Shown piece after piece: positions 1-64,000 of a stretch of 64,000 nucleotides of DNA (position 1 is the stretch's first letter; every line of letters begins with the position of its first letter). The position numbers were made by a program, and so were the translations under genes. Below the pieces are notes generated by a model. The model did no database searches, was not told the DNA's origin, and worked only from the letters and a program-made list of their open reading frames with translations. The stretch is taken from assembly GCF_036663835.1 (NCBI RefSeq), contig NZ_JAXOJT010000001.1:1984001-2048000 (forward strand). Reading direction: 5' to 3'. Origin of the DNA: Sphingomonas sp. LT1P40. GTDB taxonomy: Bacteria; Pseudomonadota; Alphaproteobacteria; Sphingomonadales; Sphingomonadaceae.

Positions 1-31
1 GCCAGCGCCGATCGCGGTGGAGAAGAAATAA
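1..31 (+). CDS. sdhC: C-terminal end of a gene upstream of sdhD, probably sdhC (partial)
   Basis: Only the last nine codons and a TAA stop are inside the window; the first full codon starts at base 2. The TAA shares its last base with the ATG of sdhD, which is typical of a tightly coupled operon. The visible tail (PAPIAVEKK) is too short to identify alone. The assignment to the cytochrome b556 subunit of succinate dehydrogenase rests on its place directly before sdhD and sdhA. Confidence 0.5.
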   Translation, partial: PAPIAVEKK

Positions 32-426
32 TGGGCGACGGAACCAGCATCGGCCGCGTGCGCGGCCTGGGCGCGGCGCATGAGGGCACGCACCACTGGG
101 TGACTCAACGGCTGACGGCGGGGTCCAACTTGGCACTCATGCTTTGGCTGGTGGTCAGCCTCGTTCGCCTGCCGGACCTTGGCTATGAGACGGTTCAGGC
201 GTGGCTGTCGGCGCCGATCGCCGCCGTTCCGATGATCCTGCTGGTCATCAGCGTGTTCACCCATTTGCGCCTCGGCCTGCAAGTGGTGATCGAGGATTAT
301 CAGCATGACGAGACCCGCGTCGTGCTGATGACGCTGGTGAATTTCTTCGCCATCGCGGCAGCGGTCTTTGCCATCTTCTCGATCCTCAAGATCGCGTTCA
401 CCGTGACCACCGGAGCCGCCGCCTGA
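31..426 (+). CDS. sdhD: Succinate dehydrogenase hydrophobic membrane anchor subunit SdhD
   Basis: One of two membrane subunits that hold complex II in the inner membrane, bind haem b and form the quinone site. The 131-residue protein has the normal family length. Three membrane segments lie near residues 30-47, 62-82 and 97-122. His78, in the FTHLRLGLQ stretch just before VIEDY, fits the haem-ligating histidine region of SdhD. The ATG overlaps the preceding stop by one base, and its own TGA overlaps the sdhA ATG (TGATG), so the subunits are translationally coupled. Confidence 0.92.
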
Positions 427-2240
427 TGACCACAAGTTCTTCTGGCGCCTACAAGATCATCGACCACAGCTATGATGCCGTGGTCGTGGGCGCGGGCGGT
501 TCGGGCCTGCGTGCGACGATGGGTTGCGCCGAGGCCGGTCTGAAGACCGCGTGCATCACCAAAGTGTTCCCGACGCGCAGCCACACCGTGGCGGCACAGG
601 GCGGCATCGCCGCCTCGCTCGGCAACAATTCGCCGGATCACTGGACCTGGCACATGTTCGACACCGTCAAGGGATCGGACTGGCTCGGCGACCAAGACGC
701 GATCGAATATATGGTGCGCGAAGCGCCCGCCGCCGTGATCGAGCTCGAACATGCCGGCGTGCCGTTCAGCCGCAACGACAATGGCACGATCTATCAGCGC
801 CCGTTCGGCGGCCATATGCAGAATATGGGCGAAGGCCCCCCGGTCCAGCGCACCTGCGCCGCCGCCGACCGCACCGGCCACGCGATGCTCCACGCGCTCT
901 ATCAACAGAGCCTGAAGTATGACGCCGACTTCTATGTCGAGTATTTTGCGCTCGATCTCATCATGGAAAATGGTGCCTGCCGGGGCGTGATCGCGCTGTG
1001 CATGGAGGATGGCAGCATCCACCGTTTCCGCAGCCATTCGGTGGTGCTCGCCACCGGCGGCGGCGGTCGCGTGTACCAGTCGGCGACCAGCGCCCACACC
1101 TGCACCGGCGACGGTAACGGCATGGTGCTGCGCGCGGGACTGGCATTGCAGGACATGGAGTTCGTCCAGTTCCACCCCACCGGCATCTACGGCGCAGGCG
1201 TGCTGATTACCGAGGGTGCGCGCGGCGAAGGCGGCTATCTCACCAACTCCGAAGGTGAGCGCTTCATGGAGCGCTACGCCCCGTCGGCCAAGGATCTGGC
1301 GTCACGCGACGTCGTCGCCCGCTCGATGGCGGCGGAAATGCGCGAGGGGCGCGGCGTCGGCAAGGACGGCGATTACATCTATCTCCACCTCGACCATATC
1401 GACCCGAAGGTGCTGGCCGAGCGCCTGCCCGGCATCACCGAGACCGGCAAGATCTTCGCGGGCGTCGACCTGACGCGCCAGCCGCTGCCGGTCACGCCGA
1501 CCGTTCATTACAATATGGGCGGCATCCCGACCAATTATCATGGCGAAGTCGTGCAGTTGCGCGATGGCAACCCGGATTCGGTCGTCCCCGGCCTGTTCGC
1601 GGTCGGCGAAGCGGCATGCGTGTCGGTCCACGGTGCCAACCGGCTCGGCTCGAACAGCCTGATCGACCTGGTCGTATTCGGCCGTGCCACCGGCCTGCGC
1701 CTCAAAGAGACGCTCAAGCCCGGCACGCCGCACAATCCGCTGCCCAAGGGGTCGGAGGAATTCGCCCTGACCCGCCTCGACCATTTCCGCAACGCCAAGG
1801 GCGCAACGCCCACTGCGCAAATCCGTGCGGACATGCAAAAGACGATGCAGAAGCACTGCGCCGTGTTCCGCGACACCGCGCTGCTGGCCGAAGGCGCGAC
1901 GAAGATGGATGCGATCTATCAGAGTTTCCAGGATGTCCAGGTCACCGACCGCTCGCTGATCTGGAACACCGATCTGGTCGAAACGCTGGAACTCGACAAT
2001 CTGATCGGTCAGGCCGTCGTGACGATCAAGGGCGCCGAAAACCGCAAGGAATCACGCGGCGCACACATGCACGAGGATTTCCCGGACCGCGACGACGCCA
2101 ACTGGATGCAGCACACCACCGCGACGTTCGACGGCTGGGGCGGCAAGGGCGGCGGCGTATCGTTGGGCTTCCGCCCGGTGCATGATTACACGCTCACGGA
2201 CGACGTGGAGTATATCAAGCCGAAGAAGCGGGTTTATTGA
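426..2240 (+). CDS. sdhA: Succinate dehydrogenase flavoprotein subunit SdhA
   Basis: Catalytic subunit of complex II that oxidises succinate to fumarate through covalently bound FAD. At 604 residues it has the expected length. The N-terminal dinucleotide fold reads [12 protein letters not shown] (about residues 19-30). The motif [10 protein letters not shown] places His53 as the FAD-attachment histidine. The substrate-domain signatures [11 protein letters not shown] and [16 protein letters not shown] are present, and the C-terminal domain ends with the usual basic PKKRVY tail. It overlaps sdhD by four bases. Its iron-sulfur partner sdhB does not follow directly but lies about 3.9 kb downstream. 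Confidence 0.97.
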
Positions 2241-2243
2241 GGC

Positions 2244-2606
2244 ATGGCCCGACCAAGACGCGCTTGGTTGGTTTATGAGAGAGGTTGGCAGCACGAGTGG
2301 ACGGGGCGCGTTTATCCCTTGCTTGTGATTGACCCGCGACGGTCAGTTGAGCGGGTGCAAGCCTCCGTCCAAGACTTGTGGAACGCGACTGGTTTATCGA
2401 CCGCCGAGAAGGTAGTTTTCTCCACTCGCACACGATCAACGCCTTATCTCGCTACTGTCATCAACCAGCGAGGAATTGGTTCGGTAATCACTTGCGGGCA
2501 CGATCCCTATCTCGAAGCGAGGATTTGGATTTTAGAAGATATTGCCGACGACGGTACAATTGCTGTGAGGCCGCCAGCTACAGCGAATCCGTCAGCGACA
2601 TCCTAG
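2244..2606 (+). CDS. Orphan hypothetical protein, 120 aa, inserted after sdhA
   Basis: I do not recognise this protein. It starts three bases after the sdhA stop and reads in the same direction, so it could be cotranscribed with sdhCDA. It has no signal peptide, membrane segment or obvious motif. The middle contains several aromatic residues and a CGHDPYLEARIW stretch. Base composition is visibly less GC-rich than the flanking sdh genes, and many codons end in A or T, which fits recent acquisition. It marks the left edge of the block that separates sdhA from sdhB. Confidence 0.6.
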   Translation: MARPRRAWLVYERGWQHEWTGRVYPLLVIDPRRSVERVQASVQDLWNATGLSTAEKVVFSTRTRSTPYLATVINQRGIGSVITCGHDPYLEARIWILEDIADDGTIAVRPPATANPSATS

Positions 2607-2621
2607 CGAGGGCTTGAGACC

Positions 2622-2921
2622 TTAGGCCCAGTCTATCCCGCCCACGTCCATCCGCCTGTGAACGATACGTGAGATGACCACCGCTTCATCAATCACGCGG
2701 TAATAGATGCTATGCTCACCGGATCGCCACTTGCGCAAACCCGGCGACACATCGGACCGATCGCTTTCCGTTTCCGGCAGTTCCGCGATCCGGTCCAGCG
2801 CATCGGCGATCGCGCCGAGATATAGCTGCGACTGCGCCTGGCCCCAACGCGCGTCTGTGTAGTCGGCAATCGTACGCAAATCCTTATGCGCCTCCGGTCG
2901 AATATCGATCCGGCGTTTCAA
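2622..2921 (-). CDS. parE: ParE-type toxin of a type II toxin-antitoxin pair
   Basis: Family members act as small RelE/ParE-fold toxins, and ParE itself poisons DNA gyrase. The 99-residue product shows the family pattern: an early IRPEAHKDL helix, ADYTDARWG, then LRKWRSGEHSIYYRV and a terminal ISRIVHRRMD strand. I chose the TTG at 2921 because it overlaps the antitoxin stop (TTGA) and gives the usual family start a few residues before the IRPEA motif. A GTG at 2948 would add nine residues and overlap the antitoxin more deeply. It is encoded downstream of its antitoxin on the minus strand, tail-to-tail with the orphan gene. Confidence 0.85.
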   Translation of the reverse strand: MKRRIDIRPEAHKDLRTIADYTDARWGQAQSQLYLGAIADALDRIAELPETESDRSDVSPGLRKWRSGEHSIYYRVIDEAVVISRIVHRRMDVGGIDWA

Positions 2922-3160
2922 GCGCTCGGATACCGGTCTGCGATCCACGCCCGCATGTCGAACGGTGTCGCCGGGCCGCTTTCATCCCCCACGCGAATTG
3001 CCTCACGCAACGCGGCCAGTTTCTGCTCCTCGCTCTCCAGTAATCGCAGACCCGCGCGGATAACCTCACTCGCGGAGCCATAGCGTCCCGACTCGACCTG
3101 CTCGGCGGTGAACGCCGTAAAATGCTCGCCGAGTGCAACGGAGGTGTTCTTGCTAGCCAT
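2918..3160 (-). CDS. parD: ParD-type antitoxin (ribbon-helix-helix)
   Basis: Antitoxin partner of the adjacent ParE, expected to bind both the toxin and its own promoter. The 80-residue product has the CopG/ParD-like N-terminus (SVALGEHFTAFTAEQVESG) and the typical SASEVIRAGLRLLE helix. The acidic C-terminal half would wrap the toxin. I start at the ATG at 3160 rather than the one at 3175, because it gives the standard family N-terminus. A GTTACC/GGTAAC inverted repeat lies just upstream and could be its autoregulatory operator. Confidence 0.88.
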   Translation of the reverse strand: MASKNTSVALGEHFTAFTAEQVESGRYGSASEVIRAGLRLLESEEQKLAALREAIRVGDESGPATPFDMRAWIADRYPSA

Positions 3161-3167
3161 GCCTAAT

Positions 3168-3186
3168 GTTACCAAAATCTGGTAAC
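3168..3186. promoter_or_regulatory. Inverted repeat upstream of parD, candidate autoregulatory operator
   Basis: GTTACC at 3168-3173 and GGTAAC at 3181-3186 form a perfect 6-bp inverted repeat around a 7-base AT-rich spacer. It sits 8 bases upstream of the parD start. ParD-type antitoxins normally repress their own operon through such a site. The assignment is inferred from position and symmetry. Confidence 0.5.
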
Positions 3187-3260
3187 GGTCGCAAATCCCT
3201 TAATGCTTGACGTGCCTCCCCCCACCGCCCCACCTTCCGCACACATCACCGGGGGAATCA

Positions 3261-4250
3261 ATGCGCCGTTCGCTGCTTCCATTCGCCGCGATTCTCACGC
3301 TCCTCCCGGCGTCGGCGCAGCAACAGCCCTATACCCCGCCCAAACACACCGCCCCCGCCCCGCCCGGCATCGCGCGCTCCACACCGGAGGAGGTCGCGCA
3401 GCAGGCCGATGGCGGCACCCAGATCGAGCGGGACCGCCCGGTCCGCCACGCCCTCGCCGAACATCGCCGCCTGACCAGAGCGCTCGCCACCCTCGCCCCA
3501 CAGCGCAAGGGGATTGTCGATGCCTATGTCCTGTCGGTCGCGCTCGACAGCGACCCCGTATTCGGGCGGGAGGCGCGCGAGGCCGCCAAGGTTCTCGCCC
3601 GCCGCTACGACGCCGCCGGCCGCACGCTCACCCTCGGCGGCACCGACGGCTCCGCCCCCAGCCCGTTGCCGATGGGTTCGCCCGTCAATTTCGAGGCCGC
3701 ACTCGCCCGCATCGCCGAAGTCATGGACCCCAAGGAGGACGTGCTCGTCCTCTACACCACCAGCCACGGCGCGCCGTTCGGCATCGTCTATAATGACGGC
3801 AATGAAGGGTTCGGCGCGATTTCGCCCAATCGCCTTGCCCGCATCCTCGACGATCTCGGCATCCATCGCCGTCTGCTCATCGTCAGCGCGTGCTATTCGG
3901 GCGTGTTCGTCCCCGTCCTGTCCGGCCCGGAAACCGCGATCGTCAGCGCTGCGGGGTCCGACCGCTCGTCTTTCGGCTGCATGGCGGAGAATGACTGGAC
4001 CTTTTTCGGCGATGCGCTCATCAACCGCGCGCTGCGAAAGCCCCAGCCGCTCGAAAAAGCCACCAACGAAGCCGTCGCGCTGATCGACGGGTGGGAGAAA
4101 CAGGGCAATCTCACACCCTCGCTCCCCCAGCAAAGTTTCGGGGTATCCGTGGAAAACTGGCTCAAGCCACTGGAGGCGCGCATGCCCAAGGCTGCGACGC
4201 AGCCGGTCGGCAAACCCTCGATCGACAGCCTTGGCGCGTTGCAACGCTGA
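3261..4250 (+). CDS. Exported caspase-like / C13-type cysteine peptidase
   Basis: Predicted secreted cysteine peptidase of the C13 (legumain-like) fold. The 329-residue product starts at the ATG preceded by GGGGGAA and opens with a signal peptide (MRRSLLPFAAILTLLPASAQ). A proline-rich stretch follows. The catalytic dyad appears as His169 in LYTTSHGAPFG and Cys211 in LLIVSACYSGVF, each after a hydrophobic strand as in clan CD peptidases. It is followed 35 bases later by a ClpP-like gene in the same direction. The substrate cannot be read from sequence. It lies in the block between sdhA and sdhB. Confidence 0.82.
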   Translation: MRRSLLPFAAILTLLPASAQQQPYTPPKHTAPAPPGIARSTPEEVAQQADGGTQIERDRPVRHALAEHRRLTRALATLAPQRKGIVDAYVLSVALDSDPVFGREAREAAKVLARRYDAAGRTLTLGGTDGSAPSPLPMGSPVNFEAALARIAEVMDPKEDVLVLYTTSHGAPFGIVYNDGNEGFGAISPNRLARILDDLGIHRRLLIVSACYSGVFVPVLSGPETAIVSAAGSDRSSFGCMAENDWTFFGDALINRALRKPQPLEKATNEAVALIDGWEKQGNLTPSLPQQSFGVSVENWLKPLEARMPKAATQPVGKPSIDSLGALQR

Positions 4251-4285
4251 CGGAACCTCCGCGCCATCGGCGGGTTGCCGCGCAC

Positions 4286-4861
4286 ATGACCGAAACGACT
4301 CACAACAGCATCCGCTACCCGCTGCTCGCCCGCCCGCACGTCCATCTGTCGGGTACCGTCGATCACGCCATGTACGACAGCTTCCGCAAACAGCTCGCCG
4401 CCGCGCCGCACGACGGCAGTTTGGTCGTGGCAATCTGCACGCTGGGCGGCGATCCCGAAATCGCGCGACTGATGGGCGACGAAATCCGCCTGATCCGCGA
4501 GTTCGAGGGGCGCGAAATCCTGTTCCTGGGCAAGGTCGCGGTCTATTCCGCCGGGGCGACCTTCATGGCGCACTTCCCGATCGACAAACGCTTCCTGACC
4601 CGCGGCACCCGCATCATGATCCACGAGCGCAACCTCACCTCCGACATCCATCTTGCCGGCCCGCTCAAATCGCTGACCTCCAGCCTGAAGGCGAAGCTGC
4701 ACGAGATCGAGGAGTCGGTGCGGATCGAGGAAGAAGGCTTCCGCGACCTGATCGCCGGATCCAAAATCACCTTTGACGAGGTACAGCAGCGCGCCTCGTC
4801 CAACTGGTATATCGAGGCGGACGAGGCCCGCGAACTGGGCCTCGTCCTCGACGTTATCTAG
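4286..4861 (+). CDS. ClpP-like (S14-fold) protein with an altered catalytic triad
   Basis: The 191-residue protein resembles the ClpP/S14 serine protease fold. Ser88 in VYSAGATFM matches the nucleophile region, and His113 in RIMIHERN matches the MIHQP histidine. In true ClpP the third residue is the Asp of a TERD motif just before the final EAxxxGL helix. Here that position reads SSNWYIEADEARELGLV, so Asn173 replaces Asp. There is no signal peptide. Activity may be changed or lost, as in ClpR-type subunits. Start chosen at the ATG giving MTETTHNS; longer upstream frames overlap the C13 gene. It overlaps the SDR gene tail-to-tail by four bases. Confidence 0.75.
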   Translation: MTETTHNSIRYPLLARPHVHLSGTVDHAMYDSFRKQLAAAPHDGSLVVAICTLGGDPEIARLMGDEIRLIREFEGREILFLGKVAVYSAGATFMAHFPIDKRFLTRGTRIMIHERNLTSDIHLAGPLKSLTSSLKAKLHEIEESVRIEEEGFRDLIAGSKITFDEVQQRASSNWYIEADEARELGLVLDVI

Positions 4862-5601
4862 AGCGAAAGCCCGCCATCGATATCGATCCGCGCGCCCGTG
4901 ATGAACGATGCCTCATCACTGGCGAGGAATGCGACCAGCGCGGCGACCTCGTCACCCCGGCCATAACGGCCCAGCGCGATCTGCGACGTGAACAGCTTTG
5001 CCATATCGCCATCCGCCGGGTTCATGTCGGTGTCGATCGGCCCCGGCTGCACCGTGTTGACTAGGATGCCGCGCGGCGCCAGGTCGCGCGCCCATCCACC
5101 GACCAGTTGCGCCACCGCCGCCTTGGTCGCGTTATAAACCGCGAACCCTTGGGCCGGCGTAAAGTGTGAGGAGATACTGCCGATTACGATGATCCGCCCG
5201 CCATCGCTGATCCGCGGCACCGCCGCCAGCGTGCCGGCGAACACGCCATCGACATTGGTGCCGAACTGGTGCCGAAAATTCTCGATCGTGTCCTCGCCGA
5301 TCGGCTTCACGTCCGCGACCCCGGCATTGTGGACCAGAATATCCAACCCGCCCAGCGCGTCGATTGCCGCCGCGACCCCGGCCTGTTGCGCATCGACATC
5401 GGCGGCGTTCGCCTGAACCCGGTAACCGCGCCCACCCGCCGCCTCGATCGCCGCGACCGTCGCGTCCGCTGCCTCACGATTGGCAGCATAGGTAATTGCG
5501 ACGTCCGCACCCTCCGCCGCCAGCCGCTTTGCGATCGCAGCGCCAATGCCGCGCGAGCCGCCGGTCACCAGAGCGCGTTTGCCGTTTAATCCATAAGTCA
5601 T
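4858..5601 (-). CDS. Short-chain dehydrogenase/reductase (SDR) family oxidoreductase
   Basis: Classical 247-residue NAD(P)-dependent SDR. The cofactor motif TGGSRGIG lies at residues 13-20, followed by HNAG for the adenine site. The catalytic residues are Ser in GSISS and the YNATK pair (Tyr-x-x-x-Lys), and the protein ends with the usual DGG segment. The substrate cannot be told. It is divergent from an ArsR-type regulator 109 bp away, and a perfect inverted repeat in that gap suggests direct control by it. Confidence 0.93.
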   Translation of the reverse strand: MTYGLNGKRALVTGGSRGIGAAIAKRLAAEGADVAITYAANREAADATVAAIEAAGGRGYRVQANAADVDAQQAGVAAAIDALGGLDILVHNAGVADVKPIGEDTIENFRHQFGTNVDGVFAGTLAAVPRISDGGRIIVIGSISSHFTPAQGFAVYNATKAAVAQLVGGWARDLAPRGILVNTVQPGPIDTDMNPADGDMAKLFTSQIALGRYGRGDEVAALVAFLASDEASFITGARIDIDGGLSL

Positions 5602-5664
5602 GTCGAAATCCGTGAATTGCGCCGGATCCTGTCCGGCCCACCGTCAATTGGGGAGGCCACAAAT

Positions 5665-5687
5665 ATAGTTCAATAATCCCGAACTAT
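5665..5687. promoter_or_regulatory. Inverted repeat in the SDR/ArsR divergent promoter, candidate ArsR-family operator
   Basis: ATAGTTC (5665-5671) and GAACTAT (5681-5687) form a perfect 7-bp inverted repeat with a 9-base AT-rich spacer. It is centred in the 109-bp gap between the divergent SDR and ArsR-type genes and so could repress both. ArsR-family repressors bind imperfect 12-2-12-like symmetric sites in such positions. Assignment is by position and symmetry. Confidence 0.5.
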
Positions 5688-5710
5688 TAAACTTACGGCC
5701 GTGTTCCTAT

Positions 5711-6046
5711 ATGCCTTTCGTGGCACGCTTTTCTCATCCCCGGCTCGACGATGTCCCGCTGACCGCCGTGCTACATGCACTGGGCGACCCCGTGCGGCTG
5801 GGCATCGTCGCGCGGCTTGCAATGGGTGCGGCGATGAACTGCACCACCGCCTGTCCCGGCGAAGCAGTGCCCAAAAGCACCTTGTCCAACCATCTGCGCA
5901 TCCTGCGCGAGGCGGGCCTTATCGAAACGGTGCAGAGCGGCCGCGACGGGCTGAACAGCCTGCGCCGCGAAGCATTCGACGCGCGTTTTCCCGGCTTGCT
6001 CGACAGCGTGCTGGCCCAGCAATGCGGCGGCGCGCGCCCTGCCTGA
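5711..6046 (+). CDS. ArsR-family winged-helix transcriptional regulator
   Basis: The 111-residue protein carries the ArsR winged helix: [20 protein letters not shown], then [23 protein letters not shown], which is the recognition helix and wing. Two cysteines (CTTAC) sit before the recognition helix and another near the C-terminus, so a thiol or metal response is possible but not shown. It is divergent from the SDR gene and probably represses it and itself through the shared inverted repeat. Confidence 0.88.
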
Positions 6047-6141
6047 TTGCTGCTTCTGTTTGCAGCAGCCCCCGCCCTTATGTATCTGACCGGCAAACGG
6101 GAGCGGGTCGTCGCTCCGCTGGAACTGATACGGGGTTGAAG

Positions 6142-6924
6142 ATGGCCGATTTCGTCCTGCCGAAGAACAGCAAGATCAAGAAGGGCAAGACCCATCCGGC
6201 CCCGGCGGGTGCAAAGCGTGCGCGCACCTTCACCATCTATCGCTACGACCCCGATTCGGGCCAGAACCCGCGCTACGACAATTTCACGATCGATTTGGAC
6301 GATTGCGGGCCGATGGTCCTCGACGCCCTTATCAAGATCAAGTCGGAGATCGACCCCAGCCTGACCTTCCGCCGTTCGTGCCGTGAGGGGATTTGCGGGT
6401 CGTGCTCGATGAACATGGACGGCAAGAACGGCCTCGCCTGCACCACCGCGATCGAGGATATGAGGGGCGCGATCCGCATCACGCCATTGCCCGCGATGGA
6501 CGTTATCAAGGATCTGGTCCCCGATTTCACCCATTTCTACGCGCAATACTCCTCGATCCAGCCCTGGCTGAAAACCGTCAGCCCGCCGCCGTCGGGCAAG
6601 GAACGGCTGCAATCGCCCGAGGATCGCGCGAAGCTTGACGGGATGTACGAATGCATCCTGTGCGCGTGCTGCTCGACCAGCTGCCCCAGTTACTGGTGGA
6701 ACAGCGACCGTTTCCTTGGCCCCGCAATCCTGTTGCAGGCCTATCGCTGGCTGGCGGACAGCCGCGACGAGATGACCGGTGAGCGGCTCGACGAGCTGGA
6801 AGACCCGTTCCGGCTCTATCGCTGCCACACCATCATGAACTGTGCGAACGTTTGTCCGAAAGGGCTAAGCCCGGCCAAGGCGATCGCGGAGATCAAGAAG
6901 ATGGAAGCCGAACGGATTGTCTGA
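6142..6924 (+). CDS. sdhB: Succinate dehydrogenase iron-sulfur subunit SdhB
   Basis: Electron-transfer subunit of complex II with 2Fe-2S, 4Fe-4S and 3Fe-4S centres, linking SdhA to the membrane quinone site. At 260 residues it has the expected length. The 2Fe-2S ligands are Cys80, Cys85, Cys88 and Cys100 ([10 protein letters not shown] and LAC). The C-terminal clusters use [16 protein letters not shown] and [14 protein letters not shown]. Start chosen at the ATG giving [11 protein letters not shown], the usual alphaproteobacterial start; the open frame extends much further upstream over the ArsR gene. Its separation from sdhA implies its own promoter in the 95-bp gap after the regulator. Confidence 0.97.
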
Positions 6925-7375
6925 AACGACGACCGAAACGCATTTCAGCTATGGCGACGATCCGGATCTGTCCGGCTGGAAACGCTGGGCGCTGCGTGAC
7001 GATACGCGCTTCAATGCGTTTCTGGGGGCGATCCATACCCGGCTCGACGGCGACCGCGCGCTGGTCCGCATGGTGCCGGAGCGGCGGCATTCCAACCTTG
7101 CCGATTCGATGCATGGCGGTGCGTTGCTGGGCTTCATGGATGCCGCGTTGTTCGCCGCCGCGCGCACCTTTGGCGTGTTGACCGCAGGGGCGGCGGTCAC
7201 GCTCGACCTGTCGGCGCAGTTCATCGGCACCTCCACCATCGGTCAGCCGGTCATCGCCGAAGTCGAATTGCTGCGGGAGACGGGCCGCATGCTGTTCCTG
7301 CGTGGGCTGGTGAAGCAGGACGATAATGTGCTCGCCAGCTTCTCCGGCACGGTGCGCAAGAACACGACCAAATGA
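6917..7375 (+). CDS. PaaI-family hotdog-fold thioesterase
   Basis: Predicted acyl-CoA thioesterase of 152 residues. The hotdog signature [16 protein letters not shown] supplies the His-Gly-Gly and downstream Asp of the PaaI/DUF4442 active site. A long strand [14 protein letters not shown] follows, as in the family. Translation appears to start at a TTG overlapping the last eight bases of sdhB, so it is likely cotranscribed with sdhB. It overlaps zapE by four bases. The natural acyl-CoA substrate is unknown. Confidence 0.85.
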
Positions 7376-8484
7376 CCCAGGTCCTCGCCCGCTACGACGC
7401 GCTGGTCGCCGGGGGCGAGCTGCGCCGTGACCCGGATCAGGCCGCCGCCGCGCACCGGCTCGACCAGCTTGCCCGCGAACTGGAACAGGGGCCACGCAAG
7501 GGCAGCGTGCTGTGGCGGCTGACCAACCGCACGCCCGCCGCCCCCACCGGCATCTATCTGTGGGGCGGGGTCGGGCGCGGCAAATCGATGCTGATGGATT
7601 TGTTCTTCGGCGCGGTGAAGATCGACCGCAAACGCCGCGTCCATTTCCACGAATTCATGATCGAAGTTCACGCGGCGCTGGCGGTGGAGCGCAAGAAGGA
7701 AGCGGGCGACCCGATCCCACCGGTCGCCAAAGCGCTTAGCGAAAATCTGCGCCTGCTTGCGTTCGACGAGATGGTCATCAACAACGCCGCCGACGCGATG
7801 ATCCTCTCGCGCCTGTTCACCGCAATGATGGAACATGGTCTGACGGTCGTCGCTACGTCGAACCGTCCGCCGGACGATCTCTACAAGGACGGGCTGCAAC
7901 GCGACAGTTTCCTGCCGTTCATTGCGCTGTTGAAGGACAAGCTCGACATCCTGCCCTTGAACGGCCCGGTCGACTACCGCCGCGACCGGCTCGGCGACAT
8001 GACCACCTGGCTGGTCCCCAACAGCCCCGCCAACACCGCCGCGCTCTCCGCCGCCTTCTTCCGCCTCACCGATTATCCACCCGAAGACCGCGAGCATGTG
8101 CCCGAGGAGGATTTGCCGGTACAGGGCCGCACGCTCCACGTTCCCAAGTCGCTGAAGGGTGTCGCTGTCTTCTCGTTCAAGCGACTGTGCGGCGAGGCGC
8201 GCGGCGCGGCGGATTACCTCGCCATCGCGCGGCGCTATCACACCGTCATCATCGTCGGCATCCCCCGCCTCGGCCCCGAAAACCGCAACGAAGCCGCGCG
8301 CTTCGTCACCCTGATCGACGCGCTCTACGAGCATAAGGTCAAGCTGCTGGCGATGGCCGATGCCGCACCGATCGACCTCTATGCAGCGGGCGACGGCAAG
8401 TTCGAATTCGAGCGCACGGTTTCACGGCTGATGGAAATGCAGTCGGAGGACTATCTGGCGCTGGGGCATGGCCACGAGGCTTGA
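7372..8484 (+). CDS. zapE: Cell division ATPase ZapE (AFG1-like)
   Basis: A 370-residue P-loop ATPase of the AFG1/ZapE family. The Walker A motif is GGVGRGKSM at residues 65-73, and LLAFDEMVINN supplies Walker B with ADAMILSRLF following. The sensor region VATSNRPPDDLYKDGLQR is characteristic of the family. In E. coli ZapE associates with the Z-ring under stress, and mitochondrial AFG1 acts in protein quality control. It overlaps the thioesterase by four bases (ATGA) and ends the sdhB transcription unit before a REP-like palindrome. Confidence 0.92.
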   Translation: MTQVLARYDALVAGGELRRDPDQAAAAHRLDQLARELEQGPRKGSVLWRLTNRTPAAPTGIYLWGGVGRGKSMLMDLFFGAVKIDRKRRVHFHEFMIEVHAALAVERKKEAGDPIPPVAKALSENLRLLAFDEMVINNAADAMILSRLFTAMMEHGLTVVATSNRPPDDLYKDGLQRDSFLPFIALLKDKLDILPLNGPVDYRRDRLGDMTTWLVPNSPANTAALSAAFFRLTDYPPEDREHVPEEDLPVQGRTLHVPKSLKGVAVFSFKRLCGEARGAADYLAIARRYHTVIIVGIPRLGPENRNEAARFVTLIDALYEHKVKLLAMADAAPIDLYAAGDGKFEFERTVSRLMEMQSEDYLALGHGHEA

Positions 8485-8508
8485 ACGACCAAGTCGCTTC
8501 ACACCCCA

Positions 8509-8590
8509 TCGTCATCCCGGCCTTGAGCCGGGATCCCGCTTCTTCGACGGCACCCATAAGCGGGACCCCGGCTCAAGGCCGGGGCGACGA
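8509..8590. repeat. Palindromic repeat, family A (REP-like doublet)
   Basis: Two 33-base arms (8509-8541 and 8558-8590) are inverted copies with three mismatches around a 16-base loop. Each arm is itself a hairpin (CCCGGC CTTGA GCCGGG). A near copy lies at 61953-62033 and a single unit at 29396-29424. It follows zapE and may end that transcript. The 280-bp gap to mdh also holds a TTGACA at 8646 and a small GC hairpin at 8696-8719, neither clear enough to call. Confidence 0.85.
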
Positions 8591-8692
8591 GAGATAAGCC
8601 AATCACCCTCATTATTGCAACTAATTCGCAACCGCAAAGATTTCCTTGACAGCGCCAATTCGACGGTTGCCGCGCCTTGCCAAACGGCCTAA

Positions 8693-9727
<1,035 letters not shown>

Positions 9728-9766
9728 TCCCGCTCCGGTGGCGACACCGGGCATCGTGGAGACGAC

Positions 9767-10342
9767 ATGATCCTCGCCGCACTTCTTCTGCAAGCCACAG
9801 CAACCGCGCCGTCCCCGGACGCGCAGTTACTGGCGCGCTTTGTGGAAGGGTGCGACCGCGTCGGCCAATATAATGCCAGCGCGAACATGGCGACCGTCAC
9901 CGGCTGGGGCATGGCGGGCTTTCCGCCCGAATATCGGATGTCGGACGCGCGGGTTCGGCGGATCGTGGCGGCGCTGAAGCAGGAAGCAGGCACCGACAGC
10001 AAGCTGTCGATCGCGCCGTTCATGCGCACCGACGGGCCGCGCACGATCTACATGCTGCTTACGACCCAAAGCTATGGCGGCAATTCGGCCAAGCCAAACC
10101 GGTGCATCCTGCTCGACCTCGACGCCCGCACCCCGCTCGATCCCGCGCTGCTCGCTCGCGCAATCGGATCGAAGCCCGACAAGGTCGAAGGTCGCGGGGC
10201 GACTGCGCGGCGCTACTGGGCGCATAGCTGGAAGCCGGGCATATGGGCGGAGGCGCGCTTCATCGCGCCGCGTTCGCGCGAAGCCCGCACGCTTGGCTAT
10301 AGCGGACGGATTTTGACCGCATTTTCACGGAGTGGCGGATGA
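9767..10342 (+). CDS. Exported hypothetical protein, paralogue of the next gene
   Basis: I do not recognise the family. The 191-residue product begins with a short hydrophobic segment (MILAALLLQATA), probably a signal peptide. It shares a layout with the next gene product: a GW pair followed by a VRRIV/IAKIV helix, a central cysteine in NRCILLDLDA matching NGCRAYDLDA, a GSKPDK/GKPPTG turn, and a conserved W-x-x-x-x-x-G pair. Each has one cysteine near residue 30 and one in the centre, which could form a disulfide. It overlaps the next gene by four bases, so the two look like a duplicated, coexpressed pair. Confidence 0.65.
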   Translation: MILAALLLQATATAPSPDAQLLARFVEGCDRVGQYNASANMATVTGWGMAGFPPEYRMSDARVRRIVAALKQEAGTDSKLSIAPFMRTDGPRTIYMLLTTQSYGGNSAKPNRCILLDLDARTPLDPALLARAIGSKPDKVEGRGATARRYWAHSWKPGIWAEARFIAPRSREARTLGYSGRILTAFSRSGG

Positions 10343-10911
10343 ACCGGCCCGGCCTTCTGCTCGCGCTCGCGCTGTTGACCCCGTCGGCTGCGGTGGCATC
10401 GCCGTTGCTCGATGCCTTCAAGGCAGCCTGCTACGACGTCCGCAACTTCGACGGCGTCGGGAAGGCGGCGGTTGCTGCGGGCTGGACGGAGGTCGCTGAA
10501 GCGCAGGCCGACCCTCGCATAGCAAAAATCGTCATGCTGGGCCGCGACGCGGTGAAGAAGGAAGAGCCGGACTCGACGATGACCGGCCAGACCTTTCGCC
10601 AGCGTTTCGACGGGCGCGATGTCTATCTCGTCACCAGCCGCTTCGTCGCCAAGGAAGGCTATTGGGGTAATGGCTGTCGCGCTTATGACCTCGACGCCCC
10701 TGCCGCACCGGCGCGCGAAACGCTCGACAGCTGGGTTGGCAAGCCGCCGACCGGCACCTCGGCCGCTGGCAACGCGACCAAGCGATTGTGGGAGCCGTGG
10801 AAAGACGGCGTCACGCTCGAAATCACCTATGTGCCGCGCGACAATCCGCTCGGCACCGCATACGGCATCCAGGGCCTCGTCCTGGTCTCGCAATCAATCG
10901 GAGGGTTCTGA
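10339..10911 (+). CDS. Exported hypothetical protein, paralogue of the preceding gene
   Basis: The 190-residue product has a clear signal peptide (MNRPGLLLALALLTPSAAVAS). After it come AACYDVRNFDGVGKAAVAAGW and NGCRAYDLDAP, which align with the preceding protein. No known domain is evident. The ATG overlaps the previous stop (ATGA), and its own TGA directly abuts the ATG of sucD, so translation may be coupled to sucD. Why an exported pair is embedded between mdh and sucD is unclear. Confidence 0.68.
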   Translation: MNRPGLLLALALLTPSAAVASPLLDAFKAACYDVRNFDGVGKAAVAAGWTEVAEAQADPRIAKIVMLGRDAVKKEEPDSTMTGQTFRQRFDGRDVYLVTSRFVAKEGYWGNGCRAYDLDAPAAPARETLDSWVGKPPTGTSAAGNATKRLWEPWKDGVTLEITYVPRDNPLGTAYGIQGLVLVSQSIGGF

Positions 10912-11796
10912 ATGTCGATTCTGATCGACCGCAATACACGGGTCATCACACAGGGGATGACCGGTGAAACCGGCACCTTCCACACGCAACAGGCGCTGGC
11001 TTATGGCACCCAGATGGTCGGCGGCGTGACCCCGGGCAAGGGCGGCAGCGAGCATATCGGCCTGCCGGTGTTCAACACCGTCGACGAAGCCGTGCGCGTA
11101 ACCGGCGCGACCGCCAGCGTGATCTATGTCCCGCCGCCCTTCGCCGCCGACTCGATCCTGGAGGCGATCGACGCCCAAGTCCCGCTGATCGTCGCCATCA
11201 CCGAGGGCATTCCGGTGCTCGACATGGTCAAGGTCAAGCGCGCGCTGTCCGGCTCCAAGTCGCGCCTGATCGGCCCGAACTGCCCCGGCGTACTGACTCC
11301 CGGAGAGTGCAAGATCGGCATCATGCCCGGCAGCATCTTCTCCAAGGGTTCGGTCGGCGTTGTAAGCCGCTCCGGCACGCTTACCTATGAAGCCGTGTTC
11401 CAGACCACCAACGCAGGGCTTGGCCAGACCACCGCCGTCGGCATCGGCGGCGATCCGGTCAACGGCACCAACTTCATCGACGTGCTCGAACTGTTCCTGG
11501 CTGACGACGCGACCCAGTCGATCATCATGATTGGCGAAATCGGCGGCGACGCCGAGGAGCAGGCCGCCCAGTTCCTGATCGACGAAGCCAAGCGCGGTCG
11601 CAAGAAGCCGATGGCCGGTTTCATCGCTGGCCGCACGGCGCCTCCGGGCCGCCGCATGGGCCATGCCGGTGCGATCGTGTCAGGCGGCAAGGGCGATGCA
11701 GAGAGCAAGATCGCGGCGATGGAGGCAGCGGGCATCCGCGTCTCGCAATCGCCGAGCGAGCTTGGCTCGACGCTGGTCGAGGTGTTGAAGGGCTGA
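10912..11796 (+). CDS. sucD: Succinate-CoA ligase alpha subunit SucD
   Basis: Alpha subunit of succinyl-CoA synthetase, which makes ATP or GTP from succinyl-CoA. At 294 residues it has the standard length. The CoA-binding N-terminus reads [13 protein letters not shown], and the phosphohistidine loop is [15 protein letters not shown] near the C-terminus. The beta subunit gene sucC is usually directly upstream in many bacteria; here that position is filled by two exported-protein genes, so sucC must lie elsewhere. A palindromic repeat separates sucD from sucA. Confidence 0.97.
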
Positions 11797-11803
11797 TTTC
11801 AGC

Positions 11804-11884
11804 CGTCACCCCAGCGCAAGCTGGGGTCTCCAGCCGCGAGCGCGACGCTGGAGGCGAAAGACCCCAGCTTGCGCTGGGGTGACG
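11804..11884. repeat. Palindromic repeat, family B (REP-like doublet), between sucD and sucA
   Basis: Perfect 26-base inverted repeats at 11804-11829 and 11859-11884. Each arm is itself a hairpin (CCCCAGC, four bases, GCTGGGG). It fills most of the 105-bp gap between sucD and sucA, ending 17 bases before the sucA start, so it would form a strong structure in the intercistronic mRNA. A second copy lies at 50038-50120. Confidence 0.88.
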
Positions 11885-11901
11885 AGGAAAGAAGAGAAGC
11901 A

Positions 11902-14862
11902 ATGGGCATCGAGAGCCTGGATTTCGCTGAGATCGCCGGTGGCGTAAGCCCGGCGTTCGTCGAGACGCTGTACGCCAAGTGGAAGGCCGATCCCGCATCG
12001 GTCGAATCCGGCTGGCGCGAGTGGTTCGACGGCCTCGAAGGCACCGTCTCCGGCCCCAGCTGGGCGAACCCGGCCTGGCCGCTCAGCGACACCGACGCGC
12101 TGACCGCCGCGCTCGACCCCACGCAGATGGAGCCCGCGCCGAAGCCCGCGAAGCCGGGTGCCGCGCCCGCCGCTGCCCCCGCCGCTTCCGGCGCGGACAT
12201 CGCGCGCGCCGCGAACGATTCGATCCGCGCGATGCTGCTCATCCGCACCTATCGCGTGCGCGGCCATCTGGCCGCCAACCTCGATCCGCTCGGGCTGTCG
12301 AAGCAGGAACTGCCCGCCGACCTGACACCCGAATATCACGGCTTCACCGACGCCGATCTCGACCGCCCGATCTATCTTGGCGGCACGCTTGGCCTCGAAA
12401 AGGGCAGCGTGCGTGAGATCGTCACGATCCTGCGCCGCAATTATTGCGGCAATGTCGGCCTTGAATATATGCACATCGCCGATGTGGAGGAACGCCGCTT
12501 CCTTCAGGACCGGATGGAAGGCAAGGACAAGGCGATCGAGTTCAGCCCCGAGGGCAAAAAGGCTATCCTGAGCAAGGTGATCGAGGCCGAACAGTGGGAA
12601 CGCTTCTGCGGCCGCAAATATGTCGGCACGAAGCGTTTCGGCCTCGACGGCGGCGAATCGATGATCCCGGCGATGGAAGCCATCATCAAGTACGGCGGCG
12701 CGATGGGTGTGCGAGAGATCGTCTATGGCATGGCGCATCGCGGCCGCCTCAACATGCTCGCAACGGTGATGTCGAAGCCGTACAAGGTGATCTTCCACGA
12801 ATTCGCGGGCGGCTCCGCCAACCCCGACGATATCGGCGGGTCGGGCGATGTGAAGTACCATCTCGGCACCAGCACCGATCGTGAGTTCGACGGCATCAGC
12901 GTGCACATGTCGCTGGTCGCCAACCCCTCGCATCTCGAGGCCGCCGACCCCGTCGTCCTCGGCAAGGTGCGCGCGCAACAGACCAACCGCAACGATCTGG
13001 AAAAGCATGAGCAGGTCTTGCCCGTGCTGCTGCACGGCGACGCCGCGTTTGCCGGTCAGGGTATCGTGTGGGAGTGCCTCGGCTTCTCCGGCATCCGCGG
13101 TTACAATACCGGCGGTTGCGTCCACTTCATCATCAACAATCAGGTGGGCTTCACTACTTCGCCGCAATTCGCGCGCTCGTCGCCATATCCGTCCGACGTG
13201 GCGAAGGGCGTCATGGCCCCCGTCTTCCACGTCAATGGCGACGATCCCGAAGCCGTGACCTTCGCCTGCAAGATGGCGATCGAGTACCGTCAGCGCTTCC
13301 ACCGCGATGTCGTCATCGACATGTGGTGCTATCGCCGCTTCGGCCATAATGAGGGCGACGAGCCTTCGTTCACGCAGCCGTTGATGTACGCCAAGATCAA
13401 GGGCCATCCCGGCGTCAGCGAAATCTACGCCAAACGGCTGGTGGCAGAGGGCGTGATCGACGACGGGTTTGCCGCCAGCCACGTCGCCGAGTTTACCGCG
13501 CACCTCGAAGAGGAATTCGCGGCGGGCGCGACGTACAAGGCGAACAAGGCCGACTGGTTTGGTGGGCGCTGGACCGGACTTGGCGCGCCGCTCGACCCCG
13601 AAACCGCGCGCCGCAACATCGAAACCGGCATCGACAAGAAACTGTTCGACAGCCTCGGCCGCACGCTGACCAGCGTTCCCGCCGACCTGACCGTTCACAA
13701 GACGCTGAACCGCGTGCTGGATGCCAAGGCGGCGATGTTCAAATCGGGCGAGAATTTCGACTGGGCGACCGGCGAGGCACTGGCATTCGGCGCGTTGCTG
13801 TCCGAAGGCTATGGCGTCCGCCTGTCGGGCCAGGATTCGGGCCGCGGCACGTTCAGCCAGCGCCACGCGGTGTGGGTCGATCAGACGACCGAGCGCAAAT
13901 ATGTGCCGCTGGGCGAAATCCCGCATGGCCGGTTCGAGGTGCTGGATTCACCGCTCTCCGAATATGGCGTGCTCGGCTTCGAGTACGGCTATGCGCTGGC
14001 CGACCCCAAAAGCCTCGTCCTGTGGGAGGCGCAGTTCGGCGATTTCGTCAACGGCGCACAGATCATGATCGACCAGTTCATCTCGTCGGGCGAAGCCAAA
14101 TGGCTGCGGGCCAACGGCCTGGTGATGCTGTTGCCGCACGGCTATGAAGGTCAGGGTCCGGAGCATTCGTCCGCGCGCCCCGAACGCTTCCTGCAAAGCT
14201 GCGCAGGGGACAATATGCAGGTCGCCAACTGCACCACCCCGGCCAATTATTTCCACCTGTTGCGCCGCCAGATGCACCGCAATTTCCGCAAGCCCCTCGT
14301 CATCATGACGCCGAAATCGCTGCTGCGGCACAAGATGGCGGTATCGAGCGCGGCGGAGTTTCAGGGCGACACGCATTTCATGCGTATCCTGTCCGACCCG
14401 TCCGCGCCAAAGGACAAGGACGTCAAGCGTTTGGTGCTGTGTACCGGCAAGGTCGCATACGACCTGATCGAAGCACGCAACGCGGCGGGCGACACGGATA
14501 CCGCGATCGTCCGCATCGAACAGCTCTACCCCTTCCCGGGCGAGCCATTGGTCAATCGCCTGAAGCGCATGACCAATGTCGAAGAGGTGGTGTGGGCACA
14601 GGAAGAGCCGAAAAACGGCGGCTACTGGTTCTTCGTCGAATCCTTTATCGAGGGCTGCATGGCCGAAGCGGGCATCAAGCCACAGCGTCCACGCTATGCC
14701 GGTCGCACCGCATCGGCATCGCCCGCGACCGGTCTGATGAAACGCCATCAGGCCGAACAGGGCGCACTCGTCGCTGATGCGTTGGGCCATAATGTGCGCG
14801 AGGAAATCCGCCGCGCACGCAAGACCGAAGATCAAAAGACCGCTGGCAAGGCCGGCGCATAA
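11902..14862 (+). CDS. sucA: 2-oxoglutarate dehydrogenase E1 component
   Basis: Thiamine-diphosphate-dependent decarboxylase of the 2-oxoglutarate dehydrogenase complex. The 986-residue product carries the N-terminal E2-docking segment (SPAFVETLYAKWKADP), the MAHRGRLNMLA core motif, FHVNGDDPEAV and GHNEGDEPSFTQP of the ThDP/Mg site, and the C-terminal transketolase-like region (LLPHGYEGQGPEHSSARPERFLQ). The start is the ATG preceded by a purine-rich GAGGAAAGAAGAGAAG. It is followed 21 bases later by odhB. A strong palindrome directly upstream could influence its message. Confidence 0.97.
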   Translation: MGIESLDFAEIAGGVSPAFVETLYAKWKADPASVESGWREWFDGLEGTVSGPSWANPAWPLSDTDALTAALDPTQMEPAPKPAKPGAAPAAAPAASGADIARAANDSIRAMLLIRTYRVRGHLAANLDPLGLSKQELPADLTPEYHGFTDADLDRPIYLGGTLGLEKGSVREIVTILRRNYCGNVGLEYMHIADVEERRFLQDRMEGKDKAIEFSPEGKKAILSKVIEAEQWERFCGRKYVGTKRFGLDGGESMIPAMEAIIKYGGAMGVREIVYGMAHRGRLNMLATVMSKPYKVIFHEFAGGSANPDDIGGSGDVKYHLGTSTDREFDGISVHMSLVANPSHLEAADPVVLGKVRAQQTNRNDLEKHEQVLPVLLHGDAAFAGQGIVWECLGFSGIRGYNTGGCVHFIINNQVGFTTSPQFARSSPYPSDVAKGVMAPVFHVNGDDPEAVTFACKMAIEYRQRFHRDVVIDMWCYRRFGHNEGDEPSFTQPLMYAKIKGHPGVSEIYAKRLVAEGVIDDGFAASHVAEFTAHLEEEFAAGATYKANKADWFGGRWTGLGAPLDPETARRNIETGIDKKLFDSLGRTLTSVPADLTVHKTLNRVLDAKAAMFKSGENFDWATGEALAFGALLSEGYGVRLSGQDSGRGTFSQRHAVWVDQTTERKYVPLGEIPHGRFEVLDSPLSEYGVLGFEYGYALADPKSLVLWEAQFGDFVNGAQIMIDQFISSGEAKWLRANGLVMLLPHGYEGQGPEHSSARPERFLQSCAGDNMQVANCTTPANYFHLLRRQMHRNFRKPLVIMTPKSLLRHKMAVSSAAEFQGDTHFMRILSDPSAPKDKDVKRLVLCTGKVAYDLIEARNAAGDTDTAIVRIEQLYPFPGEPLVNRLKRMTNVEEVVWAQEEPKNGGYWFFVESFIEGCMAEAGIKPQRPRYAGRTASASPATGLMKRHQAEQGALVADALGHNVREEIRRARKTEDQKTAGKAGA

Positions 14863-14883
14863 ATCCTGACCCCCAGGAAGGAT

Positions 14884-16158
<1,275 letters not shown>

Positions 16159-16162
16159 GGAG

Positions 16163-16462
16163 ATGAAGCGGGTTGCCACCACGCCAGCAGAAATGGCGAC
16201 AATGATTGAGCAAGCAGTGAGCGTGCTGCCCGACTCTGTCATGAAGCTTGATGCGGAAGGATGGCCCATCCCGCCTTGGAGTGCGCTTCCGATGATTAAG
16301 CGGCGCTCGATCGGATGGCGAATGGGGCTAGGCGAGGACTATATGGCAGAGTTCTGCGATTGGTTTCGGACACTAACCAACGATGAAAACGAACGGTACG
16401 TCACTAGATATCCTGAACCTACGGAATGGTCAGGATTCTATTCGACCATGACCGAAGATTGA
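16163..16462 (+). CDS. Orphan hypothetical protein, 99 aa, between odhB and lpdA
   Basis: Not recognised. It starts four bases after the odhB stop, using the ATG in AAGGAGATG, and ends 18 bases before lpdA, so it lies inside the 2-oxoglutarate dehydrogenase operon. The predicted protein is soluble, without signal or membrane segment, and ends with an aromatic-rich acidic tail (EWSGFYSTMTED). Base composition is visibly less GC-rich than its neighbours. It resembles the orphan after sdhA in size, composition and position within a TCA operon, though I see no sequence similarity between the two. Confidence 0.6.
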   Translation: MKRVATTPAEMATMIEQAVSVLPDSVMKLDAEGWPIPPWSALPMIKRRSIGWRMGLGEDYMAEFCDWFRTLTNDENERYVTRYPEPTEWSGFYSTMTED

Positions 16463-16480
16463 TACGGCAAGGAAGTACCG

Positions 16481-17875
16481 ATGGCTGAATACGACTTCGA
16501 CGTCCTCGTGATCGGTTCCGGGCCCGGCGGCTATGTCGCCGCGATCCGCGCGGCGCAGCTTGGCCTGAAAACCGGGTGCGTCGAGGGGCGTGAGACGCTG
16601 GGCGGCACGTGCCTCAATGTCGGCTGCATCCCATCCAAGGCGCTGCTCCACGCATCCGAACTGTTCGAGGAAGCCGCATCCGGCGCGCTCGCCAAGCTGG
16701 GCGTCAAGACCGGCGAAGTCAGCCTCGACCTCGACGCCATGCACGCGCAGCGGCTCGATGCGGTCAAGGGCCTGACCGGCGGCATCGAATTCCTGTTCAA
16801 GAAGAACAAGGTCGAATGGCTTAAGGGCTATGCCGCGTTCACCGGCAAGGACAGCGTCAAGGTCGGAGACCGTGAAGTCCGCGCCAAGAACATCGTCATC
16901 GCCACCGGCTCGTCCGTCACGCCCCTCCCCGGCGTTGAAATCGACCAGCAGGTCGTCGTCGACTCCACCGGCGCGCTCGAACTGGCGAAAGTGCCCGACC
17001 ATCTCGTCGTGATCGGCGGCGGCGTGATCGGCCTCGAACTCGGCAGCGTATGGCGTCGCGTCGGCGCCAAGGTCACCGTCGTCGAATATCTCGACCAGAT
17101 CCTCCCCGGCTTCGACGGCGACGTGCGAAAGGAAGCGCAAAAGCTTTTCAAGAAGCAGGGCATCGAGTTCAAGACCGGCACCAAGGTAACCGGCGTCATC
17201 GTCAGCGGCGGCAAGGCGACCGTGACCGTCGAACCCGCCAAGGGTGGCGATGCCGAAACGATCGAGGCCGACAACGTCCTCGTCGCGATCGGACGCAAGC
17301 CCAATACCGATGGCCTCAACCTCGAAGCCGCTGGCCTGTCGGTCAATGCGCGCGGCCAGATCGAGATCGACCATGATTTCGCCACCTCGGTTCCCGGCGT
17401 CTGGGCAATCGGCGACGTCGTCCCCGGCCCGATGCTGGCGCACAAGGCGGAAGATGAAGGCATTGCGGTCGCGGAAAACATCGCAGGCCTGACCGGCATC
17501 GTGAACCACGATCTGATCCCCAGCGTCGTCTACACCATGCCCGAAATCGCCGGTGTCGGCCTGACTGAGGAAACCGCCAAAGAACGCGGCGAGATCAAAG
17601 TCGGCAAATTCCCGATGGCGGGCAACAGCCGCGCCAAGACCAACCACATGACCGACGGCTTCGTGAAGATCATCGCCGATGCCAAGACCGACCGCGTCCT
17701 CGGCGTATGGATCATCACCAGCGTCGCGGGCACGATGATCGCGCAGGCGACGCAGGCAATGGAATTCGGCGCGACGTCGGAGGACATCGCCTATACCTGC
17801 CACGCCCACCCGACGCACAGCGAGGCGATCAAGGAAGCGGCGATGGCGGTGACCGGGAAACCGATCCACATCTGA
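16481..17875 (+). CDS. lpdA: Dihydrolipoyl dehydrogenase (E3)
   Basis: FAD enzyme that reoxidises the dihydrolipoyl groups of E2, passing electrons to NAD; 464 residues as expected. The FAD fold is VIGSGPGGYVAA, and the redox disulfide is GGTCLNVGCIPSK. The NAD-binding GGGVIGLELGSV and the second FAD segment WAIGDVVPGPMLAHKAEDEG follow. The dimer-interface motif HAHPTHSEA near the C-terminus supplies the catalytic His-Glu pair. It is the last gene of the OGDH operon and probably also serves other 2-oxoacid dehydrogenases. Confidence 0.96.
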   Translation: MAEYDFDVLVIGSGPGGYVAAIRAAQLGLKTGCVEGRETLGGTCLNVGCIPSKALLHASELFEEAASGALAKLGVKTGEVSLDLDAMHAQRLDAVKGLTGGIEFLFKKNKVEWLKGYAAFTGKDSVKVGDREVRAKNIVIATGSSVTPLPGVEIDQQVVVDSTGALELAKVPDHLVVIGGGVIGLELGSVWRRVGAKVTVVEYLDQILPGFDGDVRKEAQKLFKKQGIEFKTGTKVTGVIVSGGKATVTVEPAKGGDAETIEADNVLVAIGRKPNTDGLNLEAAGLSVNARGQIEIDHDFATSVPGVWAIGDVVPGPMLAHKAEDEGIAVAENIAGLTGIVNHDLIPSVVYTMPEIAGVGLTEETAKERGEIKVGKFPMAGNSRAKTNHMTDGFVKIIADAKTDRVLGVWIITSVAGTMIAQATQAMEFGATSEDIAYTCHAHPTHSEAIKEAAMAVTGKPIHI

Positions 17876-17895
17876 CAAAGGTGCCCGCATCACTC

Positions 17896-17932
17896 TTGCG
17901 AACCCCTTCGGCGTGTTATAGCATCGTAACAC
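17896..17932 (+). promoter_or_regulatory. Predicted promoter with overlapping operator for the serine hydrolase gene
   Basis: TTGCGA (17896-17901) and TAGCAT (17919-17924), 17 bases apart, match a -35/-10 pair. A perfect inverted repeat GTGTTA (17913-17918) and TAACAC (17927-17932) brackets the -10 box, so a repressor could sit there. AACCCC/GGGGTT arms outside it could also fold over the ribosome site GAGGGGG. Inferred from sequence pattern only. Confidence 0.42.
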
Positions 17933-17948
17933 ACTGAGGGGGTTTCTC

Positions 17949-19283
17949 ATGAATCGCTACGTTATCGGCCTCGCGGCCATCGTTCTGACGGTCGCGCCGG
18001 CGCTGGCGCAGGACACCGCCCGCATGGATGCCGTGGTGCGCGACGATGTCGAGAAGGGCGAGTTCATGGGTGCGGTGCTCGTCGCCCGCGACGGCGAAAT
18101 TCTGTTCGACAAGGGCTATGGCTCGGCGAACCTCGAATGGAAGATCGCCAATGACGGCGACACCAAGTTCCGGCTGGGTTCGGTCACCAAGCAATTCACC
18201 GCCGTCGCGATCCTGCTGCTCCAGGAACGCGGCAAGCTGACGCTCGACGCGCCGGTCAAGACCTACCTGCCCGACGCCCCCGCAGCGTGGGACAAGGTGA
18301 CCGTCCGCCACCTGCTCACCCACACATCGGGCATCCCCAATTTCACCGGCTTCCCCGATTATGGCGCGCAGAAAACGCTGCCCGCGACTCATACCACCCT
18401 GATCGCCCGCTTCCGCGACAAGCCGCTGGCGTTCCAGCCGGGCGAGAAGTGGGATTACTCCAACTCCGGCTATGTGTTGCTCAGCGCGATCGTCGAGAAA
18501 TTGAGCGGCCAGAGCTACGCCGCCTTTGTCGGCGATAATTTGTTCAAGCCGCTGGGCATGGCCGATACCGGCTATGACAGTCACGCCGCGATCCTGCCGC
18601 GCCGCGCATCGGGCTATGCCCCGGCAAAGGACGGCCCCGTCAACGCCGACTATGTCGACATGTCGATTCCGCAGGGTGCGGGCGCGCTTTACTCCACCAC
18701 GCGCGATCTGCTCAAATGGCAGCGCGGCGTCTATGGCGGAAAATTGCTCAAGCCAGCCTCGCTCGCCGCCTTCCGCACACCGTACAAGAGCGACTATGCG
18801 TTCGGCATCGGCGTCGTCAGCAAGGACGGCGTCACCACGATCGAACATGGCGGCGGGATCGAGGGGTTCAACACGTCGCTCGCTTACGATCCCGACCGCA
18901 AGCTCACCGTCGTTGTCCTTGGCAACCTCAACGGCCCGTCGCCGGGCAAGCTGTCCAAATCCCTGATGACCCTCGCGCGCGGCGGGACCGTGATATTGCC
19001 GGACGAGCGCAAGGCTGCGACCGTCGCACCCGAAAAACTCGCGCAATATGAAGGCGTATACGAACTGGCACCGACCTTCACCCTCACCATGCGGGTGAAG
19101 GACGGCAAGCTGATGACTCAGGCGACCGGGCAGCAGGAGTTCGAGCTTTTCCCCGAATCCGCCGACCGCTTCTTCCTGAAAGTCGTCGATGCGCAGGTCG
19201 ATTTCACCCGCGACGCTGCGGGCAAGGTCACCGGCCTGATCCTGCATCAGGGCGGCCGATCCACCCCGGCACCGCGAAAATAG
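17949..19283 (+). CDS. Exported serine hydrolase of the beta-lactamase/class C-like family
   Basis: Periplasmic or secreted serine hydrolase of the beta-lactamase-related (DUF/esterase/D-aminopeptidase-like) group; 444 residues. A signal peptide (MNRYVIGLAAIVLTVAPALAQD) leads the protein. The catalytic Ser78-x-x-Lys81 motif is in RLGSVTKQF. The second motif is YSNSGY, and IEHGGGIEGF resembles the third HxG motif. A C-terminal domain of about 110 residues (beta-rich, DUF3471-like) follows. Such proteins are often esterases or peptidases rather than true beta-lactamases. It has its own predicted promoter after lpdA. Confidence 0.85.
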   Translation: MNRYVIGLAAIVLTVAPALAQDTARMDAVVRDDVEKGEFMGAVLVARDGEILFDKGYGSANLEWKIANDGDTKFRLGSVTKQFTAVAILLLQERGKLTLDAPVKTYLPDAPAAWDKVTVRHLLTHTSGIPNFTGFPDYGAQKTLPATHTTLIARFRDKPLAFQPGEKWDYSNSGYVLLSAIVEKLSGQSYAAFVGDNLFKPLGMADTGYDSHAAILPRRASGYAPAKDGPVNADYVDMSIPQGAGALYSTTRDLLKWQRGVYGGKLLKPASLAAFRTPYKSDYAFGIGVVSKDGVTTIEHGGGIEGFNTSLAYDPDRKLTVVVLGNLNGPSPGKLSKSLMTLARGGTVILPDERKAATVAPEKLAQYEGVYELAPTFTLTMRVKDGKLMTQATGQQEFELFPESADRFFLKVVDAQVDFTRDAAGKVTGLILHQGGRSTPAPRK

Positions 19284-19286
19284 CGG

Positions 19287-20294
<1,008 letters not shown>

Positions 20295-20424
20295 GGGCTG
20301 CTCCTGCGCGGGGTGGGAACGCGGTGATGACCGCGCCCGACTGCCACGGCAAGCCTGACATTAACTGACAGCCCGTCGCGTCCACCCGACACCCGCGCTA
20401 CATCAAGCCGGAAAGGACAAGCCG

Positions 20425-20889
20425 ATGTTTTGTGCCCTCGCCCTCCTGCTCTGCGCGGCCCCCTCCGGTCAGGCGCAACCGCGCCCCGATCCCATCATCG
20501 ACATCGCCAAGGGCCGCGCCGACATGGCGACGGCCATCCGCAAGGCGCGCGCCGAACTGCCCCGCTTCTTCAAGCGCTTCGCCGCGCCCGACCCTTCCGA
20601 AAGCTATTTCCTCGTCAAATACGACCTCGTCCCCGGCGAGATCGACGAATTCATCTGGGCGCAAGTGGTCACGCACACCGATGGCGTCACCACCGCCCGC
20701 CTCGTCAACAACCCGCGCGCGCCCGGCTACCGGCGCGGACAGGAAGTGCGCATCCCCGACGCCGCAGTCATCGACTGGAGCTATGTGAAGAACGAGCGCG
20801 TCGAGGGCGCGGCCACCACCCGCGCGTTGCTGAACATGGTCAGTCCGGGCGAAGCGGCCGCGCTGCGCAAGTCGCACGGCTGGGACTGA
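20425..20889 (+). CDS. Exported DUF2314-family protein
   Basis: 154 residues with a short N-terminal signal peptide (MFCALALLLCAAPSGQAQ). The rest matches the DUF2314 pattern: KARAELPRFFKRF, EFIWAQVVTHTDG, RLVNNPRAPGYRRGQEV, then DWSYVKNERVEGAATTRALL. The family's function is unknown; it is common in periplasmic or lipoprotein form. The ATG follows AAAGGACAAGCCG. Divergent from the aldo/keto reductase across 130 bp in which I see no clear regulatory site. Confidence 0.8.
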   Translation: MFCALALLLCAAPSGQAQPRPDPIIDIAKGRADMATAIRKARAELPRFFKRFAAPDPSESYFLVKYDLVPGEIDEFIWAQVVTHTDGVTTARLVNNPRAPGYRRGQEVRIPDAAVIDWSYVKNERVEGAATTRALLNMVSPGEAAALRKSHGWD

Positions 20890-20931
20890 TTCCACGCGAT
20901 TGACGCCACGCGCGTTGGATGGGACAGCGGA

Positions 20932-21573
20932 ATGATGACCGCGCCCGCCGCCATTACCCAGCTCGGCCCGCTGCTGCCGCTGCTCGACCTGTCCGGCATC
21001 GCATTGTTCGCCGCAACCGGTGCGCTGGTCGCGGCGGGGCGCGCGCAGACCTTTGTCACCGCCGCATTCTTCGCGCTGGTCACCGGGATCGGCGGCGGCA
21101 CGATCCGCGATCTGCTGATCGGCGCGCCGGTATGGTGGGTGCATCATCCCTATGTCGCCGCACTTTGTCTGGGGGTGGCAGGGGTGATCTGGGTGACGCC
21201 GCAACGCTGGTGGACCAACAACACCGCGCTCGACTGGTTCGACGCGCTCGGCCTTGCCGCCTATGCCGTGTTCGGCGCGGCCAAGGCATTGAGCATCGGC
21301 ATCCCGCCGGTCCCCGCCTTCGTCATGGGCGTCGTTACGGCGTGCGCAGGCGGCATCATCCGCGACGTGCTGGCGGGCGAACCGTCGATTTTGATGCGTC
21401 CCGAACTCTACGTCACCGCCGCTGCGTTATCCGCCGGCCTCTATGTCGCACTGACCTTCACGCCCCTGCCCGTCTTCATCGCCGCGCTGATCGCCGCCGC
21501 AGCCGGCTTCGCCCTGCGTGCCGCCGCTTTGGTCTGGAAGATCAAGTTGCCTGCCTATCGCGGCCGACGTTAG
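20932..21573 (+). CDS. TRIC-type (UPF0126/YadS) membrane cation channel protein
   Basis: 213-residue integral membrane protein with about seven hydrophobic segments. It shows the duplicated TRIC signature: GIGGGTIRDLLIG in the first half and CAGGIIRDVLAGEP in the second. Structures of bacterial homologues are trimeric cation channels with one pore per subunit. It lies 42 bases after the DUF2314 gene and overlaps the convergent STAS-like gene by four bases. Confidence 0.9.
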   Translation: MMTAPAAITQLGPLLPLLDLSGIALFAATGALVAAGRAQTFVTAAFFALVTGIGGGTIRDLLIGAPVWWVHHPYVAALCLGVAGVIWVTPQRWWTNNTALDWFDALGLAAYAVFGAAKALSIGIPPVPAFVMGVVTACAGGIIRDVLAGEPSILMRPELYVTAAALSAGLYVALTFTPLPVFIAALIAAAAGFALRAAALVWKIKLPAYRGRR

Positions 21574-21962
21574 TGTTCGAGCAGCCAGTCCAGCGCCTCG
21601 TCGCGCTCGGTGAAAATCCGGATATCGGGTCGCGATTCGCGGATGCGGTCGATCTGCCGCTGCAACAGCACCGATCGCGCCACGAACGCCACCTTGCGCG
21701 CCCAGATCGGTTTATAGACCGGGTTGGCGAAGCCCATCCGCATCAGATCGACGGTTTCGGCGGGCACCGCGCTAACTTCGCGCATATCGTAAAGCGTCAC
21801 ATGCTTGCCGACGTCCCTGCCCAGCGACTTGATCGCGCGGCGGGTTTCCATCGTGGCCTTGTGCGTCGCCTCGGGTGTGAAGAATCCCGATGCCGTGACG
21901 ATCACCAACCGGCGAACATGGTCGATTTCAATCGTTTGCGTCGGTTCGTTGGTCGTCGCCAT
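21570..21962 (-). CDS. STAS/SpoIIAA-like protein
   Basis: 130-residue soluble protein. The pattern of an N-terminal strand pair (IEIDHVRRLVIVTASGFFTPE), a helix (ATHKATMETRRAIKSLG), a central strand (HVTLYDMREVSAVP), and a C-terminal RIFTERDEALDWLLEH fits the SpoIIAA-like/STAS group. These are often small regulatory or lipid-binding folds of unknown role. No serine phosphorylation motif is evident. Convergent with the TRIC gene. Confidence 0.65.
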   Translation of the reverse strand: MATTNEPTQTIEIDHVRRLVIVTASGFFTPEATHKATMETRRAIKSLGRDVGKHVTLYDMREVSAVPAETVDLMRMGFANPVYKPIWARKVAFVARSVLLQRQIDRIRESRPDIRIFTERDEALDWLLEH

Positions 21963-22010
21963 GTCTCGTGATTTAGCGAAGTCATGCTGAACAAAGCGTT
22001 GAAAGCGAGC

Positions 22011-22568
22011 TTAGGCCCGCACAACGCCCACTTCGCTGAACGGCTTCGGCTCTACCGGCGGGGTCACGCTGTCGTTAAGCTCGCACTGCCAGATGCCGAT
22101 ATCGATCCAGCGCCCTTCCTTAAACCCGATCTCACGCAACTGCCCCGCGCGGCGAAAGCCGATCGTCTCGTGCGACCGGATCGAATGCTCGTTGGGCAGC
22201 GAGATCACGCCGATCGCCTGGGTGAACCCCTGTGCCCGCAACGTGTCGATCAGCGCTTCGTACAGCAGCCGCCCGACGCCCTGCCCCTGCACCGCGCCCG
22301 CGACATAGACCGATGTCTCGACGACATAGCGATATGCCGCGCGTTCACGAAAGCTGGTTGCATAGGCATAGCCGAGCACGCCCCTGCCCTCGCCATTGGT
22401 GGCGACGATCCACGGATATAGTCCATCGGATGACTCCATCCGTCCGCGCATTTGCCGCGCGTCCGGTGGGTCGAACTCGAACGATACCGTGCCGGTCAGC
22501 ACATAGGGCGCATAGATCGCAGCAATCGCACTCGCGTCACCCGGCTCCGCCGCTCGCAACAGGATCAC
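22011..22568 (-). CDS. GNAT N-acetyltransferase, phosphinothricin acetyltransferase-like
   Basis: 185-residue GNAT enzyme. The N-terminus ILLRAAEPGDASAIAAIYAPYVLTGTVSFE is typical of the PAT/Bar-like branch, which acetylates small amines such as methionine sulfone or phosphinothricin. The acetyl-CoA motif is GAVQGQGVGRLLYEAL, followed by SIRSHETIGFRRAGQLREIGFKEGRWID. I start at the GTG at 22568, which overlaps the stop of sppA (GTGA), so it is translationally coupled to sppA. A longer frame to 22658 lies wholly inside sppA and lacks support. Confidence 0.87.
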   Translation of the reverse strand: MILLRAAEPGDASAIAAIYAPYVLTGTVSFEFDPPDARQMRGRMESSDGLYPWIVATNGEGRGVLGYAYATSFRERAAYRYVVETSVYVAGAVQGQGVGRLLYEALIDTLRAQGFTQAIGVISLPNEHSIRSHETIGFRRAGQLREIGFKEGRWIDIGIWQCELNDSVTPPVEPKPFSEVGVVRA

Positions 22569-24460
22569 AGGCCGACCTTCGCCAGCACCAGATCGATCAG
22601 CCGTGCGTCTGCCCGCACCGTCCCCGCCGCCGGACCGAACGATCCGCATTCCAGGCAACGTGCCTGCATCGACGATCCCATCGCCAACCGCTTCGCATCG
22701 CCCAGCGCCTGACCGAACACCGCGCGCCGGTCTGCCGCGATCCGGGCATAGAGGTCGCCACCGCTCTCGGGCGCCGCTTCCTCTTCCTCATCGCCGCCAC
22801 CGGCAAAGAAGCCCGCGACCATCGTCTCGAACCAGCTCGGCTCCTTCTCCAGATACACCGCATGTACTTTGGCGGGATCGAGCTTGGCGCGCTTCGCCGC
22901 TTCCGCGATCGCCGCGTCGAGATTGCCGAAACGATCGACCAGTCCCAGCTGACGCGCGGTGCCACCGTCCCACACGCGGCCCTGACCGATTTCATCGACC
23001 CGCTGCGGCGTCATCTTGCGCGAGGCCGCGACCAGCCCGATAAAGCGGCGATAGCCTTGCTCGATCCCCGCCTGCAAAATGCGGTCGGTGACCGCATTGG
23101 TGCCGGCATAAATATCCGGCTGTCCGGTCAGCGGCGTGGTTTTCACCCCGTCGCTGGTCACACCGATCTTGGCCAGCGTGTTCTCGAACGTCGGGATGAT
23201 CCCGAAAATGCCGATCGATCCGGTGATCGTGTTTGGCTCGGCAAAGATCACGTCGGCGGGCATCGAAACCCAATATCCGCCGCTCGCCGCCAGACCGCCC
23301 ATCGACACCACGACTGGCAGCTTCTGCGCCTTTGCCTGCAGAATCGCCTGCCGGATGCGCTCCGACGCCAGCACCGAGCCACCCGGCGAATCGACGCGCA
23401 CGACCAGCGCCTTCAGCTTTTTCTCGGCCAGTCCCTTCAGCAACAGGTCGGCGATCGTGTCGCCTGCGGCCATGCCCGGCCCGGCCTTGCCGTCGATGAT
23501 CTCGCCCGCAACCGTGATCACGCCGATCTCGTCGCCGGTCTTGGCCACCGGATTGGCCTCCAGCCAGTTGGCCAGCTTGATGCTCTTGTAGCTGCCCGCA
23601 GATTTACCCGCGTCGACGCCGGCAATCTCCGCCACGCGCTTGCCGAATGCCAGCCGGTCGCCGCGCTTGTCGATCAGACCCGCGCGCTCGTTCGCCAGCG
23701 CGATATCACCATTCGATGCGACGATCAGCGCGTCCGGCCGGTTGATCGTATCGCCCAGCTTCGCCTTGGGCCGCGCCTTGACCACGGCTTCCTGCCACTG
23801 GCCGAAGATCGCGCCGTACAGCGCCTCGTTCGCCGCCTTCGCCTCGGGCGACTGCCCGGTCAGCAGGTAAGGCTCGACCGCCGACTTGAACTTGCCGACC
23901 TTATAGACGTGCGTGTTCACGCCGAGCTTGTCGATCAGCCCCTTGTAATAAAGCCGCGATCCGCCGGGACCGCTGAACAACGTGCCGCCGATCGGATGGA
24001 CCCAGATCTCGCTGGCATTGGCTGCGAGCAAATAGCTGCTGTCGGTATAAGCCGTGGCATAGGCCAGCACCGGCTTTTTCGCCGCCCGCACCCGGCCGAC
24101 CGCCGCCGCCACTTCCGACACCACCGCGGGATAACCGCCCATGAACCGGTCGAGATCGAGCACCACGACCTTCACCCGCGCATCGTCCTTGGCCGCGTCG
24201 AGCGCGCGGACCAGATCGCGCATGCGATATTCGCGCACCGCCTCGCCGCCGCCCAGCGACGCGAACGGATCGGCCTCGCTAGGCTGCTCGACGATCATGC
24301 CGTCGATGTTGAGCACCAACGCGCCGTCCTTCACCGCCGCCGGATTGGGGCGGGCGGACAGCACTGCGAACAACGCGCCGAAAAACAGCAGCATCAGCAG
24401 CAGGACGAGACCGTCCTTGATTCCCACAAGCAGCTTCCATGCGCCGCGCACCAGTCTCAC
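22565..24460 (-). CDS. sppA: Signal peptide peptidase SppA, 67K type
   Basis: Inner-membrane serine protease that degrades cleaved signal peptides. The 631-residue product has an N-terminal membrane anchor (LVLLLMLLFFGALFAVL) and two S49 domains. The catalytic lysine is in KFKSAVEPYLL in the first half, and the serine is in GGLAASGGYWVS in the second, as in E. coli SppA. I start at the GTG at 24460, preceded by CGAGGAGC. The GNAT gene follows with a four-base overlap. Confidence 0.92.
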   Translation of the reverse strand: MRLVRGAWKLLVGIKDGLVLLLMLLFFGALFAVLSARPNPAAVKDGALVLNIDGMIVEQPSEADPFASLGGGEAVREYRMRDLVRALDAAKDDARVKVVVLDLDRFMGGYPAVVSEVAAAVGRVRAAKKPVLAYATAYTDSSYLLAANASEIWVHPIGGTLFSGPGGSRLYYKGLIDKLGVNTHVYKVGKFKSAVEPYLLTGQSPEAKAANEALYGAIFGQWQEAVVKARPKAKLGDTINRPDALIVASNGDIALANERAGLIDKRGDRLAFGKRVAEIAGVDAGKSAGSYKSIKLANWLEANPVAKTGDEIGVITVAGEIIDGKAGPGMAAGDTIADLLLKGLAEKKLKALVVRVDSPGGSVLASERIRQAILQAKAQKLPVVVSMGGLAASGGYWVSMPADVIFAEPNTITGSIGIFGIIPTFENTLAKIGVTSDGVKTTPLTGQPDIYAGTNAVTDRILQAGIEQGYRRFIGLVAASRKMTPQRVDEIGQGRVWDGGTARQLGLVDRFGNLDAAIAEAAKRAKLDPAKVHAVYLEKEPSWFETMVAGFFAGGGDEEEEAAPESGGDLYARIAADRRAVFGQALGDAKRLAMGSSMQARCLECGSFGPAAGTVRADARLIDLVLAKVGL

Positions 24461-24564
24461 GTGTTCTGCTCCTCGGAAGCCTGCCCCTAACGTCAAGTTA
24501 GGGCATAGGAGCGTGCGAGTAAACGGCCCGTGTTAACGAAGCAATACAGATGCGAGCAAGCGCA

Positions 24565-26145
24565 TCAGAGTGAGAGCTTCCACATCACCGATACGCGCCA
24601 GTCCTCGTCATAGCCGGGATAGGGATCATCGATCGCCTTCGCCGCCTCGATGCCAAGTTCGCCCTTTTCCTTGAACCGCACCCGCGCACCCGCCCCCGCC
24701 GACGCCATCGACAGGTCGATCGCCGGGTCCAGTCCTCGTGCCGCGATGCCGATCCAGGCGCGGTCGGCAAAGGCATAGAGTTCGCTCGCCGAAAACCCGC
24801 CGCCCTTGATCGGGCGGACCGCCACTTCGCCGAGCGCGCCAGCACCCTTGTCGGCGGTCAGGAATGCGGTGTCGAACGCGCGGCCCAGCGCTTCGCCGCC
24901 CACGGCGAAACGTTCGGCGGCGGGCAGCCGGTCGCCGCTATACTGGCCGGACAGGTTCAGTCGCAGCGTGACCCGCTTGCCCAGCATCTGCGCCGCGCTC
25001 GCGGCACCGCTGATCTTGCGGAAACCCTTCTCGGCGAACGGCTCGATCACCCGCGCGCCCGCGAAGTCCAGCCCCTGCGACGCCGCCACGCTCAGCGACC
25101 ATGCCCGCTTTTCCCGGCTATCCGAAATCCCCGCCGCTGCGCGCAACGCGCGCGTCCGCTCGGTCGCAATCAGATTGCCCAGCACCGCATTGTCGCTGTC
25201 GATGCCGTCCAGGCCCAGACTGATATCTGCATTGCGGCGAAACCCGCGGATCAGCGGATAGCTCAGCGTCGCCCCCGCCAGCTTGGCAGTACCCTTAAGT
25301 GGAATGCCCTTTGGCCGCGTCTCCAGATACGCCGCGTTCACACTTGCGGTCAGACCGCTCGTGCCAACCGGTGCCTGGTAGCCCAGCGCGCCATAGCGAT
25401 AGCGTTTGAAATCGCTTGCCGCCGATGCGGCGAAACTCAGCTGGTCGCCATCCACCGCCAAGCCATAGAATTCCGCGAGCGCATCGAACTGCCCGTCCCC
25501 GGTCAGGTCGACGCCGCGATTGCTGAAGCCCAACGTGAATTTGCTCCGCCGTTGCTTCGGCGTCAGCGTCAGTATCAACGCGCCGGTCCCGTCGGGGTCG
25601 GCAAACGCCGTGTCAAGCGTCAGGCCGGGGAGCGCGCGCATCAGCGTGAACTGCCGCTCGAACGTCACGCGGCTCAGCGGCGCCTCCTGCGTCAGCGGTG
25701 CGGCGCGCCCGCGCAATTGCCGGTGCCGCCGTGCCTCCCCCGCGATATTCAGCTTTGCGACCCGCCCTTCGGTCAGCAGAACGACGACCACGTCGTCAGC
25801 GAAATCCTGTTCGGGAATGGCGACGGTATAGAGCGCGACATCGCTCTTCTCATACGCCCGCGACAGCGTCCCGGCGAGCTCGGCCAGCGTTTCCGCCGTC
25901 ATCGCACGCCCCAGAAAATCTTCGGCCGCCTTCGCCACCGGGCCCGGCGCATCGACGCCGCGAAAGCGCACGCCCTTGATCGGTCGGCCAGTGCCGCTGG
26001 CGGCAATCCGCGCGCGCTCGCGCGGGGCCATTGGGGCGATTTTCGGTGCGGTCTTCGGTCGGTCGATCCGGTTGCGGTCGATCAATCGCGTGCCGTCCTG
26101 CGGGTCCGCAACCGCAGCCAGCGCCATCAGGCTTACCAGCATCAT
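24565..26145 (-). CDS. Two-partner secretion outer-membrane transporter (TpsB, ShlB/FhaC/HecB family)
   Basis: Predicted Omp85-superfamily outer-membrane protein of 526 residues. A short signal peptide (MMLVSLMALAAVADP) is followed by a POTRA-like region (KGVRFRGVDAPGP to DVVVVLLTEGRV). A second POTRA-like part (APLSRVTFERQFTLMRALPGLTLDTAF) matches the family. The last 330 residues alternate hydrophobic and polar residues as beta strands, ending in WRVSVMWKLSL as in outer-membrane barrels. No large TpsA exoprotein is next to it; the upstream neighbour is a Gly-rich lipoprotein on the same strand, separated by a terminator-like hairpin. Confidence 0.82.
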   Translation of the reverse strand: MMLVSLMALAAVADPQDGTRLIDRNRIDRPKTAPKIAPMAPRERARIAASGTGRPIKGVRFRGVDAPGPVAKAAEDFLGRAMTAETLAELAGTLSRAYEKSDVALYTVAIPEQDFADDVVVVLLTEGRVAKLNIAGEARRHRQLRGRAAPLTQEAPLSRVTFERQFTLMRALPGLTLDTAFADPDGTGALILTLTPKQRRSKFTLGFSNRGVDLTGDGQFDALAEFYGLAVDGDQLSFAASAASDFKRYRYGALGYQAPVGTSGLTASVNAAYLETRPKGIPLKGTAKLAGATLSYPLIRGFRRNADISLGLDGIDSDNAVLGNLIATERTRALRAAAGISDSREKRAWSLSVAASQGLDFAGARVIEPFAEKGFRKISGAASAAQMLGKRVTLRLNLSGQYSGDRLPAAERFAVGGEALGRAFDTAFLTADKGAGALGEVAVRPIKGGGFSASELYAFADRAWIGIAARGLDPAIDLSMASAGAGARVRFKEKGELGIEAAKAIDDPYPGYDEDWRVSVMWKLSL

Positions 26146-26174
26146 GGGGTTCGCATCCTGTTAAGGGAAAGAAG

Positions 26175-26223
26175 GAACCCGCGCGCTGTCAAGCCACATG
26201 AGCACGCGGGTTCAGGGATGGGC
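26175..26223 (-). terminator. Terminator or attenuator hairpin between the Gly-rich lipoprotein and TpsB genes
   Basis: Read on the minus strand, two 13-base arms (26211-26223 and 26175-26187) pair except for one G-T position, starting two bases after the lipoprotein stop. CTTCTTTCCCTT follows the stem. It could reduce read-through so that the lipoprotein is made in excess over the transporter. Confidence 0.5.
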
Positions 26224-26225
26224 TT

Positions 26226-27020
26226 TCAGTTGCCCTTCTTCTTCAGGCCCAGCAGGCCGCCCGACTGGCCGTTCGTCACCTTGCTGACGGTGCCGCCGAG
26301 CAGTCCCGACCCGCCAGTTGCGCCGGTCGCACCCGTCACGCCGCCAGTCTTGTTCAGCACGCCGCCCAACAGGCCGTTGCCCGATCCGTTGAGGTCGAGC
26401 GCGACCAGCTTGCCGCCCGATGCCGCGCCGACGGTCACCAGCTTGCCGGTATTGGGGTTTTGCGCCAGCACGTTCAGGCCGATCAGGGCTTTCGACCCGG
26501 CCGGTGCCGCGATCACCTTGCCCGCGCCCAGATCGAGCGCGACGAGCGCCCCCAGCTTGCCACCGGCGCCGTCCAGGATCAGGCCGCCGCCGCTGCTGCC
26601 GCCGGCGCCGGTGCCGATCTGGACCAGCGTCTGGCCAGTCTTGGTCAGAATGGCGGTGACCTTGCCGGTCAGGATGCCGCTTTGCGGCACCGCGCCGTTC
26701 ACGACGCTCGCCACGCCATTATGCTTGCCCGCGACGCCGATCACGGTGTTGCCGGCGGTCACGATAAGGTTGCCGACCAGGTTGCCGCCCGCAGCACCGT
26801 TGCCACCGCTGCCGCCAGGTCCTCCGGTTCCGCCGGTGCCGCCGGTTCCGCCTGCGCCACCCGTACCGCCCGGGCCCCCGTCACCGCCATTGCCGCCAGT
26901 CCCGCCAGCCGATCCAACAGATGCGATACGATAGTTTCCGGAACTCTCACACGCGGACAGTGCAAGCATTGCCGTCGAGGCAAGCACCAGCGTTGGCCAT
27001 ACGGCCTTGTTTTGCAACAT
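26226..27020 (-). CDS. Glycine-rich collagen-like lipoprotein next to a TpsB transporter
   Basis: 264-residue lipoprotein. The signal peptide ends in a lipobox LALSAC with Cys24, and the next residues (ESSG) favour the outer membrane. Residues 39-80 are a low-complexity tract of GGT/GGN/GGP triplets. The rest is Gly, Leu and Val rich with repeated LGG and GGKL(V/G)ALDL units, and it ends in a basic LKKKGN. No enzyme motif is visible. It shares strand with the TpsB-like gene 80 bases downstream, so the two may form an export or surface-display pair. This is inference from position and composition. Confidence 0.72.
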   Translation of the reverse strand: MLQNKAVWPTLVLASTAMLALSACESSGNYRIASVGSAGGTGGNGGDGGPGGTGGAGGTGGTGGTGGPGGSGGNGAAGGNLVGNLIVTAGNTVIGVAGKHNGVASVVNGAVPQSGILTGKVTAILTKTGQTLVQIGTGAGGSSGGGLILDGAGGKLGALVALDLGAGKVIAAPAGSKALIGLNVLAQNPNTGKLVTVGAASGGKLVALDLNGSGNGLLGGVLNKTGGVTGATGATGGSGLLGGTVSKVTNGQSGGLLGLKKKGN

Positions 27021-27213
27021 GACACCACTCCTGTCTAATGCGATACTTCAATGCATCGCTAAAAATCAGAAATCTATTCTTGAAGCTATTGTTCCTGAAC
27101 GATAAGAATAATCGTAGTTACTAAATTCTTACTATGGAACCTATCCAGAATGGACTTAATTTGCATCAAATTTTCGCCTTGCCTGATTCTTTCGGTTGCC
27201 CACCTCAGACCCG
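27021..27213. other. AT-rich divergent regulatory region between the Gly-rich lipoprotein and groES
   Basis: About 190 bases of markedly AT-rich DNA with no open frame, unlike the GC-rich surroundings. It must hold the minus-strand promoter for the lipoprotein. I cannot pick a single -10/-35 pair with confidence. Confidence 0.5.
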
Positions 27214-27242
27214 TTGACGCTGCCGGGACACACGCCCATATG
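27214..27242 (+). promoter_or_regulatory. Predicted groESL promoter
   Basis: TTGACG (27214-27219) and CATATG (27237-27242) are separated by 17 bases. The longer string GCCCATATG also resembles a heat-shock (sigma-32) -10 element. The expected start of transcription falls at or just before the CIRCE element. Confidence 0.6.
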
Positions 27243-27249
27243 ACCGCTG

Positions 27250-27276
27250 CTGGCACTCGCTTACGGTGAGTGCCAA
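27250..27276. promoter_or_regulatory. CIRCE operator (HrcA site) upstream of groES
   Basis: CTGGCACTC, nine bases, GAGTGCCAA: a 9-N9-9 element close to the consensus TTAGCACTC-N9-GAGTGCTAA, with the central GGCACTC/GAGTGCC arms perfectly paired. It lies 32 bases before the groES ATG. HrcA repression through CIRCE is established for groESL in many alphaproteobacteria. Confidence 0.88.
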
Positions 27277-27308
27277 CACCTATTATCAATCCTGTTCAGG
27301 AGAGCTCC

Positions 27309-27596
27309 ATGAACTTTCGTCCGTTGCACGATCGCGTGCTGGTCCGCCGCGTCGAGGCCGAGGCCAAGACTGCCGGTGGCATCATCATCCCCGACACCGC
27401 CCAGGAAAAGCCACAGGAAGGCGAAGTCGTCTCCGTCGGCACCGGCACCCGTACCGAAGCCGGGACGATCACCCCGCTCGACGTTAAGGCCGGCGACAAG
27501 ATTCTGTTCGGCAAATGGTCGGGCACCGAGGTCAAGGTCAACGGCGAAGACCTGCTCATCATGAAAGAAAGCGACATTCTCGGCATTGTTGGCTGA
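27309..27596 (+). CDS. groES: Co-chaperonin GroES
   Basis: Heptameric lid of the GroEL chaperonin. The 95-residue product starts [16 protein letters not shown] and contains the mobile loop ([23 protein letters not shown]) and the conserved end SDILGIVG. The ATG follows AGGAGAGCTCC. Expression is probably controlled by the CIRCE element upstream. It is 61 bases before groEL. Confidence 0.98.
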
Positions 27597-27645
27597 TTTC
27601 AGCCACGTCGAAACCGTCAACTTCGTCAACTTCCCCACTTTCTGA
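27586..27645 (+). other. Short conserved peptide-coding stretch between groES and groEL ([10 protein letters not shown])
   Basis: In the frame one base off groES, a possible TTG-started reading frame runs through the intercistronic gap, encodes [13 protein letters not shown] and stops at TGA 27643-27645 inside the groEL ribosome site (TGAAAGGG). A near-identical stretch (HVESVNFVN) lies directly before kynA at 53023-53049. Translation is unproven. Confidence 0.35.
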
Positions 27646-29301
<1,656 letters not shown>

Positions 29302-29324
29302 GTCCCACCCGTTCGACCAATGCG

Positions 29325-29360
29325 AAGGGCCGGGGGAGCAATCTCCCGGCCCTTTCTTTT
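29325..29360 (+). terminator. Rho-independent terminator of groESL
   Basis: AAGGGCCGGG (29325-29334) pairs perfectly with CCCGGCCCTT (29345-29354), followed by the T-rich TTCTTTT. It starts 24 bases after the groEL stop. Confidence 0.92.
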
Positions 29361-29395
29361 GGCAGTATCTATAGCGTGATGACATCACACTTCCT

Positions 29396-29424
29396 CGTCA
29401 CCCCGGGCTTGACCCGGGGTGACG
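29396..29424. repeat. Palindromic repeat, family A, single unit
   Basis: CGTCACCCCGGG and CCCGGGGTGACG form a perfect 12-bp stem around CTTGA. It matches one arm of the family A doublets at 8509-8590 and 61953-62033. The remaining bases up to 29548 hold nothing I can identify. Confidence 0.8.
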
Positions 29425-29548
29425 TGACTGGTTCAAGCGGAGTTGCGCTAAGCCGAATCTCCCCCAAAGCGGAGCGAATGGCCGTAGCGCTTGCCGAAAT
29501 TTAACGCTTCGCCGCTAGTCGCAGCCTGACCAGCAGGTTGGGACCGGC

Positions 29549-31633
29549 ATGAACGCGGCAGTTGCTATCGATGGATCGAACGCCCGTCCGGCGTCGCCGG
29601 ACCTGCGTCTGCACGTTCGGCCGCCCTCTGCCGAGATCACAACGCCGGGACCGCTCAACCCTGCCCTTGCCGCCGAATGGGACGATCTCGCCGCCCACGC
29701 CGCCGAGCCAAACGTCTTCGCCGAACGCTGGTTCGTCGCCGCCAGCGCACCGCTGCACCCGCCATCCGGCGTCCGCCAGATCACGGTCCGTGCGGACCGC
29801 AAGCTGATCGGCATCCTCCACATCTCGCAAGCCAGCCATTATGGCCGCTTGCCCATTCCCGTAGTCGAGAACTGGCTGCACTATCACAGCTTCCTAGGCG
29901 GCCCGCTGCTGCGGCGCGGTTATGAACAGGCGGCATGGACCGCGATCCTCGCCGCGCTCGACGCCGACCCGAAATCGACGGGCCTGCTCCACTTAACGGG
30001 CCTCGTCGAACACGGCCCGGTCCATCGCGGCCTGCTCGCCGCCGCCGCTGCGCTGGATCGCCCGTGCCCGACCGTCCACCGCATCGAACGCGCCTTGCTC
30101 GACAGCGATCTGTCGCCCGAGACCTATTACGCCACCACCGTGCGCAAGAAGAAGCGCAAAGAGCTCGGCCGCCTCCAGTCGCGCCTCGCCGAACTGGGCA
30201 GCGTCACCACGCATCGCCTGACCGATGCCAACCAACTTCCCGCCTGGATCGACACTTTCCTGCGCCTGGAACAGAGCGGGTGGAAGGGCCGCGCCGGTTC
30301 CGCGCTTGCCTGCACGCCCGCCACCGCCGCCTTCTTCCGCGACGCGGTGACGGGTGCCCACGATGTCGGCAAACTCGAAATGATCCGCCTCGATCTCGAC
30401 GAAAAACCAATCGCGGTGCTTGTCAACTTCCTCAGCAGCCCCGGCTCCTTTTCGTTCAAAACCGCGTTCGACGAGGATTATGCCCGCTTCTCCCCCGGCG
30501 TGCTGATCCAGCTCGAAAACCTGTCGCTGCTCGCCCACGACGACATTCGCTGGATGGACAGCTGCGCGAGCGAGAACCACCCGATGATAAACAGCCTGTG
30601 GGGCGAACGCCGCGGCATCGTTCGCGTCACGTTGCCGCTGCGCAACTGGCGCAGTCGCGCGCTGTTCCACATCACCCGCGCCGTCGAACGCGCCGCCGCC
30701 GCGATCCGCGCACGCCGCGCACGCCCCACCGGAGACCGAAGCATGAACGCCCCGACGCGCAACCCGGTGGCGCATGGTGTGTTCGACACCGACGCGCGCA
30801 CCCGCTTCGCCACCCTTTATCCCGAACAGCCGGGCAAGATCACGCACGGCCTGTGCGGCCACCCGCTGTTCGATCTGGAGGCGCTGGTCGCGCTGTCGCA
30901 GCGAATCCGCCCGGTCGATGTCGAACAGAATCTGGCGAACCTCCCGATCGAGGTCGATCCCGCCACCGTCCAGCATAATGGCCTGTCGGTCGCCGACTCG
31001 ATCCGCTCGATCGAACAGAACGGCTCATGGATGGTGCTCAAATTCGTCGATCAGGATCCGCTCTACCGCGCGCTGCTCGACGAGATTCTAGACGAACTCG
31101 AACCCGCCATCGTCGCCCGCACCGGCGCGATGATAAAGCGTGAGGCGTTCATCTTCGTCTCCTCGCCGGACGCGGTCACCCCGTTCCACATGGACCCCGA
31201 ACACAACATTCTGATGCAGTTGCGCGGCCACAAGACGATGACCCTGTTCCCCGCTGCCGACTCCGACCTGACCCCCGGCGCATTGCAGGAGGAATTCCAT
31301 CGCGGCAGCCACCGCAACCTCCCGTTCCGCGACGATTTCGCCACCAAAGGCACGCCCATCCGACTCGATCCGGGCGAAGCGCTCTATGTCCCGGTCAAGG
31401 CACCGCATTGGGTGCAGAATGGCGACGCGACTTCGGTCTCGCTGTCGGTCACCTGGCGCTCCGAATGGAGTTATCGTGAGGCAGACGCGCATGCGTTCAA
31501 CCGCATGCTGCGCGGCGCGGGGCTGAAACCGGCCATGCCTGCGCGCTATCCGCAGCAGAATTTGCTCAAGGCCTATGTCTGGCGCGCGCTGATGAAAGCG
31601 AAGCGCATCGTCGGGCGCAGCGACGCCGAATGA
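29549..31633 (+). CDS. Fusion of a FemAB-like acyltransferase and a JmjC/cupin-like oxygenase
   Basis: 694 residues in two parts. Residues 50-395 look like a GNAT/FemAB (BioF2-like) acyltransferase: VENWLHYHSFLGGPLLRRG, TTVRKKKRKELGRLQSRL and FLRLEQSGWKGRAGSAL. Residues 399-694 look like a JmjC/cupin-8 Fe(II)/2-oxoglutarate oxygenase: VTPFHMDPEHN gives the iron motif His547-x-Asp549, and KAPHWVQNG gives the distal His620. At the junction, GGAGACCGAAGCATG (ATG 30743) is a good ribosome site for a separate 296-residue oxygenase. So this is either a true fusion or two genes that lost the stop between them. It overlaps a second FemAB-like gene by four bases and opens an apparent polysaccharide region. 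Confidence 0.8.
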   Translation: MNAAVAIDGSNARPASPDLRLHVRPPSAEITTPGPLNPALAAEWDDLAAHAAEPNVFAERWFVAASAPLHPPSGVRQITVRADRKLIGILHISQASHYGRLPIPVVENWLHYHSFLGGPLLRRGYEQAAWTAILAALDADPKSTGLLHLTGLVEHGPVHRGLLAAAAALDRPCPTVHRIERALLDSDLSPETYYATTVRKKKRKELGRLQSRLAELGSVTTHRLTDANQLPAWIDTFLRLEQSGWKGRAGSALACTPATAAFFRDAVTGAHDVGKLEMIRLDLDEKPIAVLVNFLSSPGSFSFKTAFDEDYARFSPGVLIQLENLSLLAHDDIRWMDSCASENHPMINSLWGERRGIVRVTLPLRNWRSRALFHITRAVERAAAAIRARRARPTGDRSMNAPTRNPVAHGVFDTDARTRFATLYPEQPGKITHGLCGHPLFDLEALVALSQRIRPVDVEQNLANLPIEVDPATVQHNGLSVADSIRSIEQNGSWMVLKFVDQDPLYRALLDEILDELEPAIVARTGAMIKREAFIFVSSPDAVTPFHMDPEHNILMQLRGHKTMTLFPAADSDLTPGALQEEFHRGSHRNLPFRDDFATKGTPIRLDPGEALYVPVKAPHWVQNGDATSVSLSVTWRSEWSYREADAHAFNRMLRGAGLKPAMPARYPQQNLLKAYVWRALMKAKRIVGRSDAE

Positions 31634-32688
31634 ACGCGCACGCTTCCCGGATCGAGGCATCGTCAGAAATCGAGATTCGCATCCTCGACTCGCTGTCGGC
31701 GCTCGCCAGCGATGCGGGAACCGCGCTCGACCGCGCGACGCAACCGTCGCTGTACGATCGGCTCGACTGGCTGCGACTGACGCAGGCGCATTTGTGGAGC
31801 GACGCCCCCACTGTCGTCGCAACCGCGCGACTGGGTCACGATGCCGTCTGGTTGCCGTTGCGCGATTGCGGGTCGCGTCACGGACGCGGACTCGCCAGCT
31901 GGTACACGCTGGCGTTCGCGCCGATTTTCGCTCCCGGCTGCGACGCCCCGACCCGCGCGCGCCTCCTCGCCGAAATCGCGCGCGCCCTGCGCGGCTGCTT
32001 CGGCAGCCTCACGCTGTGGCCCTTGGAACCCGAAACCGCCGCCGCGCTGGAGGCTGCGTTCCGCGCACAGGGCTGGGTCGCCGCCGACCGGATCGAGGCT
32101 GCGCATTGGGTCGCCCATACTGACGGCATGGATTTCGATGGCTATTGGGCGAGACGTGGTTCCAAATTGCGCAACACCGTCCGCCGCCGCACCAAGAATT
32201 CAGCGGTCGAAACGCAGATTTTCGACCATTTCGACGCTGATGCCTGGGCTGCCTATGAGGCGATCTACCCGCTCAGCTGGAAACCGGCCGAGGGTTCGCC
32301 CGCGTTCCTGCGCGCCTTTGCCCAGCATGAAGGTGCCGCCGGGACGTTGCGCCTCGGTGTCGCGCATCGCGAAGGCCGCGCCGTCGCCGCACAGATGTGG
32401 ACCGTCGAAAACGGCATCGCCACGATCCACAAACTCGCGCATCTGGAGAGCGAGCGCGAACATTCGCCGGGCACGTTGTTGTCGGTGGCGATGTTTCGCC
32501 ACGTCCTCGATCACGACCGTCCAGCGATCATCGACTATGGCAATGGCGACGAGCCATATAAGGCCGAGTGGATGGACGAGCGCCGCGTCCGCCACCGCCT
32601 GCAATTGTTCAACCTGCGCAGCGTGGCGGGCCTCTCCAAAGGATTGGGCCGCGCCTATCGCGCAACGATCGGACGTATCGGCCGCTGA
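31630..32688 (+). CDS. FemAB/BioF2-like GNAT acyltransferase
   Basis: 352-residue GNAT-fold protein of the FemAB-like (Acetyltransf_6) type. Signatures include FDGYWARRGSKLRNTVRRR (basic helix before the second domain), LSWKPAEGSPAFLRAF, and AVAAQMWTVENGIATIHKLAHLE. The end FRHVLDHDRPAIIDYGNGDEPYKAEWMDERR is characteristic of the family in exopolysaccharide clusters. It overlaps the fusion gene (ATGA) and resembles its N-terminal half, so the two may modify the same polymer. Substrate unknown. Confidence 0.82.
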   Translation: MNAHASRIEASSEIEIRILDSLSALASDAGTALDRATQPSLYDRLDWLRLTQAHLWSDAPTVVATARLGHDAVWLPLRDCGSRHGRGLASWYTLAFAPIFAPGCDAPTRARLLAEIARALRGCFGSLTLWPLEPETAAALEAAFRAQGWVAADRIEAAHWVAHTDGMDFDGYWARRGSKLRNTVRRRTKNSAVETQIFDHFDADAWAAYEAIYPLSWKPAEGSPAFLRAFAQHEGAAGTLRLGVAHREGRAVAAQMWTVENGIATIHKLAHLESEREHSPGTLLSVAMFRHVLDHDRPAIIDYGNGDEPYKAEWMDERRVRHRLQLFNLRSVAGLSKGLGRAYRATIGRIGR

Positions 32689-32715
32689 ACCAAAGCGATT
32701 GCTCCGCCGCACGGA

Positions 32716-34383
32716 ATGGCTAACGCAATCTTAGCCATGACTGCGCCACACCCGCCCGCGATGCGCGATCTCAACGCCCGCCTGCCGCTTGTCGTGCTGC
32801 CGCTGCTGCTGTTTGGCGCGTTTTTTCATTGGCAGATCCTCGACATCACCAACGTCGCATGGCTGTTGCGCGGCAGCGACAATGGCGAGAATGCGCTCGG
32901 GCTGCATGGCTTTCTCCACGATCCCGCACCCGGCTTTTTACGGACATACCTGCTCAACGCACCTGATGGCGTCGGCCTGTTGTTCACCGACAGCAACCCG
33001 CTGCTTGGGGCGCTCGCCTTTCCATTTCGCGCGCTGTTTCCTGCCGACATGCAACTGATCGGCTGGTGGGTGCTGGCCTGCCTGTATTGCCAAGTCGCTT
33101 TCGCCTGGGCGCTGCTCCGCCGCCATGCCCCGAACGCGCTGGCCTTGTGGTGCGGCGTCATCCTGCTCGCCGCGCTGCCGACGCTGTTCAACCGCATTGT
33201 CCATGTCAACCTGATGGCGCACTGGCTGATCCTGTGGTCGCTATGGCGCTTCACTCATTTCGAGCGGTCGTCGTCGAACAAGGGCTGGGCGATCCTCATC
33301 GCGGTGACCGCGCTGGTCCACAGCTATCTGCTGGTGATGGTCGGCGCGATCTGGGCCAGCGCGATGCTGGAACGGGCATGGGCCGAACGCGGCAACTGGC
33401 AGCGCACCCTCCCTCGCCTAGTCGCCGAGTGCATCGGCATCCTTGCGCTCGTCGCCATCATCGCCTGGGCGCTCGGCGTAATCGAGCCCCACCGTGCCTC
33501 GGGCAATTACGGCGCTTTTGCCATGCCGATCGACGCGCTGTGGAACCCCGGCATCGACGGTTATTCCACCTTCCTCCCCGCGATCGAGCAGCGTCCCGGC
33601 CGCGGGTTCGAGGGGTTTCAGTATCTCGGCCTCGGCCTGTTGCTGCTGCTCCCACTTGCCGCGATCCTGTCGCGCTGGCACCGCTCGTCAACGCAGACCG
33701 ACAGCCTCGCCCGCCTCAAATGGCTTGTCCCCGCTTTCATCGTTCTGACCTTGCTGGCGATCAGCACCTATCCCGATTTCGCCGGACAACGCCTCCCGCG
33801 CTACACGCTCCCGCAGAACGTCGCGGAAGCGCTCGACGCCGTCCGCGCCTCGGGCCGTCTGTTCTGGCCGATCGCCTACACGCTGGTGTTCGCCGCGATC
33901 CGCATCCTCTACCGCCTCCCCGCGAAACGCGCCGGCCTGATCCTCGCCGCGATCGCCCCGATCCAGGTTGCCGATCTGACCCCGATGGCGCTTTCAATCC
34001 GCGCTCAGACTGCCGAAGCGCGTGGCGCGGTCCTCTATCCGCGCACCCCTTCGCCCGAATGGGATCGCCTGATCGGCCAGGCAACCGACATCGCCTTCGT
34101 CCCCGGCGACGTAACCAAGGGCCTCGGTGTCTTTCAGGAAATCGCATGGCGCGCGGTCAAGGCCAAGGTGCCCGTCCGCAACGTCTATGCCGCCCGCCCT
34201 TCGGATGCCAGCGCGGTACGGCAGGAGGCGGAATCCAACGAATTCCGCGGCGGCAAGGTCATACCCGGCCGTCTCTACATCCTGATCGACGGCGAGATGA
34301 TCCCGCCCCCGCTCGCCGCGCAGGCCCGTCCGCTGGACGGCCTGACGATCGTGTTCCAACCTATTTCTTCATCGCCTCGATAA
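32716..34383 (+). CDS. Multi-pass membrane protein, DUF6311/GT-C-like
   Basis: 555 residues with roughly ten membrane segments, a large loop after the first, and a soluble C-terminal part of about 110 residues. The opening (LLFGAFFHWQILDITNVAWLLRGSDNGENALG) and HVNLMAHWLILWSLWRF resemble DUF6311 proteins, which look like GT-C glycosyltransferases that use lipid-linked sugars. Other in-frame ATGs at 32737 and 32761 are possible starts. It overlaps the convergent manC gene by 23 bases. Specific role inferred from its polysaccharide neighbours. Confidence 0.72.
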   Translation: MANAILAMTAPHPPAMRDLNARLPLVVLPLLLFGAFFHWQILDITNVAWLLRGSDNGENALGLHGFLHDPAPGFLRTYLLNAPDGVGLLFTDSNPLLGALAFPFRALFPADMQLIGWWVLACLYCQVAFAWALLRRHAPNALALWCGVILLAALPTLFNRIVHVNLMAHWLILWSLWRFTHFERSSSNKGWAILIAVTALVHSYLLVMVGAIWASAMLERAWAERGNWQRTLPRLVAECIGILALVAIIAWALGVIEPHRASGNYGAFAMPIDALWNPGIDGYSTFLPAIEQRPGRGFEGFQYLGLGLLLLLPLAAILSRWHRSSTQTDSLARLKWLVPAFIVLTLLAISTYPDFAGQRLPRYTLPQNVAEALDAVRASGRLFWPIAYTLVFAAIRILYRLPAKRAGLILAAIAPIQVADLTPMALSIRAQTAEARGAVLYPRTPSPEWDRLIGQATDIAFVPGDVTKGLGVFQEIAWRAVKAKVPVRNVYAARPSDASAVRQEAESNEFRGGKVIPGRLYILIDGEMIPPPLAAQARPLDGLTIVFQPISSSPR

Positions 34384-35419
34384 TCCGCTTCACGTCCTGG
34401 CTGCGCCCGCGCGGCAGGATCAGCACATCGTCGCCGTCCACCACGACGATCAGGTCGGACACACCGACCAGCGCGACCTTCTTGCCTGCACCGGCACGCA
34501 CCAGACAATCGGCCGTGTCAATCGCCACCACGTCGCCGCGACAGGCATTGCCGTGAATGTCGCAATCGCTGATCGCATGTAGCGCATCCCAACTGCCCAG
34601 ATCGCTCCAGCCCATGCTCACCGGCACCACCGCCACGCGCGGAGCCTTTTCCATCACCGCATAGTCGATCGAATCCGATGGCGATTTCGCGAACTCGGTC
34701 GCGTCGGGCAGGATGCGGGTGCCTTCGCGCACCGCCCGGTCCATCGCCGCCTGCGACGCCGCCAGCATGTCCGGCGCGAACGACGCCAGAGCGCCCAGAT
34801 ACACGTCCGCCCGGAACAGGAAGATACCGCCATTCCACGCATGATCGCCCGATGCGATCATCGCCTCCGCCGCCTCGCGCGCGGGCTTCTCGACGAACCG
34901 CTCGACTTTGTGAACCCCGCCACCGATCGCCTCGCCGATCTGGATATAGCCATAGCCGGTCTCCGGCGCGTCGGGCGCGATCCCGAACGTCACCAACCAG
35001 CCATCCTCGACGGCGGGCATCGCCGCATGGATCGCCGCGTGGAACGCATCGACATCGGCGATGACATGGTCGGACGGCATCACCAGCAACGGATCGCTGC
35101 CCCCGCCCACCGCCAGCGCCGCCAGCGCGATCGCGGGCGCGGTATTCCGCCCCATCGGCTCCAAAATCAGCGCCTGTGCCTTCGCCTCGACTGCCCCCAG
35201 TTGCTCCTCGACCATGTCGGCATGCAGCGCATTGGCGACGATCACCGGCGCGGCAAAGCGCTCGCCGAACGGCGTGCGCTGCACGGTCAACTGAAGCATC
35301 GTCTCCTCAGCGGTCAGTGCCAGCATCTGTTTCGGACGTTCGGGCCGCGACATCGGCCACAGGCGCGTGCCCGATCCGCCCGATAAAATGACGGGAACGA
35401 TCGGCTTGTGCTCGGTCAT
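34361..35419 (-). CDS. manC: Mannose-1-phosphate guanylyltransferase
   Basis: Makes GDP-mannose from mannose 1-phosphate and GTP. The 352-residue product is the monofunctional form, without the C-terminal phosphomannose isomerase domain. The signature LSGGSGTRLWPMSRPERPKQ lies near the start. LEPMGRNTAPAIALAAL, VMPSDHVI, VERFVEKP and WNGGIFLFRADVYL complete the family set. I start at the ATG at 35419, which has GGAGG just upstream. GDP-mannose likely feeds the neighbouring polysaccharide genes. Confidence 0.93.
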   Translation of the reverse strand: MTEHKPIVPVILSGGSGTRLWPMSRPERPKQMLALTAEETMLQLTVQRTPFGERFAAPVIVANALHADMVEEQLGAVEAKAQALILEPMGRNTAPAIALAALAVGGGSDPLLVMPSDHVIADVDAFHAAIHAAMPAVEDGWLVTFGIAPDAPETGYGYIQIGEAIGGGVHKVERFVEKPAREAAEAMIASGDHAWNGGIFLFRADVYLGALASFAPDMLAASQAAMDRAVREGTRILPDATEFAKSPSDSIDYAVMEKAPRVAVVPVSMGWSDLGSWDALHAISDCDIHGNACRGDVVAIDTADCLVRAGAGKKVALVGVSDLIVVVDGDDVLILPRGRSQDVKRIIEAMKK

Positions 35420-35578
35420 GCTTGCCCTCCTGATCGGCGCACCTAACCCCACGCGCCTCGACCGCCAAACAATTAAGTTGGCACGCGTTTCCCAGGATTC
35501 AGCATTTCTTCGTCAATTTCGCCGACAGGGGTCGCAGCGTGTCGGATTTGTTTACACTCGTCCGCTAGGAATCGGCCC

Positions 35579-36967
35579 ATGATCCGCCTGTTCAAACACT
35601 ATATCCCAAATGCGGTGCTGCTGCTCGCGCTGTTCGATGTCGTGCTGCTGTTTGCTGCCGCCGAGTTCGGCTGGCTGTATCGCGCGCATCAGATCGCGCT
35701 GGATGTTGAGCCGATCCACACCCGCATTCCCCAAATGCTCAGCTTCGCCGCCAGCCTCGAACTCGCGATGATCGCGGTCGGCGTTTATGGCGCGGATGCA
35801 TTGCAGTCGATCCGCGTCGCCACCGCACGATTGCTGGTGGCGGTATCGCTCGGCACGATCTTCCTCTCGGTGATCTTCTTCCTCGTCCCCGCGCTCACCT
35901 TCTGGCGCTCCAACCTGCTCTACGGAATGCTGGCCGCGGTCGTATTGCTGTTCATGCTGCGGCTTTTGCTCGGCAAGATGCTCGGCAGCCAGTCGTTCAA
36001 GCGCCGTATCGTCGTGCTCGGCGCGGGCGCGCGTGCGGAGCGGCTCAAGGTCCTCTCGCGCAAGCCCGGATCGGGTTTCGTCGTCGTCGGCTATGTGGCG
36101 ATGAGCGAGCCGAACCGCACGATCCCGGAGGCGATCGCCCGCGACGCGATCTACAACCTCGCCGACCATGTCGTGCTGCTCAACGCCAGCGAAGTCGTGC
36201 TCGCGCTCGAGGAACGCCGCAACGCGTTGCCGCTCAAGGATCTGCTGCGGATCAAGACCACCGGCGTCCATGTCAACGAAATCTCGACCTTCCTCGAACG
36301 CGAAACCGGACGTGTCGATCTCCAGTCGGTCAACCCCAGCTGGCTGATCTTCTCCGACGGCTTCTCCTCGGGCCGCATGCTGTCGAGCATGTTCAAACGC
36401 CTGTTTGACATCGTCGCCAGCCTGCTTCTGCTCGTGCTCGCGCTTCCGCTCATCATTCTGGGTGCCATCGCGGTTAAGCTGGAAAGCAAGGGTCCGGCCT
36501 TTTACCGCCAGCGTCGCGTCGGGCTCTACGGCCAGGGCTTCGACATCCTCAAACTCCGCTCGATGCGCACCGATGCCGAAGTCGCGGGCAAGGCGGTCTG
36601 GGCCGAAAAGGACGATCCGCGCATTACCCGCGTCGGCCGCTTCATCCGCAAGGTCCGGATCGACGAGCTGCCGCAATGCTGGAGCGTGCTGAAGGGCGAG
36701 ATGAGCTTCGTCGGGCCGCGCCCGGAGCGGCCCCAGTTCGTCGAGGATCTGGAGCAGCAGCTCCCCTATTATGCGGAACGTCATATGGTGAAGCCGGGCA
36801 TCACCGGCTGGGCACAGATCAACTATCCCTATGGCGCGTCGATCGAGGACAGTCGGCAGAAGCTGGAATACGACCTCTATTATGCGAAGAATTATTCGCC
36901 GTTCCTCGACCTGCTGATCCTGCTGCAAACCTTGCGCGTGGTGCTGTTCCCGGAGGGCGCGCGGTAA
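35579..36967 (+). CDS. XrtA/PEP-CTERM-type sugar-phosphate transferase (TIGR03013-like)
   Basis: 462-residue undecaprenyl-phosphate sugar phosphotransferase that starts a polysaccharide repeat unit. Four N-terminal membrane segments are followed by a Rossmann-like domain (RRIVVLGAGARAERLKVL). The C-terminal bacterial sugar transferase domain has MFKRLFDIVASLLLLVLALP, GPAFYRQRRVGLYGQGF, KVRIDELPQCWSVLKGEMSF, VGPRPERPQF and the closing GWAQINYPYGASIEDSRQKL. This matches the glycosyltransferase tied to exosortase-A systems. It is five bases before prsK. Confidence 0.88.
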   Translation: MIRLFKHYIPNAVLLLALFDVVLLFAAAEFGWLYRAHQIALDVEPIHTRIPQMLSFAASLELAMIAVGVYGADALQSIRVATARLLVAVSLGTIFLSVIFFLVPALTFWRSNLLYGMLAAVVLLFMLRLLLGKMLGSQSFKRRIVVLGAGARAERLKVLSRKPGSGFVVVGYVAMSEPNRTIPEAIARDAIYNLADHVVLLNASEVVLALEERRNALPLKDLLRIKTTGVHVNEISTFLERETGRVDLQSVNPSWLIFSDGFSSGRMLSSMFKRLFDIVASLLLLVLALPLIILGAIAVKLESKGPAFYRQRRVGLYGQGFDILKLRSMRTDAEVAGKAVWAEKDDPRITRVGRFIRKVRIDELPQCWSVLKGEMSFVGPRPERPQFVEDLEQQLPYYAERHMVKPGITGWAQINYPYGASIEDSRQKLEYDLYYAKNYSPFLDLLILLQTLRVVLFPEGAR

Positions 36968-36971
36968 GCCT

Positions 36972-38998
36972 ATGGTCCCGACCCTCATCCTTTGGGGCCA
37001 CGCCCTCGCGGCATTGTTGTTCGCAATGCTCGGCCTGTGGACGTTTCGACGCGCGGAACCGGGCGTACCGCGCAACCCGCTGGCGCTCGCGCTGGGCCTG
37101 ACGGCTTTGTGGGCACTCGCGGTTGCAGGCATCGGCGAGACCGATCTGGTCACGCGCGTGGCATCGGCGGCACGCAACCTCGCCTGGCTCGGCTTCATGA
37201 TCGCGCTTCACCGGCGCAGCGGGATGCAGCGGCCACCCGCCGCGATCGGCACCGTTTACGGCGTCGTCGCCGCCGTCATCCTCATCGCGCTCGCGCTCCA
37301 TATCACCGCAGCCGCAGCGCACGAGGTCGCCAAGGACGCCACACAGGCGGCGTTGCTGCTCAAGATGATGGTCGCCGTCGCCGCGCTCGTGCTGGTGCAA
37401 AGCCTGCACAACGCGATCACGCCCCAGAGTGGCAGCGGCATGCGCCCCGTCGTCCTCGCGCTCGGCGCGATGTGGCTGGTCGATATTAACGTGTTCAGCG
37501 TTGCCTGGCTGACCGAGGGGTGGCCGCATCAGCTGGTCGCCGTGCGGGGTCTCGCGATGGCGCTGATCGCCGCCGTCATCGCCGCCGGGCTGCAACGGCG
37601 CGGCGAATGGCCGATGCAGCTGTCGCGCACCGTTGCCTATCAGTCGCTGTCGCTGGTTGCGATCGGCCTGTATTTTGCGCTGCTCGCGCTCGCCACGACC
37701 GCGCTCGCTGCGATCGGCGGCAGTAACGCACGGCTGTTCCAGACCGCGTTCGTGTTCGGCTCGACCGCCGCCATCCTCACCCTCGTCTCCAGCACGTGGT
37801 TGCGCGCATGGATCAAGGTTAAGCTGGCGAAACACTTCTTCCGCCACCGTTACGATTACCGCGCGGAATGGATGCGCTTCACCGAAACGCTGGGCGAACC
37901 GCATGGCAGCGCCCCGCTGGACGAACGCATCGTGAAAGCGCTCGCCGACCTCACCGACTCGCCCGCCGGGCTGCTGCTGCTGCCACAGGGCGATACGCTG
38001 GCACTGGGTGCCGCATGGAACGTCGATCGCACGACCCTGCCGGCCGCTTATGGTGAGGACTGGCCGACCGCCGGGATCGACCCCGCGCTCGTGCTCGAAC
38101 TCGACCCCGGCAAGGACGCTGCCTCACCCTCGATCCGCAGCTGGGATCAGGCGTGGGTGATCGTGCCCCTGCCGCATCACGCCCGCCTCGCCGGTGCGAT
38201 CGTGCTCGCCCGCCCGCCGGTGCCGCGCGCACTCGACTGGGAGGATTTCGACCTACTCAAGGCTGCCGGGCGTCAGCTCGCCAGCTATCTCGCGGAAGAG
38301 CGCGCGCAGGAGGCGCTGGCCGAGGCGGAACGCTTCGACGAGTTCAACCGCCGCTTTGCCTTCATCATGCACGACATCAAGAATCTGGTCAGCCAGCTCA
38401 CCCTCGTCGCGCGCAACGCCGAACGCCATGCCGACAACCCCGCCTTTCGCGCCGACATGATCGCCACCTTGCAGGATTCGGCGGGCCGCATGAACGATAT
38501 GCTCGCCCGCCTGTCCCAGCATCACCGCGCCCGTTCCGACGCGCCGATCGCCACGCCGCTCGCCCCGCTTGCCCGCCGTGTCGCCAAGGCATGTCTGGCG
38601 CAGCACCCGGTTCAGGTTATCGCCACCGGTGATCCACTCGCCATCGCCGACCCCTTACGGCTCGAAGCGTTGCTCGGTCACCTTGTCCAGAACGCGGTCG
38701 AGGCCAGTCCCGCCGACTCACCCGTCACCGTCGCGGTGGACGCGACCAATGGCGAAGCCCGTATCGAGGTGATCGACAAGGGTTGCGGCATGTCGCCCGC
38801 TTTCGTCCGCGAAAAACTGTTCAAGCCCTTCGTCTCGTCCAAACGAGGCGGCTTCGGCATCGGCGCGTTCGAGGCGCAGAAGCTGGCCGCCGAGATGGGT
38901 GGCCGCATCGAAGTAGAAAGCGCCGAAGGCCATGGCACCCGCTTTCGCGTCGTCCTGCGCGCGGCGGGCAACGGCACCAACGAACTCGGACGAGCGGC

Positions 38999-39002
<4 letters not shown>
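36972..39002 (+). CDS. prsK: PrsK-type membrane histidine kinase (XrtA/PEP-CTERM system)
   Basis: 676 residues. About 270 residues of membrane segments come first, then a GAF-like region (about 300-450), then the kinase core. The phospho-accepting His467 is in FIMHDIKNLVSQL, the HDIKN form seen in PrsK. The ATP domain has LLGHLVQNAVEASP, DKGCGMSP and GGFGIGAFEAQKLAAEMGG. It is expected to phosphorylate the next protein, PrsR, with which it overlaps by four bases. The input signal is unknown. Confidence 0.88.
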
Positions 39003-40334
<1,332 letters not shown>

Positions 40335-40351
<17 letters not shown>

Positions 40352-42434
40352 ACCGCGTCGTCGTCGCTCCAAGCGCACCCGTAGCCTCAACCTGCGCCGC
40401 ATCGTCGTGTTCGCGCTGTGCATCGGCGCGTTCGGCGTAGCGCTGTTTGCGTTCCGCTCGGTTGTCACCGGCGGTCCCGACCCCGCCGCCGCGCGCGAAG
40501 CGGTCGCGCGCAGTCAAACCTATCTCAAGGCGAACAACGCCTCCGCCGCGCGCAGCCAGGCCTTCACCGCCGTCCGCGCCGATCCGCAATGGGGTGAGGC
40601 GCATCTCGCGCTCGCCCGCGCGAACCTGATGCTCGACGAGGGCGTCGCCGCCGAATCCTCGCTCCGCCGTGCACTCGACAGCGGAGTCGATCCCAAACGC
40701 ATCCACGCCCTCATGGCCCATGCCATCCTGCTGCAAGGCGATCCGCGGCGCGCGCTGGTCGAGGCCGACAAGGCCCCCGAGGCCGACCGCGCCTACGCGC
40801 TGAAGGTCCGCACCCGCGCCTTCACCGCCGGCGGCAACCTCGCCGCCGCGCGCGATGCCGCGATGGCTGCCGTCCGCCTCGCCCCGCAAAGCGCTGACGC
40901 CTGGACCGATCTCGGGCGCTTCCGCTTCAACGCGGGCGATGTCGTCGGCGCGATCGAGGCCAGCACGCGAGCGGTCGAACTCGACAAGGGCAATACCGAC
41001 GCCCTCATCCTGCGCGGCGAACTCGTCCGCACGCAATTCGGCCTCGTCGCCGCGCTTCCCTGGTTTGAGTCCGCGCTCAAACGCGACCCGTACCGCCACG
41101 CCGCGCTGATCCAATACGCCTCCACGCTTGGTGACGCGGGCCGCACCCGCGACATGCTCGCCGCAACCCGCAAGGCGATGGAAGTCCGCCCGCGCAGCCC
41201 GCAGGCCTTCTACCTTCAGGCCGTGCTCGCCGCCCGCGCCGAACAATTCGACCTCGCCCGCCAGTTGCTGCAGCGCGCGGGCGGCGGTGTAGGCGCGCTC
41301 CCCGGCGGCTTGCTGCTCGGCGGCACGCTCGATTTGCAGGAAGGCCGCTACGAACGCGCGATCGAGAAACTTCGCAACCTCGTCAGCCTTCAGCCAATGA
41401 ACATCGGCGCACGCAAATTGCTCGCCAGCGCGCTGATGCGATCCGACGCCTCCAAAAATGCGATCGAGGTCCTGCTTCCCGTTGTCGCACGCGGCGATGC
41501 CGACGCCTATTCGCTCTCGCTCGTCGCGCGCGGCTATGAACGGATCGGCGAACGCGCCACCGCCGCGCGCTATTTCGACCGCGCCGCCCTGCCCGCGCGC
41601 GACAATGCCGCATGGTTCAGCTCAGACGATGCCGTGCCGATGCTCACCGCCGCCGCGCAAAAGGCACCGACCGACGATCCGCGCGCGACGATCCCGCTGA
41701 TCCGCGGCCTGATCGACAGCGGCGACAAGGGCGCGGCACTGGCGAAGGCGCAGGATATCGCCGCGCGCAATCCCGGCGCACCCGCCGCGCATACGCTGGT
41801 CGGCGACACGCTGATGCTGCTTCAGCGCCCGGGCGATGCCGTCGCGGCGTACAAGTCCGCCGCCAGCATCCGCTTCGACGAACCGGCCATGCTGCGGCTG
41901 GTCGAGGCGCTCGACCGTTCGGGCCAACGCCAGCAGGCATCGACCACGCTCGCGCTGTTCCTGTCGCAAAACCCGCTCAACCTCGCCGCCCTGCGCCTGT
42001 CGGCGCACTGGCAGGCGGCGGCGGGCGATTTCGACGCCGCGATCGACGCGCTGGAGGCCGTGCGCCTGCGCACCGGCAACCGCGACGCCGCGCTCCTCGC
42101 CGAACTCGCCTTCGCCTATGCCGGGGCGGGCGAGCCCGATCGCGCCGCCCGCTATGCCGAGGCCGCTTACCTCATCGCCCCGTCAAACCCCGCCGTCGCG
42201 GGCGCAATGGGTTGGGCGCTGACCGAAGGCGGCGACACCGCAGGCGGGATCGAACTGCTGCAAAAAGCCGTCGCGCTCGCCCCGCGCCACCCGATGCTCC
42301 GCTGGCATCTCGCGCAAGCCTATGCCGAAGCGGGCCGGAAGGCGGATGCCAAGGCGCAAGCGCAGGTTGCCCTTGCCACCCCCGGCTTCACCGATCGCGG
42401 CGCGGCGGAGGCACTGATCGCGCGGTTAGCGTGA
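40335..42434 (+). CDS. prsT: PrsT-like TPR-repeat protein
   Basis: 699 residues. A basic N-terminus precedes one membrane segment (IVVFALCIGAFGVALFAF), and the rest is a long solenoid of TPR-like helices with recurring A-x-x-L-G and A-L-x-x-x-P units. Canonical PrsT is described as a lipoprotein; no lipobox is seen here, so this form is anchored by a signal anchor instead. It probably organises the exopolysaccharide export machinery in the periplasm. Its 17-base overlap with prsR marks it as part of the same operon. Confidence 0.78.
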
Positions 42435-42440
42435 AGGTCG

Positions 42441-42884
42441 TCAGGCCGACCTGACAGGCACACGCTGCGCAGCCAGCACCGCCGCCAGCTTGTCGGGATC
42501 GCGCACCCGCAATTTCACGACACGCTCGTCGGGGCCATCATACCGCACGATGATGTTGTTCGACAGGAAGCCCCGTTTCCGTTCCACGCTTCGTATGCGA
42601 CGCAAGGGGATCCTGTGCTCCATGCGGTACACTTCCGGCAGGAATCCAAGCGTGAACGGGAAGAACGGCGTGACCACCATTTCTTCAGGCGTAACCGTCA
42701 CGATCAGGCAGTTGCTTGCCCATGTGCCCGACGCCTTTCGCTCAACGAACAGCGCGTTTTTCGGCACGCGGGGGATGATCGGTTTTCCATTCGCGCGACG
42801 GTATATGATCGACGCACCGATAACGAGGGCGACCCAGCCCCAAGAGATGACGAAAAGCCAGATTGGAAAGGGTTCGGCATCCAC
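42441..42884 (-). CDS. Small membrane-anchored hypothetical protein
   Basis: Not recognised. The 147-residue product has one N-terminal membrane segment (LFVISWGWVALVIGASIIY) and a soluble part with PH-like strand patterns (LIVTVTPEEMVVTPFF, HRIPLRRIRSVERKRG, NIIVRYDG). Composition is less GC-biased than its neighbours. It is convergent with prsT, six bases away, and divergent from the DUF815 ATPase gene. Confidence 0.65.
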   Translation of the reverse strand: MDAEPFPIWLFVISWGWVALVIGASIIYRRANGKPIIPRVPKNALFVERKASGTWASNCLIVTVTPEEMVVTPFFPFTLGFLPEVYRMEHRIPLRRIRSVERKRGFLSNNIIVRYDGPDERVVKLRVRDPDKLAAVLAAQRVPVRSA

Positions 42885-42997
42885 GTGTTGAGGCTATCCG
42901 CAGCATCGTCAATGTTCAACCCGCGCTGACCGCCAACCACGCCCCCCAACCACGGCCCATTGCCAACCCCCGCCCCACCCCTTAGCCCTCCGACCCG

Positions 42998-43807
42998 ATG
43001 ACCGACCCGCTGGACCGCATCGCCGCCGCGCTCGAACGGCTGGCCCCGCCGCCGCCGCCGGTGCCGGACCTGACCGCGCACCCGGCCTATGTCTGGCACA
43101 AGAGCCACATCACAGCCGCCCGCGCCTTCGCGCCGTTGCCGCTCGACGAACTGGTCGGCATCGACGCGCAAAAGGCGACGTTGCTCGACAATATCCGCCG
43201 CCTTGCCAGCGGTCTGCCCGCGCATGACGTGCTGTTGTGGGGCGCACGCGGCACCGGCAAGTCCGCCCTGTCCAAGTCCACCGTTGGCGCGATCCAGGCC
43301 GAAGGCGGTGCCATCGCCCTGATCGAGGCACAGGCGGATACGCTCGATACCCTCCCCGCTCTCTTCACCCTGATCGCCGACGCCCCGCGCGCCTTCGTTC
43401 TATTCCTCGACGATCTGGGCTTCGACGCCGCCTCGGACGGTCGCGCACTACGCTCGCTCCTTGAAGGCGGCGCAGAAGCGCGTCCCGCCAATGTCCGGCT
43501 GTTTGTCACCTCGAACCGCCGTCACCTGATTCCGCGCGACATCGCCGAGCAATCCAGCGCGATCAATCCGCGCGATAGCATCGACGACAGCCTCGCGCTC
43601 GCCGATCGCTTCGGCCTTTCGCTCGGTTTCCATGCGATCGATCAGGACACCTATGTCGCCATCGTGCGCGGCTATGCCGACCATCATGGCCTGAGTTTCG
43701 ATCCCGCAGAGGCGATCAACTGGGCCACACGGCGGGGCAGTCGTTCGGGCCGCGTCGCCTGGCAATATGTCGTCGATCTGGCGGGCCGCAGCGGCAAGAC
43801 GCTGTGA
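42998..43807 (+). CDS. DUF815-family AAA+ ATPase
   Basis: 269-residue AAA+ ATPase. The N-terminal part (MTDPLDRIAAALERLAPPPP) is Pro-rich; Walker A is LLWGARGTGKSALSKS and Walker B is FVLFLDDLGFD. Sensor residues follow in RLFVTSNRRHLIPRDI. These match the DUF815 family, whose role is unknown. The downstream gene starts at a GTG overlapping its stop, so the pair is translationally coupled, but that gene carries an in-frame TGA. Confidence 0.87.
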   Translation: MTDPLDRIAAALERLAPPPPPVPDLTAHPAYVWHKSHITAARAFAPLPLDELVGIDAQKATLLDNIRRLASGLPAHDVLLWGARGTGKSALSKSTVGAIQAEGGAIALIEAQADTLDTLPALFTLIADAPRAFVLFLDDLGFDAASDGRALRSLLEGGAEARPANVRLFVTSNRRHLIPRDIAEQSSAINPRDSIDDSLALADRFGLSLGFHAIDQDTYVAIVRGYADHHGLSFDPAEAINWATRRGSRSGRVAWQYVVDLAGRSGKTL

Positions 43808-44289
43808 AGCATCGCCTCGCGATCCAGCATATCGAGATTCACTGGACCAAATGAGATCGCGGCGCCGACCCCGGCACGATCCGCAACGCGCTTCCCCGCA
43901 CGGCACCGTTCCAGCCGCCATTCGACACCGAACGCGGCTGGCTCCATCATATCCGCTTCGACGCCGACCATGATTATCGCCGCGACGAGGCATGGCACGA
44001 ACTGGGCGTGATCGAGGACTGGCGCGTGCCGATCCAGACGCGCATCGACGGCGACCATCTGTGGATCAAGCCGCGCGTTTCCAGCCAGAAACCCCGCCGC
44101 CTCCATCTGGAGGATTGGATCATCCGCCTGCCCTTCGGTCAGCACGCCATCTTCCACATCAACGGCGCAAGCGATGGACGCCATCAGCGCCGTTATGAAG
44201 AACATCGAATCGCCATCGGTTTTGCCGAAACCGCCACGCTCGACCTGCCCCTGTTCCGTGAGATCGACGAGCGCGTCCTGCTCTACTGA
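43804..44289 (+). pseudogene. Hypothetical protein gene coupled to the DUF815 ATPase, broken by an in-frame TGA
   Basis: A GTG overlapping the DUF815 stop (GTGA) opens a frame of 162 codons including the terminal stop. It is interrupted only by a TGA at codon 17 (43852-43854), after KHRLAIQHIEIHWTK. The remaining frame is continuous and protein-like: FDTERGWLHHIRFDADHDY, ELGVIEDWRVPIQ, HLWIKPRVSSQK. A single TGG-to-TGA change would explain the break. Alternatives are a sequencing error, TGA read-through, or restart at a GTG at 44008. The family is not recognised. Confidence 0.7.
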
Positions 44290-44331
44290 CATGCCGATGG
44301 ACCTTCCACGCCCGTCCGCCGTTACCGCGCG

Positions 44332-45222
44332 ATGACAAACCTTCCCGTCCCGCGCGAAGCCGTGCTGATCGTCAACGCCAAATCCCGGCGCGGGGCGGCG
44401 CTGTTCGAGCAGGCGCGCACGAAGATCGAGGCGGCCGGCATCCGCCTGATCGCAGCACACCCCGTGCGCGACCCCGATCTGCTCGACGACACCGTCCGCG
44501 ACGCGATCCGCTCCGGCGCGCCGATGGTCATCGTCGGCGGCGGCGATGGCTCACTCTCCGGCGTGGTCGACGATGTCGTCGGCAAGGATGTGGTGTTCGC
44601 CGTGCTCCCGCTCGGGACCGCCAACAGCTTCGCGCGCACGCTCGGCATCCCGCTCGACTTGGACGGCGCGATCGCCACCATTGCCACTGGCAAGCGCCGC
44701 CGCGTCGATCTGGGCATGATCGACAACGACTATTTCGCCAATGGTGCCGCGATGGGCCTGTCACCGATGATCGGCGAGAGCGTGCCCCACAATCTCAAGA
44801 AATATCTGGGCCGCGCCGGTTACCTGATCTGGGCGGTCTGGTGCTTCACGCGGTTTCGCCCGTTCCGCGTTTTCATCGACGATGGCGAGAAAACGCACCG
44901 CATGTGGGCCAGCGAAGTCCGCATCCTCAACGGCAAATTCCACGGTGGCGTGGTGATGAGCGACGACGCCGATGTCGATAGCGGCGAGATGATGATTCAG
45001 GTCGTCACCGGACGCAACCGCTGGCGGCTAGGCTGGGACTGGTACGCCCGCTTCTTCCGCTTGCGCTCGCGCGACCAGACCGTCAGCGAGTTTCGCGGTG
45101 CCAAACTAGGCCTCGACACCCGCCCCCACCATCGCATCTCGATTGACGGCGAAGTGTTGGCGCGGACGCCGGTGACGGTGCGCGTAGCAGAACGGGCGAT
45201 CGACGTGGTGGTGCCGCGTTAG
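44332..45222 (+). CDS. Diacylglycerol kinase-family lipid kinase
   Basis: 296-residue kinase of the DagK/YegS family, expected to phosphorylate a lipid such as diacylglycerol or a sphingoid base at the inner face of the membrane. Signatures: LIVNAKSRRGAALFEQAR at the start, IVGGGDGSLSGVVDD for nucleotide binding, and LPLGTANSFARTLGIP. The C-terminal domain ends with DGEVLARTPVTVRVAERAIDVVVP. Sphingomonads make glycosphingolipids, but the substrate here cannot be told. Confidence 0.9.
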   Translation: MTNLPVPREAVLIVNAKSRRGAALFEQARTKIEAAGIRLIAAHPVRDPDLLDDTVRDAIRSGAPMVIVGGGDGSLSGVVDDVVGKDVVFAVLPLGTANSFARTLGIPLDLDGAIATIATGKRRRVDLGMIDNDYFANGAAMGLSPMIGESVPHNLKKYLGRAGYLIWAVWCFTRFRPFRVFIDDGEKTHRMWASEVRILNGKFHGGVVMSDDADVDSGEMMIQVVTGRNRWRLGWDWYARFFRLRSRDQTVSEFRGAKLGLDTRPHHRISIDGEVLARTPVTVRVAERAIDVVVPR

Positions 45223-45271
45223 GCTGAATAGCAACCTTGCCCTATCTCATCTGCGACGACATCATTCGGTG

Positions 45272-45532
45272 ATGGCAAAGCCAATCCCCACCCGCTTCAG
45301 CGTAACGCCCGAAAATGTTGAAGCGGCGGTTTCATATTGCACCGAGCGAGGATTTCCTCCCGTCCGCATCGAGGCGGACGGGGAAGGATTTTCCTATTTG
45401 ATCTTTGCACCGCTTCCCCACGAGCAGATGCCCGGCCTGGTTAGCGCGCTGCCCATCCACTTGAGCGCGAAAGTTGGAATCGTTGCCCATAGCGATGAAG
45501 AATTTGAACGACTGACTCGAAACCAGCCATAG
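45272..45532 (+). CDS. Orphan hypothetical protein, 86 aa
   Basis: Not recognised. A soluble 86-residue protein with no signal peptide; the pattern VSYCTERGFPPVRIEADGEGF to KVGIVAHSDEEFERLTRNQP suggests a small alpha/beta fold. A GTG one codon upstream (45269) is another possible start. Base composition is visibly less GC-rich than the flanking genes, as for the orphans at 2244 and 16163. It is convergent with the ABC-F gene. Confidence 0.58.
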   Translation: MAKPIPTRFSVTPENVEAAVSYCTERGFPPVRIEADGEGFSYLIFAPLPHEQMPGLVSALPIHLSAKVGIVAHSDEEFERLTRNQP

Positions 45533-45541
45533 TGGCCAAGC

Positions 45542-47320
45542 TCACCCCAACCCCTCGACGATCTCCGCCAACTCAAGCCAGCGCAACTCAGCCGCATCCT
45601 TCTCCTCACGCGCCTTGGCGATGCCAGCCATCAACGTGTCGAACTTCGCCGGGTTCTTCGCGAACAAATCCGCATCCGCCAGTGCCGCCTCGTCCCGCGC
45701 AATCCCGGCGTCCAGCTCCTCGATCCGCTTCGGCAACAGGTCGTAGTCGCGCTGGTCCTTGTAAGTCAGCTTGACCTTCGCCTTAGGCGAGACCGCCACC
45801 GGCGCGGTCTTCAGCGCCGCCTTTTTTGTCTGCGCGACGACCTTCCGCTTGGCTTCCCAGTCGGCATAGCCGCCGACCACCATGTCGACCGTGCCGGAGC
45901 CATCCAGCCCGATCGTCATCGTCACCGTGCGGTCCAGGAAATCGCGGTCGTGGCTGACGATCAGCACCGTGCCGTCATAATCCGCGATCACTTCCTGCAA
46001 CAGGTCGAGCGTCTCCAGGTCGAGGTCGTTGGTCGGCTCGTCCAGGATCATCAGGTTCGACGGCCGCGCAAATTCGCGTGCCAGCAACAGCCGCGAGCGC
46101 TCGCCACCGGACAGCGTGCCCACCTTCGCCTCGACCATGTTCGGGTCGAACAGAAAGTCCTTGAGGTAACCATGGATATGCTTGCGCACGCCCAGCACGT
46201 CGATCCACTCACCACCATCCGCCACCACTTCGCGCACGGTCTTTTCCGGTTGCATCCGGCTGCGCTGCTGGTCGATCACGACCGGATCGAGCGTCTTGGC
46301 CAGCCGCACGCTGCCGCTGTCCGGCGCGATCTCGCCGGTCATCAGCTTCAACAGCGTGGATTTGCCCGCGCCATTCTTGCCGACGATACCGATCCGGTCG
46401 CCGCGCGTGATGCGCAGGGTCAGGTCGCGAATGATCGTGCGGTCGCCGTACGCCTTCGACGCACCTTTGACGTCGATCACCACCTTGGTCTTCGAATCGC
46501 CCGCCGCCGTGGTCAGGTTCGCCGCACCCGCCGGCCCCGTCATCGCCGCGCGCTCGGCGCGCATCTCGTACAGTTTGGTCAGCCGCCCCTGGTTGCGCTT
46601 GCGCCGCCCGGTCACGCCGCGTTGCAGCCAATGCTCTTCCAGCTTCAACCGCGCGTCCAGCTTCTCCGCCGTCCTTTGCTCATCGGCATAGACCTGCTCG
46701 GTCCACGCGTCGAACCCGCCAAAGCCGATCTCGGCCCGCCGCATCGACCCGCGATCCAGCCATAGCGTCTGCCTGGTCAGCCGCGTCAGGAACGTGCGGT
46801 CATGGCTGATGACGACGAATGCGCCGCGATAACGCGTCAGCCATTCCTCCAACCATTCGATCGCGTGGATATCCAGATGATTAGTCGGCTCGTCCAGCAA
46901 CAGCACGTCGGGATCCTGACACAGCGCTCGCACGATTCCCGCCCGCCGCCGCTCGCCGCCGCTGGCCGTCGCCGCCTCCCGGTTCAGGTCGATGCCCAAC
47001 TGGTCGGCAATCGCCTCCGCCTCGTGCAGCACCGGCGCATCGTCGCCGGACAGGACATAATCCATCAGCGTCACGCACCCGGTCATGCGCGGTTCCTGCT
47101 CCAGCATAACGACGCGCGTGCCCGGCTGGATCGTCCGTCGCCCCTCATCCGCATCGACTTGGCCAGCCAGCAATTTGAGCAACGTCGTCTTGCCAGCACC
47201 ATTGCGCCCGATCAGCGCCAGCCGGTCGCGCTGCCCGATATGAATGTCGAGACCACGGAACAACCAGCCCGATCCCTGGACCAGACCGAGATTTTCATAA
47301 GCGAGTACGGGAGCAGCCAT
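45542..47320 (-). CDS. ABC-F family ATPase, Uup-like
   Basis: Soluble 592-residue protein with two ABC domains and no membrane part. The first domain has GRNGAGKTTLLKLLAGQ and LDEPTNHLDIHAIEWLE. The second has GKNGAGKSTLLKLMTGE, LSGGERSRLLLAREF and LDEPTNDLDLETLD. Between them is the arm linker, and the end is the charged coiled coil typical of Uup-like members. ABC-F proteins act on ribosomes; Uup also affects DNA stability in E. coli. I start at MAAPVLAYENL, dropping an unsupported 24-residue extension. Confidence 0.92.
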   Translation of the reverse strand: MAAPVLAYENLGLVQGSGWLFRGLDIHIGQRDRLALIGRNGAGKTTLLKLLAGQVDADEGRRTIQPGTRVVMLEQEPRMTGCVTLMDYVLSGDDAPVLHEAEAIADQLGIDLNREAATASGGERRRAGIVRALCQDPDVLLLDEPTNHLDIHAIEWLEEWLTRYRGAFVVISHDRTFLTRLTRQTLWLDRGSMRRAEIGFGGFDAWTEQVYADEQRTAEKLDARLKLEEHWLQRGVTGRRKRNQGRLTKLYEMRAERAAMTGPAGAANLTTAAGDSKTKVVIDVKGASKAYGDRTIIRDLTLRITRGDRIGIVGKNGAGKSTLLKLMTGEIAPDSGSVRLAKTLDPVVIDQQRSRMQPEKTVREVVADGGEWIDVLGVRKHIHGYLKDFLFDPNMVEAKVGTLSGGERSRLLLAREFARPSNLMILDEPTNDLDLETLDLLQEVIADYDGTVLIVSHDRDFLDRTVTMTIGLDGSGTVDMVVGGYADWEAKRKVVAQTKKAALKTAPVAVSPKAKVKLTYKDQRDYDLLPKRIEELDAGIARDEAALADADLFAKNPAKFDTLMAGIAKAREEKDAAELRWLELAEIVEGLG

Positions 47321-47419
47321 GCGGCGGGCAGGTAGGGCGATGAGCGGGTTGGGGCAAGCCGCGTAAGCCTGTCCAACTGCTTTCACCTGCATTCACGGGC
47401 TGTTCAACGCTTCATCGCT

Positions 47420-47749
47420 ATGCCAATCCCCATGAACATGTTTGGCGTTTTTTGTCTCGGCGCGTTTCTGGCCGTTGCCGCCGTCCCGGTGCATGCCGCA
47501 CCGCAGGACCGGCGTAGCAGCGATCAGGAAGCTGCGCGTCAGGGCCGGATGCAGGGCCGCCTGCTGCCGCTGCGCGTCATCGAGGCGCGCGTGGTGCCGC
47601 TGATGGCCAAAAAGGGCGCGCAATATATCGGTTTCGACTTCGATTCGGGCACCGGGATTTACACGCTGAAGTTCCTGCGCAATGGAAACGTCATCTGGGT
47701 CGATGTCGATGGCCGTTCGGGTCAGGTGATAAGCACGTCCGGCGGCTGA
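47420..47749 (+). CDS. Exported PepSY-domain protein
   Basis: 109 residues. A signal peptide (FGVFCLGAFLAVAAVPVHA) leads to a PepSY-like domain: RVIEARVVPLMAKKGAQYIGFDFDSG, YTLKFLRNGNVIWVDVDGRSGQVI. PepSY proteins are often periplasmic partners or modulators of sensor kinases or peptidases. It is 33 bases upstream of the response regulator and probably cotranscribed, suggesting it tunes the sensor kinase. An ATG at 47432 is an alternative start. Confidence 0.8.
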   Translation: MPIPMNMFGVFCLGAFLAVAAVPVHAAPQDRRSSDQEAARQGRMQGRLLPLRVIEARVVPLMAKKGAQYIGFDFDSGTGIYTLKFLRNGNVIWVDVDGRSGQVISTSGG

Positions 47750-47782
47750 AGCGGTCGAATTGAGAGCATAAAGGGAAAGCCA

Positions 47783-48457
47783 ATGCGCGTTCTGATCGTC
47801 GAGGACGAACCCAATCTTCGCAGCCAGCTTCAGGCGACGCTTGAGGGTGCGGGCTATGCCGTCGATACCGCCGGCGACGGCGAAGAGGGTCTCTATCTCG
47901 GCCAGACCGAGGCCTATGACGCGATCGTCCTTGATCTCGGCCTGCCTGAAATCGATGGCCTGACCGTGCTCGACCGCTGGCGCAAGGACGGCAAGACCAC
48001 CCCCGTGCTGGTGCTCACCGCGCGCGACAGCTGGTCGGACAAGGTCGCCGGGCTCGACGCCGGTGCGGACGATTATGTCGCCAAGCCATTCCAGTCCGAA
48101 GAACTCATCGCTCGCCTGCGTGCGCTCATCCGCCGCGCGTCGGGTAACGCCAGCGCCGAACTGATCGCGGGCGACATCCGCCTCGACACGCGCAGCGGCA
48201 AGGTCACCAAGGCCGGCGACCCGGTCAAGCTGACCGCGCAGGAGTACAAGCTCCTGTCCTATCTGCTCCATCACAAGGGCAAGGTCGTCAGCCGCACGGA
48301 GCTGATCGAACATATCTACGATCAGGACTTCGATCGCGATTCGAACACGATCGAGGTGTTCGTAACGCGCATCCGCAAGAAACTGGGTGCGGACGTCATC
48401 ACCACGATTCGCGGCCTGGGCTACAGCCTCGAAGAACCGGCGGAGGCCGGTGCCTGA
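47783..48457 (+). CDS. OmpR/PhoP-type response regulator
   Basis: 224-residue two-component regulator. The receiver has the acceptor Asp51 in AIVLDLGLPEIDG, with acidic residues DE at 8-9 and a lysine in YVAKPFQSEEL. The C-terminal winged helix (LTAQEYKLLSYLLHHKGKVVSRTELIEHIY to VFVTRIRKKLG, TIRGLGYSLEEP) is OmpR-like. The AAAGGGAAAGCC before the ATG is a good ribosome site. Overlaps its kinase gene by eight bases. Confidence 0.94.
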   Translation: MRVLIVEDEPNLRSQLQATLEGAGYAVDTAGDGEEGLYLGQTEAYDAIVLDLGLPEIDGLTVLDRWRKDGKTTPVLVLTARDSWSDKVAGLDAGADDYVAKPFQSEELIARLRALIRRASGNASAELIAGDIRLDTRSGKVTKAGDPVKLTAQEYKLLSYLLHHKGKVVSRTELIEHIYDQDFDRDSNTIEVFVTRIRKKLGADVITTIRGLGYSLEEPAEAGA

Positions 48458-50030
48458 TCAGCGCGATTCGGATTCAGCTTCGCTGAATCAGGGCGGCACC
48501 GGCCCGCTCCCCCACCCGGCCACCCACACGGTATCCTCGATGGGTGGCCGGGTGGGGGAGCGGGCCGGTGCCGCGTCCGCGACAGCGGACTTTATCAAGA
48601 AATTTACCCGCCGCTTTCCGTTCGTTCACCGCGCGGCGCAAGCGGCGGCGCCCGAACTGACCCTCGTGCCCGGCGACCCCGCCCCCCGCACGTACACCCG
48701 CTCGACCGGGTCGCTCAGCCGCCGGATGATCCTGATCGCCGGGCTGTGGATCGCTTTGCTGCTTACCGGCGGCGGACTCGCGCTCGATCGTGTGCTGACC
48801 GGTGCGATCACGCGCAATTTCGACGATCAGCTCGAATATCTCCTCACCTCGATGATCGTCTCCGCCGAAATCGGGCCAGAGGGCGAAGTGGTGTTCAACC
48901 GCGCGCTCGGCGATCAGCGTTTTCTCGAACCCTATTCGGGTCTCTACTGGCAGGTCAGCGGTCAGGGCTTCGACATGTTCGCGTCGCGCTCGCTATGGGA
49001 CCGCCGCTTGACGACCGACCGGACACATCAGGATCAGGAGCTCCACACGTACGACAGCGTCCAGTTCGATCAGAAAATCCGCATCGTCGAACGCGACGTC
49101 CGCCTGCCCGGCTCGCCCATCCGCTGGCGCTTTCAGGTCGCCGAAATGCGCGACGTGCTCGACGCCCAGATCGACGCGCTGCGCCGCACGCTCGTGCGCA
49201 GCTTCCTGCTGCTCGCCGCCGGTCTGATCGCCATGGCCGCACTGCAGACCTGGTACGGCCTGCTCCCGTTGCGCAAATTGCGCGCTGCGATCCACCGCCT
49301 GCGCACGGGAGAGACCGCCGCGATCGAGGGCGCGATGCCCGCCGAAGTCGCGCCGATGGTCGAGGAACTCAACGCGCTTGTCGCGCATAACGACAAACAG
49401 GCCGAGGAAGCACGCCGCCACGCCGGCAACCTCGCGCATGCGCTGAAAACGCCGCTCACCGTCATCATGAACGCCGCCGCCGCCGGGTCCGACGACTTGC
49501 CGACGACGGTGGTGCGCGAAGCCCGCACGATGCGGCGTCAGGTCGACCACCACCTCGCCCGCGCCCGCGCGGTCGGCCGCCGCGGCTCCGCGCACAGCCG
49601 CGCGCCGGTTTGGCCCAGTGTCGATTCGGTCGAGCGCGCCGTCGCTCGCCTGTACCCCCATGTCCGCATCGATACCGATGGCCCTAAGGACCTGAACGCG
49701 CATATCGAGCGACAGGATCTGGACGAGATCATGGGCAATCTGGTCGAAAATGCCGCAAAATATGGCGGCGGGAGCGTGTTCATCACTGTCGGCGTCGATT
49801 CGGGCTTTGTCGAGATCCTGGTCGAGGATGACGGCGTCGGCATCCCGGAAGCCGACCGCATCCGCATCTTCGACCGCGGCGTCCGCCTGGACAGCGGCAA
49901 GCCCGGTACCGGCCTCGGCCTCGCCATCGTCCGCGACGTGGCGGAGATTTACGACGGCACGGTCAGTCTGGAGGAGAGCGACGACCTTGGTGGCCTGCTG
50001 GTCAGACTAAGGCTGCCAGCGGCGGGCTAA
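48450..50030 (+). CDS. Membrane sensor histidine kinase with an in-frame palindromic insert near its N-terminus
   Basis: 526 residues from the GTG at 48450, which has GGAGG just upstream and overlaps the regulator stop. The first 14 residues (VPDQRDSDSASLNQ) are followed by about 28 residues encoded by an 82-bp perfect palindrome (48493-48574). Two membrane segments (MILIAGLWIALLLTGGGLALD and SFLLLAAGLIAMAAL) flank a periplasmic sensor domain. The phospho-accepting His is in NLAHALKTPLTVIM; the ATP domain has IMGNLVENAAKYGG, EDDGVGIP and PGTGLGLAIVRDVAE. It resembles PhoQ-like kinases. An ATG at 48540 inside the repeat lacks a ribosome site. Confidence 0.85.
   Translation: MPDQRDSDSASLNQGGTGPLPHPATHTVSSMGGRVGERAGAASATADFIKKFTRRFPFVHRAAQAAAPELTLVPGDPAPRTYTRSTGSLSRRMILIAGLWIALLLTGGGLALDRVLTGAITRNFDDQLEYLLTSMIVSAEIGPEGEVVFNRALGDQRFLEPYSGLYWQVSGQGFDMFASRSLWDRRLTTDRTHQDQELHTYDSVQFDQKIRIVERDVRLPGSPIRWRFQVAEMRDVLDAQIDALRRTLVRSFLLLAAGLIAMAALQTWYGLLPLRKLRAAIHRLRTGETAAIEGAMPAEVAPMVEELNALVAHNDKQAEEARRHAGNLAHALKTPLTVIMNAAAAGSDDLPTTVVREARTMRRQVDHHLARARAVGRRGSAHSRAPVWPSVDSVERAVARLYPHVRIDTDGPKDLNAHIERQDLDEIMGNLVENAAKYGGGSVFITVGVDSGFVEILVEDDGVGIPEADRIRIFDRGVRLDSGKPGTGLGLAIVRDVAEIYDGTVSLEESDDLGGLLVRLRLPAAG
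48493..48574. repeat. Palindromic repeat, family C, inside the histidine kinase gene
   Basis: Two perfectly matching 34-base inverted arms (48493-48526 and 48541-48574) around a 14-base loop. It reads in frame through the kinase, encoding a Gly/Pro/Arg-rich peptide. A near copy with a similar loop in the opposite orientation is at 56394-56468, between mrp and hflK. Confidence 0.93.
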
Positions 50031-50037
50031 CGCAAAA

Positions 50038-50120
50038 CCGTCACCCCAGCGAAAGCTGGGGTCTTGTGCAGCGATCGTGTCGCGTGCGGTTTGAGACCCC
50101 AGCTTTCGCTGGGGTGACGG
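50038..50120. repeat. Palindromic repeat, family B
   Basis: Perfect 27-base inverted repeats at 50038-50064 and 50094-50120; each arm contains CCCCAGC, four bases, GCTGGGG. It closely matches the copy between sucD and sucA. It sits eight bases after the histidine kinase stop and may act as a transcript end. The 327-bp gap up to 50357 otherwise contains a short minus-strand gene (50127-50294) and no other feature I can see. Confidence 0.88.
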
Positions 50121-50126
50121 TATTAG

Positions 50127-50294
50127 CTACCCCATAACGCCCACGAACCGCCACCTCCGGGTGACTGGACTCAACACCAGTTCACACCCGCAATCGCGGC
50201 AAATTCCCTGGACTTCATTCGGCTTCAGCCGGTCGCGGCGACGGGGGCGATGGACGCCCTCATGACAGCGCACGGCAGGGTTTGGCGGTGGCAT
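50127..50294 (-). CDS. Small zinc-ribbon-like protein, 55 aa
   Basis: A short gene easily missed. The ATG at 50294 is preceded at good spacing by AAGGAGA. The product has His/Cys pairs suited to bind one zinc: RCHEGVH near the start and ICRDCGCEL in the second half. Between them is a very basic stretch (HRPRRRDRLKPNEVQG), and the end is SPVTRRWRFVGVMG. The strong ribosome site and coherent motif support a real gene. It lies between two convergent genes, reading toward the family B repeat. Possibly nucleic-acid or ribosome binding, but this is inference. Confidence 0.68.
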   Translation of the reverse strand: MPPPNPAVRCHEGVHRPRRRDRLKPNEVQGICRDCGCELVLSPVTRRWRFVGVMG

Positions 50295-50357
50295 CGCCGT
50301 CTCCTTGCTGCGGTCCCCTGCTGCGGAGACAGGTGTGCTAGCGGATCAAGGCAGCTT

Positions 50358-51353
50358 TCAGGCGGTGATGCGGCGCATTGCGTCCGCAGCGATCGAAAGG
50401 CTGCGCTTTCTGGCGTCATGGTCATAGATCGAACTGACCAGCATAACCTCGTCCACCCCCGTCCGCGTGATGAACTTCGCCAGCCCCTCGCGTATCTTCT
50501 CAGGCCCGCCGATCGCGGTGCAGTTCAGCACATGGTCCAGCATCGCCCGTGCCTGTGGCGGAATCGTTTCAAGATAGCCCGGCAGCGGCGGCGGCATGCG
50601 AATGCCCGTGCCGGTGGTGCGCAGCGCGACGAAGGTCTGCTGCATCGACGTCGCCAGCACTTCCGCCTCCTCGTCGGTATCGGCGGCGAACACATTGAAC
50701 CCCGCCATCGCATGCGGCTTGTCGAGCACCGCTGAGGGCCGGAACTGCCGCCGGTAAATCTCCAGCGCCTCGTCAAGCGATCCCGGCGCGAAATGCGACG
50801 CGAACGCATAGGGCAGCCCCAAAGCCGCCGCGAGCTGCGCCCCGAATGTGCTCGATCCCAAGATCCATAAATCCGGTTTCGCCCCGGCTCCCGGCACCGC
50901 CGAAATCCCGGTCTGCCCGTCATCCGAGAAATAGCTTTGCAGCTCCATCACATCCTGCGGAAACGCATCCGAACTGGTCTCCAGCGTCCGCCGCATCGCC
51001 CTCGCAACCTTCTGGTCGCTGCCGGGCGCGCGTCCCAGCCCCAAGTCGATCCGCCCCGGATACAGCGCGTCCAGCGTCCCGAACTGCTCGGCGATCACCA
51101 GCGGCGCATGGTTCGGCAGCATGATCCCGCCCGCGCCGACGCGGATGGTCGAGGTCGCCGCCCCGACATGCGCAATCACCACCGCAGTCGCGGCGCTGGC
51201 GATCCCCGGCATACCGTGATGCTCCGCGACCCAGTAGCGGCTGAACCCCTCCGCCTCCGCATGCCGCGCCAGATCGGCGGCATTGACGAAAGACTGGCTG
51301 GCGTTGCCGCCCTCCACGATGGGGACGAGGTCGAGCAGGGAATAGGCTGTCAT
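50358..51353 (-). CDS. LLM-class flavin-dependent oxidoreductase
   Basis: 331-residue luciferase-like monooxygenase family protein using F420 or FMN-type flavin. The family core is visible: [71 protein letters not shown], and IYRRQFRPS. It fits the MsnO8-like subgroup; substrate unknown. I start at [13 protein letters not shown]; the longer frame begins with an unlikely 18-residue extension. Divergent from the 5-prime-nucleotidase gene. Confidence 0.88.
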
Positions 51354-51465
51354 GAAGGACAGATGGGAAGGCAGGTTGCGTTTTGCTACGCAAGCAAGGC
51401 TTGGCACACGCGAACCTATTCCTTCGCTTCCCTCCCGCCGCCATCCCCCCTAAACGCCCGGCACG

Positions 51466-52131
51466 ATGCGCCCCGATCTCGCCCATATCGACGCCTGGTT
51501 GTTCGATCTCGACAACACGCTTTATCCGGAGCGGAACAACCTGTTCGCGCAAATGAACGAACGGATCGGTGCCTATGTCGCGCGCTTATTGAAGCTCGAT
51601 CCGGTGGCAGCAAATGCCGTGCAAAAAGGCTATTATTTCAGCCACGGCACCACCCTGGCCGGGCTGATGGCCGACCATGGCGTCGATCCCTATCACTATC
51701 TCGCCGACGTCCATGACATCGAAATGGACGTGCTCGAGCACGACGCCCCGCTCGCCGCCGCCATTGCCAAGCTGCCGGGGCGCAAGATCGTCTTCACCAA
51801 CGCCGACGCGCCCTATGCTGAAAAGGTGCTGGATCGCCTGGGCCTGCTCGACCAGTTCGAAGCGATTCACGACGTTCACGCCAGCAATTATCACCCGAAA
51901 CCACACGAACACGCCTATCGCAGTCTGTGCGAGGCGTACCGCATCGACCCAACCACCGCCCTGTTCGTCGAGGACCTTGCCCGCAACCTCGCCCCCGCCA
52001 AGGCAATCGGGATGACCACGGTGTGGATCGACGCAGGCTCCGAACAGGCACCGGACGAAGACCGCAGTTTTATCGATTTCATCACCACTGACATCTGCCA
52101 CTGGCTGACCAGCATTCAGGAGCAATCATGA
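51466..52131 (+). CDS. HAD-family pyrimidine 5-prime-nucleotidase
   Basis: 221-residue HAD hydrolase. Motif I is [12 protein letters not shown], motif II is [15 protein letters not shown], and motif III/IV is [11 protein letters not shown] with [17 protein letters not shown]. The helical cap region ([47 protein letters not shown]) matches the pyrimidine 5-prime-nucleotidase/SDT1-like group. It overlaps dapD by four bases and is cotranscribed with it. Confidence 0.88.
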
Positions 52132-52934
52132 CCGACCTCGCCACCATTATCGACGCCGCGTGGGACGACCGCGCGAATATCTCGATCGCCACCACCGGCG
52201 CGGTGCGCGAAGCCGTGCAGGAAGCGCTCAACCTGCTCGACAGCGGTCAGGCGCGCGTCGCCGAACCAACCGGCGACGGCTGGCAGGTCAACCAGTGGCT
52301 CAAGAAAGCCGTCCTCCTCTCCTTCCGCCTCAACGACAACGCCGTCGTGGAAGGCGGCGGCTTCGACAAGGTTCCGCTCAAGACCGCCGGCTGGGACGAC
52401 GCCCGCTTCCGCACCGCGGGTTTCCGCCAAGTTCCCGGCAGCATCGTCCGCCATGGCGCGCACATCGCAAAGGGCGCGGTTCTGATGCCCAGCTTCGTCA
52501 ACATCGGCGCGTTCGTCGATGAAGGGACGATGGTCGACACCTGGACCACCGTCGGCAGCTGCGCCCAGATCGGCAAGAACGTGCATCTGTCGGGCGGCGT
52601 CGGCGTCGGCGGCGTGCTGGAACCGCTTCAGGCCGATCCCGTTATCATCGGCGACAACGCCTTTATCGGCGCGCGCAGCGAAGTGGCCGAGGGCGTCCGC
52701 GTCGGCGAAGGCGCGGTGCTGTCGATGGGCGTCTATCTGGGTGCCAGCACCAAGATCGTCGATCGCGCTACCGGCGAAGTCCATCGCGGCGTCGTCCCGC
52801 CCTATGCCGTCGTGGTCCCCGGCACGCTTCCCGCCGAAAACGGCAAGCCCGGCCTCTATTGCGCGGTGATCGTCAAGACGGTGGACGCTCAGACGCGCAG
52901 CAAGACCGGCATCAACGAGCTGCTGCGGGACTAG
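52128..52934 (+). CDS. dapD: Tetrahydrodipicolinate N-succinyltransferase DapD
   Basis: Lysine/diaminopimelate pathway enzyme that transfers succinyl from succinyl-CoA to tetrahydrodipicolinate. The 268-residue product has the left-handed beta-helix hexapeptide repeats ([69 protein letters not shown]). Family length and the closing GINELLRD are normal. A strong palindrome follows 23 bases after its stop. Confidence 0.96.
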
Positions 52935-52957
52935 AAACCATTTTCCTACTTGGCCCG

Positions 52958-52981
52958 GCATGGGTTATCCGTAACCCATGC
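52958..52981. promoter_or_regulatory. 10-bp palindrome upstream of kynA, candidate operator
   Basis: GCATGGGTTA (52958-52967) and TAACCCATGC (52972-52981) form a perfect 10-bp inverted repeat around TCCG, in the 144-bp gap between dapD and kynA. No T-run follows, so a terminator is less likely than a regulator site for the tryptophan-degradation genes. It also contains the ATG of the short upstream frame. Confidence 0.58.
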
Positions 52982-53082
52982 AACCATTCCAACTCTCGCC
53001 CCAAATTGACGTCCGGCGCGCGCACGTCGAGAGCGTCAACTTCGTTAACTCAACTCGTATTCGATCGGGAGCCGTCGCATGA
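52978..53082 (+). CDS. Possible 34-aa leader peptide upstream of kynA
   Basis: A short frame from the ATG in the palindrome to a TGA that overlaps the kynA start (ATGA). It encodes MQPFQLSPQIDV, then RRAHVESVNFVNSTR, then IRSGAVA. HVESVNFVN closely matches HVETVNFVN encoded before groEL, with differences mostly at silent positions. It might couple translation to kynA. No clear ribosome site precedes the ATG, and if the palindrome covers the promoter the ATG would be untranscribed. Confidence 0.35.
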   Translation: MQPFQLSPQIDVRRAHVESVNFVNSTRIRSGAVA

Positions 53083-53843
53083 CGGAACCGATGACCTATG
53101 GGCGCTATCTCGCGCTCGACGCGCTGCTCACCGCCCAGCATCCGATTTCGGACGAGCATGACGAACTGCTGTTCATCGTCATCCACCAGACCAAGGAGCT
53201 GTGGCTGAAACAGGCCATCGCCGAACTGCGCGTGGCGATCGACCTCGTCCGACACGACCGGCTGGTCGAGGCGTACAAGAGCCTCGCCCGCGTCAGCCGC
53301 ATTCAGGCGGTGATGACGCTGTCATGGGACGTGCTGACCACGATGACGCCCAGCGATTACAGCCTGTTCCGCGGCGTGCTCGGCTCCAGCAGCGGATTCC
53401 AGTCGGACCAGTTTCGCGCGGTCGAAACCCTGCTGGGCTTACGCGGCGGTGGCGTACCCGGCCCGCTCACCACCGAATATGCCCAAGCCCCGAGCCTGTG
53501 GGACGAAGCGAACGCCGCGCTCGCCCGCGCCGGGTTCGCCGTACCGGACAGCGCTCTGAATCGCGACTGGTCCAAACCTTATCGCTCCTCCCCGGAGGTC
53601 GAGGCGGCGTGGGCGCAAGTCTATCGCGACACCACTGCTTACTGGGAACTCTATCAACTCGCCGAGAAACTGGTCGACGTGGACGACGCCCTTGCGACGT
53701 GGCGGCACAAGCACGTTCTGACCGTCAGCCGCGTCATCGGCATGAAAACCGGCACGGGCGGGACCGCTGGGGTGCCGTATCTGGAGTCCACTGTGTCCAA
53801 GCGCGCCTTCCCGGAACTGTGGACACTGAGAACATTACTGTGA
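53079..53843 (+). CDS. kynA: Tryptophan 2,3-dioxygenase
   Basis: Haem enzyme that opens the indole ring of tryptophan to give N-formylkynurenine. The 254-residue product has MTYGRYLALDALLTAQHP, DEHDELLFIVIHQTKELWLKQ, and the haem/substrate region YSLFRGVLGSSSGFQS. WRHKHVLTVSRVIGMKTGTGGT and the closing SKRAFPELWTLRTLL match the family. It overlaps the next gene by four bases. A palindrome and a possible leader peptide lie upstream. Confidence 0.95.
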   Translation: MTEPMTYGRYLALDALLTAQHPISDEHDELLFIVIHQTKELWLKQAIAELRVAIDLVRHDRLVEAYKSLARVSRIQAVMTLSWDVLTTMTPSDYSLFRGVLGSSSGFQSDQFRAVETLLGLRGGGVPGPLTTEYAQAPSLWDEANAALARAGFAVPDSALNRDWSKPYRSSPEVEAAWAQVYRDTTAYWELYQLAEKLVDVDDALATWRHKHVLTVSRVIGMKTGTGGTAGVPYLESTVSKRAFPELWTLRTLL

Positions 53844-54988
53844 GCTATAAACACCTTTTCCAGCGCTCGCTCGCCGCCGCACCCGACCGCCTCCACTTCG
53901 CCGCGCACAGCCATCATCTATGGCCCGACGCATCATGGCTGGGCCATCAGGCCGCGTGGCAGGATGCCGCGCGCTTGGCCGATCACAAATGGGGCCGGGT
54001 GATGGACGAATTCTGGCCTGCGGCGCAGCGCCATGTAGCAGCGGAACTCAACTTGCCCGATCCCTCGACGATCGTCTTCGCGGGCAACACCCACGACCTG
54101 ATTCTGCGCATCGTCTCCGCCCGCAGCGAACAACCCGTCCGTATCCTCACCAGCGACGGCGAATTCCATAGCTTTCGCCGCCAGTCCGAACGCTGGGTCG
54201 AATCGGGCCGCGTCGTCATCGACGCAATCCCGGTGGGCGACGGTTTCGACGCCCGCTTCCTCGCCGCCGCCCGCACCGGCAACCACGACCTCATTTTCGT
54301 CAGCCAGGTGATGTTCGGCACCGGCGCGATCTTTGCCGCGCTCCCGGAACTCGCCGCGCTCGCCCGCCCCGATGGACCATGGGTGGTGGTCGACGGCTAT
54401 CACGGCTTCATGGCGATGGAGGCCGACCTGTCCGCCGTCGCCGCGAACATCTTCTACACCGCTGGCGGCTACAAATACGCGATGTCGGGCGAGGGCGTCG
54501 CGTTTCTCCACTGCCCGCCCGGCTACGGCCCACGCCCCGAAATTACCGGCTGGTATGCCGAGTTCGAGGGGTTGGAAGCCCCGCCGGGCCGCATCGGCTA
54601 TGCCACCGACGCGATGCGTTTCATGGGTTCGACCTTCGACCCCAGCGGCCTCTACCGCTTCGTCGCCGTCCGCGACGTGCTGGCGGAGAACGGTCTGACC
54701 ACCGCCGCGATCACCGCACACATCGCCCCGCTGCGCGAACAACTGCTCGCCGGCCTCGCCACCACGCCACTCGCCGACGCGACCTTGCTCAACCCCGGCA
54801 CCGACCCACGCGCCCGCTTCCTCGCCTTCCGCTCACCCAACGCTGCGATGTGGAAAACCGCGCTTGACCAGCAGGATATCGTCACCGATGTGCGCGGCGA
54901 CGTGCTGCGCATCGGCTTCGGCCTTTATCATGACGAGCGCGACGTGAACCGGCTATTGGCCGCCCTGCACGATCTTGGCGACGCCTAG
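53840..54988 (+). CDS. Kynureninase-like class V PLP enzyme
   Basis: 382 residues from a GTG overlapping the kynA stop (GTGA). Class V aminotransferase fold: GNTHDLILRIVS, VVVDGYHGF (Asp185 for the cofactor ring) and TAGGYKYAMSGEG with Lys212 as the PLP lysine. The operon with kynA and the GYK-type lysine region fit kynureninase, which cleaves kynurenine to anthranilate and alanine. The sequence is shorter than classical kynureninase and has an unusual FAAHSHHLWPD start, so a related activity is possible. No kynurenine formamidase gene is nearby. Confidence 0.75.
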   Translation: MSYKHLFQRSLAAAPDRLHFAAHSHHLWPDASWLGHQAAWQDAARLADHKWGRVMDEFWPAAQRHVAAELNLPDPSTIVFAGNTHDLILRIVSARSEQPVRILTSDGEFHSFRRQSERWVESGRVVIDAIPVGDGFDARFLAAARTGNHDLIFVSQVMFGTGAIFAALPELAALARPDGPWVVVDGYHGFMAMEADLSAVAANIFYTAGGYKYAMSGEGVAFLHCPPGYGPRPEITGWYAEFEGLEAPPGRIGYATDAMRFMGSTFDPSGLYRFVAVRDVLAENGLTTAAITAHIAPLREQLLAGLATTPLADATLLNPGTDPRARFLAFRSPNAAMWKTALDQQDIVTDVRGDVLRIGFGLYHDERDVNRLLAALHDLGDA

Positions 54989-55393
54989 CCGGGGAATATC
55001 GATCGCCGGACAGCGGTCCATCACCACCTGCAACCCCGCTGCCTCGGCCCGCGCCGCCGCTTCCTCGTTGATGACACCCAGCTGCATCCAAACCGCCTTG
55101 GCACCCACCGCAATCGCCTCGTCCACTGCCTCGCCAGCCGCCAGCGGACGGCGGAAAATATCCACGATGTCGATTGGGTCGCCAATCTGGCTCAACTCGC
55201 GGAACACGAACTCGCCATGAATATGCTCGCCGGTAATCTGCGGATTGACCGGGATCACCCGATAGCCATGCCCCTGAAGCATTTCCATCACCCGGTTGCT
55301 CGGCCGGTCGGGACGATCGCTCGCCCCCACCATCGCAATCGTCCGCGCGCCTTCCAGCAGCGCCTTGATGTCTTCGTCGTGGGTCAGCGGCAT
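54953..55393 (-). CDS. CoA-binding protein, YccU type
   Basis: 146-residue Rossmann-like CoA-binding protein. It contains TIAMVGASDRPDRPSNRVMEML, HGYRVIPVNP, GDPIDIVDIFRRP, and VWMQLGVINEEAAARAEAAGLQVVMDRC, matching the CoA_binding_2/YccU family. Role unknown. I start at MPLTHDEDI. It overlaps the kynureninase-like gene tail-to-tail by 36 bases and is one base from the mrp stop upstream on the same strand. Confidence 0.9.
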   Translation of the reverse strand: MPLTHDEDIKALLEGARTIAMVGASDRPDRPSNRVMEMLQGHGYRVIPVNPQITGEHIHGEFVFRELSQIGDPIDIVDIFRRPLAAGEAVDEAIAVGAKAVWMQLGVINEEAAARAEAAGLQVVMDRCPAIDIPRLGVAKIVQGGQ

Positions 55394-55394
55394 G

Positions 55395-56354
55395 TCACTC
55401 TCCGTTGGCAGTGATCCAGGCGTCAACCCGGTCGGCTATGGAGGCAAACGCCGCGCCCTCCGCCCCGTTCCCGGCGGCGGGCGGCGTGCCCGCGTCCGAC
55501 GCGGTGCGGATCGCAATGTCGAGCGGGATGCGCCCCAGGAAGGGAATACCCAGCGCCGCCGCCGCCGCCTCCGCCCCGCCATTTCCGAACGGGTCCGACC
55601 CCTCGCCGCAATGCGGGCAGATATAGCCCGCCATATTCTCCACCAGTCCGATCACCGGAATCCCCGCCTTGGCGAACAGGTCGATCGCTCGGGTCGCATC
55701 GATCAGCGCCAGATCCTGTGGCGTCGAGACGATCACCGCGCCGGTCGGGCGATGCTTCTGGATCATCGTCAGCTGCACGTCGCCAGTGCCGGGCGGCAAA
55801 TCGAGCACCAGCAGCTCAGCCGCGCCCCAATGCGCATCGACCAGCTGAGTCAGCGCGCCCGCCACCATCGGCCCGCGCCACGCCACCGCCTGTCCGTCGG
55901 CGACCAGCCCGCCCATCGACAGCAGCGGCACGCCATGCGGGGTGCTCAACGGCACCAGCTTCTTGTCATGCGCCGTCGGCTTCTGCCCCGCCACGCCCAT
56001 CAACGTGGGCTGCGACGGGCCATAGATATCGGCATCGACCAGCCCGACCTTGCGCCCTGCCCGCGCCAGCGCGATCGCCAGGTTGGCGGAAACCGTCGAC
56101 TTGCCCACCCCGCCCTTGCCGCTCGCCACCGCGATCAGCTTGCGGTTCACCCGCTGGCTGGTCCGCGCGATTCGCACTTCGTCGATCTCCGGCAACGCCG
56201 CCGCGCGGATATCCGCCTCCAGCGCGTCCTGCGCACCCTCCGGCAAGCCGGTGACGTCCAGGATGATGCTCGCTCGCGCACCATCCACCCGCACCGTGGC
56301 GCGTCCGGCGGCGATGGGGGCAAGAACGGCTTCGATCGTGGTGCGGTCAGTCAT
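55395..56354 (-). CDS. mrp: Mrp/NBP35 family iron-sulfur carrier ATPase
   Basis: 319-residue P-loop ATPase that carries and delivers Fe-S clusters. An N-terminal DUF59-like region (TIEAVLAPIAAGRATVRV to PEIDEVRI) is followed by the deviant Walker A GKGGVGKSTVSANLAIAL, DADIYGPSQP and LDLPPGTGDVQLT. The cluster-binding CxxC is NMAGYICPHCGE. I start at MTDRTTIEAVL. A family C palindrome separates it from the divergent hflK. Confidence 0.93.
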   Translation of the reverse strand: MTDRTTIEAVLAPIAAGRATVRVDGARASIILDVTGLPEGAQDALEADIRAAALPEIDEVRIARTSQRVNRKLIAVASGKGGVGKSTVSANLAIALARAGRKVGLVDADIYGPSQPTLMGVAGQKPTAHDKKLVPLSTPHGVPLLSMGGLVADGQAVAWRGPMVAGALTQLVDAHWGAAELLVLDLPPGTGDVQLTMIQKHRPTGAVIVSTPQDLALIDATRAIDLFAKAGIPVIGLVENMAGYICPHCGEGSDPFGNGGAEAAAAALGIPFLGRIPLDIAIRTASDAGTPPAAGNGAEGAAFASIADRVDAWITANGE

Positions 56355-56393
56355 GATGGCGCAGATAGGGTGGTTATATCTGAAACAAAAGCT

Positions 56394-56468
56394 GCACCGG
56401 CCCGCTCCCCACCCGGCCACCCATTCGATGATACGCTGTGGCGGCCGGGTGGGGGAGCGGGCCGGTGC
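56394..56468. repeat. Palindromic repeat, family C, between mrp and hflK
   Basis: A 25-base left arm (56394-56418) and a 26-base right arm (56443-56468) pair with a single extra base. The sequence and loop match the copy at 48493-48574, read in the opposite orientation. It lies in the divergent promoter region between mrp and hflK. Confidence 0.9.
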
Positions 56469-56532
56469 GGTTCAAATATCAAACAAGCGCACTGCCACTG
56501 TAATTCCTCCGATCCATCCCTATAAAGAACCT

Positions 56533-57669
56533 ATGGCGAGACTGACTGGTTGGATCGCACGCGCTGGCGTGCTGTGGAATGAGAACAAGGGTCCTCAAGG
56601 ACCGTGGGGCGGCGGCGGAAGCGGCGGCAACGGCAATGACGGAGGCAAGGGTGGCGATGGCGGCCCGCGCAATCCCTGGTCATTTCCGCCAGAGGGCAAG
56701 CGCGGCGGCAAGAGCAGCGTCACCAGCCTCGACGAATTCATCAAGCGCGCGCGCGGCGGCGGCGGCGGCGGGGGCGGACGCGGTGGCTTTCCTGGCGGCA
56801 TGCCTGGCCGGGGCGTCTGGTTTCTCGGCATCGGCCTGATCGTCCTGCTGTGGATCGCGTTCACCAGCTTTCACGTGATCGCCCCCGAACAGCGCGGCGT
56901 GGTTGCGCTTTTCGGCAAATATTCGCGCACGCTCGATCCGGGCATCGGCATGACGCTCCCAGCACCGCTCCAGAGCGTCAAGAAAATCGACGTTCAGGCG
57001 ATCCGGACTGAGGATTTCCCTGCGGCAGCGGGTGAGAACCTGATGATTACGCAGGATCAAAATATCGTCGACCTCGCTTATTCGGTACGCTGGGACATCG
57101 CCAATCCCCAGGATTTCGCGTTCCAGATTGCGAACCCGGAACAGACCGTGCGCGCCACGGCGGAAAGCGCGATGCGCGCCGCCGTCGCTGGCGTGACGCT
57201 CAATCAGGCGATCGGCCCCGGCCGCACGATCATCGAAGCGCGGGTGCAACAGGCGACGCAGGCGATCCTCGACGAATATAACTCCGGCATCCGCATTCAG
57301 GGCGTCGCCATTCGCGGCGCCACCGCCCCCGGGGCGGTCGACGAAGCGTTCAAACAGGTCACCGCGTCGCAACAGGCTGCACAGGGCGCACGCAATCAGG
57401 CACAGGCCTATGCGCAACAGGTCATCGCCATTGCGCAGGGTGAAACCGCCGAGTTCGACAAGATCTACGAGCAATATCGCCTTGCGCCCGAAGTGACGCG
57501 TCGTCGTCTCTATTACGAAACCATGGAGGCCGTTCTGGGCCGCTCGAACAAGACGATCGTCGAAGTCCCCGGCACCACGCCGTATTTGCCGTTGCCGGAG
57601 GCACGCGCGCGTCCCGCTCCGACGGAGACGACGCCTGCACCCCAGGTTCAACAGGGAGCCGGTCGATGA
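56533..57669 (+). CDS. hflK: FtsH protease modulator HflK
   Basis: Inner-membrane SPFH/band-7 protein that with HflC forms a large cage around FtsH. The 378-residue product starts MARLTGWIARAGVLWNENKGPQ, has a Gly-rich N-terminal region (about residues 25-90) and a membrane segment (GVWFLGIGLIVLLWIAFTSF). The SPFH domain follows (PEQRGVVALFGKYSRTLDPG). The C-terminal helix is rich in Ala and Gln (FKQVTASQQAAQGARNQAQ). It overlaps hflC by four bases. Confidence 0.94.
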   Translation: MARLTGWIARAGVLWNENKGPQGPWGGGGSGGNGNDGGKGGDGGPRNPWSFPPEGKRGGKSSVTSLDEFIKRARGGGGGGGGRGGFPGGMPGRGVWFLGIGLIVLLWIAFTSFHVIAPEQRGVVALFGKYSRTLDPGIGMTLPAPLQSVKKIDVQAIRTEDFPAAAGENLMITQDQNIVDLAYSVRWDIANPQDFAFQIANPEQTVRATAESAMRAAVAGVTLNQAIGPGRTIIEARVQQATQAILDEYNSGIRIQGVAIRGATAPGAVDEAFKQVTASQQAAQGARNQAQAYAQQVIAIAQGETAEFDKIYEQYRLAPEVTRRRLYYETMEAVLGRSNKTIVEVPGTTPYLPLPEARARPAPTETTPAPQVQQGAGR

Positions 57670-58529
57670 ACGCCGTGATCCAGCGTCCCGTCATTTTCGG
57701 CGGCCTCGCGCTCGTTATCCTGTTCCTGCTGCTCAACACGCTGGCGATCGTGCCGGAGACAAAGCAGGCGGTGATCCTTCAGCTCGAACAGCCGGTAAAG
57801 ACGATCAATCAGTGGCAGCGCGGCGAGCAGTTCGGCGTCACCACCGGCGCGGGCATCATTGCCAAGGTGCCGTTCATTCAGCGCATCGTGTTCGTGGACA
57901 AGCGTGTGCTTGACATCGATCTGGAGAACCAGCCGGTCCTCTCGACCGATCAGTTGCGGCTGGAAGTCGATGCCTTTGCCCGTTTCCGCGTCGTCGATCC
58001 GCTCAAGATGGTGGTAACTGCCGGTACCGAAACCCGCGTCGCCGATCAGCTGCGCCCGTTGTTCGGATCGGCCCTTCGCGCCGAACTCGGCAAGCGCCCG
58101 TTCGCGGCCCTGCTCAGCCCCGAACGCGAGGGCGTGATGGAGGCGATCCAGCAGGGGCTTCAGCGCACTGCCAGCCAATATGGTGTCCAGATCGTCGATG
58201 TTCGGATCAAGCATGCCGACCTGCCCGACGGCAGCCCGCTCGATTCCGCACTCGCGCGGATGCGCACGGCACGCGAGCAGGAAGCGACCACGATCCGCGC
58301 ACAAGGTCAGCGCGACGCGCAGATCATCCGCGCCGAAGCCGATGCCCGCGCTGCGCAGATCTACGCAGTCAGCTTCGGCAAGGACCCACAATTCTACGAC
58401 TTCTGGCGCGCGATGCGGTCCTATCGTCAGACCTTCATCGGCGATGGACAGACCCCGAAGGGTGAAACCTCGATCATCCTGTCGCCCGAGAACGACTATC
58501 TGCGCGAGTTCAGGGGCAAGAGCCGTTGA
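57666..58529 (+). CDS. hflC: FtsH protease modulator HflC
   Basis: 287-residue partner of HflK. A membrane segment (IFGGLALVILFLLLNTLAIV) is followed by the SPFH domain (PETKQAVILQLEQPVKTIN, VLDIDLENQPVLSTDQLRLEVDAFARFRV) and a helical end (ARMRTAREQEATTIRAQGQRD). The family ending PENDYLREF is present. Translation is coupled to hflK through ATGA, and degP follows, a common arrangement in sphingomonads and relatives. Confidence 0.94.
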   Translation: MNAVIQRPVIFGGLALVILFLLLNTLAIVPETKQAVILQLEQPVKTINQWQRGEQFGVTTGAGIIAKVPFIQRIVFVDKRVLDIDLENQPVLSTDQLRLEVDAFARFRVVDPLKMVVTAGTETRVADQLRPLFGSALRAELGKRPFAALLSPEREGVMEAIQQGLQRTASQYGVQIVDVRIKHADLPDGSPLDSALARMRTAREQEATTIRAQGQRDAQIIRAEADARAAQIYAVSFGKDPQFYDFWRAMRSYRQTFIGDGQTPKGETSIILSPENDYLREFRGKSR

Positions 58530-58622
58530 TCCTTCAGACGTCAGGAAACAACCGGACCCGAATGTCTTTCGGTTCGTTCATATTCAATCGCCGTTCAGCT
58601 ATCCTAGGCGAGTAACACACAG

Positions 58623-60176
58623 ATGAGCGATATTTTGCCAATCAAAGGAACGTCACCCGTGCGCTACGCTTACGCGATCACCTCCGCACTCCTGGTCGGC
58701 GGCGCAAGCGCGGCGCTGGTCCTTCAGACTCCCGCCGGCGCGCAGACCGCGCAGAACGAACCCGGCGCCATTCAGGTCGCCGCCCCCCGCGCCGGCGCGC
58801 CGATGAGCTTCGCCGACATGGTCGCAAAGCTCCAGCCAGCGGTGGTCAACATCTCGACCACCCAGCGCGTGCAGGTGCAGAACAACCCGTTCGCGGGCAC
58901 GCCGCTCGGCGAGCTGTTCGGCCAGCAACAGGGTCAGGGCGGCGCACGCCCGGTCACGCGTCAGGCGACCTCGCTTGGCTCGGGCTTCGTCATCTCTGCG
59001 GACGGCTACATCGTCACCAACAATCACGTAATCTCCGCCGGCCAGCGTGGCGCGGTGGTCGAGACGATCAAGGTGAGCCTGTCCGATCGGCGCGAATTTA
59101 CCGCCAAGCTGATCGGCCGGGATGTCGCATCCGATCTTGCCGTGCTCAAGATCGAGGGCGCAAACCTGCCCTTCGTCAAATTCGGCGATTCGAATACGTC
59201 GCGCGTGGGCGACTGGGTGGTTGCGATCGGCAATCCCTATGGCCTTGGCGGGTCGGTGACGGCGGGGATCATCTCCGCGCTCAACCGCGTGACCGGTCAG
59301 GGCGGCCCGCTCGATCGCTTTATCCAGACCGATGCCTCGATCAACAGCGGCAACTCGGGCGGACCATTGTTCGATCTGAACGGCAATGTCATCGGCATCA
59401 ATTCCCAGATTCTGTCGCCGACCGGCGGCAATGTCGGCATCGGCCTCGCCTTTCCCGCAGTCGAGGCCAAGCCGATCATCGAAACACTGATGAAGGGCGG
59501 TAGCGTTCAGCGCGGCTATCTCGGCGTCGGCATCCAGCCGCTGACCGAGGATCTCGCCAAATCGTTCGGCGTGCCAAAGGGCCGCGGCGAACTGATTTCG
59601 CGTGTCGAACCGGGGGAGGCTGCGGCGAAGGCCGGGATCAAACAGGGCGATGTCATTACCAAGGTCGACGGCAAAGACGTGACCCCCGACACCACATTGT
59701 CCTATCTCGCCGCGAATCTGCGCCCCGGTACCAAGGTGCCGATGGAACTGATCCGCGACGGCAAGACCGTCACCGTCCAGCTTACGGTCGGCACCCGTCC
59801 GTCGGAAGAACAGCTGGCCGGGTTCGATCCCGATGCCGACGAGAATGCACCGGGCCCGGATCAAGGCGCGCAGGGCACGGCATCGCTGGGAATCAGCGTC
59901 ACCACGCTGACTCCGCAGATTGCCACCACGATCGGCGTTGATCCCACGACCAAGGGCGTTGTCGTCGTCGGCGTCGATCCGTCGAGCGACGCCGCGCAAA
60001 AGGCAATCGCACGCGGCTTCGTCATCTCCTCGGTCAATCGCACCCCGGTGACGACGCCGGCCGAGTTCAATGCCGCCGTCACGCGCGCCAAGAGTGCAGG
60101 GTCGGATCAGGTATTGCTCTACATCGTGCGCCGGGGTGGCGTGGGCGGCTTTGTCGCCGTCGATCTCGCGCGCTGA
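58623..60176 (+). CDS. degP: Do-family periplasmic serine endopeptidase (DegP/HtrA)
   Basis: Periplasmic protein-quality-control protease. The 517-residue product has a signal peptide (YAYAITSALLVGGASAALVL) and a trypsin-like domain with triad His135 (VTNNHVI), Asp171 (SDLAVLKI) and Ser245 (NSGNSGGPL). Two PDZ domains follow (RGYLGVGIQPLTEDLAKSFG; LGISVTTLTPQIATTIG). A GTG at 58659 giving VRYAYAITSALL is an alternative start that would remove 12 residues before the signal peptide. It follows hflKC, so the three may act together on envelope stress. Confidence 0.95.
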   Translation: MSDILPIKGTSPVRYAYAITSALLVGGASAALVLQTPAGAQTAQNEPGAIQVAAPRAGAPMSFADMVAKLQPAVVNISTTQRVQVQNNPFAGTPLGELFGQQQGQGGARPVTRQATSLGSGFVISADGYIVTNNHVISAGQRGAVVETIKVSLSDRREFTAKLIGRDVASDLAVLKIEGANLPFVKFGDSNTSRVGDWVVAIGNPYGLGGSVTAGIISALNRVTGQGGPLDRFIQTDASINSGNSGGPLFDLNGNVIGINSQILSPTGGNVGIGLAFPAVEAKPIIETLMKGGSVQRGYLGVGIQPLTEDLAKSFGVPKGRGELISRVEPGEAAAKAGIKQGDVITKVDGKDVTPDTTLSYLAANLRPGTKVPMELIRDGKTVTVQLTVGTRPSEEQLAGFDPDADENAPGPDQGAQGTASLGISVTTLTPQIATTIGVDPTTKGVVVVGVDPSSDAAQKAIARGFVISSVNRTPVTTPAEFNAAVTRAKSAGSDQVLLYIVRRGGVGGFVAVDLAR

Positions 60177-60237
60177 TTTACGCTGACCTGAGCTTCGTTT
60201 CGCCCTAGTCTGTGCTCCTGAATCACAGGAGCGTTGC

Positions 60238-61896
60238 ATGACGGGCGAAACGGAGCTGTTCATTGGTCTCGGCGGCGGTGAGCGGCAAGCGCTGGTCCTC
60301 AAACGCGCCAATCGCCACGGTCTGATCGCGGGCGCCACGGGCACCGGCAAGACGGTGACGCTTCAAGGGCTCGCGGAGAGCTTCAGCCGCGCCGGGGTTC
60401 CGGTGTTCGCAGCTGACGTGAAAGGTGATCTGTCCGGTCTTGGCATGCCCGGTTCCCCCACCGCCAAGACGCACGAACCGTTCGCCAAACGCGCCGCCGA
60501 GATCGGCGACACCGACTGGAAATACGCCGCCGCGCCGGTGCAGTTCTGGGACCTGTTCGGCGAGCAGGGGCACCCTGTCCGCACCACCGTCTCCGAAATG
60601 GGGCCGCTGCTGCTCGGTCGCCTGCTCGGCCTGAACGATGTGCAGGAGGGCGTGCTCGCCATCGCCTTTCAGGTCGCCGACGACGAAGGCCTCCTCCTCC
60701 TTGATCTCGACGATCTTCAGTCGATGCTCGTCTATTGCAGCGAGCGTGCCGATGAACTCACGGCCAAATATGGCAATGTCGCCAAAACCTCGGTCGGTGC
60801 GATCCAGCGGCAACTGCTGCAGTTGCGCAGCCAGGGTGCCGCCAATTTCTTCGGCGAACCCGCACTCGATATCCACGACTTCATAAAGACTGACGAGAAT
60901 GGCGCCGGTATCGTCAATATACTCGCCGCCGATAAATTGATGGCCTCGCCCGGCCTCTACGCCACCTTTCTGCTGTGGCTGTTGTCGGAATTGTTCGAGA
61001 CGCTTCCCGAAATCGGCGACCCCGACAAACCGAAACTCGTCTTCTTCTTCGACGAAGCGCATCTGCTGTTCGAGGAAGCGCCCAAGGCGTTGCTCGACAA
61101 GGTCGAACAGGTCGTCCGTCTGATTCGATCCAAAGGCGTCGGCGTTTATTTCGTGACGCAAAACCCGATCGACATTCCCGAGGATATCGCAGGACAACTC
61201 GGCAACCGCGTCCAGCACGCGCTGCGCGCCTTCACGCCGCGCGAGCAAAAGGCGATCAAGTCGGCTGCCGAAACCTTTCGTGCCAATCCTGATCTCAACG
61301 TCGAAACCGTGATTACAGAGCTGAAGGTGGGTGAGGCTTTGGTGTCGATCCTGATGGCCGACGGCGCGCCCTCCCCGGTTCAGCGCACCCTCGTCAAGCC
61401 GCCCTGCTCGCGCGTCGGCCCGGTGAGCCCGGAAGAGCGCAAGGTGCTGATCGGCACCGATCTGGTCGGCACAAAGTACGACACGTTGATCGACCGCGAA
61501 TCCGCCGAGGAATTGCTGTCGGCAAAGGCGAATGAAGCGGCCGCCGCCGCCGCCGAAGCCAAGGCCGCGACGGAGTCGGAGAAAGCCGCCGCACTTCAGG
61601 CCAAGGAGGACGCCCGCCTCGCCAAGGAAGCCGAACGCCAACGCCTCGCCGCCCAGCGCGACGCCGACCGCGCCACCCGCCTCGAGGCTCAGGCGCAGCG
61701 TCAGGCTGAACGCGAAGCCGCAAACAACCCGTGGAACCGCGCGATTAAGGGTGCCACCCAGTCGGCATCGTCAGCCGCCGGTCGAGCGGTCGCGGGCGAA
61801 GTGTCGAAGGCGATTTTCGGCAAGAAATCCGGTGTCGGTGCCAGCATGGTTGGCGGCATTGTGCGGGGGATTCTGGGCGGGTTGTTCAAGGGGTAG
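60238..61896 (+). CDS. HerA-like ATPase, DUF853 family
   Basis: 552-residue HerA/FtsK-type ATPase. Walker A is [16 protein letters not shown]; Walker B is [25 protein letters not shown], followed by [33 protein letters not shown], the family's arginine and sensor region. After that comes a long Ala/Glu/Lys coiled coil (about residues 420-490) and a short Gly-rich tail ([14 protein letters not shown]). DUF853 proteins are related to bipolar DNA helicases, but their function is not established. Confidence 0.9.
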
Positions 61897-61952
61897 TGGC
61901 ACCACGATCGTCGATGCGTGCCTGTACCACGTTCAGCTAACGACCATCTTCT

Positions 61953-62033
61953 CGTCATCCCGGGCTTGACCCGGGATCCCGCTTCTTCTTGGCCGGGAAC
62001 GTGGCGGGACCCCGGGTCAAGCCCGGGGTGACG
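61953..62033. repeat. Palindromic repeat, family A, between convergent genes
   Basis: A 30-base arm at 61953-61982 and its inverted near copy at 62004-62033 around a 21-base loop; each arm contains CCCGGG CTTGA CCCGGG. It matches the copy after zapE. Placed between two convergent genes, it may act as a shared transcript end. Confidence 0.88.
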
Positions 62034-62054
62034 GGCTGGAGAAGCGGTCGCCCA

Positions 62055-63335
62055 CTACATCACCGACAACAGAGACTTGATCGAAACAAACGCAAACGCC
62101 ACCGAGCTGTCCGCCACGCCGAACGGGATAAACACCCGGTCGCCATGCCGCAGCGCGCCGCACGAATAGACGACATTGGGGACATAGCCCTCGCGGTCCT
62201 CGCTCGCCGCCGCCAGGATCGGCTCGCTGGTGCGGCCGATCACCTTTGACGGATCGTCCTTATCGAGCAGCACCGCGCCGATCGAATATTTGCGCATTGC
62301 GCCGACGCCGTGGGTCAGCATCAACCAGCCTTCGTCCAGCTCGATGGGCGGGCCGCAATTGCCCATCTGCACCAGCTCCCACGGGAATTTCGGCGTGATG
62401 AGTTTCACCCCCTCATCCCAATGCGTCATCGTATCGGACTCGATCAGGAAGATATTCTCCCCGTCCTGTCGACCGATCATCATATATTTGCCGTTCACTT
62501 TGCGCGGGAACAGCCCCATCCCCTTGTTGCGCGCGGCGCTGCCAGTCATCGGCACCAGATCGAACTCGCGCCAGTCGAGCGTGCGAAGCATCTCCGACTG
62601 GATCACCGACCCGTTATAGGCGGTATAGGTACCAATCCACTCGCTGCTGCCGTCGTCATGCGTGAAATGGACCAGCCGCATGTCCTCCAGCCCGTTGGAC
62701 TGCGCCTTGGTGATCGGGAACAGCAACGTCCCCGACAGCGTCGAATCGCGGTGCCGATAGACTTTCACCGCGCCCTCCGGTGCCTCCAGCTCGTCGCCCA
62801 GCGCGTCGGCGGCGGTGGCAAAGGGCGGCTCGGGCGACAGCGTCAGTTCGTTGTGGTCGGTGATGATGCCCTCGCGGAATGCGACCGAAGAGATATGCCC
62901 CTCACCCACCGCGCGCAGCGACATCAGGATGCGCAGCGACCCCTTCGGCATGCCCGACTGGTCGTGATGTGGCACCGCGCTGGGGTTCATCAATGCGGCG
63001 GCGGCATAGCTGTATTCGTGACAGAAATAGGCCCCGATCAGCTGGCGCTTCTCGTCGCCGATCTCGCTCCCGTCCAGCCTCAGCTGCGCTTCGATCTCGT
63101 CATAGCGGGTCATGAACACGCGGCGCGTCTGCCAGTGCCGCGCCTCGAAATCCTTCAGCACGACCTCCAGCTGCGAGCGCGCCTCTGCCGATGACATTTC
63201 CAGCACTGCCCGCACCAGCCGCTCCGTCCGGCTGGGCACGCCGCCATTGGACTGCCATGCGATATGAAACGGGCGAACCACGACGCGCGACGCATCGGCA
63301 TAAAGACGCAACGGGTGATGAAACAGGTCGAGCAT
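62055..63335 (-). CDS. Glycoside hydrolase family 130 enzyme (mannoside phosphorylase/mannosidase type)
   Basis: 426-residue GH130-like five-bladed beta-propeller enzyme. Conserved stretches include DMRLVHFTHDDGSSEWIGTYTAYNG, KVNGKYMMIGRQDGENIFLIESD, LVQMGNCGPPIELDEGWLMLTHGVG and VVYSCGALRHGDRVFIPFGVADSSV. Most GH130 enzymes phosphorolyse or hydrolyse beta-mannosides. I start at MLDLFHHPLRL, which has a GGGGG ribosome site. It follows a partial carbohydrate enzyme on the same strand, so both may work on one mannose-containing glycan. Confidence 0.88.
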   Translation of the reverse strand: MLDLFHHPLRLYADASRVVVRPFHIAWQSNGGVPSRTERLVRAVLEMSSAEARSQLEVVLKDFEARHWQTRRVFMTRYDEIEAQLRLDGSEIGDEKRQLIGAYFCHEYSYAAAALMNPSAVPHHDQSGMPKGSLRILMSLRAVGEGHISSVAFREGIITDHNELTLSPEPPFATAADALGDELEAPEGAVKVYRHRDSTLSGTLLFPITKAQSNGLEDMRLVHFTHDDGSSEWIGTYTAYNGSVIQSEMLRTLDWREFDLVPMTGSAARNKGMGLFPRKVNGKYMMIGRQDGENIFLIESDTMTHWDEGVKLITPKFPWELVQMGNCGPPIELDEGWLMLTHGVGAMRKYSIGAVLLDKDDPSKVIGRTSEPILAAASEDREGYVPNVVYSCGALRHGDRVFIPFGVADSSVAFAFVSIKSLLSVM

Positions 63336-63382
63336 CGTCCCCCCGGACACTAGATTTACGCACTGATGCGCAGCCGTCCGGG

Positions 63383-64000
63383 TTATGCGACGGCTTGCTC
63401 TGCTCCTGCCACGATTGCCGCCCGCTTTGAAAGGGCGGAAATCGCGCAATTCGCCAATTGCAGTGCCAGAATCGACTCCGCACCCTGATTTCGGTTCAGC
63501 CCTCCAGGATGCAACCCGTCGAAACAGCCGCCATCCTGCACGCTGGCCAGCGGGAGTCCCAGATCATTCTGGCCCAGATACCAGCGATAGGCCCGCACTG
63601 CCTCGCTCGCCCAGCGCGCTTCGCCGGTCGCATCGAATGCCGCGACACAGGCATCGACGGTCGCCTGCGCCTCCAATGGCTGCTGATCGAAAGGCAGCGG
63701 AGCGGCGTAGGGCCGCCCGAAGCTCTCGGTCCCGATCGCGCGAAACCCGCCATCCGGCCCGGTCTGTTGTCCGGCGATCCACTCCAGCGTGCTCAGCCCG
63801 CATGCCATGAAATCCGCCCGCTTCAACGCCGCCCCGGCGCGGATAAGCGCTTCGGGCAGACGGGCATTGTCATAGGCGAGGACGATCTCGAACCATTCCC
63901 ATTGCGGCCGCCGCGATTCCTCGAGCAACCCCATCAACTCGTCGCCGAAGCGCTCTAGAATCCGGATCGACAATGGATGACCGGGATGCGCGTCCAGCAT
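63383..64000 (-). CDS. C-terminal part of a carbohydrate-active enzyme, alpha/alpha-barrel type (partial)
   Basis: The gene runs off the right edge, so only the last 205 residues are seen. They form repeated helices with aromatic, sugar-binding-like patches: RRPQWEWFEIVLAYDNARLPEALIRAG, TLEWIAGQQTGPDGGFRAIG, FDQQPLEAQATVDACVAAFDATGE, YRWYLGQNDLGLPLASVQDGGCFDGLHPGGLNRNQGAES. In related bacteria such a domain forms the C-terminal half of a family 4 glycosyltransferase next to GH130. The N-terminal part is needed to confirm. 47 bases separate it from the GH130 start downstream. Confidence 0.6.
   Translation of the reverse strand: MLDAHPGHPLSIRILERFGDELMGLLEESRRPQWEWFEIVLAYDNARLPEALIRAGAALKRADFMACGLSTLEWIAGQQTGPDGGFRAIGTESFGRPYAAPLPFDQQPLEAQATVDACVAAFDATGEARWASEAVRAYRWYLGQNDLGLPLASVQDGGCFDGLHPGGLNRNQGAESILALQLANCAISALSKRAAIVAGAEQAVA

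Follow-up and report, generated by a model that had tools for sequence, protein, structure and literature searches.

Does a long, perfect palindrome in the open reading frame of a sensor histidine kinase represent an insertion, and is it translated as part of the protein? The question is raised by a locus of Sphingomonas sp. LT1P40 within a stretch of 64,000 nucleotides, the window, whose numbering is used throughout. A preliminary description had assigned the palindrome to a repeat family, family C, and had likened it to the Rickettsia palindromic elements (RPEs). Computational analysis of the locus revealed a repeat family, sites in relatives that are without the element, a conserved upstream start and an open frame, and the kinase copy is likely to be a mobile, non-autonomous palindromic repeat which was recently inserted into the kinase frame and whose peptide would be translated.

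Structure of the inserted DNA

The features of the locus are collected in Table 1. The 82-bp palindrome of the preliminary description was confirmed as perfect, its 34-nt arms being 100% complementary around a 14-nt loop, and the corresponding RNA hairpin is predicted at -91.1 kcal/mol. The fold of the 191-nt region 48430-48620 lies 10.8 standard deviations below that of dinucleotide shuffles and was equalled by 0 of 200 shuffles. Two small hairpins adjoin the palindrome and both belong to the DNA that is extra at the kinase relative to the comparison junctions L032-L034, giving the insert the organisation small hairpin, 82-bp palindrome, small hairpin. A search of 48300-48800 against Rfam yielded no family at the cut-off, the weak matches being to unrelated hairpin families, and assignment of this segment to a known RNA family was therefore rejected.

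A further copy in the window had been described as near-identical and as lying in a non-coding gap. Its family membership and non-coding position were upheld; near-identity was not, as the copy is 75 bp long and has a different loop and arms that are 80% complementary by ungapped comparison. The limits of the genes beside it were taken from a codon-based gene finder.

Table 1. Positions of the features of the regulator-kinase locus and of the second family copy in the window
Feature	Position	Strand	Evidence and remarks
Response regulator	47783..48457	+	Response_reg, Trans_reg_C; overlaps kinase start
GGAGG, Shine-Dalgarno-like	48442..48446	+	3-nt spacing to GTG 48450; three relatives have the identical junction
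Sensor histidine kinase	48450..50030	+	526 aa from GTG 48450; 2CSK_N, HATPase_c; HisKA below cut-off
Left small hairpin	48471-48489	.	8-bp stem, 3-nt loop; no counterpart at L032-L034 junctions
Palindrome core	arms 48493-48526 and 48541-48574, loop 48527-48540	.	Self-complementarity, RNA fold
Alternative ATG	48540..48542	+	Loop/arm boundary; annotated start of database entry P0004 (496 aa)
Right small hairpin	48575-48590	.	6-bp stem, 4-nt loop; no counterpart in L032-L034
Second family copy	56394..56468	.	Gap between divergent genes: minus gene start 56354, plus gene from 56569

Palindromes of other kinds were also seen in the window. Another palindromic family (CGTCACCCCAGC...) is represented at 50034-50124 and 11803-11884, one copy beginning 4 nt downstream of the stop codon of the kinase, and palindromes beginning TCGTCAYCCCGG, at 8509-8590, 61952-62033 and 29395-29431, are CGTC-type REPs by appearance.

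Kinase start and comparison with relatives

The frame is open through the element up to 50030, placing the palindrome inside the kinase frame as had been proposed. Comparison was carried out with G026, G015 and G030, the three closest relatives examined (75-84% identity over an N-terminal 100-residue probe). The GTG codon at 48450 overlaps the regulator stop codon, and the junction GGAGGCCGGTGCCTGA (GGAGG-CCG-GTG start; also GCGGAGGCCGGTGCCTGA) is identical in these three genomes, all without the element, a conservation that is partly owed to the regulator reading frame. The N terminus of the relatives reads VPD or VPE ... FPFVRR or FPFLRR ... PGDPAPR and continues directly with SLSRRM, and the VPD/VPE ... 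FPFVRR ... PGDPAPR stretch lies upstream of every other ATG, GTG or TTG start seen in them. The kinase studied here, whose residues 1-30 from GTG 48450 are VPDQRDSDSASLNQGGTGPLPHPATHTVSS, has VPD, then 41 extra codons, then the divergent DFIKKFTRRFPFVHR. The distance from the regulator stop to kinase residue 86 is 247 nt, compared with 124 nt in G026 and G015 and 115 nt in G030, corresponding to a net excess of 123 bp (41 codons) over the former two and 132 bp (44 codons) over the latter. The earlier figure of about 28 added residues thus has to be revised to 41 codons relative to G026 and G015, side hairpins included.

Among the best 120 of 7,975 database matches, the palindrome peptide was present in 0 of 119 orthologues. 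At least 12 of 26 orthologues inspected are annotated from an M/V-P-D/E start, many reading M/V-P-D/E ... FPFVRR, and inspection of the regulator-kinase gap by eye at 29 orthologous loci showed no family-C palindrome. As the relatives keep the junction and the N-terminal sequence without the element, the ancestral start precedes the insertion and has been retained; translation from GTG 48450 through the palindrome is well supported at the level of sequence comparison. The choice of GTG 48450 with its GGAGG as the best start therefore agrees with the preliminary description, and the relatives, instead of starting downstream of the palindrome's place, share N-terminal sequence upstream of the other starts.

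Inverted repeats of other kinds were noticed by eye in the regulator-kinase gap of G033 (L037) and G028 (L038), one with TTCGACAAGCTCAG and one with CGTC-type ends. This may mark the junction as a hot spot of palindromic repeats.

Copies in this genome and in other taxa

The search for further copies in the same genome, using the arm with up to 3 mismatches, returned 32 forward and 31 reverse matches compared with 2 and 1 for a reversed-pattern control, indicating that the family matches are not due to chance. When grouped by eye these matches amount to about 35 copies, of which 34 were analysed, and the consensus arm is TTGCGGCACCGGCCCGCTCCCCCACCCGGCCACCC. Thirty-two of the 34 are intergenic, usually shortly after a stop codon, and the remaining two, L014 (the kinase copy) and L027, lie in genes and are read in the same frame (33 copies were classified together, and L075, between gene ends, separately). 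L074 was left out of all copy tables, its arms not being recognised. It lies in the same genome (C2, near 1115522) and, like L148 (in G030, at the L072 site), is a short derivative resembling an internal deletion. A search of the genome for GACTCTA was unproductive, its 23 matches being scattered.

Within the genus, 38 of 61 genomes (including this one) contain at least one match at up to 2 mismatches, although some single matches may be due to chance, and outside the genus arm matches at the same threshold were found in 1 of 39 genomes. Within the order, a peptide query matched in 85 of 396 genomes, representing 22 of 84 genera. An exact 25-base scan of named genomes identified at least 117 stretches, and the 80 listed include Sphingomonas, Hephaestia, Sphingopyxis, Qipengyuania, Roseospira, Rhodospira, Tistlia and Neoroseomonas. 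The hosts found are sphingomonads and members of other alphaproteobacterial orders. The family is unreported in the open-licence PubMed Central literature searched.

The mobility suggested in the preliminary description is borne out by empty sites. Of 58 locus-relative pairs, 10 have the palindrome and 48 are without it; among the latter are cases in which the relative has different DNA there (e.g. L017, L029) and one, L072 in G030, in which it has a short deletion derivative. Of the 24 loci that could be compared, 23 are without the palindrome in one relative or more; 10 of the 34 copies had no comparable relative, L014 was compared via L032-L034 and 8 of the 34 were omitted from the anchor query. 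In 22 pairs at 12 loci no more than 30 nt lie between the flanks, and the net insert is 73-141 bp.

Arm pairing and flanking hairpins

Co-variation between the arms was assessed over 32 columns and 123 copies, kinship among copies being ignored. A total of 96 concordant double changes was counted, compared with a mean of 21.2 and a maximum of 39 in 500 shuffles, and 3,658 of the 3,936 cells of the core are paired and 278 mispaired. These values supersede an earlier figure of 147 against a mean of 66, which took in three outer, mostly unpaired columns. At sites common to relatives (e.g. L061 with G015, L070 with G026) the loops differ and the arms are still paired.

Perfect stems of at least 7 bp occur in 15 of 68 flanks of 40 nt in this genome, compared with 4.9% of 653 intergenic 40-mers (binomial P of about 1e-6, the background windows overlapping). 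The sequences of the side hairpins vary among Sphingomonas copies, and other genera have their own (Roseospira; 27 chosen loci). In Roseospira L283, L305 and L323 the hairpin next to the core has a recurring sequence particular to that genus, in contrast to the variable ones of Sphingomonas.

In-frame copies in other genes

L027 lies in a gene of the FA_hydroxylase family, whose last residues (GAGPVPYPATHTVHSMGGRVGERAGTV) are read from the palindrome in the frame used by the kinase (GTGPLPHPATHTVSSMGGRVGERAGA). The element is absent from G030 and G015, where the gene runs over the start of the next gene; the net insert is 124 bp. A database search with the kinase peptide identified eight other proteins, seven of them distinct. 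For three of these the insertion was read, at the protein level, as an unaligned stretch against a solved structure: RecQ (P0008) has an internal insertion of 34 query residues against 1 in the solved chain, the ExoVII large subunit P0002 has 56 residues against 8 and the RlmI-like P0001 has 36 against 7. The peptide is likewise internal in a second ExoVII large subunit (P0003) and a second RlmI-like protein (P0009). P0001 and P0009 are 69% identical and carry the insertion at the same place, which may thus reflect one event. In a DUF418 protein (P0005), an Alph_Pro_TM protein (P0006) and P0007, the peptide is near the protein end. At L435, as in P0006, a palindrome peptide was observed in frame just before an Alph_Pro_TM-type protein (by Pfam for P0006, by eye for L435).

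The two other frames, searched together, gave one protein, with the match at a MatE C terminus. With the kinase excluded, eight of nine cases are in one frame (P of about 0.001 under equal frames), or seven of eight if P0001 and P0009 are counted as one (P of about 0.003, calculated by hand). The three frames are open in 83%, 83% and 73% of 246 copy-orientations, a similarity by which openness does not explain the bias. As the frame searches were of unequal build, a preference for one reading frame in genes is suggested rather than proved.

Copies within genes are uncommon. A coding signal to the left and right of the palindrome was found in 0 of 101 non-edge copies in the named genomes (34 edge copies set aside) and in 0 of 20 long-open-frame copies fetched from other genomes, both tests being blind to gene-end insertions; the latter matches were accordingly rejected as interrupted genes. 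L307, apparently inside a 968-aa ORF, was not counted, the upstream part being by eye a shadow frame before ThiS/ThiG-like sequence. Copies near sequence ends were left out of several copy analyses, the consensus arm and the named-genome coding test among them.

Alternative explanations

The kinase could be translated from within the element, at ATG 48540 or GTG 48552, the old start having been cut off and a new one donated, with the second arm alone coding. This would fit the annotation of P0004, the choice of GTG 48552 by the codon-based gene finder, and a stem which, beginning 43 nt downstream of GTG 48450, could impede elongation; these two start assignments indicate, for their part, that the composition of the insert is unlike host codons. 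However, neither the old GGAGG nor the old GTG has been altered, both matching three relatives exactly, and no motif resembling GGAGG occurs in the 15 bases before ATG 48540 (CACACGGTATCCTCG), which are located within the stem or next to it; an internal start is unlikely. A reading of the palindromes as selected 3'-end or regulatory hairpins, REP-like in function, with the kinase copy as a by-product, would account for the position of 27 of the 32 intergenic copies in this genome next to a gene 3' end (median distance 17 nt, in-gene copies excluded) and for the co-varying arms. Yet co-variation is explicable both by hairpin selection and by repair of one arm from the other, most sites are not common to relatives, and no Rfam family was matched at the cut-off in 48300-48800. 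The orientation of the loop relative to the adjacent gene is moreover unbiased (13 same, 10 opposite, 6 undecided), for which reason an RNA-directional function was rejected, and we consider selected hairpins a somewhat doubtful explanation.

The means of movement was considered in the same way. A profile search for Y1_Tnp (PF01797, RAYT) gave 0 matches in this genome and found the domain in 15 of 100 genomes overall, but in G033 only among the 11 same-genus genomes with at least 9 forward matches; being absent here and from the other 10, the RAYT/Y1 transposase was rejected as mover. If the element were a MITE mobilised by an IS5-like (DDE) transposase, GAGTCTGTTTGGAAA ends with TNA target duplications would be expected, a combination that we take to be linked to IS5. 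Such ends are present in L010, L067 and L079, in each of which a 3-bp TNA is repeated identically on either side. Against this, GAGTC-type ends are present on both sides in only 8 of 115 copies, of which only these 3 show the duplication by our own reading, the kinase copy is without recognisable ends, and among the arm matches listed for this genome no pair was seen spaced around a gene. We give this origin a low probability. An outer inverted repeat as a general feature was rejected, ends and duplications being inconsistent (inward GTTTG 47 versus complement 6 in 230 ends). Spread by hairpin-primed template switching or recombination, with no transposase and with arm repair keeping the copies perfect, would agree with the distribution of Y1_Tnp and with arms that match each other where copies differ; it is nonetheless quite improbable, explaining clean insertions at unrelated sites less simply than transposition does.

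Relation to known repeats

RPEs and their Wolbachia relatives are palindromic repeats, mobile by distribution, with in-frame copies tolerated in protein genes, some of them conserved, and form long stem-loops of about 100-150 bp (105-146 bp), as stated in PMC2229807, PMC10969869 and PMC3767692. The present family is comparable in its long stem-loop, with an 82-bp core and a 123-bp net insert against G026 and G015, and in its in-frame copies in the kinase, in L027 and, at the protein level only, in database proteins. It differs in its hosts, sphingomonads and other Alphaproteobacteria outside Rickettsiales, and in having 2 of 34 copies of this genome in ORFs, whereas nearly half of RPEs are so placed in R. 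conorii according to PMC10969869. The resemblance to RPEs put forward in the preliminary description thus stands for behaviour and not for the share in ORFs; the family would work like RPEs, the comparison being one of behaviour and not of sequence.

REP/RAYT systems and CGTC-tagged REPs are likewise palindromic, high in copy number and near gene ends (PMC3733652), but have cores of 20-40 bp compared with about 80 bp here; the consensus arm given above bears no GTAG or CGTC tag and this genome has no Y1/RAYT gene. The CIR elements of Caulobacter, Brucella and other Alphaproteobacteria are described in PMC2229807 as class-wide intergenic repeats of about 110 bp with long inverted repeats and a conserved GANTC. 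The present family resembles them in scale, intergenic position, inverted repeats and distribution across the class, but GANTC lies within 40 bp of the core in only 38 of 123 copies. It occurs at 4.7 per kb in the flanks in this genome, compared with 2.5 per kb for intergenic DNA, an enrichment too weak for CIR membership, which was rejected. The family is neither a tagged REP with RAYT nor a GANTC-defined CIR. ERIC/RU and other bacterial MITEs are small non-autonomous repeats that are sometimes fused in frame (PMC2229807 and PMC10969869), as is the case here, but neither terminal repeats nor target duplications were consistent among 115 copies.

Proposed origin and significance

For the recent insertion of a translated repeat, the reading we prefer, the following course is proposed. 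The hairpin-palindrome-hairpin element would have inserted in this lineage right after the third kinase codon, its length of 41 codons and freedom from stops keeping the frame, and the Gly/Pro/Arg-rich peptide would be translated as part of the cytoplasmic tail that precedes the first membrane segment. Such a repeat, selfish or near-neutral, would for the most part land in intergenic DNA, which tolerates it, and occasionally in a gene where an open frame coincides with a flexible place for the peptide, such as the kinase N-terminal tail. The insert would be neutral for the kinase protein, and the stable mRNA hairpin 43 nt after the start may lower kinase output relative to that of the coupled regulator. 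A broader reading, which we hold tentatively and regard as possible rather than probable, is that of class-wide protein-coding palindromes of free-living Alphaproteobacteria, with a core near-identical from Sphingomonas to Roseospira, one preferred in-gene frame (RecQ, ExoVII and the RlmI-like methyltransferase included), arms kept perfect by repair or structural selection and moves that might be structure-guided without a Y1 transposase.

Protein-coding palindromes have been described for Rickettsia and Wolbachia, which are obligate intracellular bacteria (PMC2229807, PMC10969869 and PMC3767692). A counterpart in free-living, culturable sphingomonads would make insertion, tolerance and the effect on expression directly testable, and the finding bears on the annotation of the kinase start site, on how perfect arms persist despite divergence and on the entry of new peptide segments into conserved proteins.
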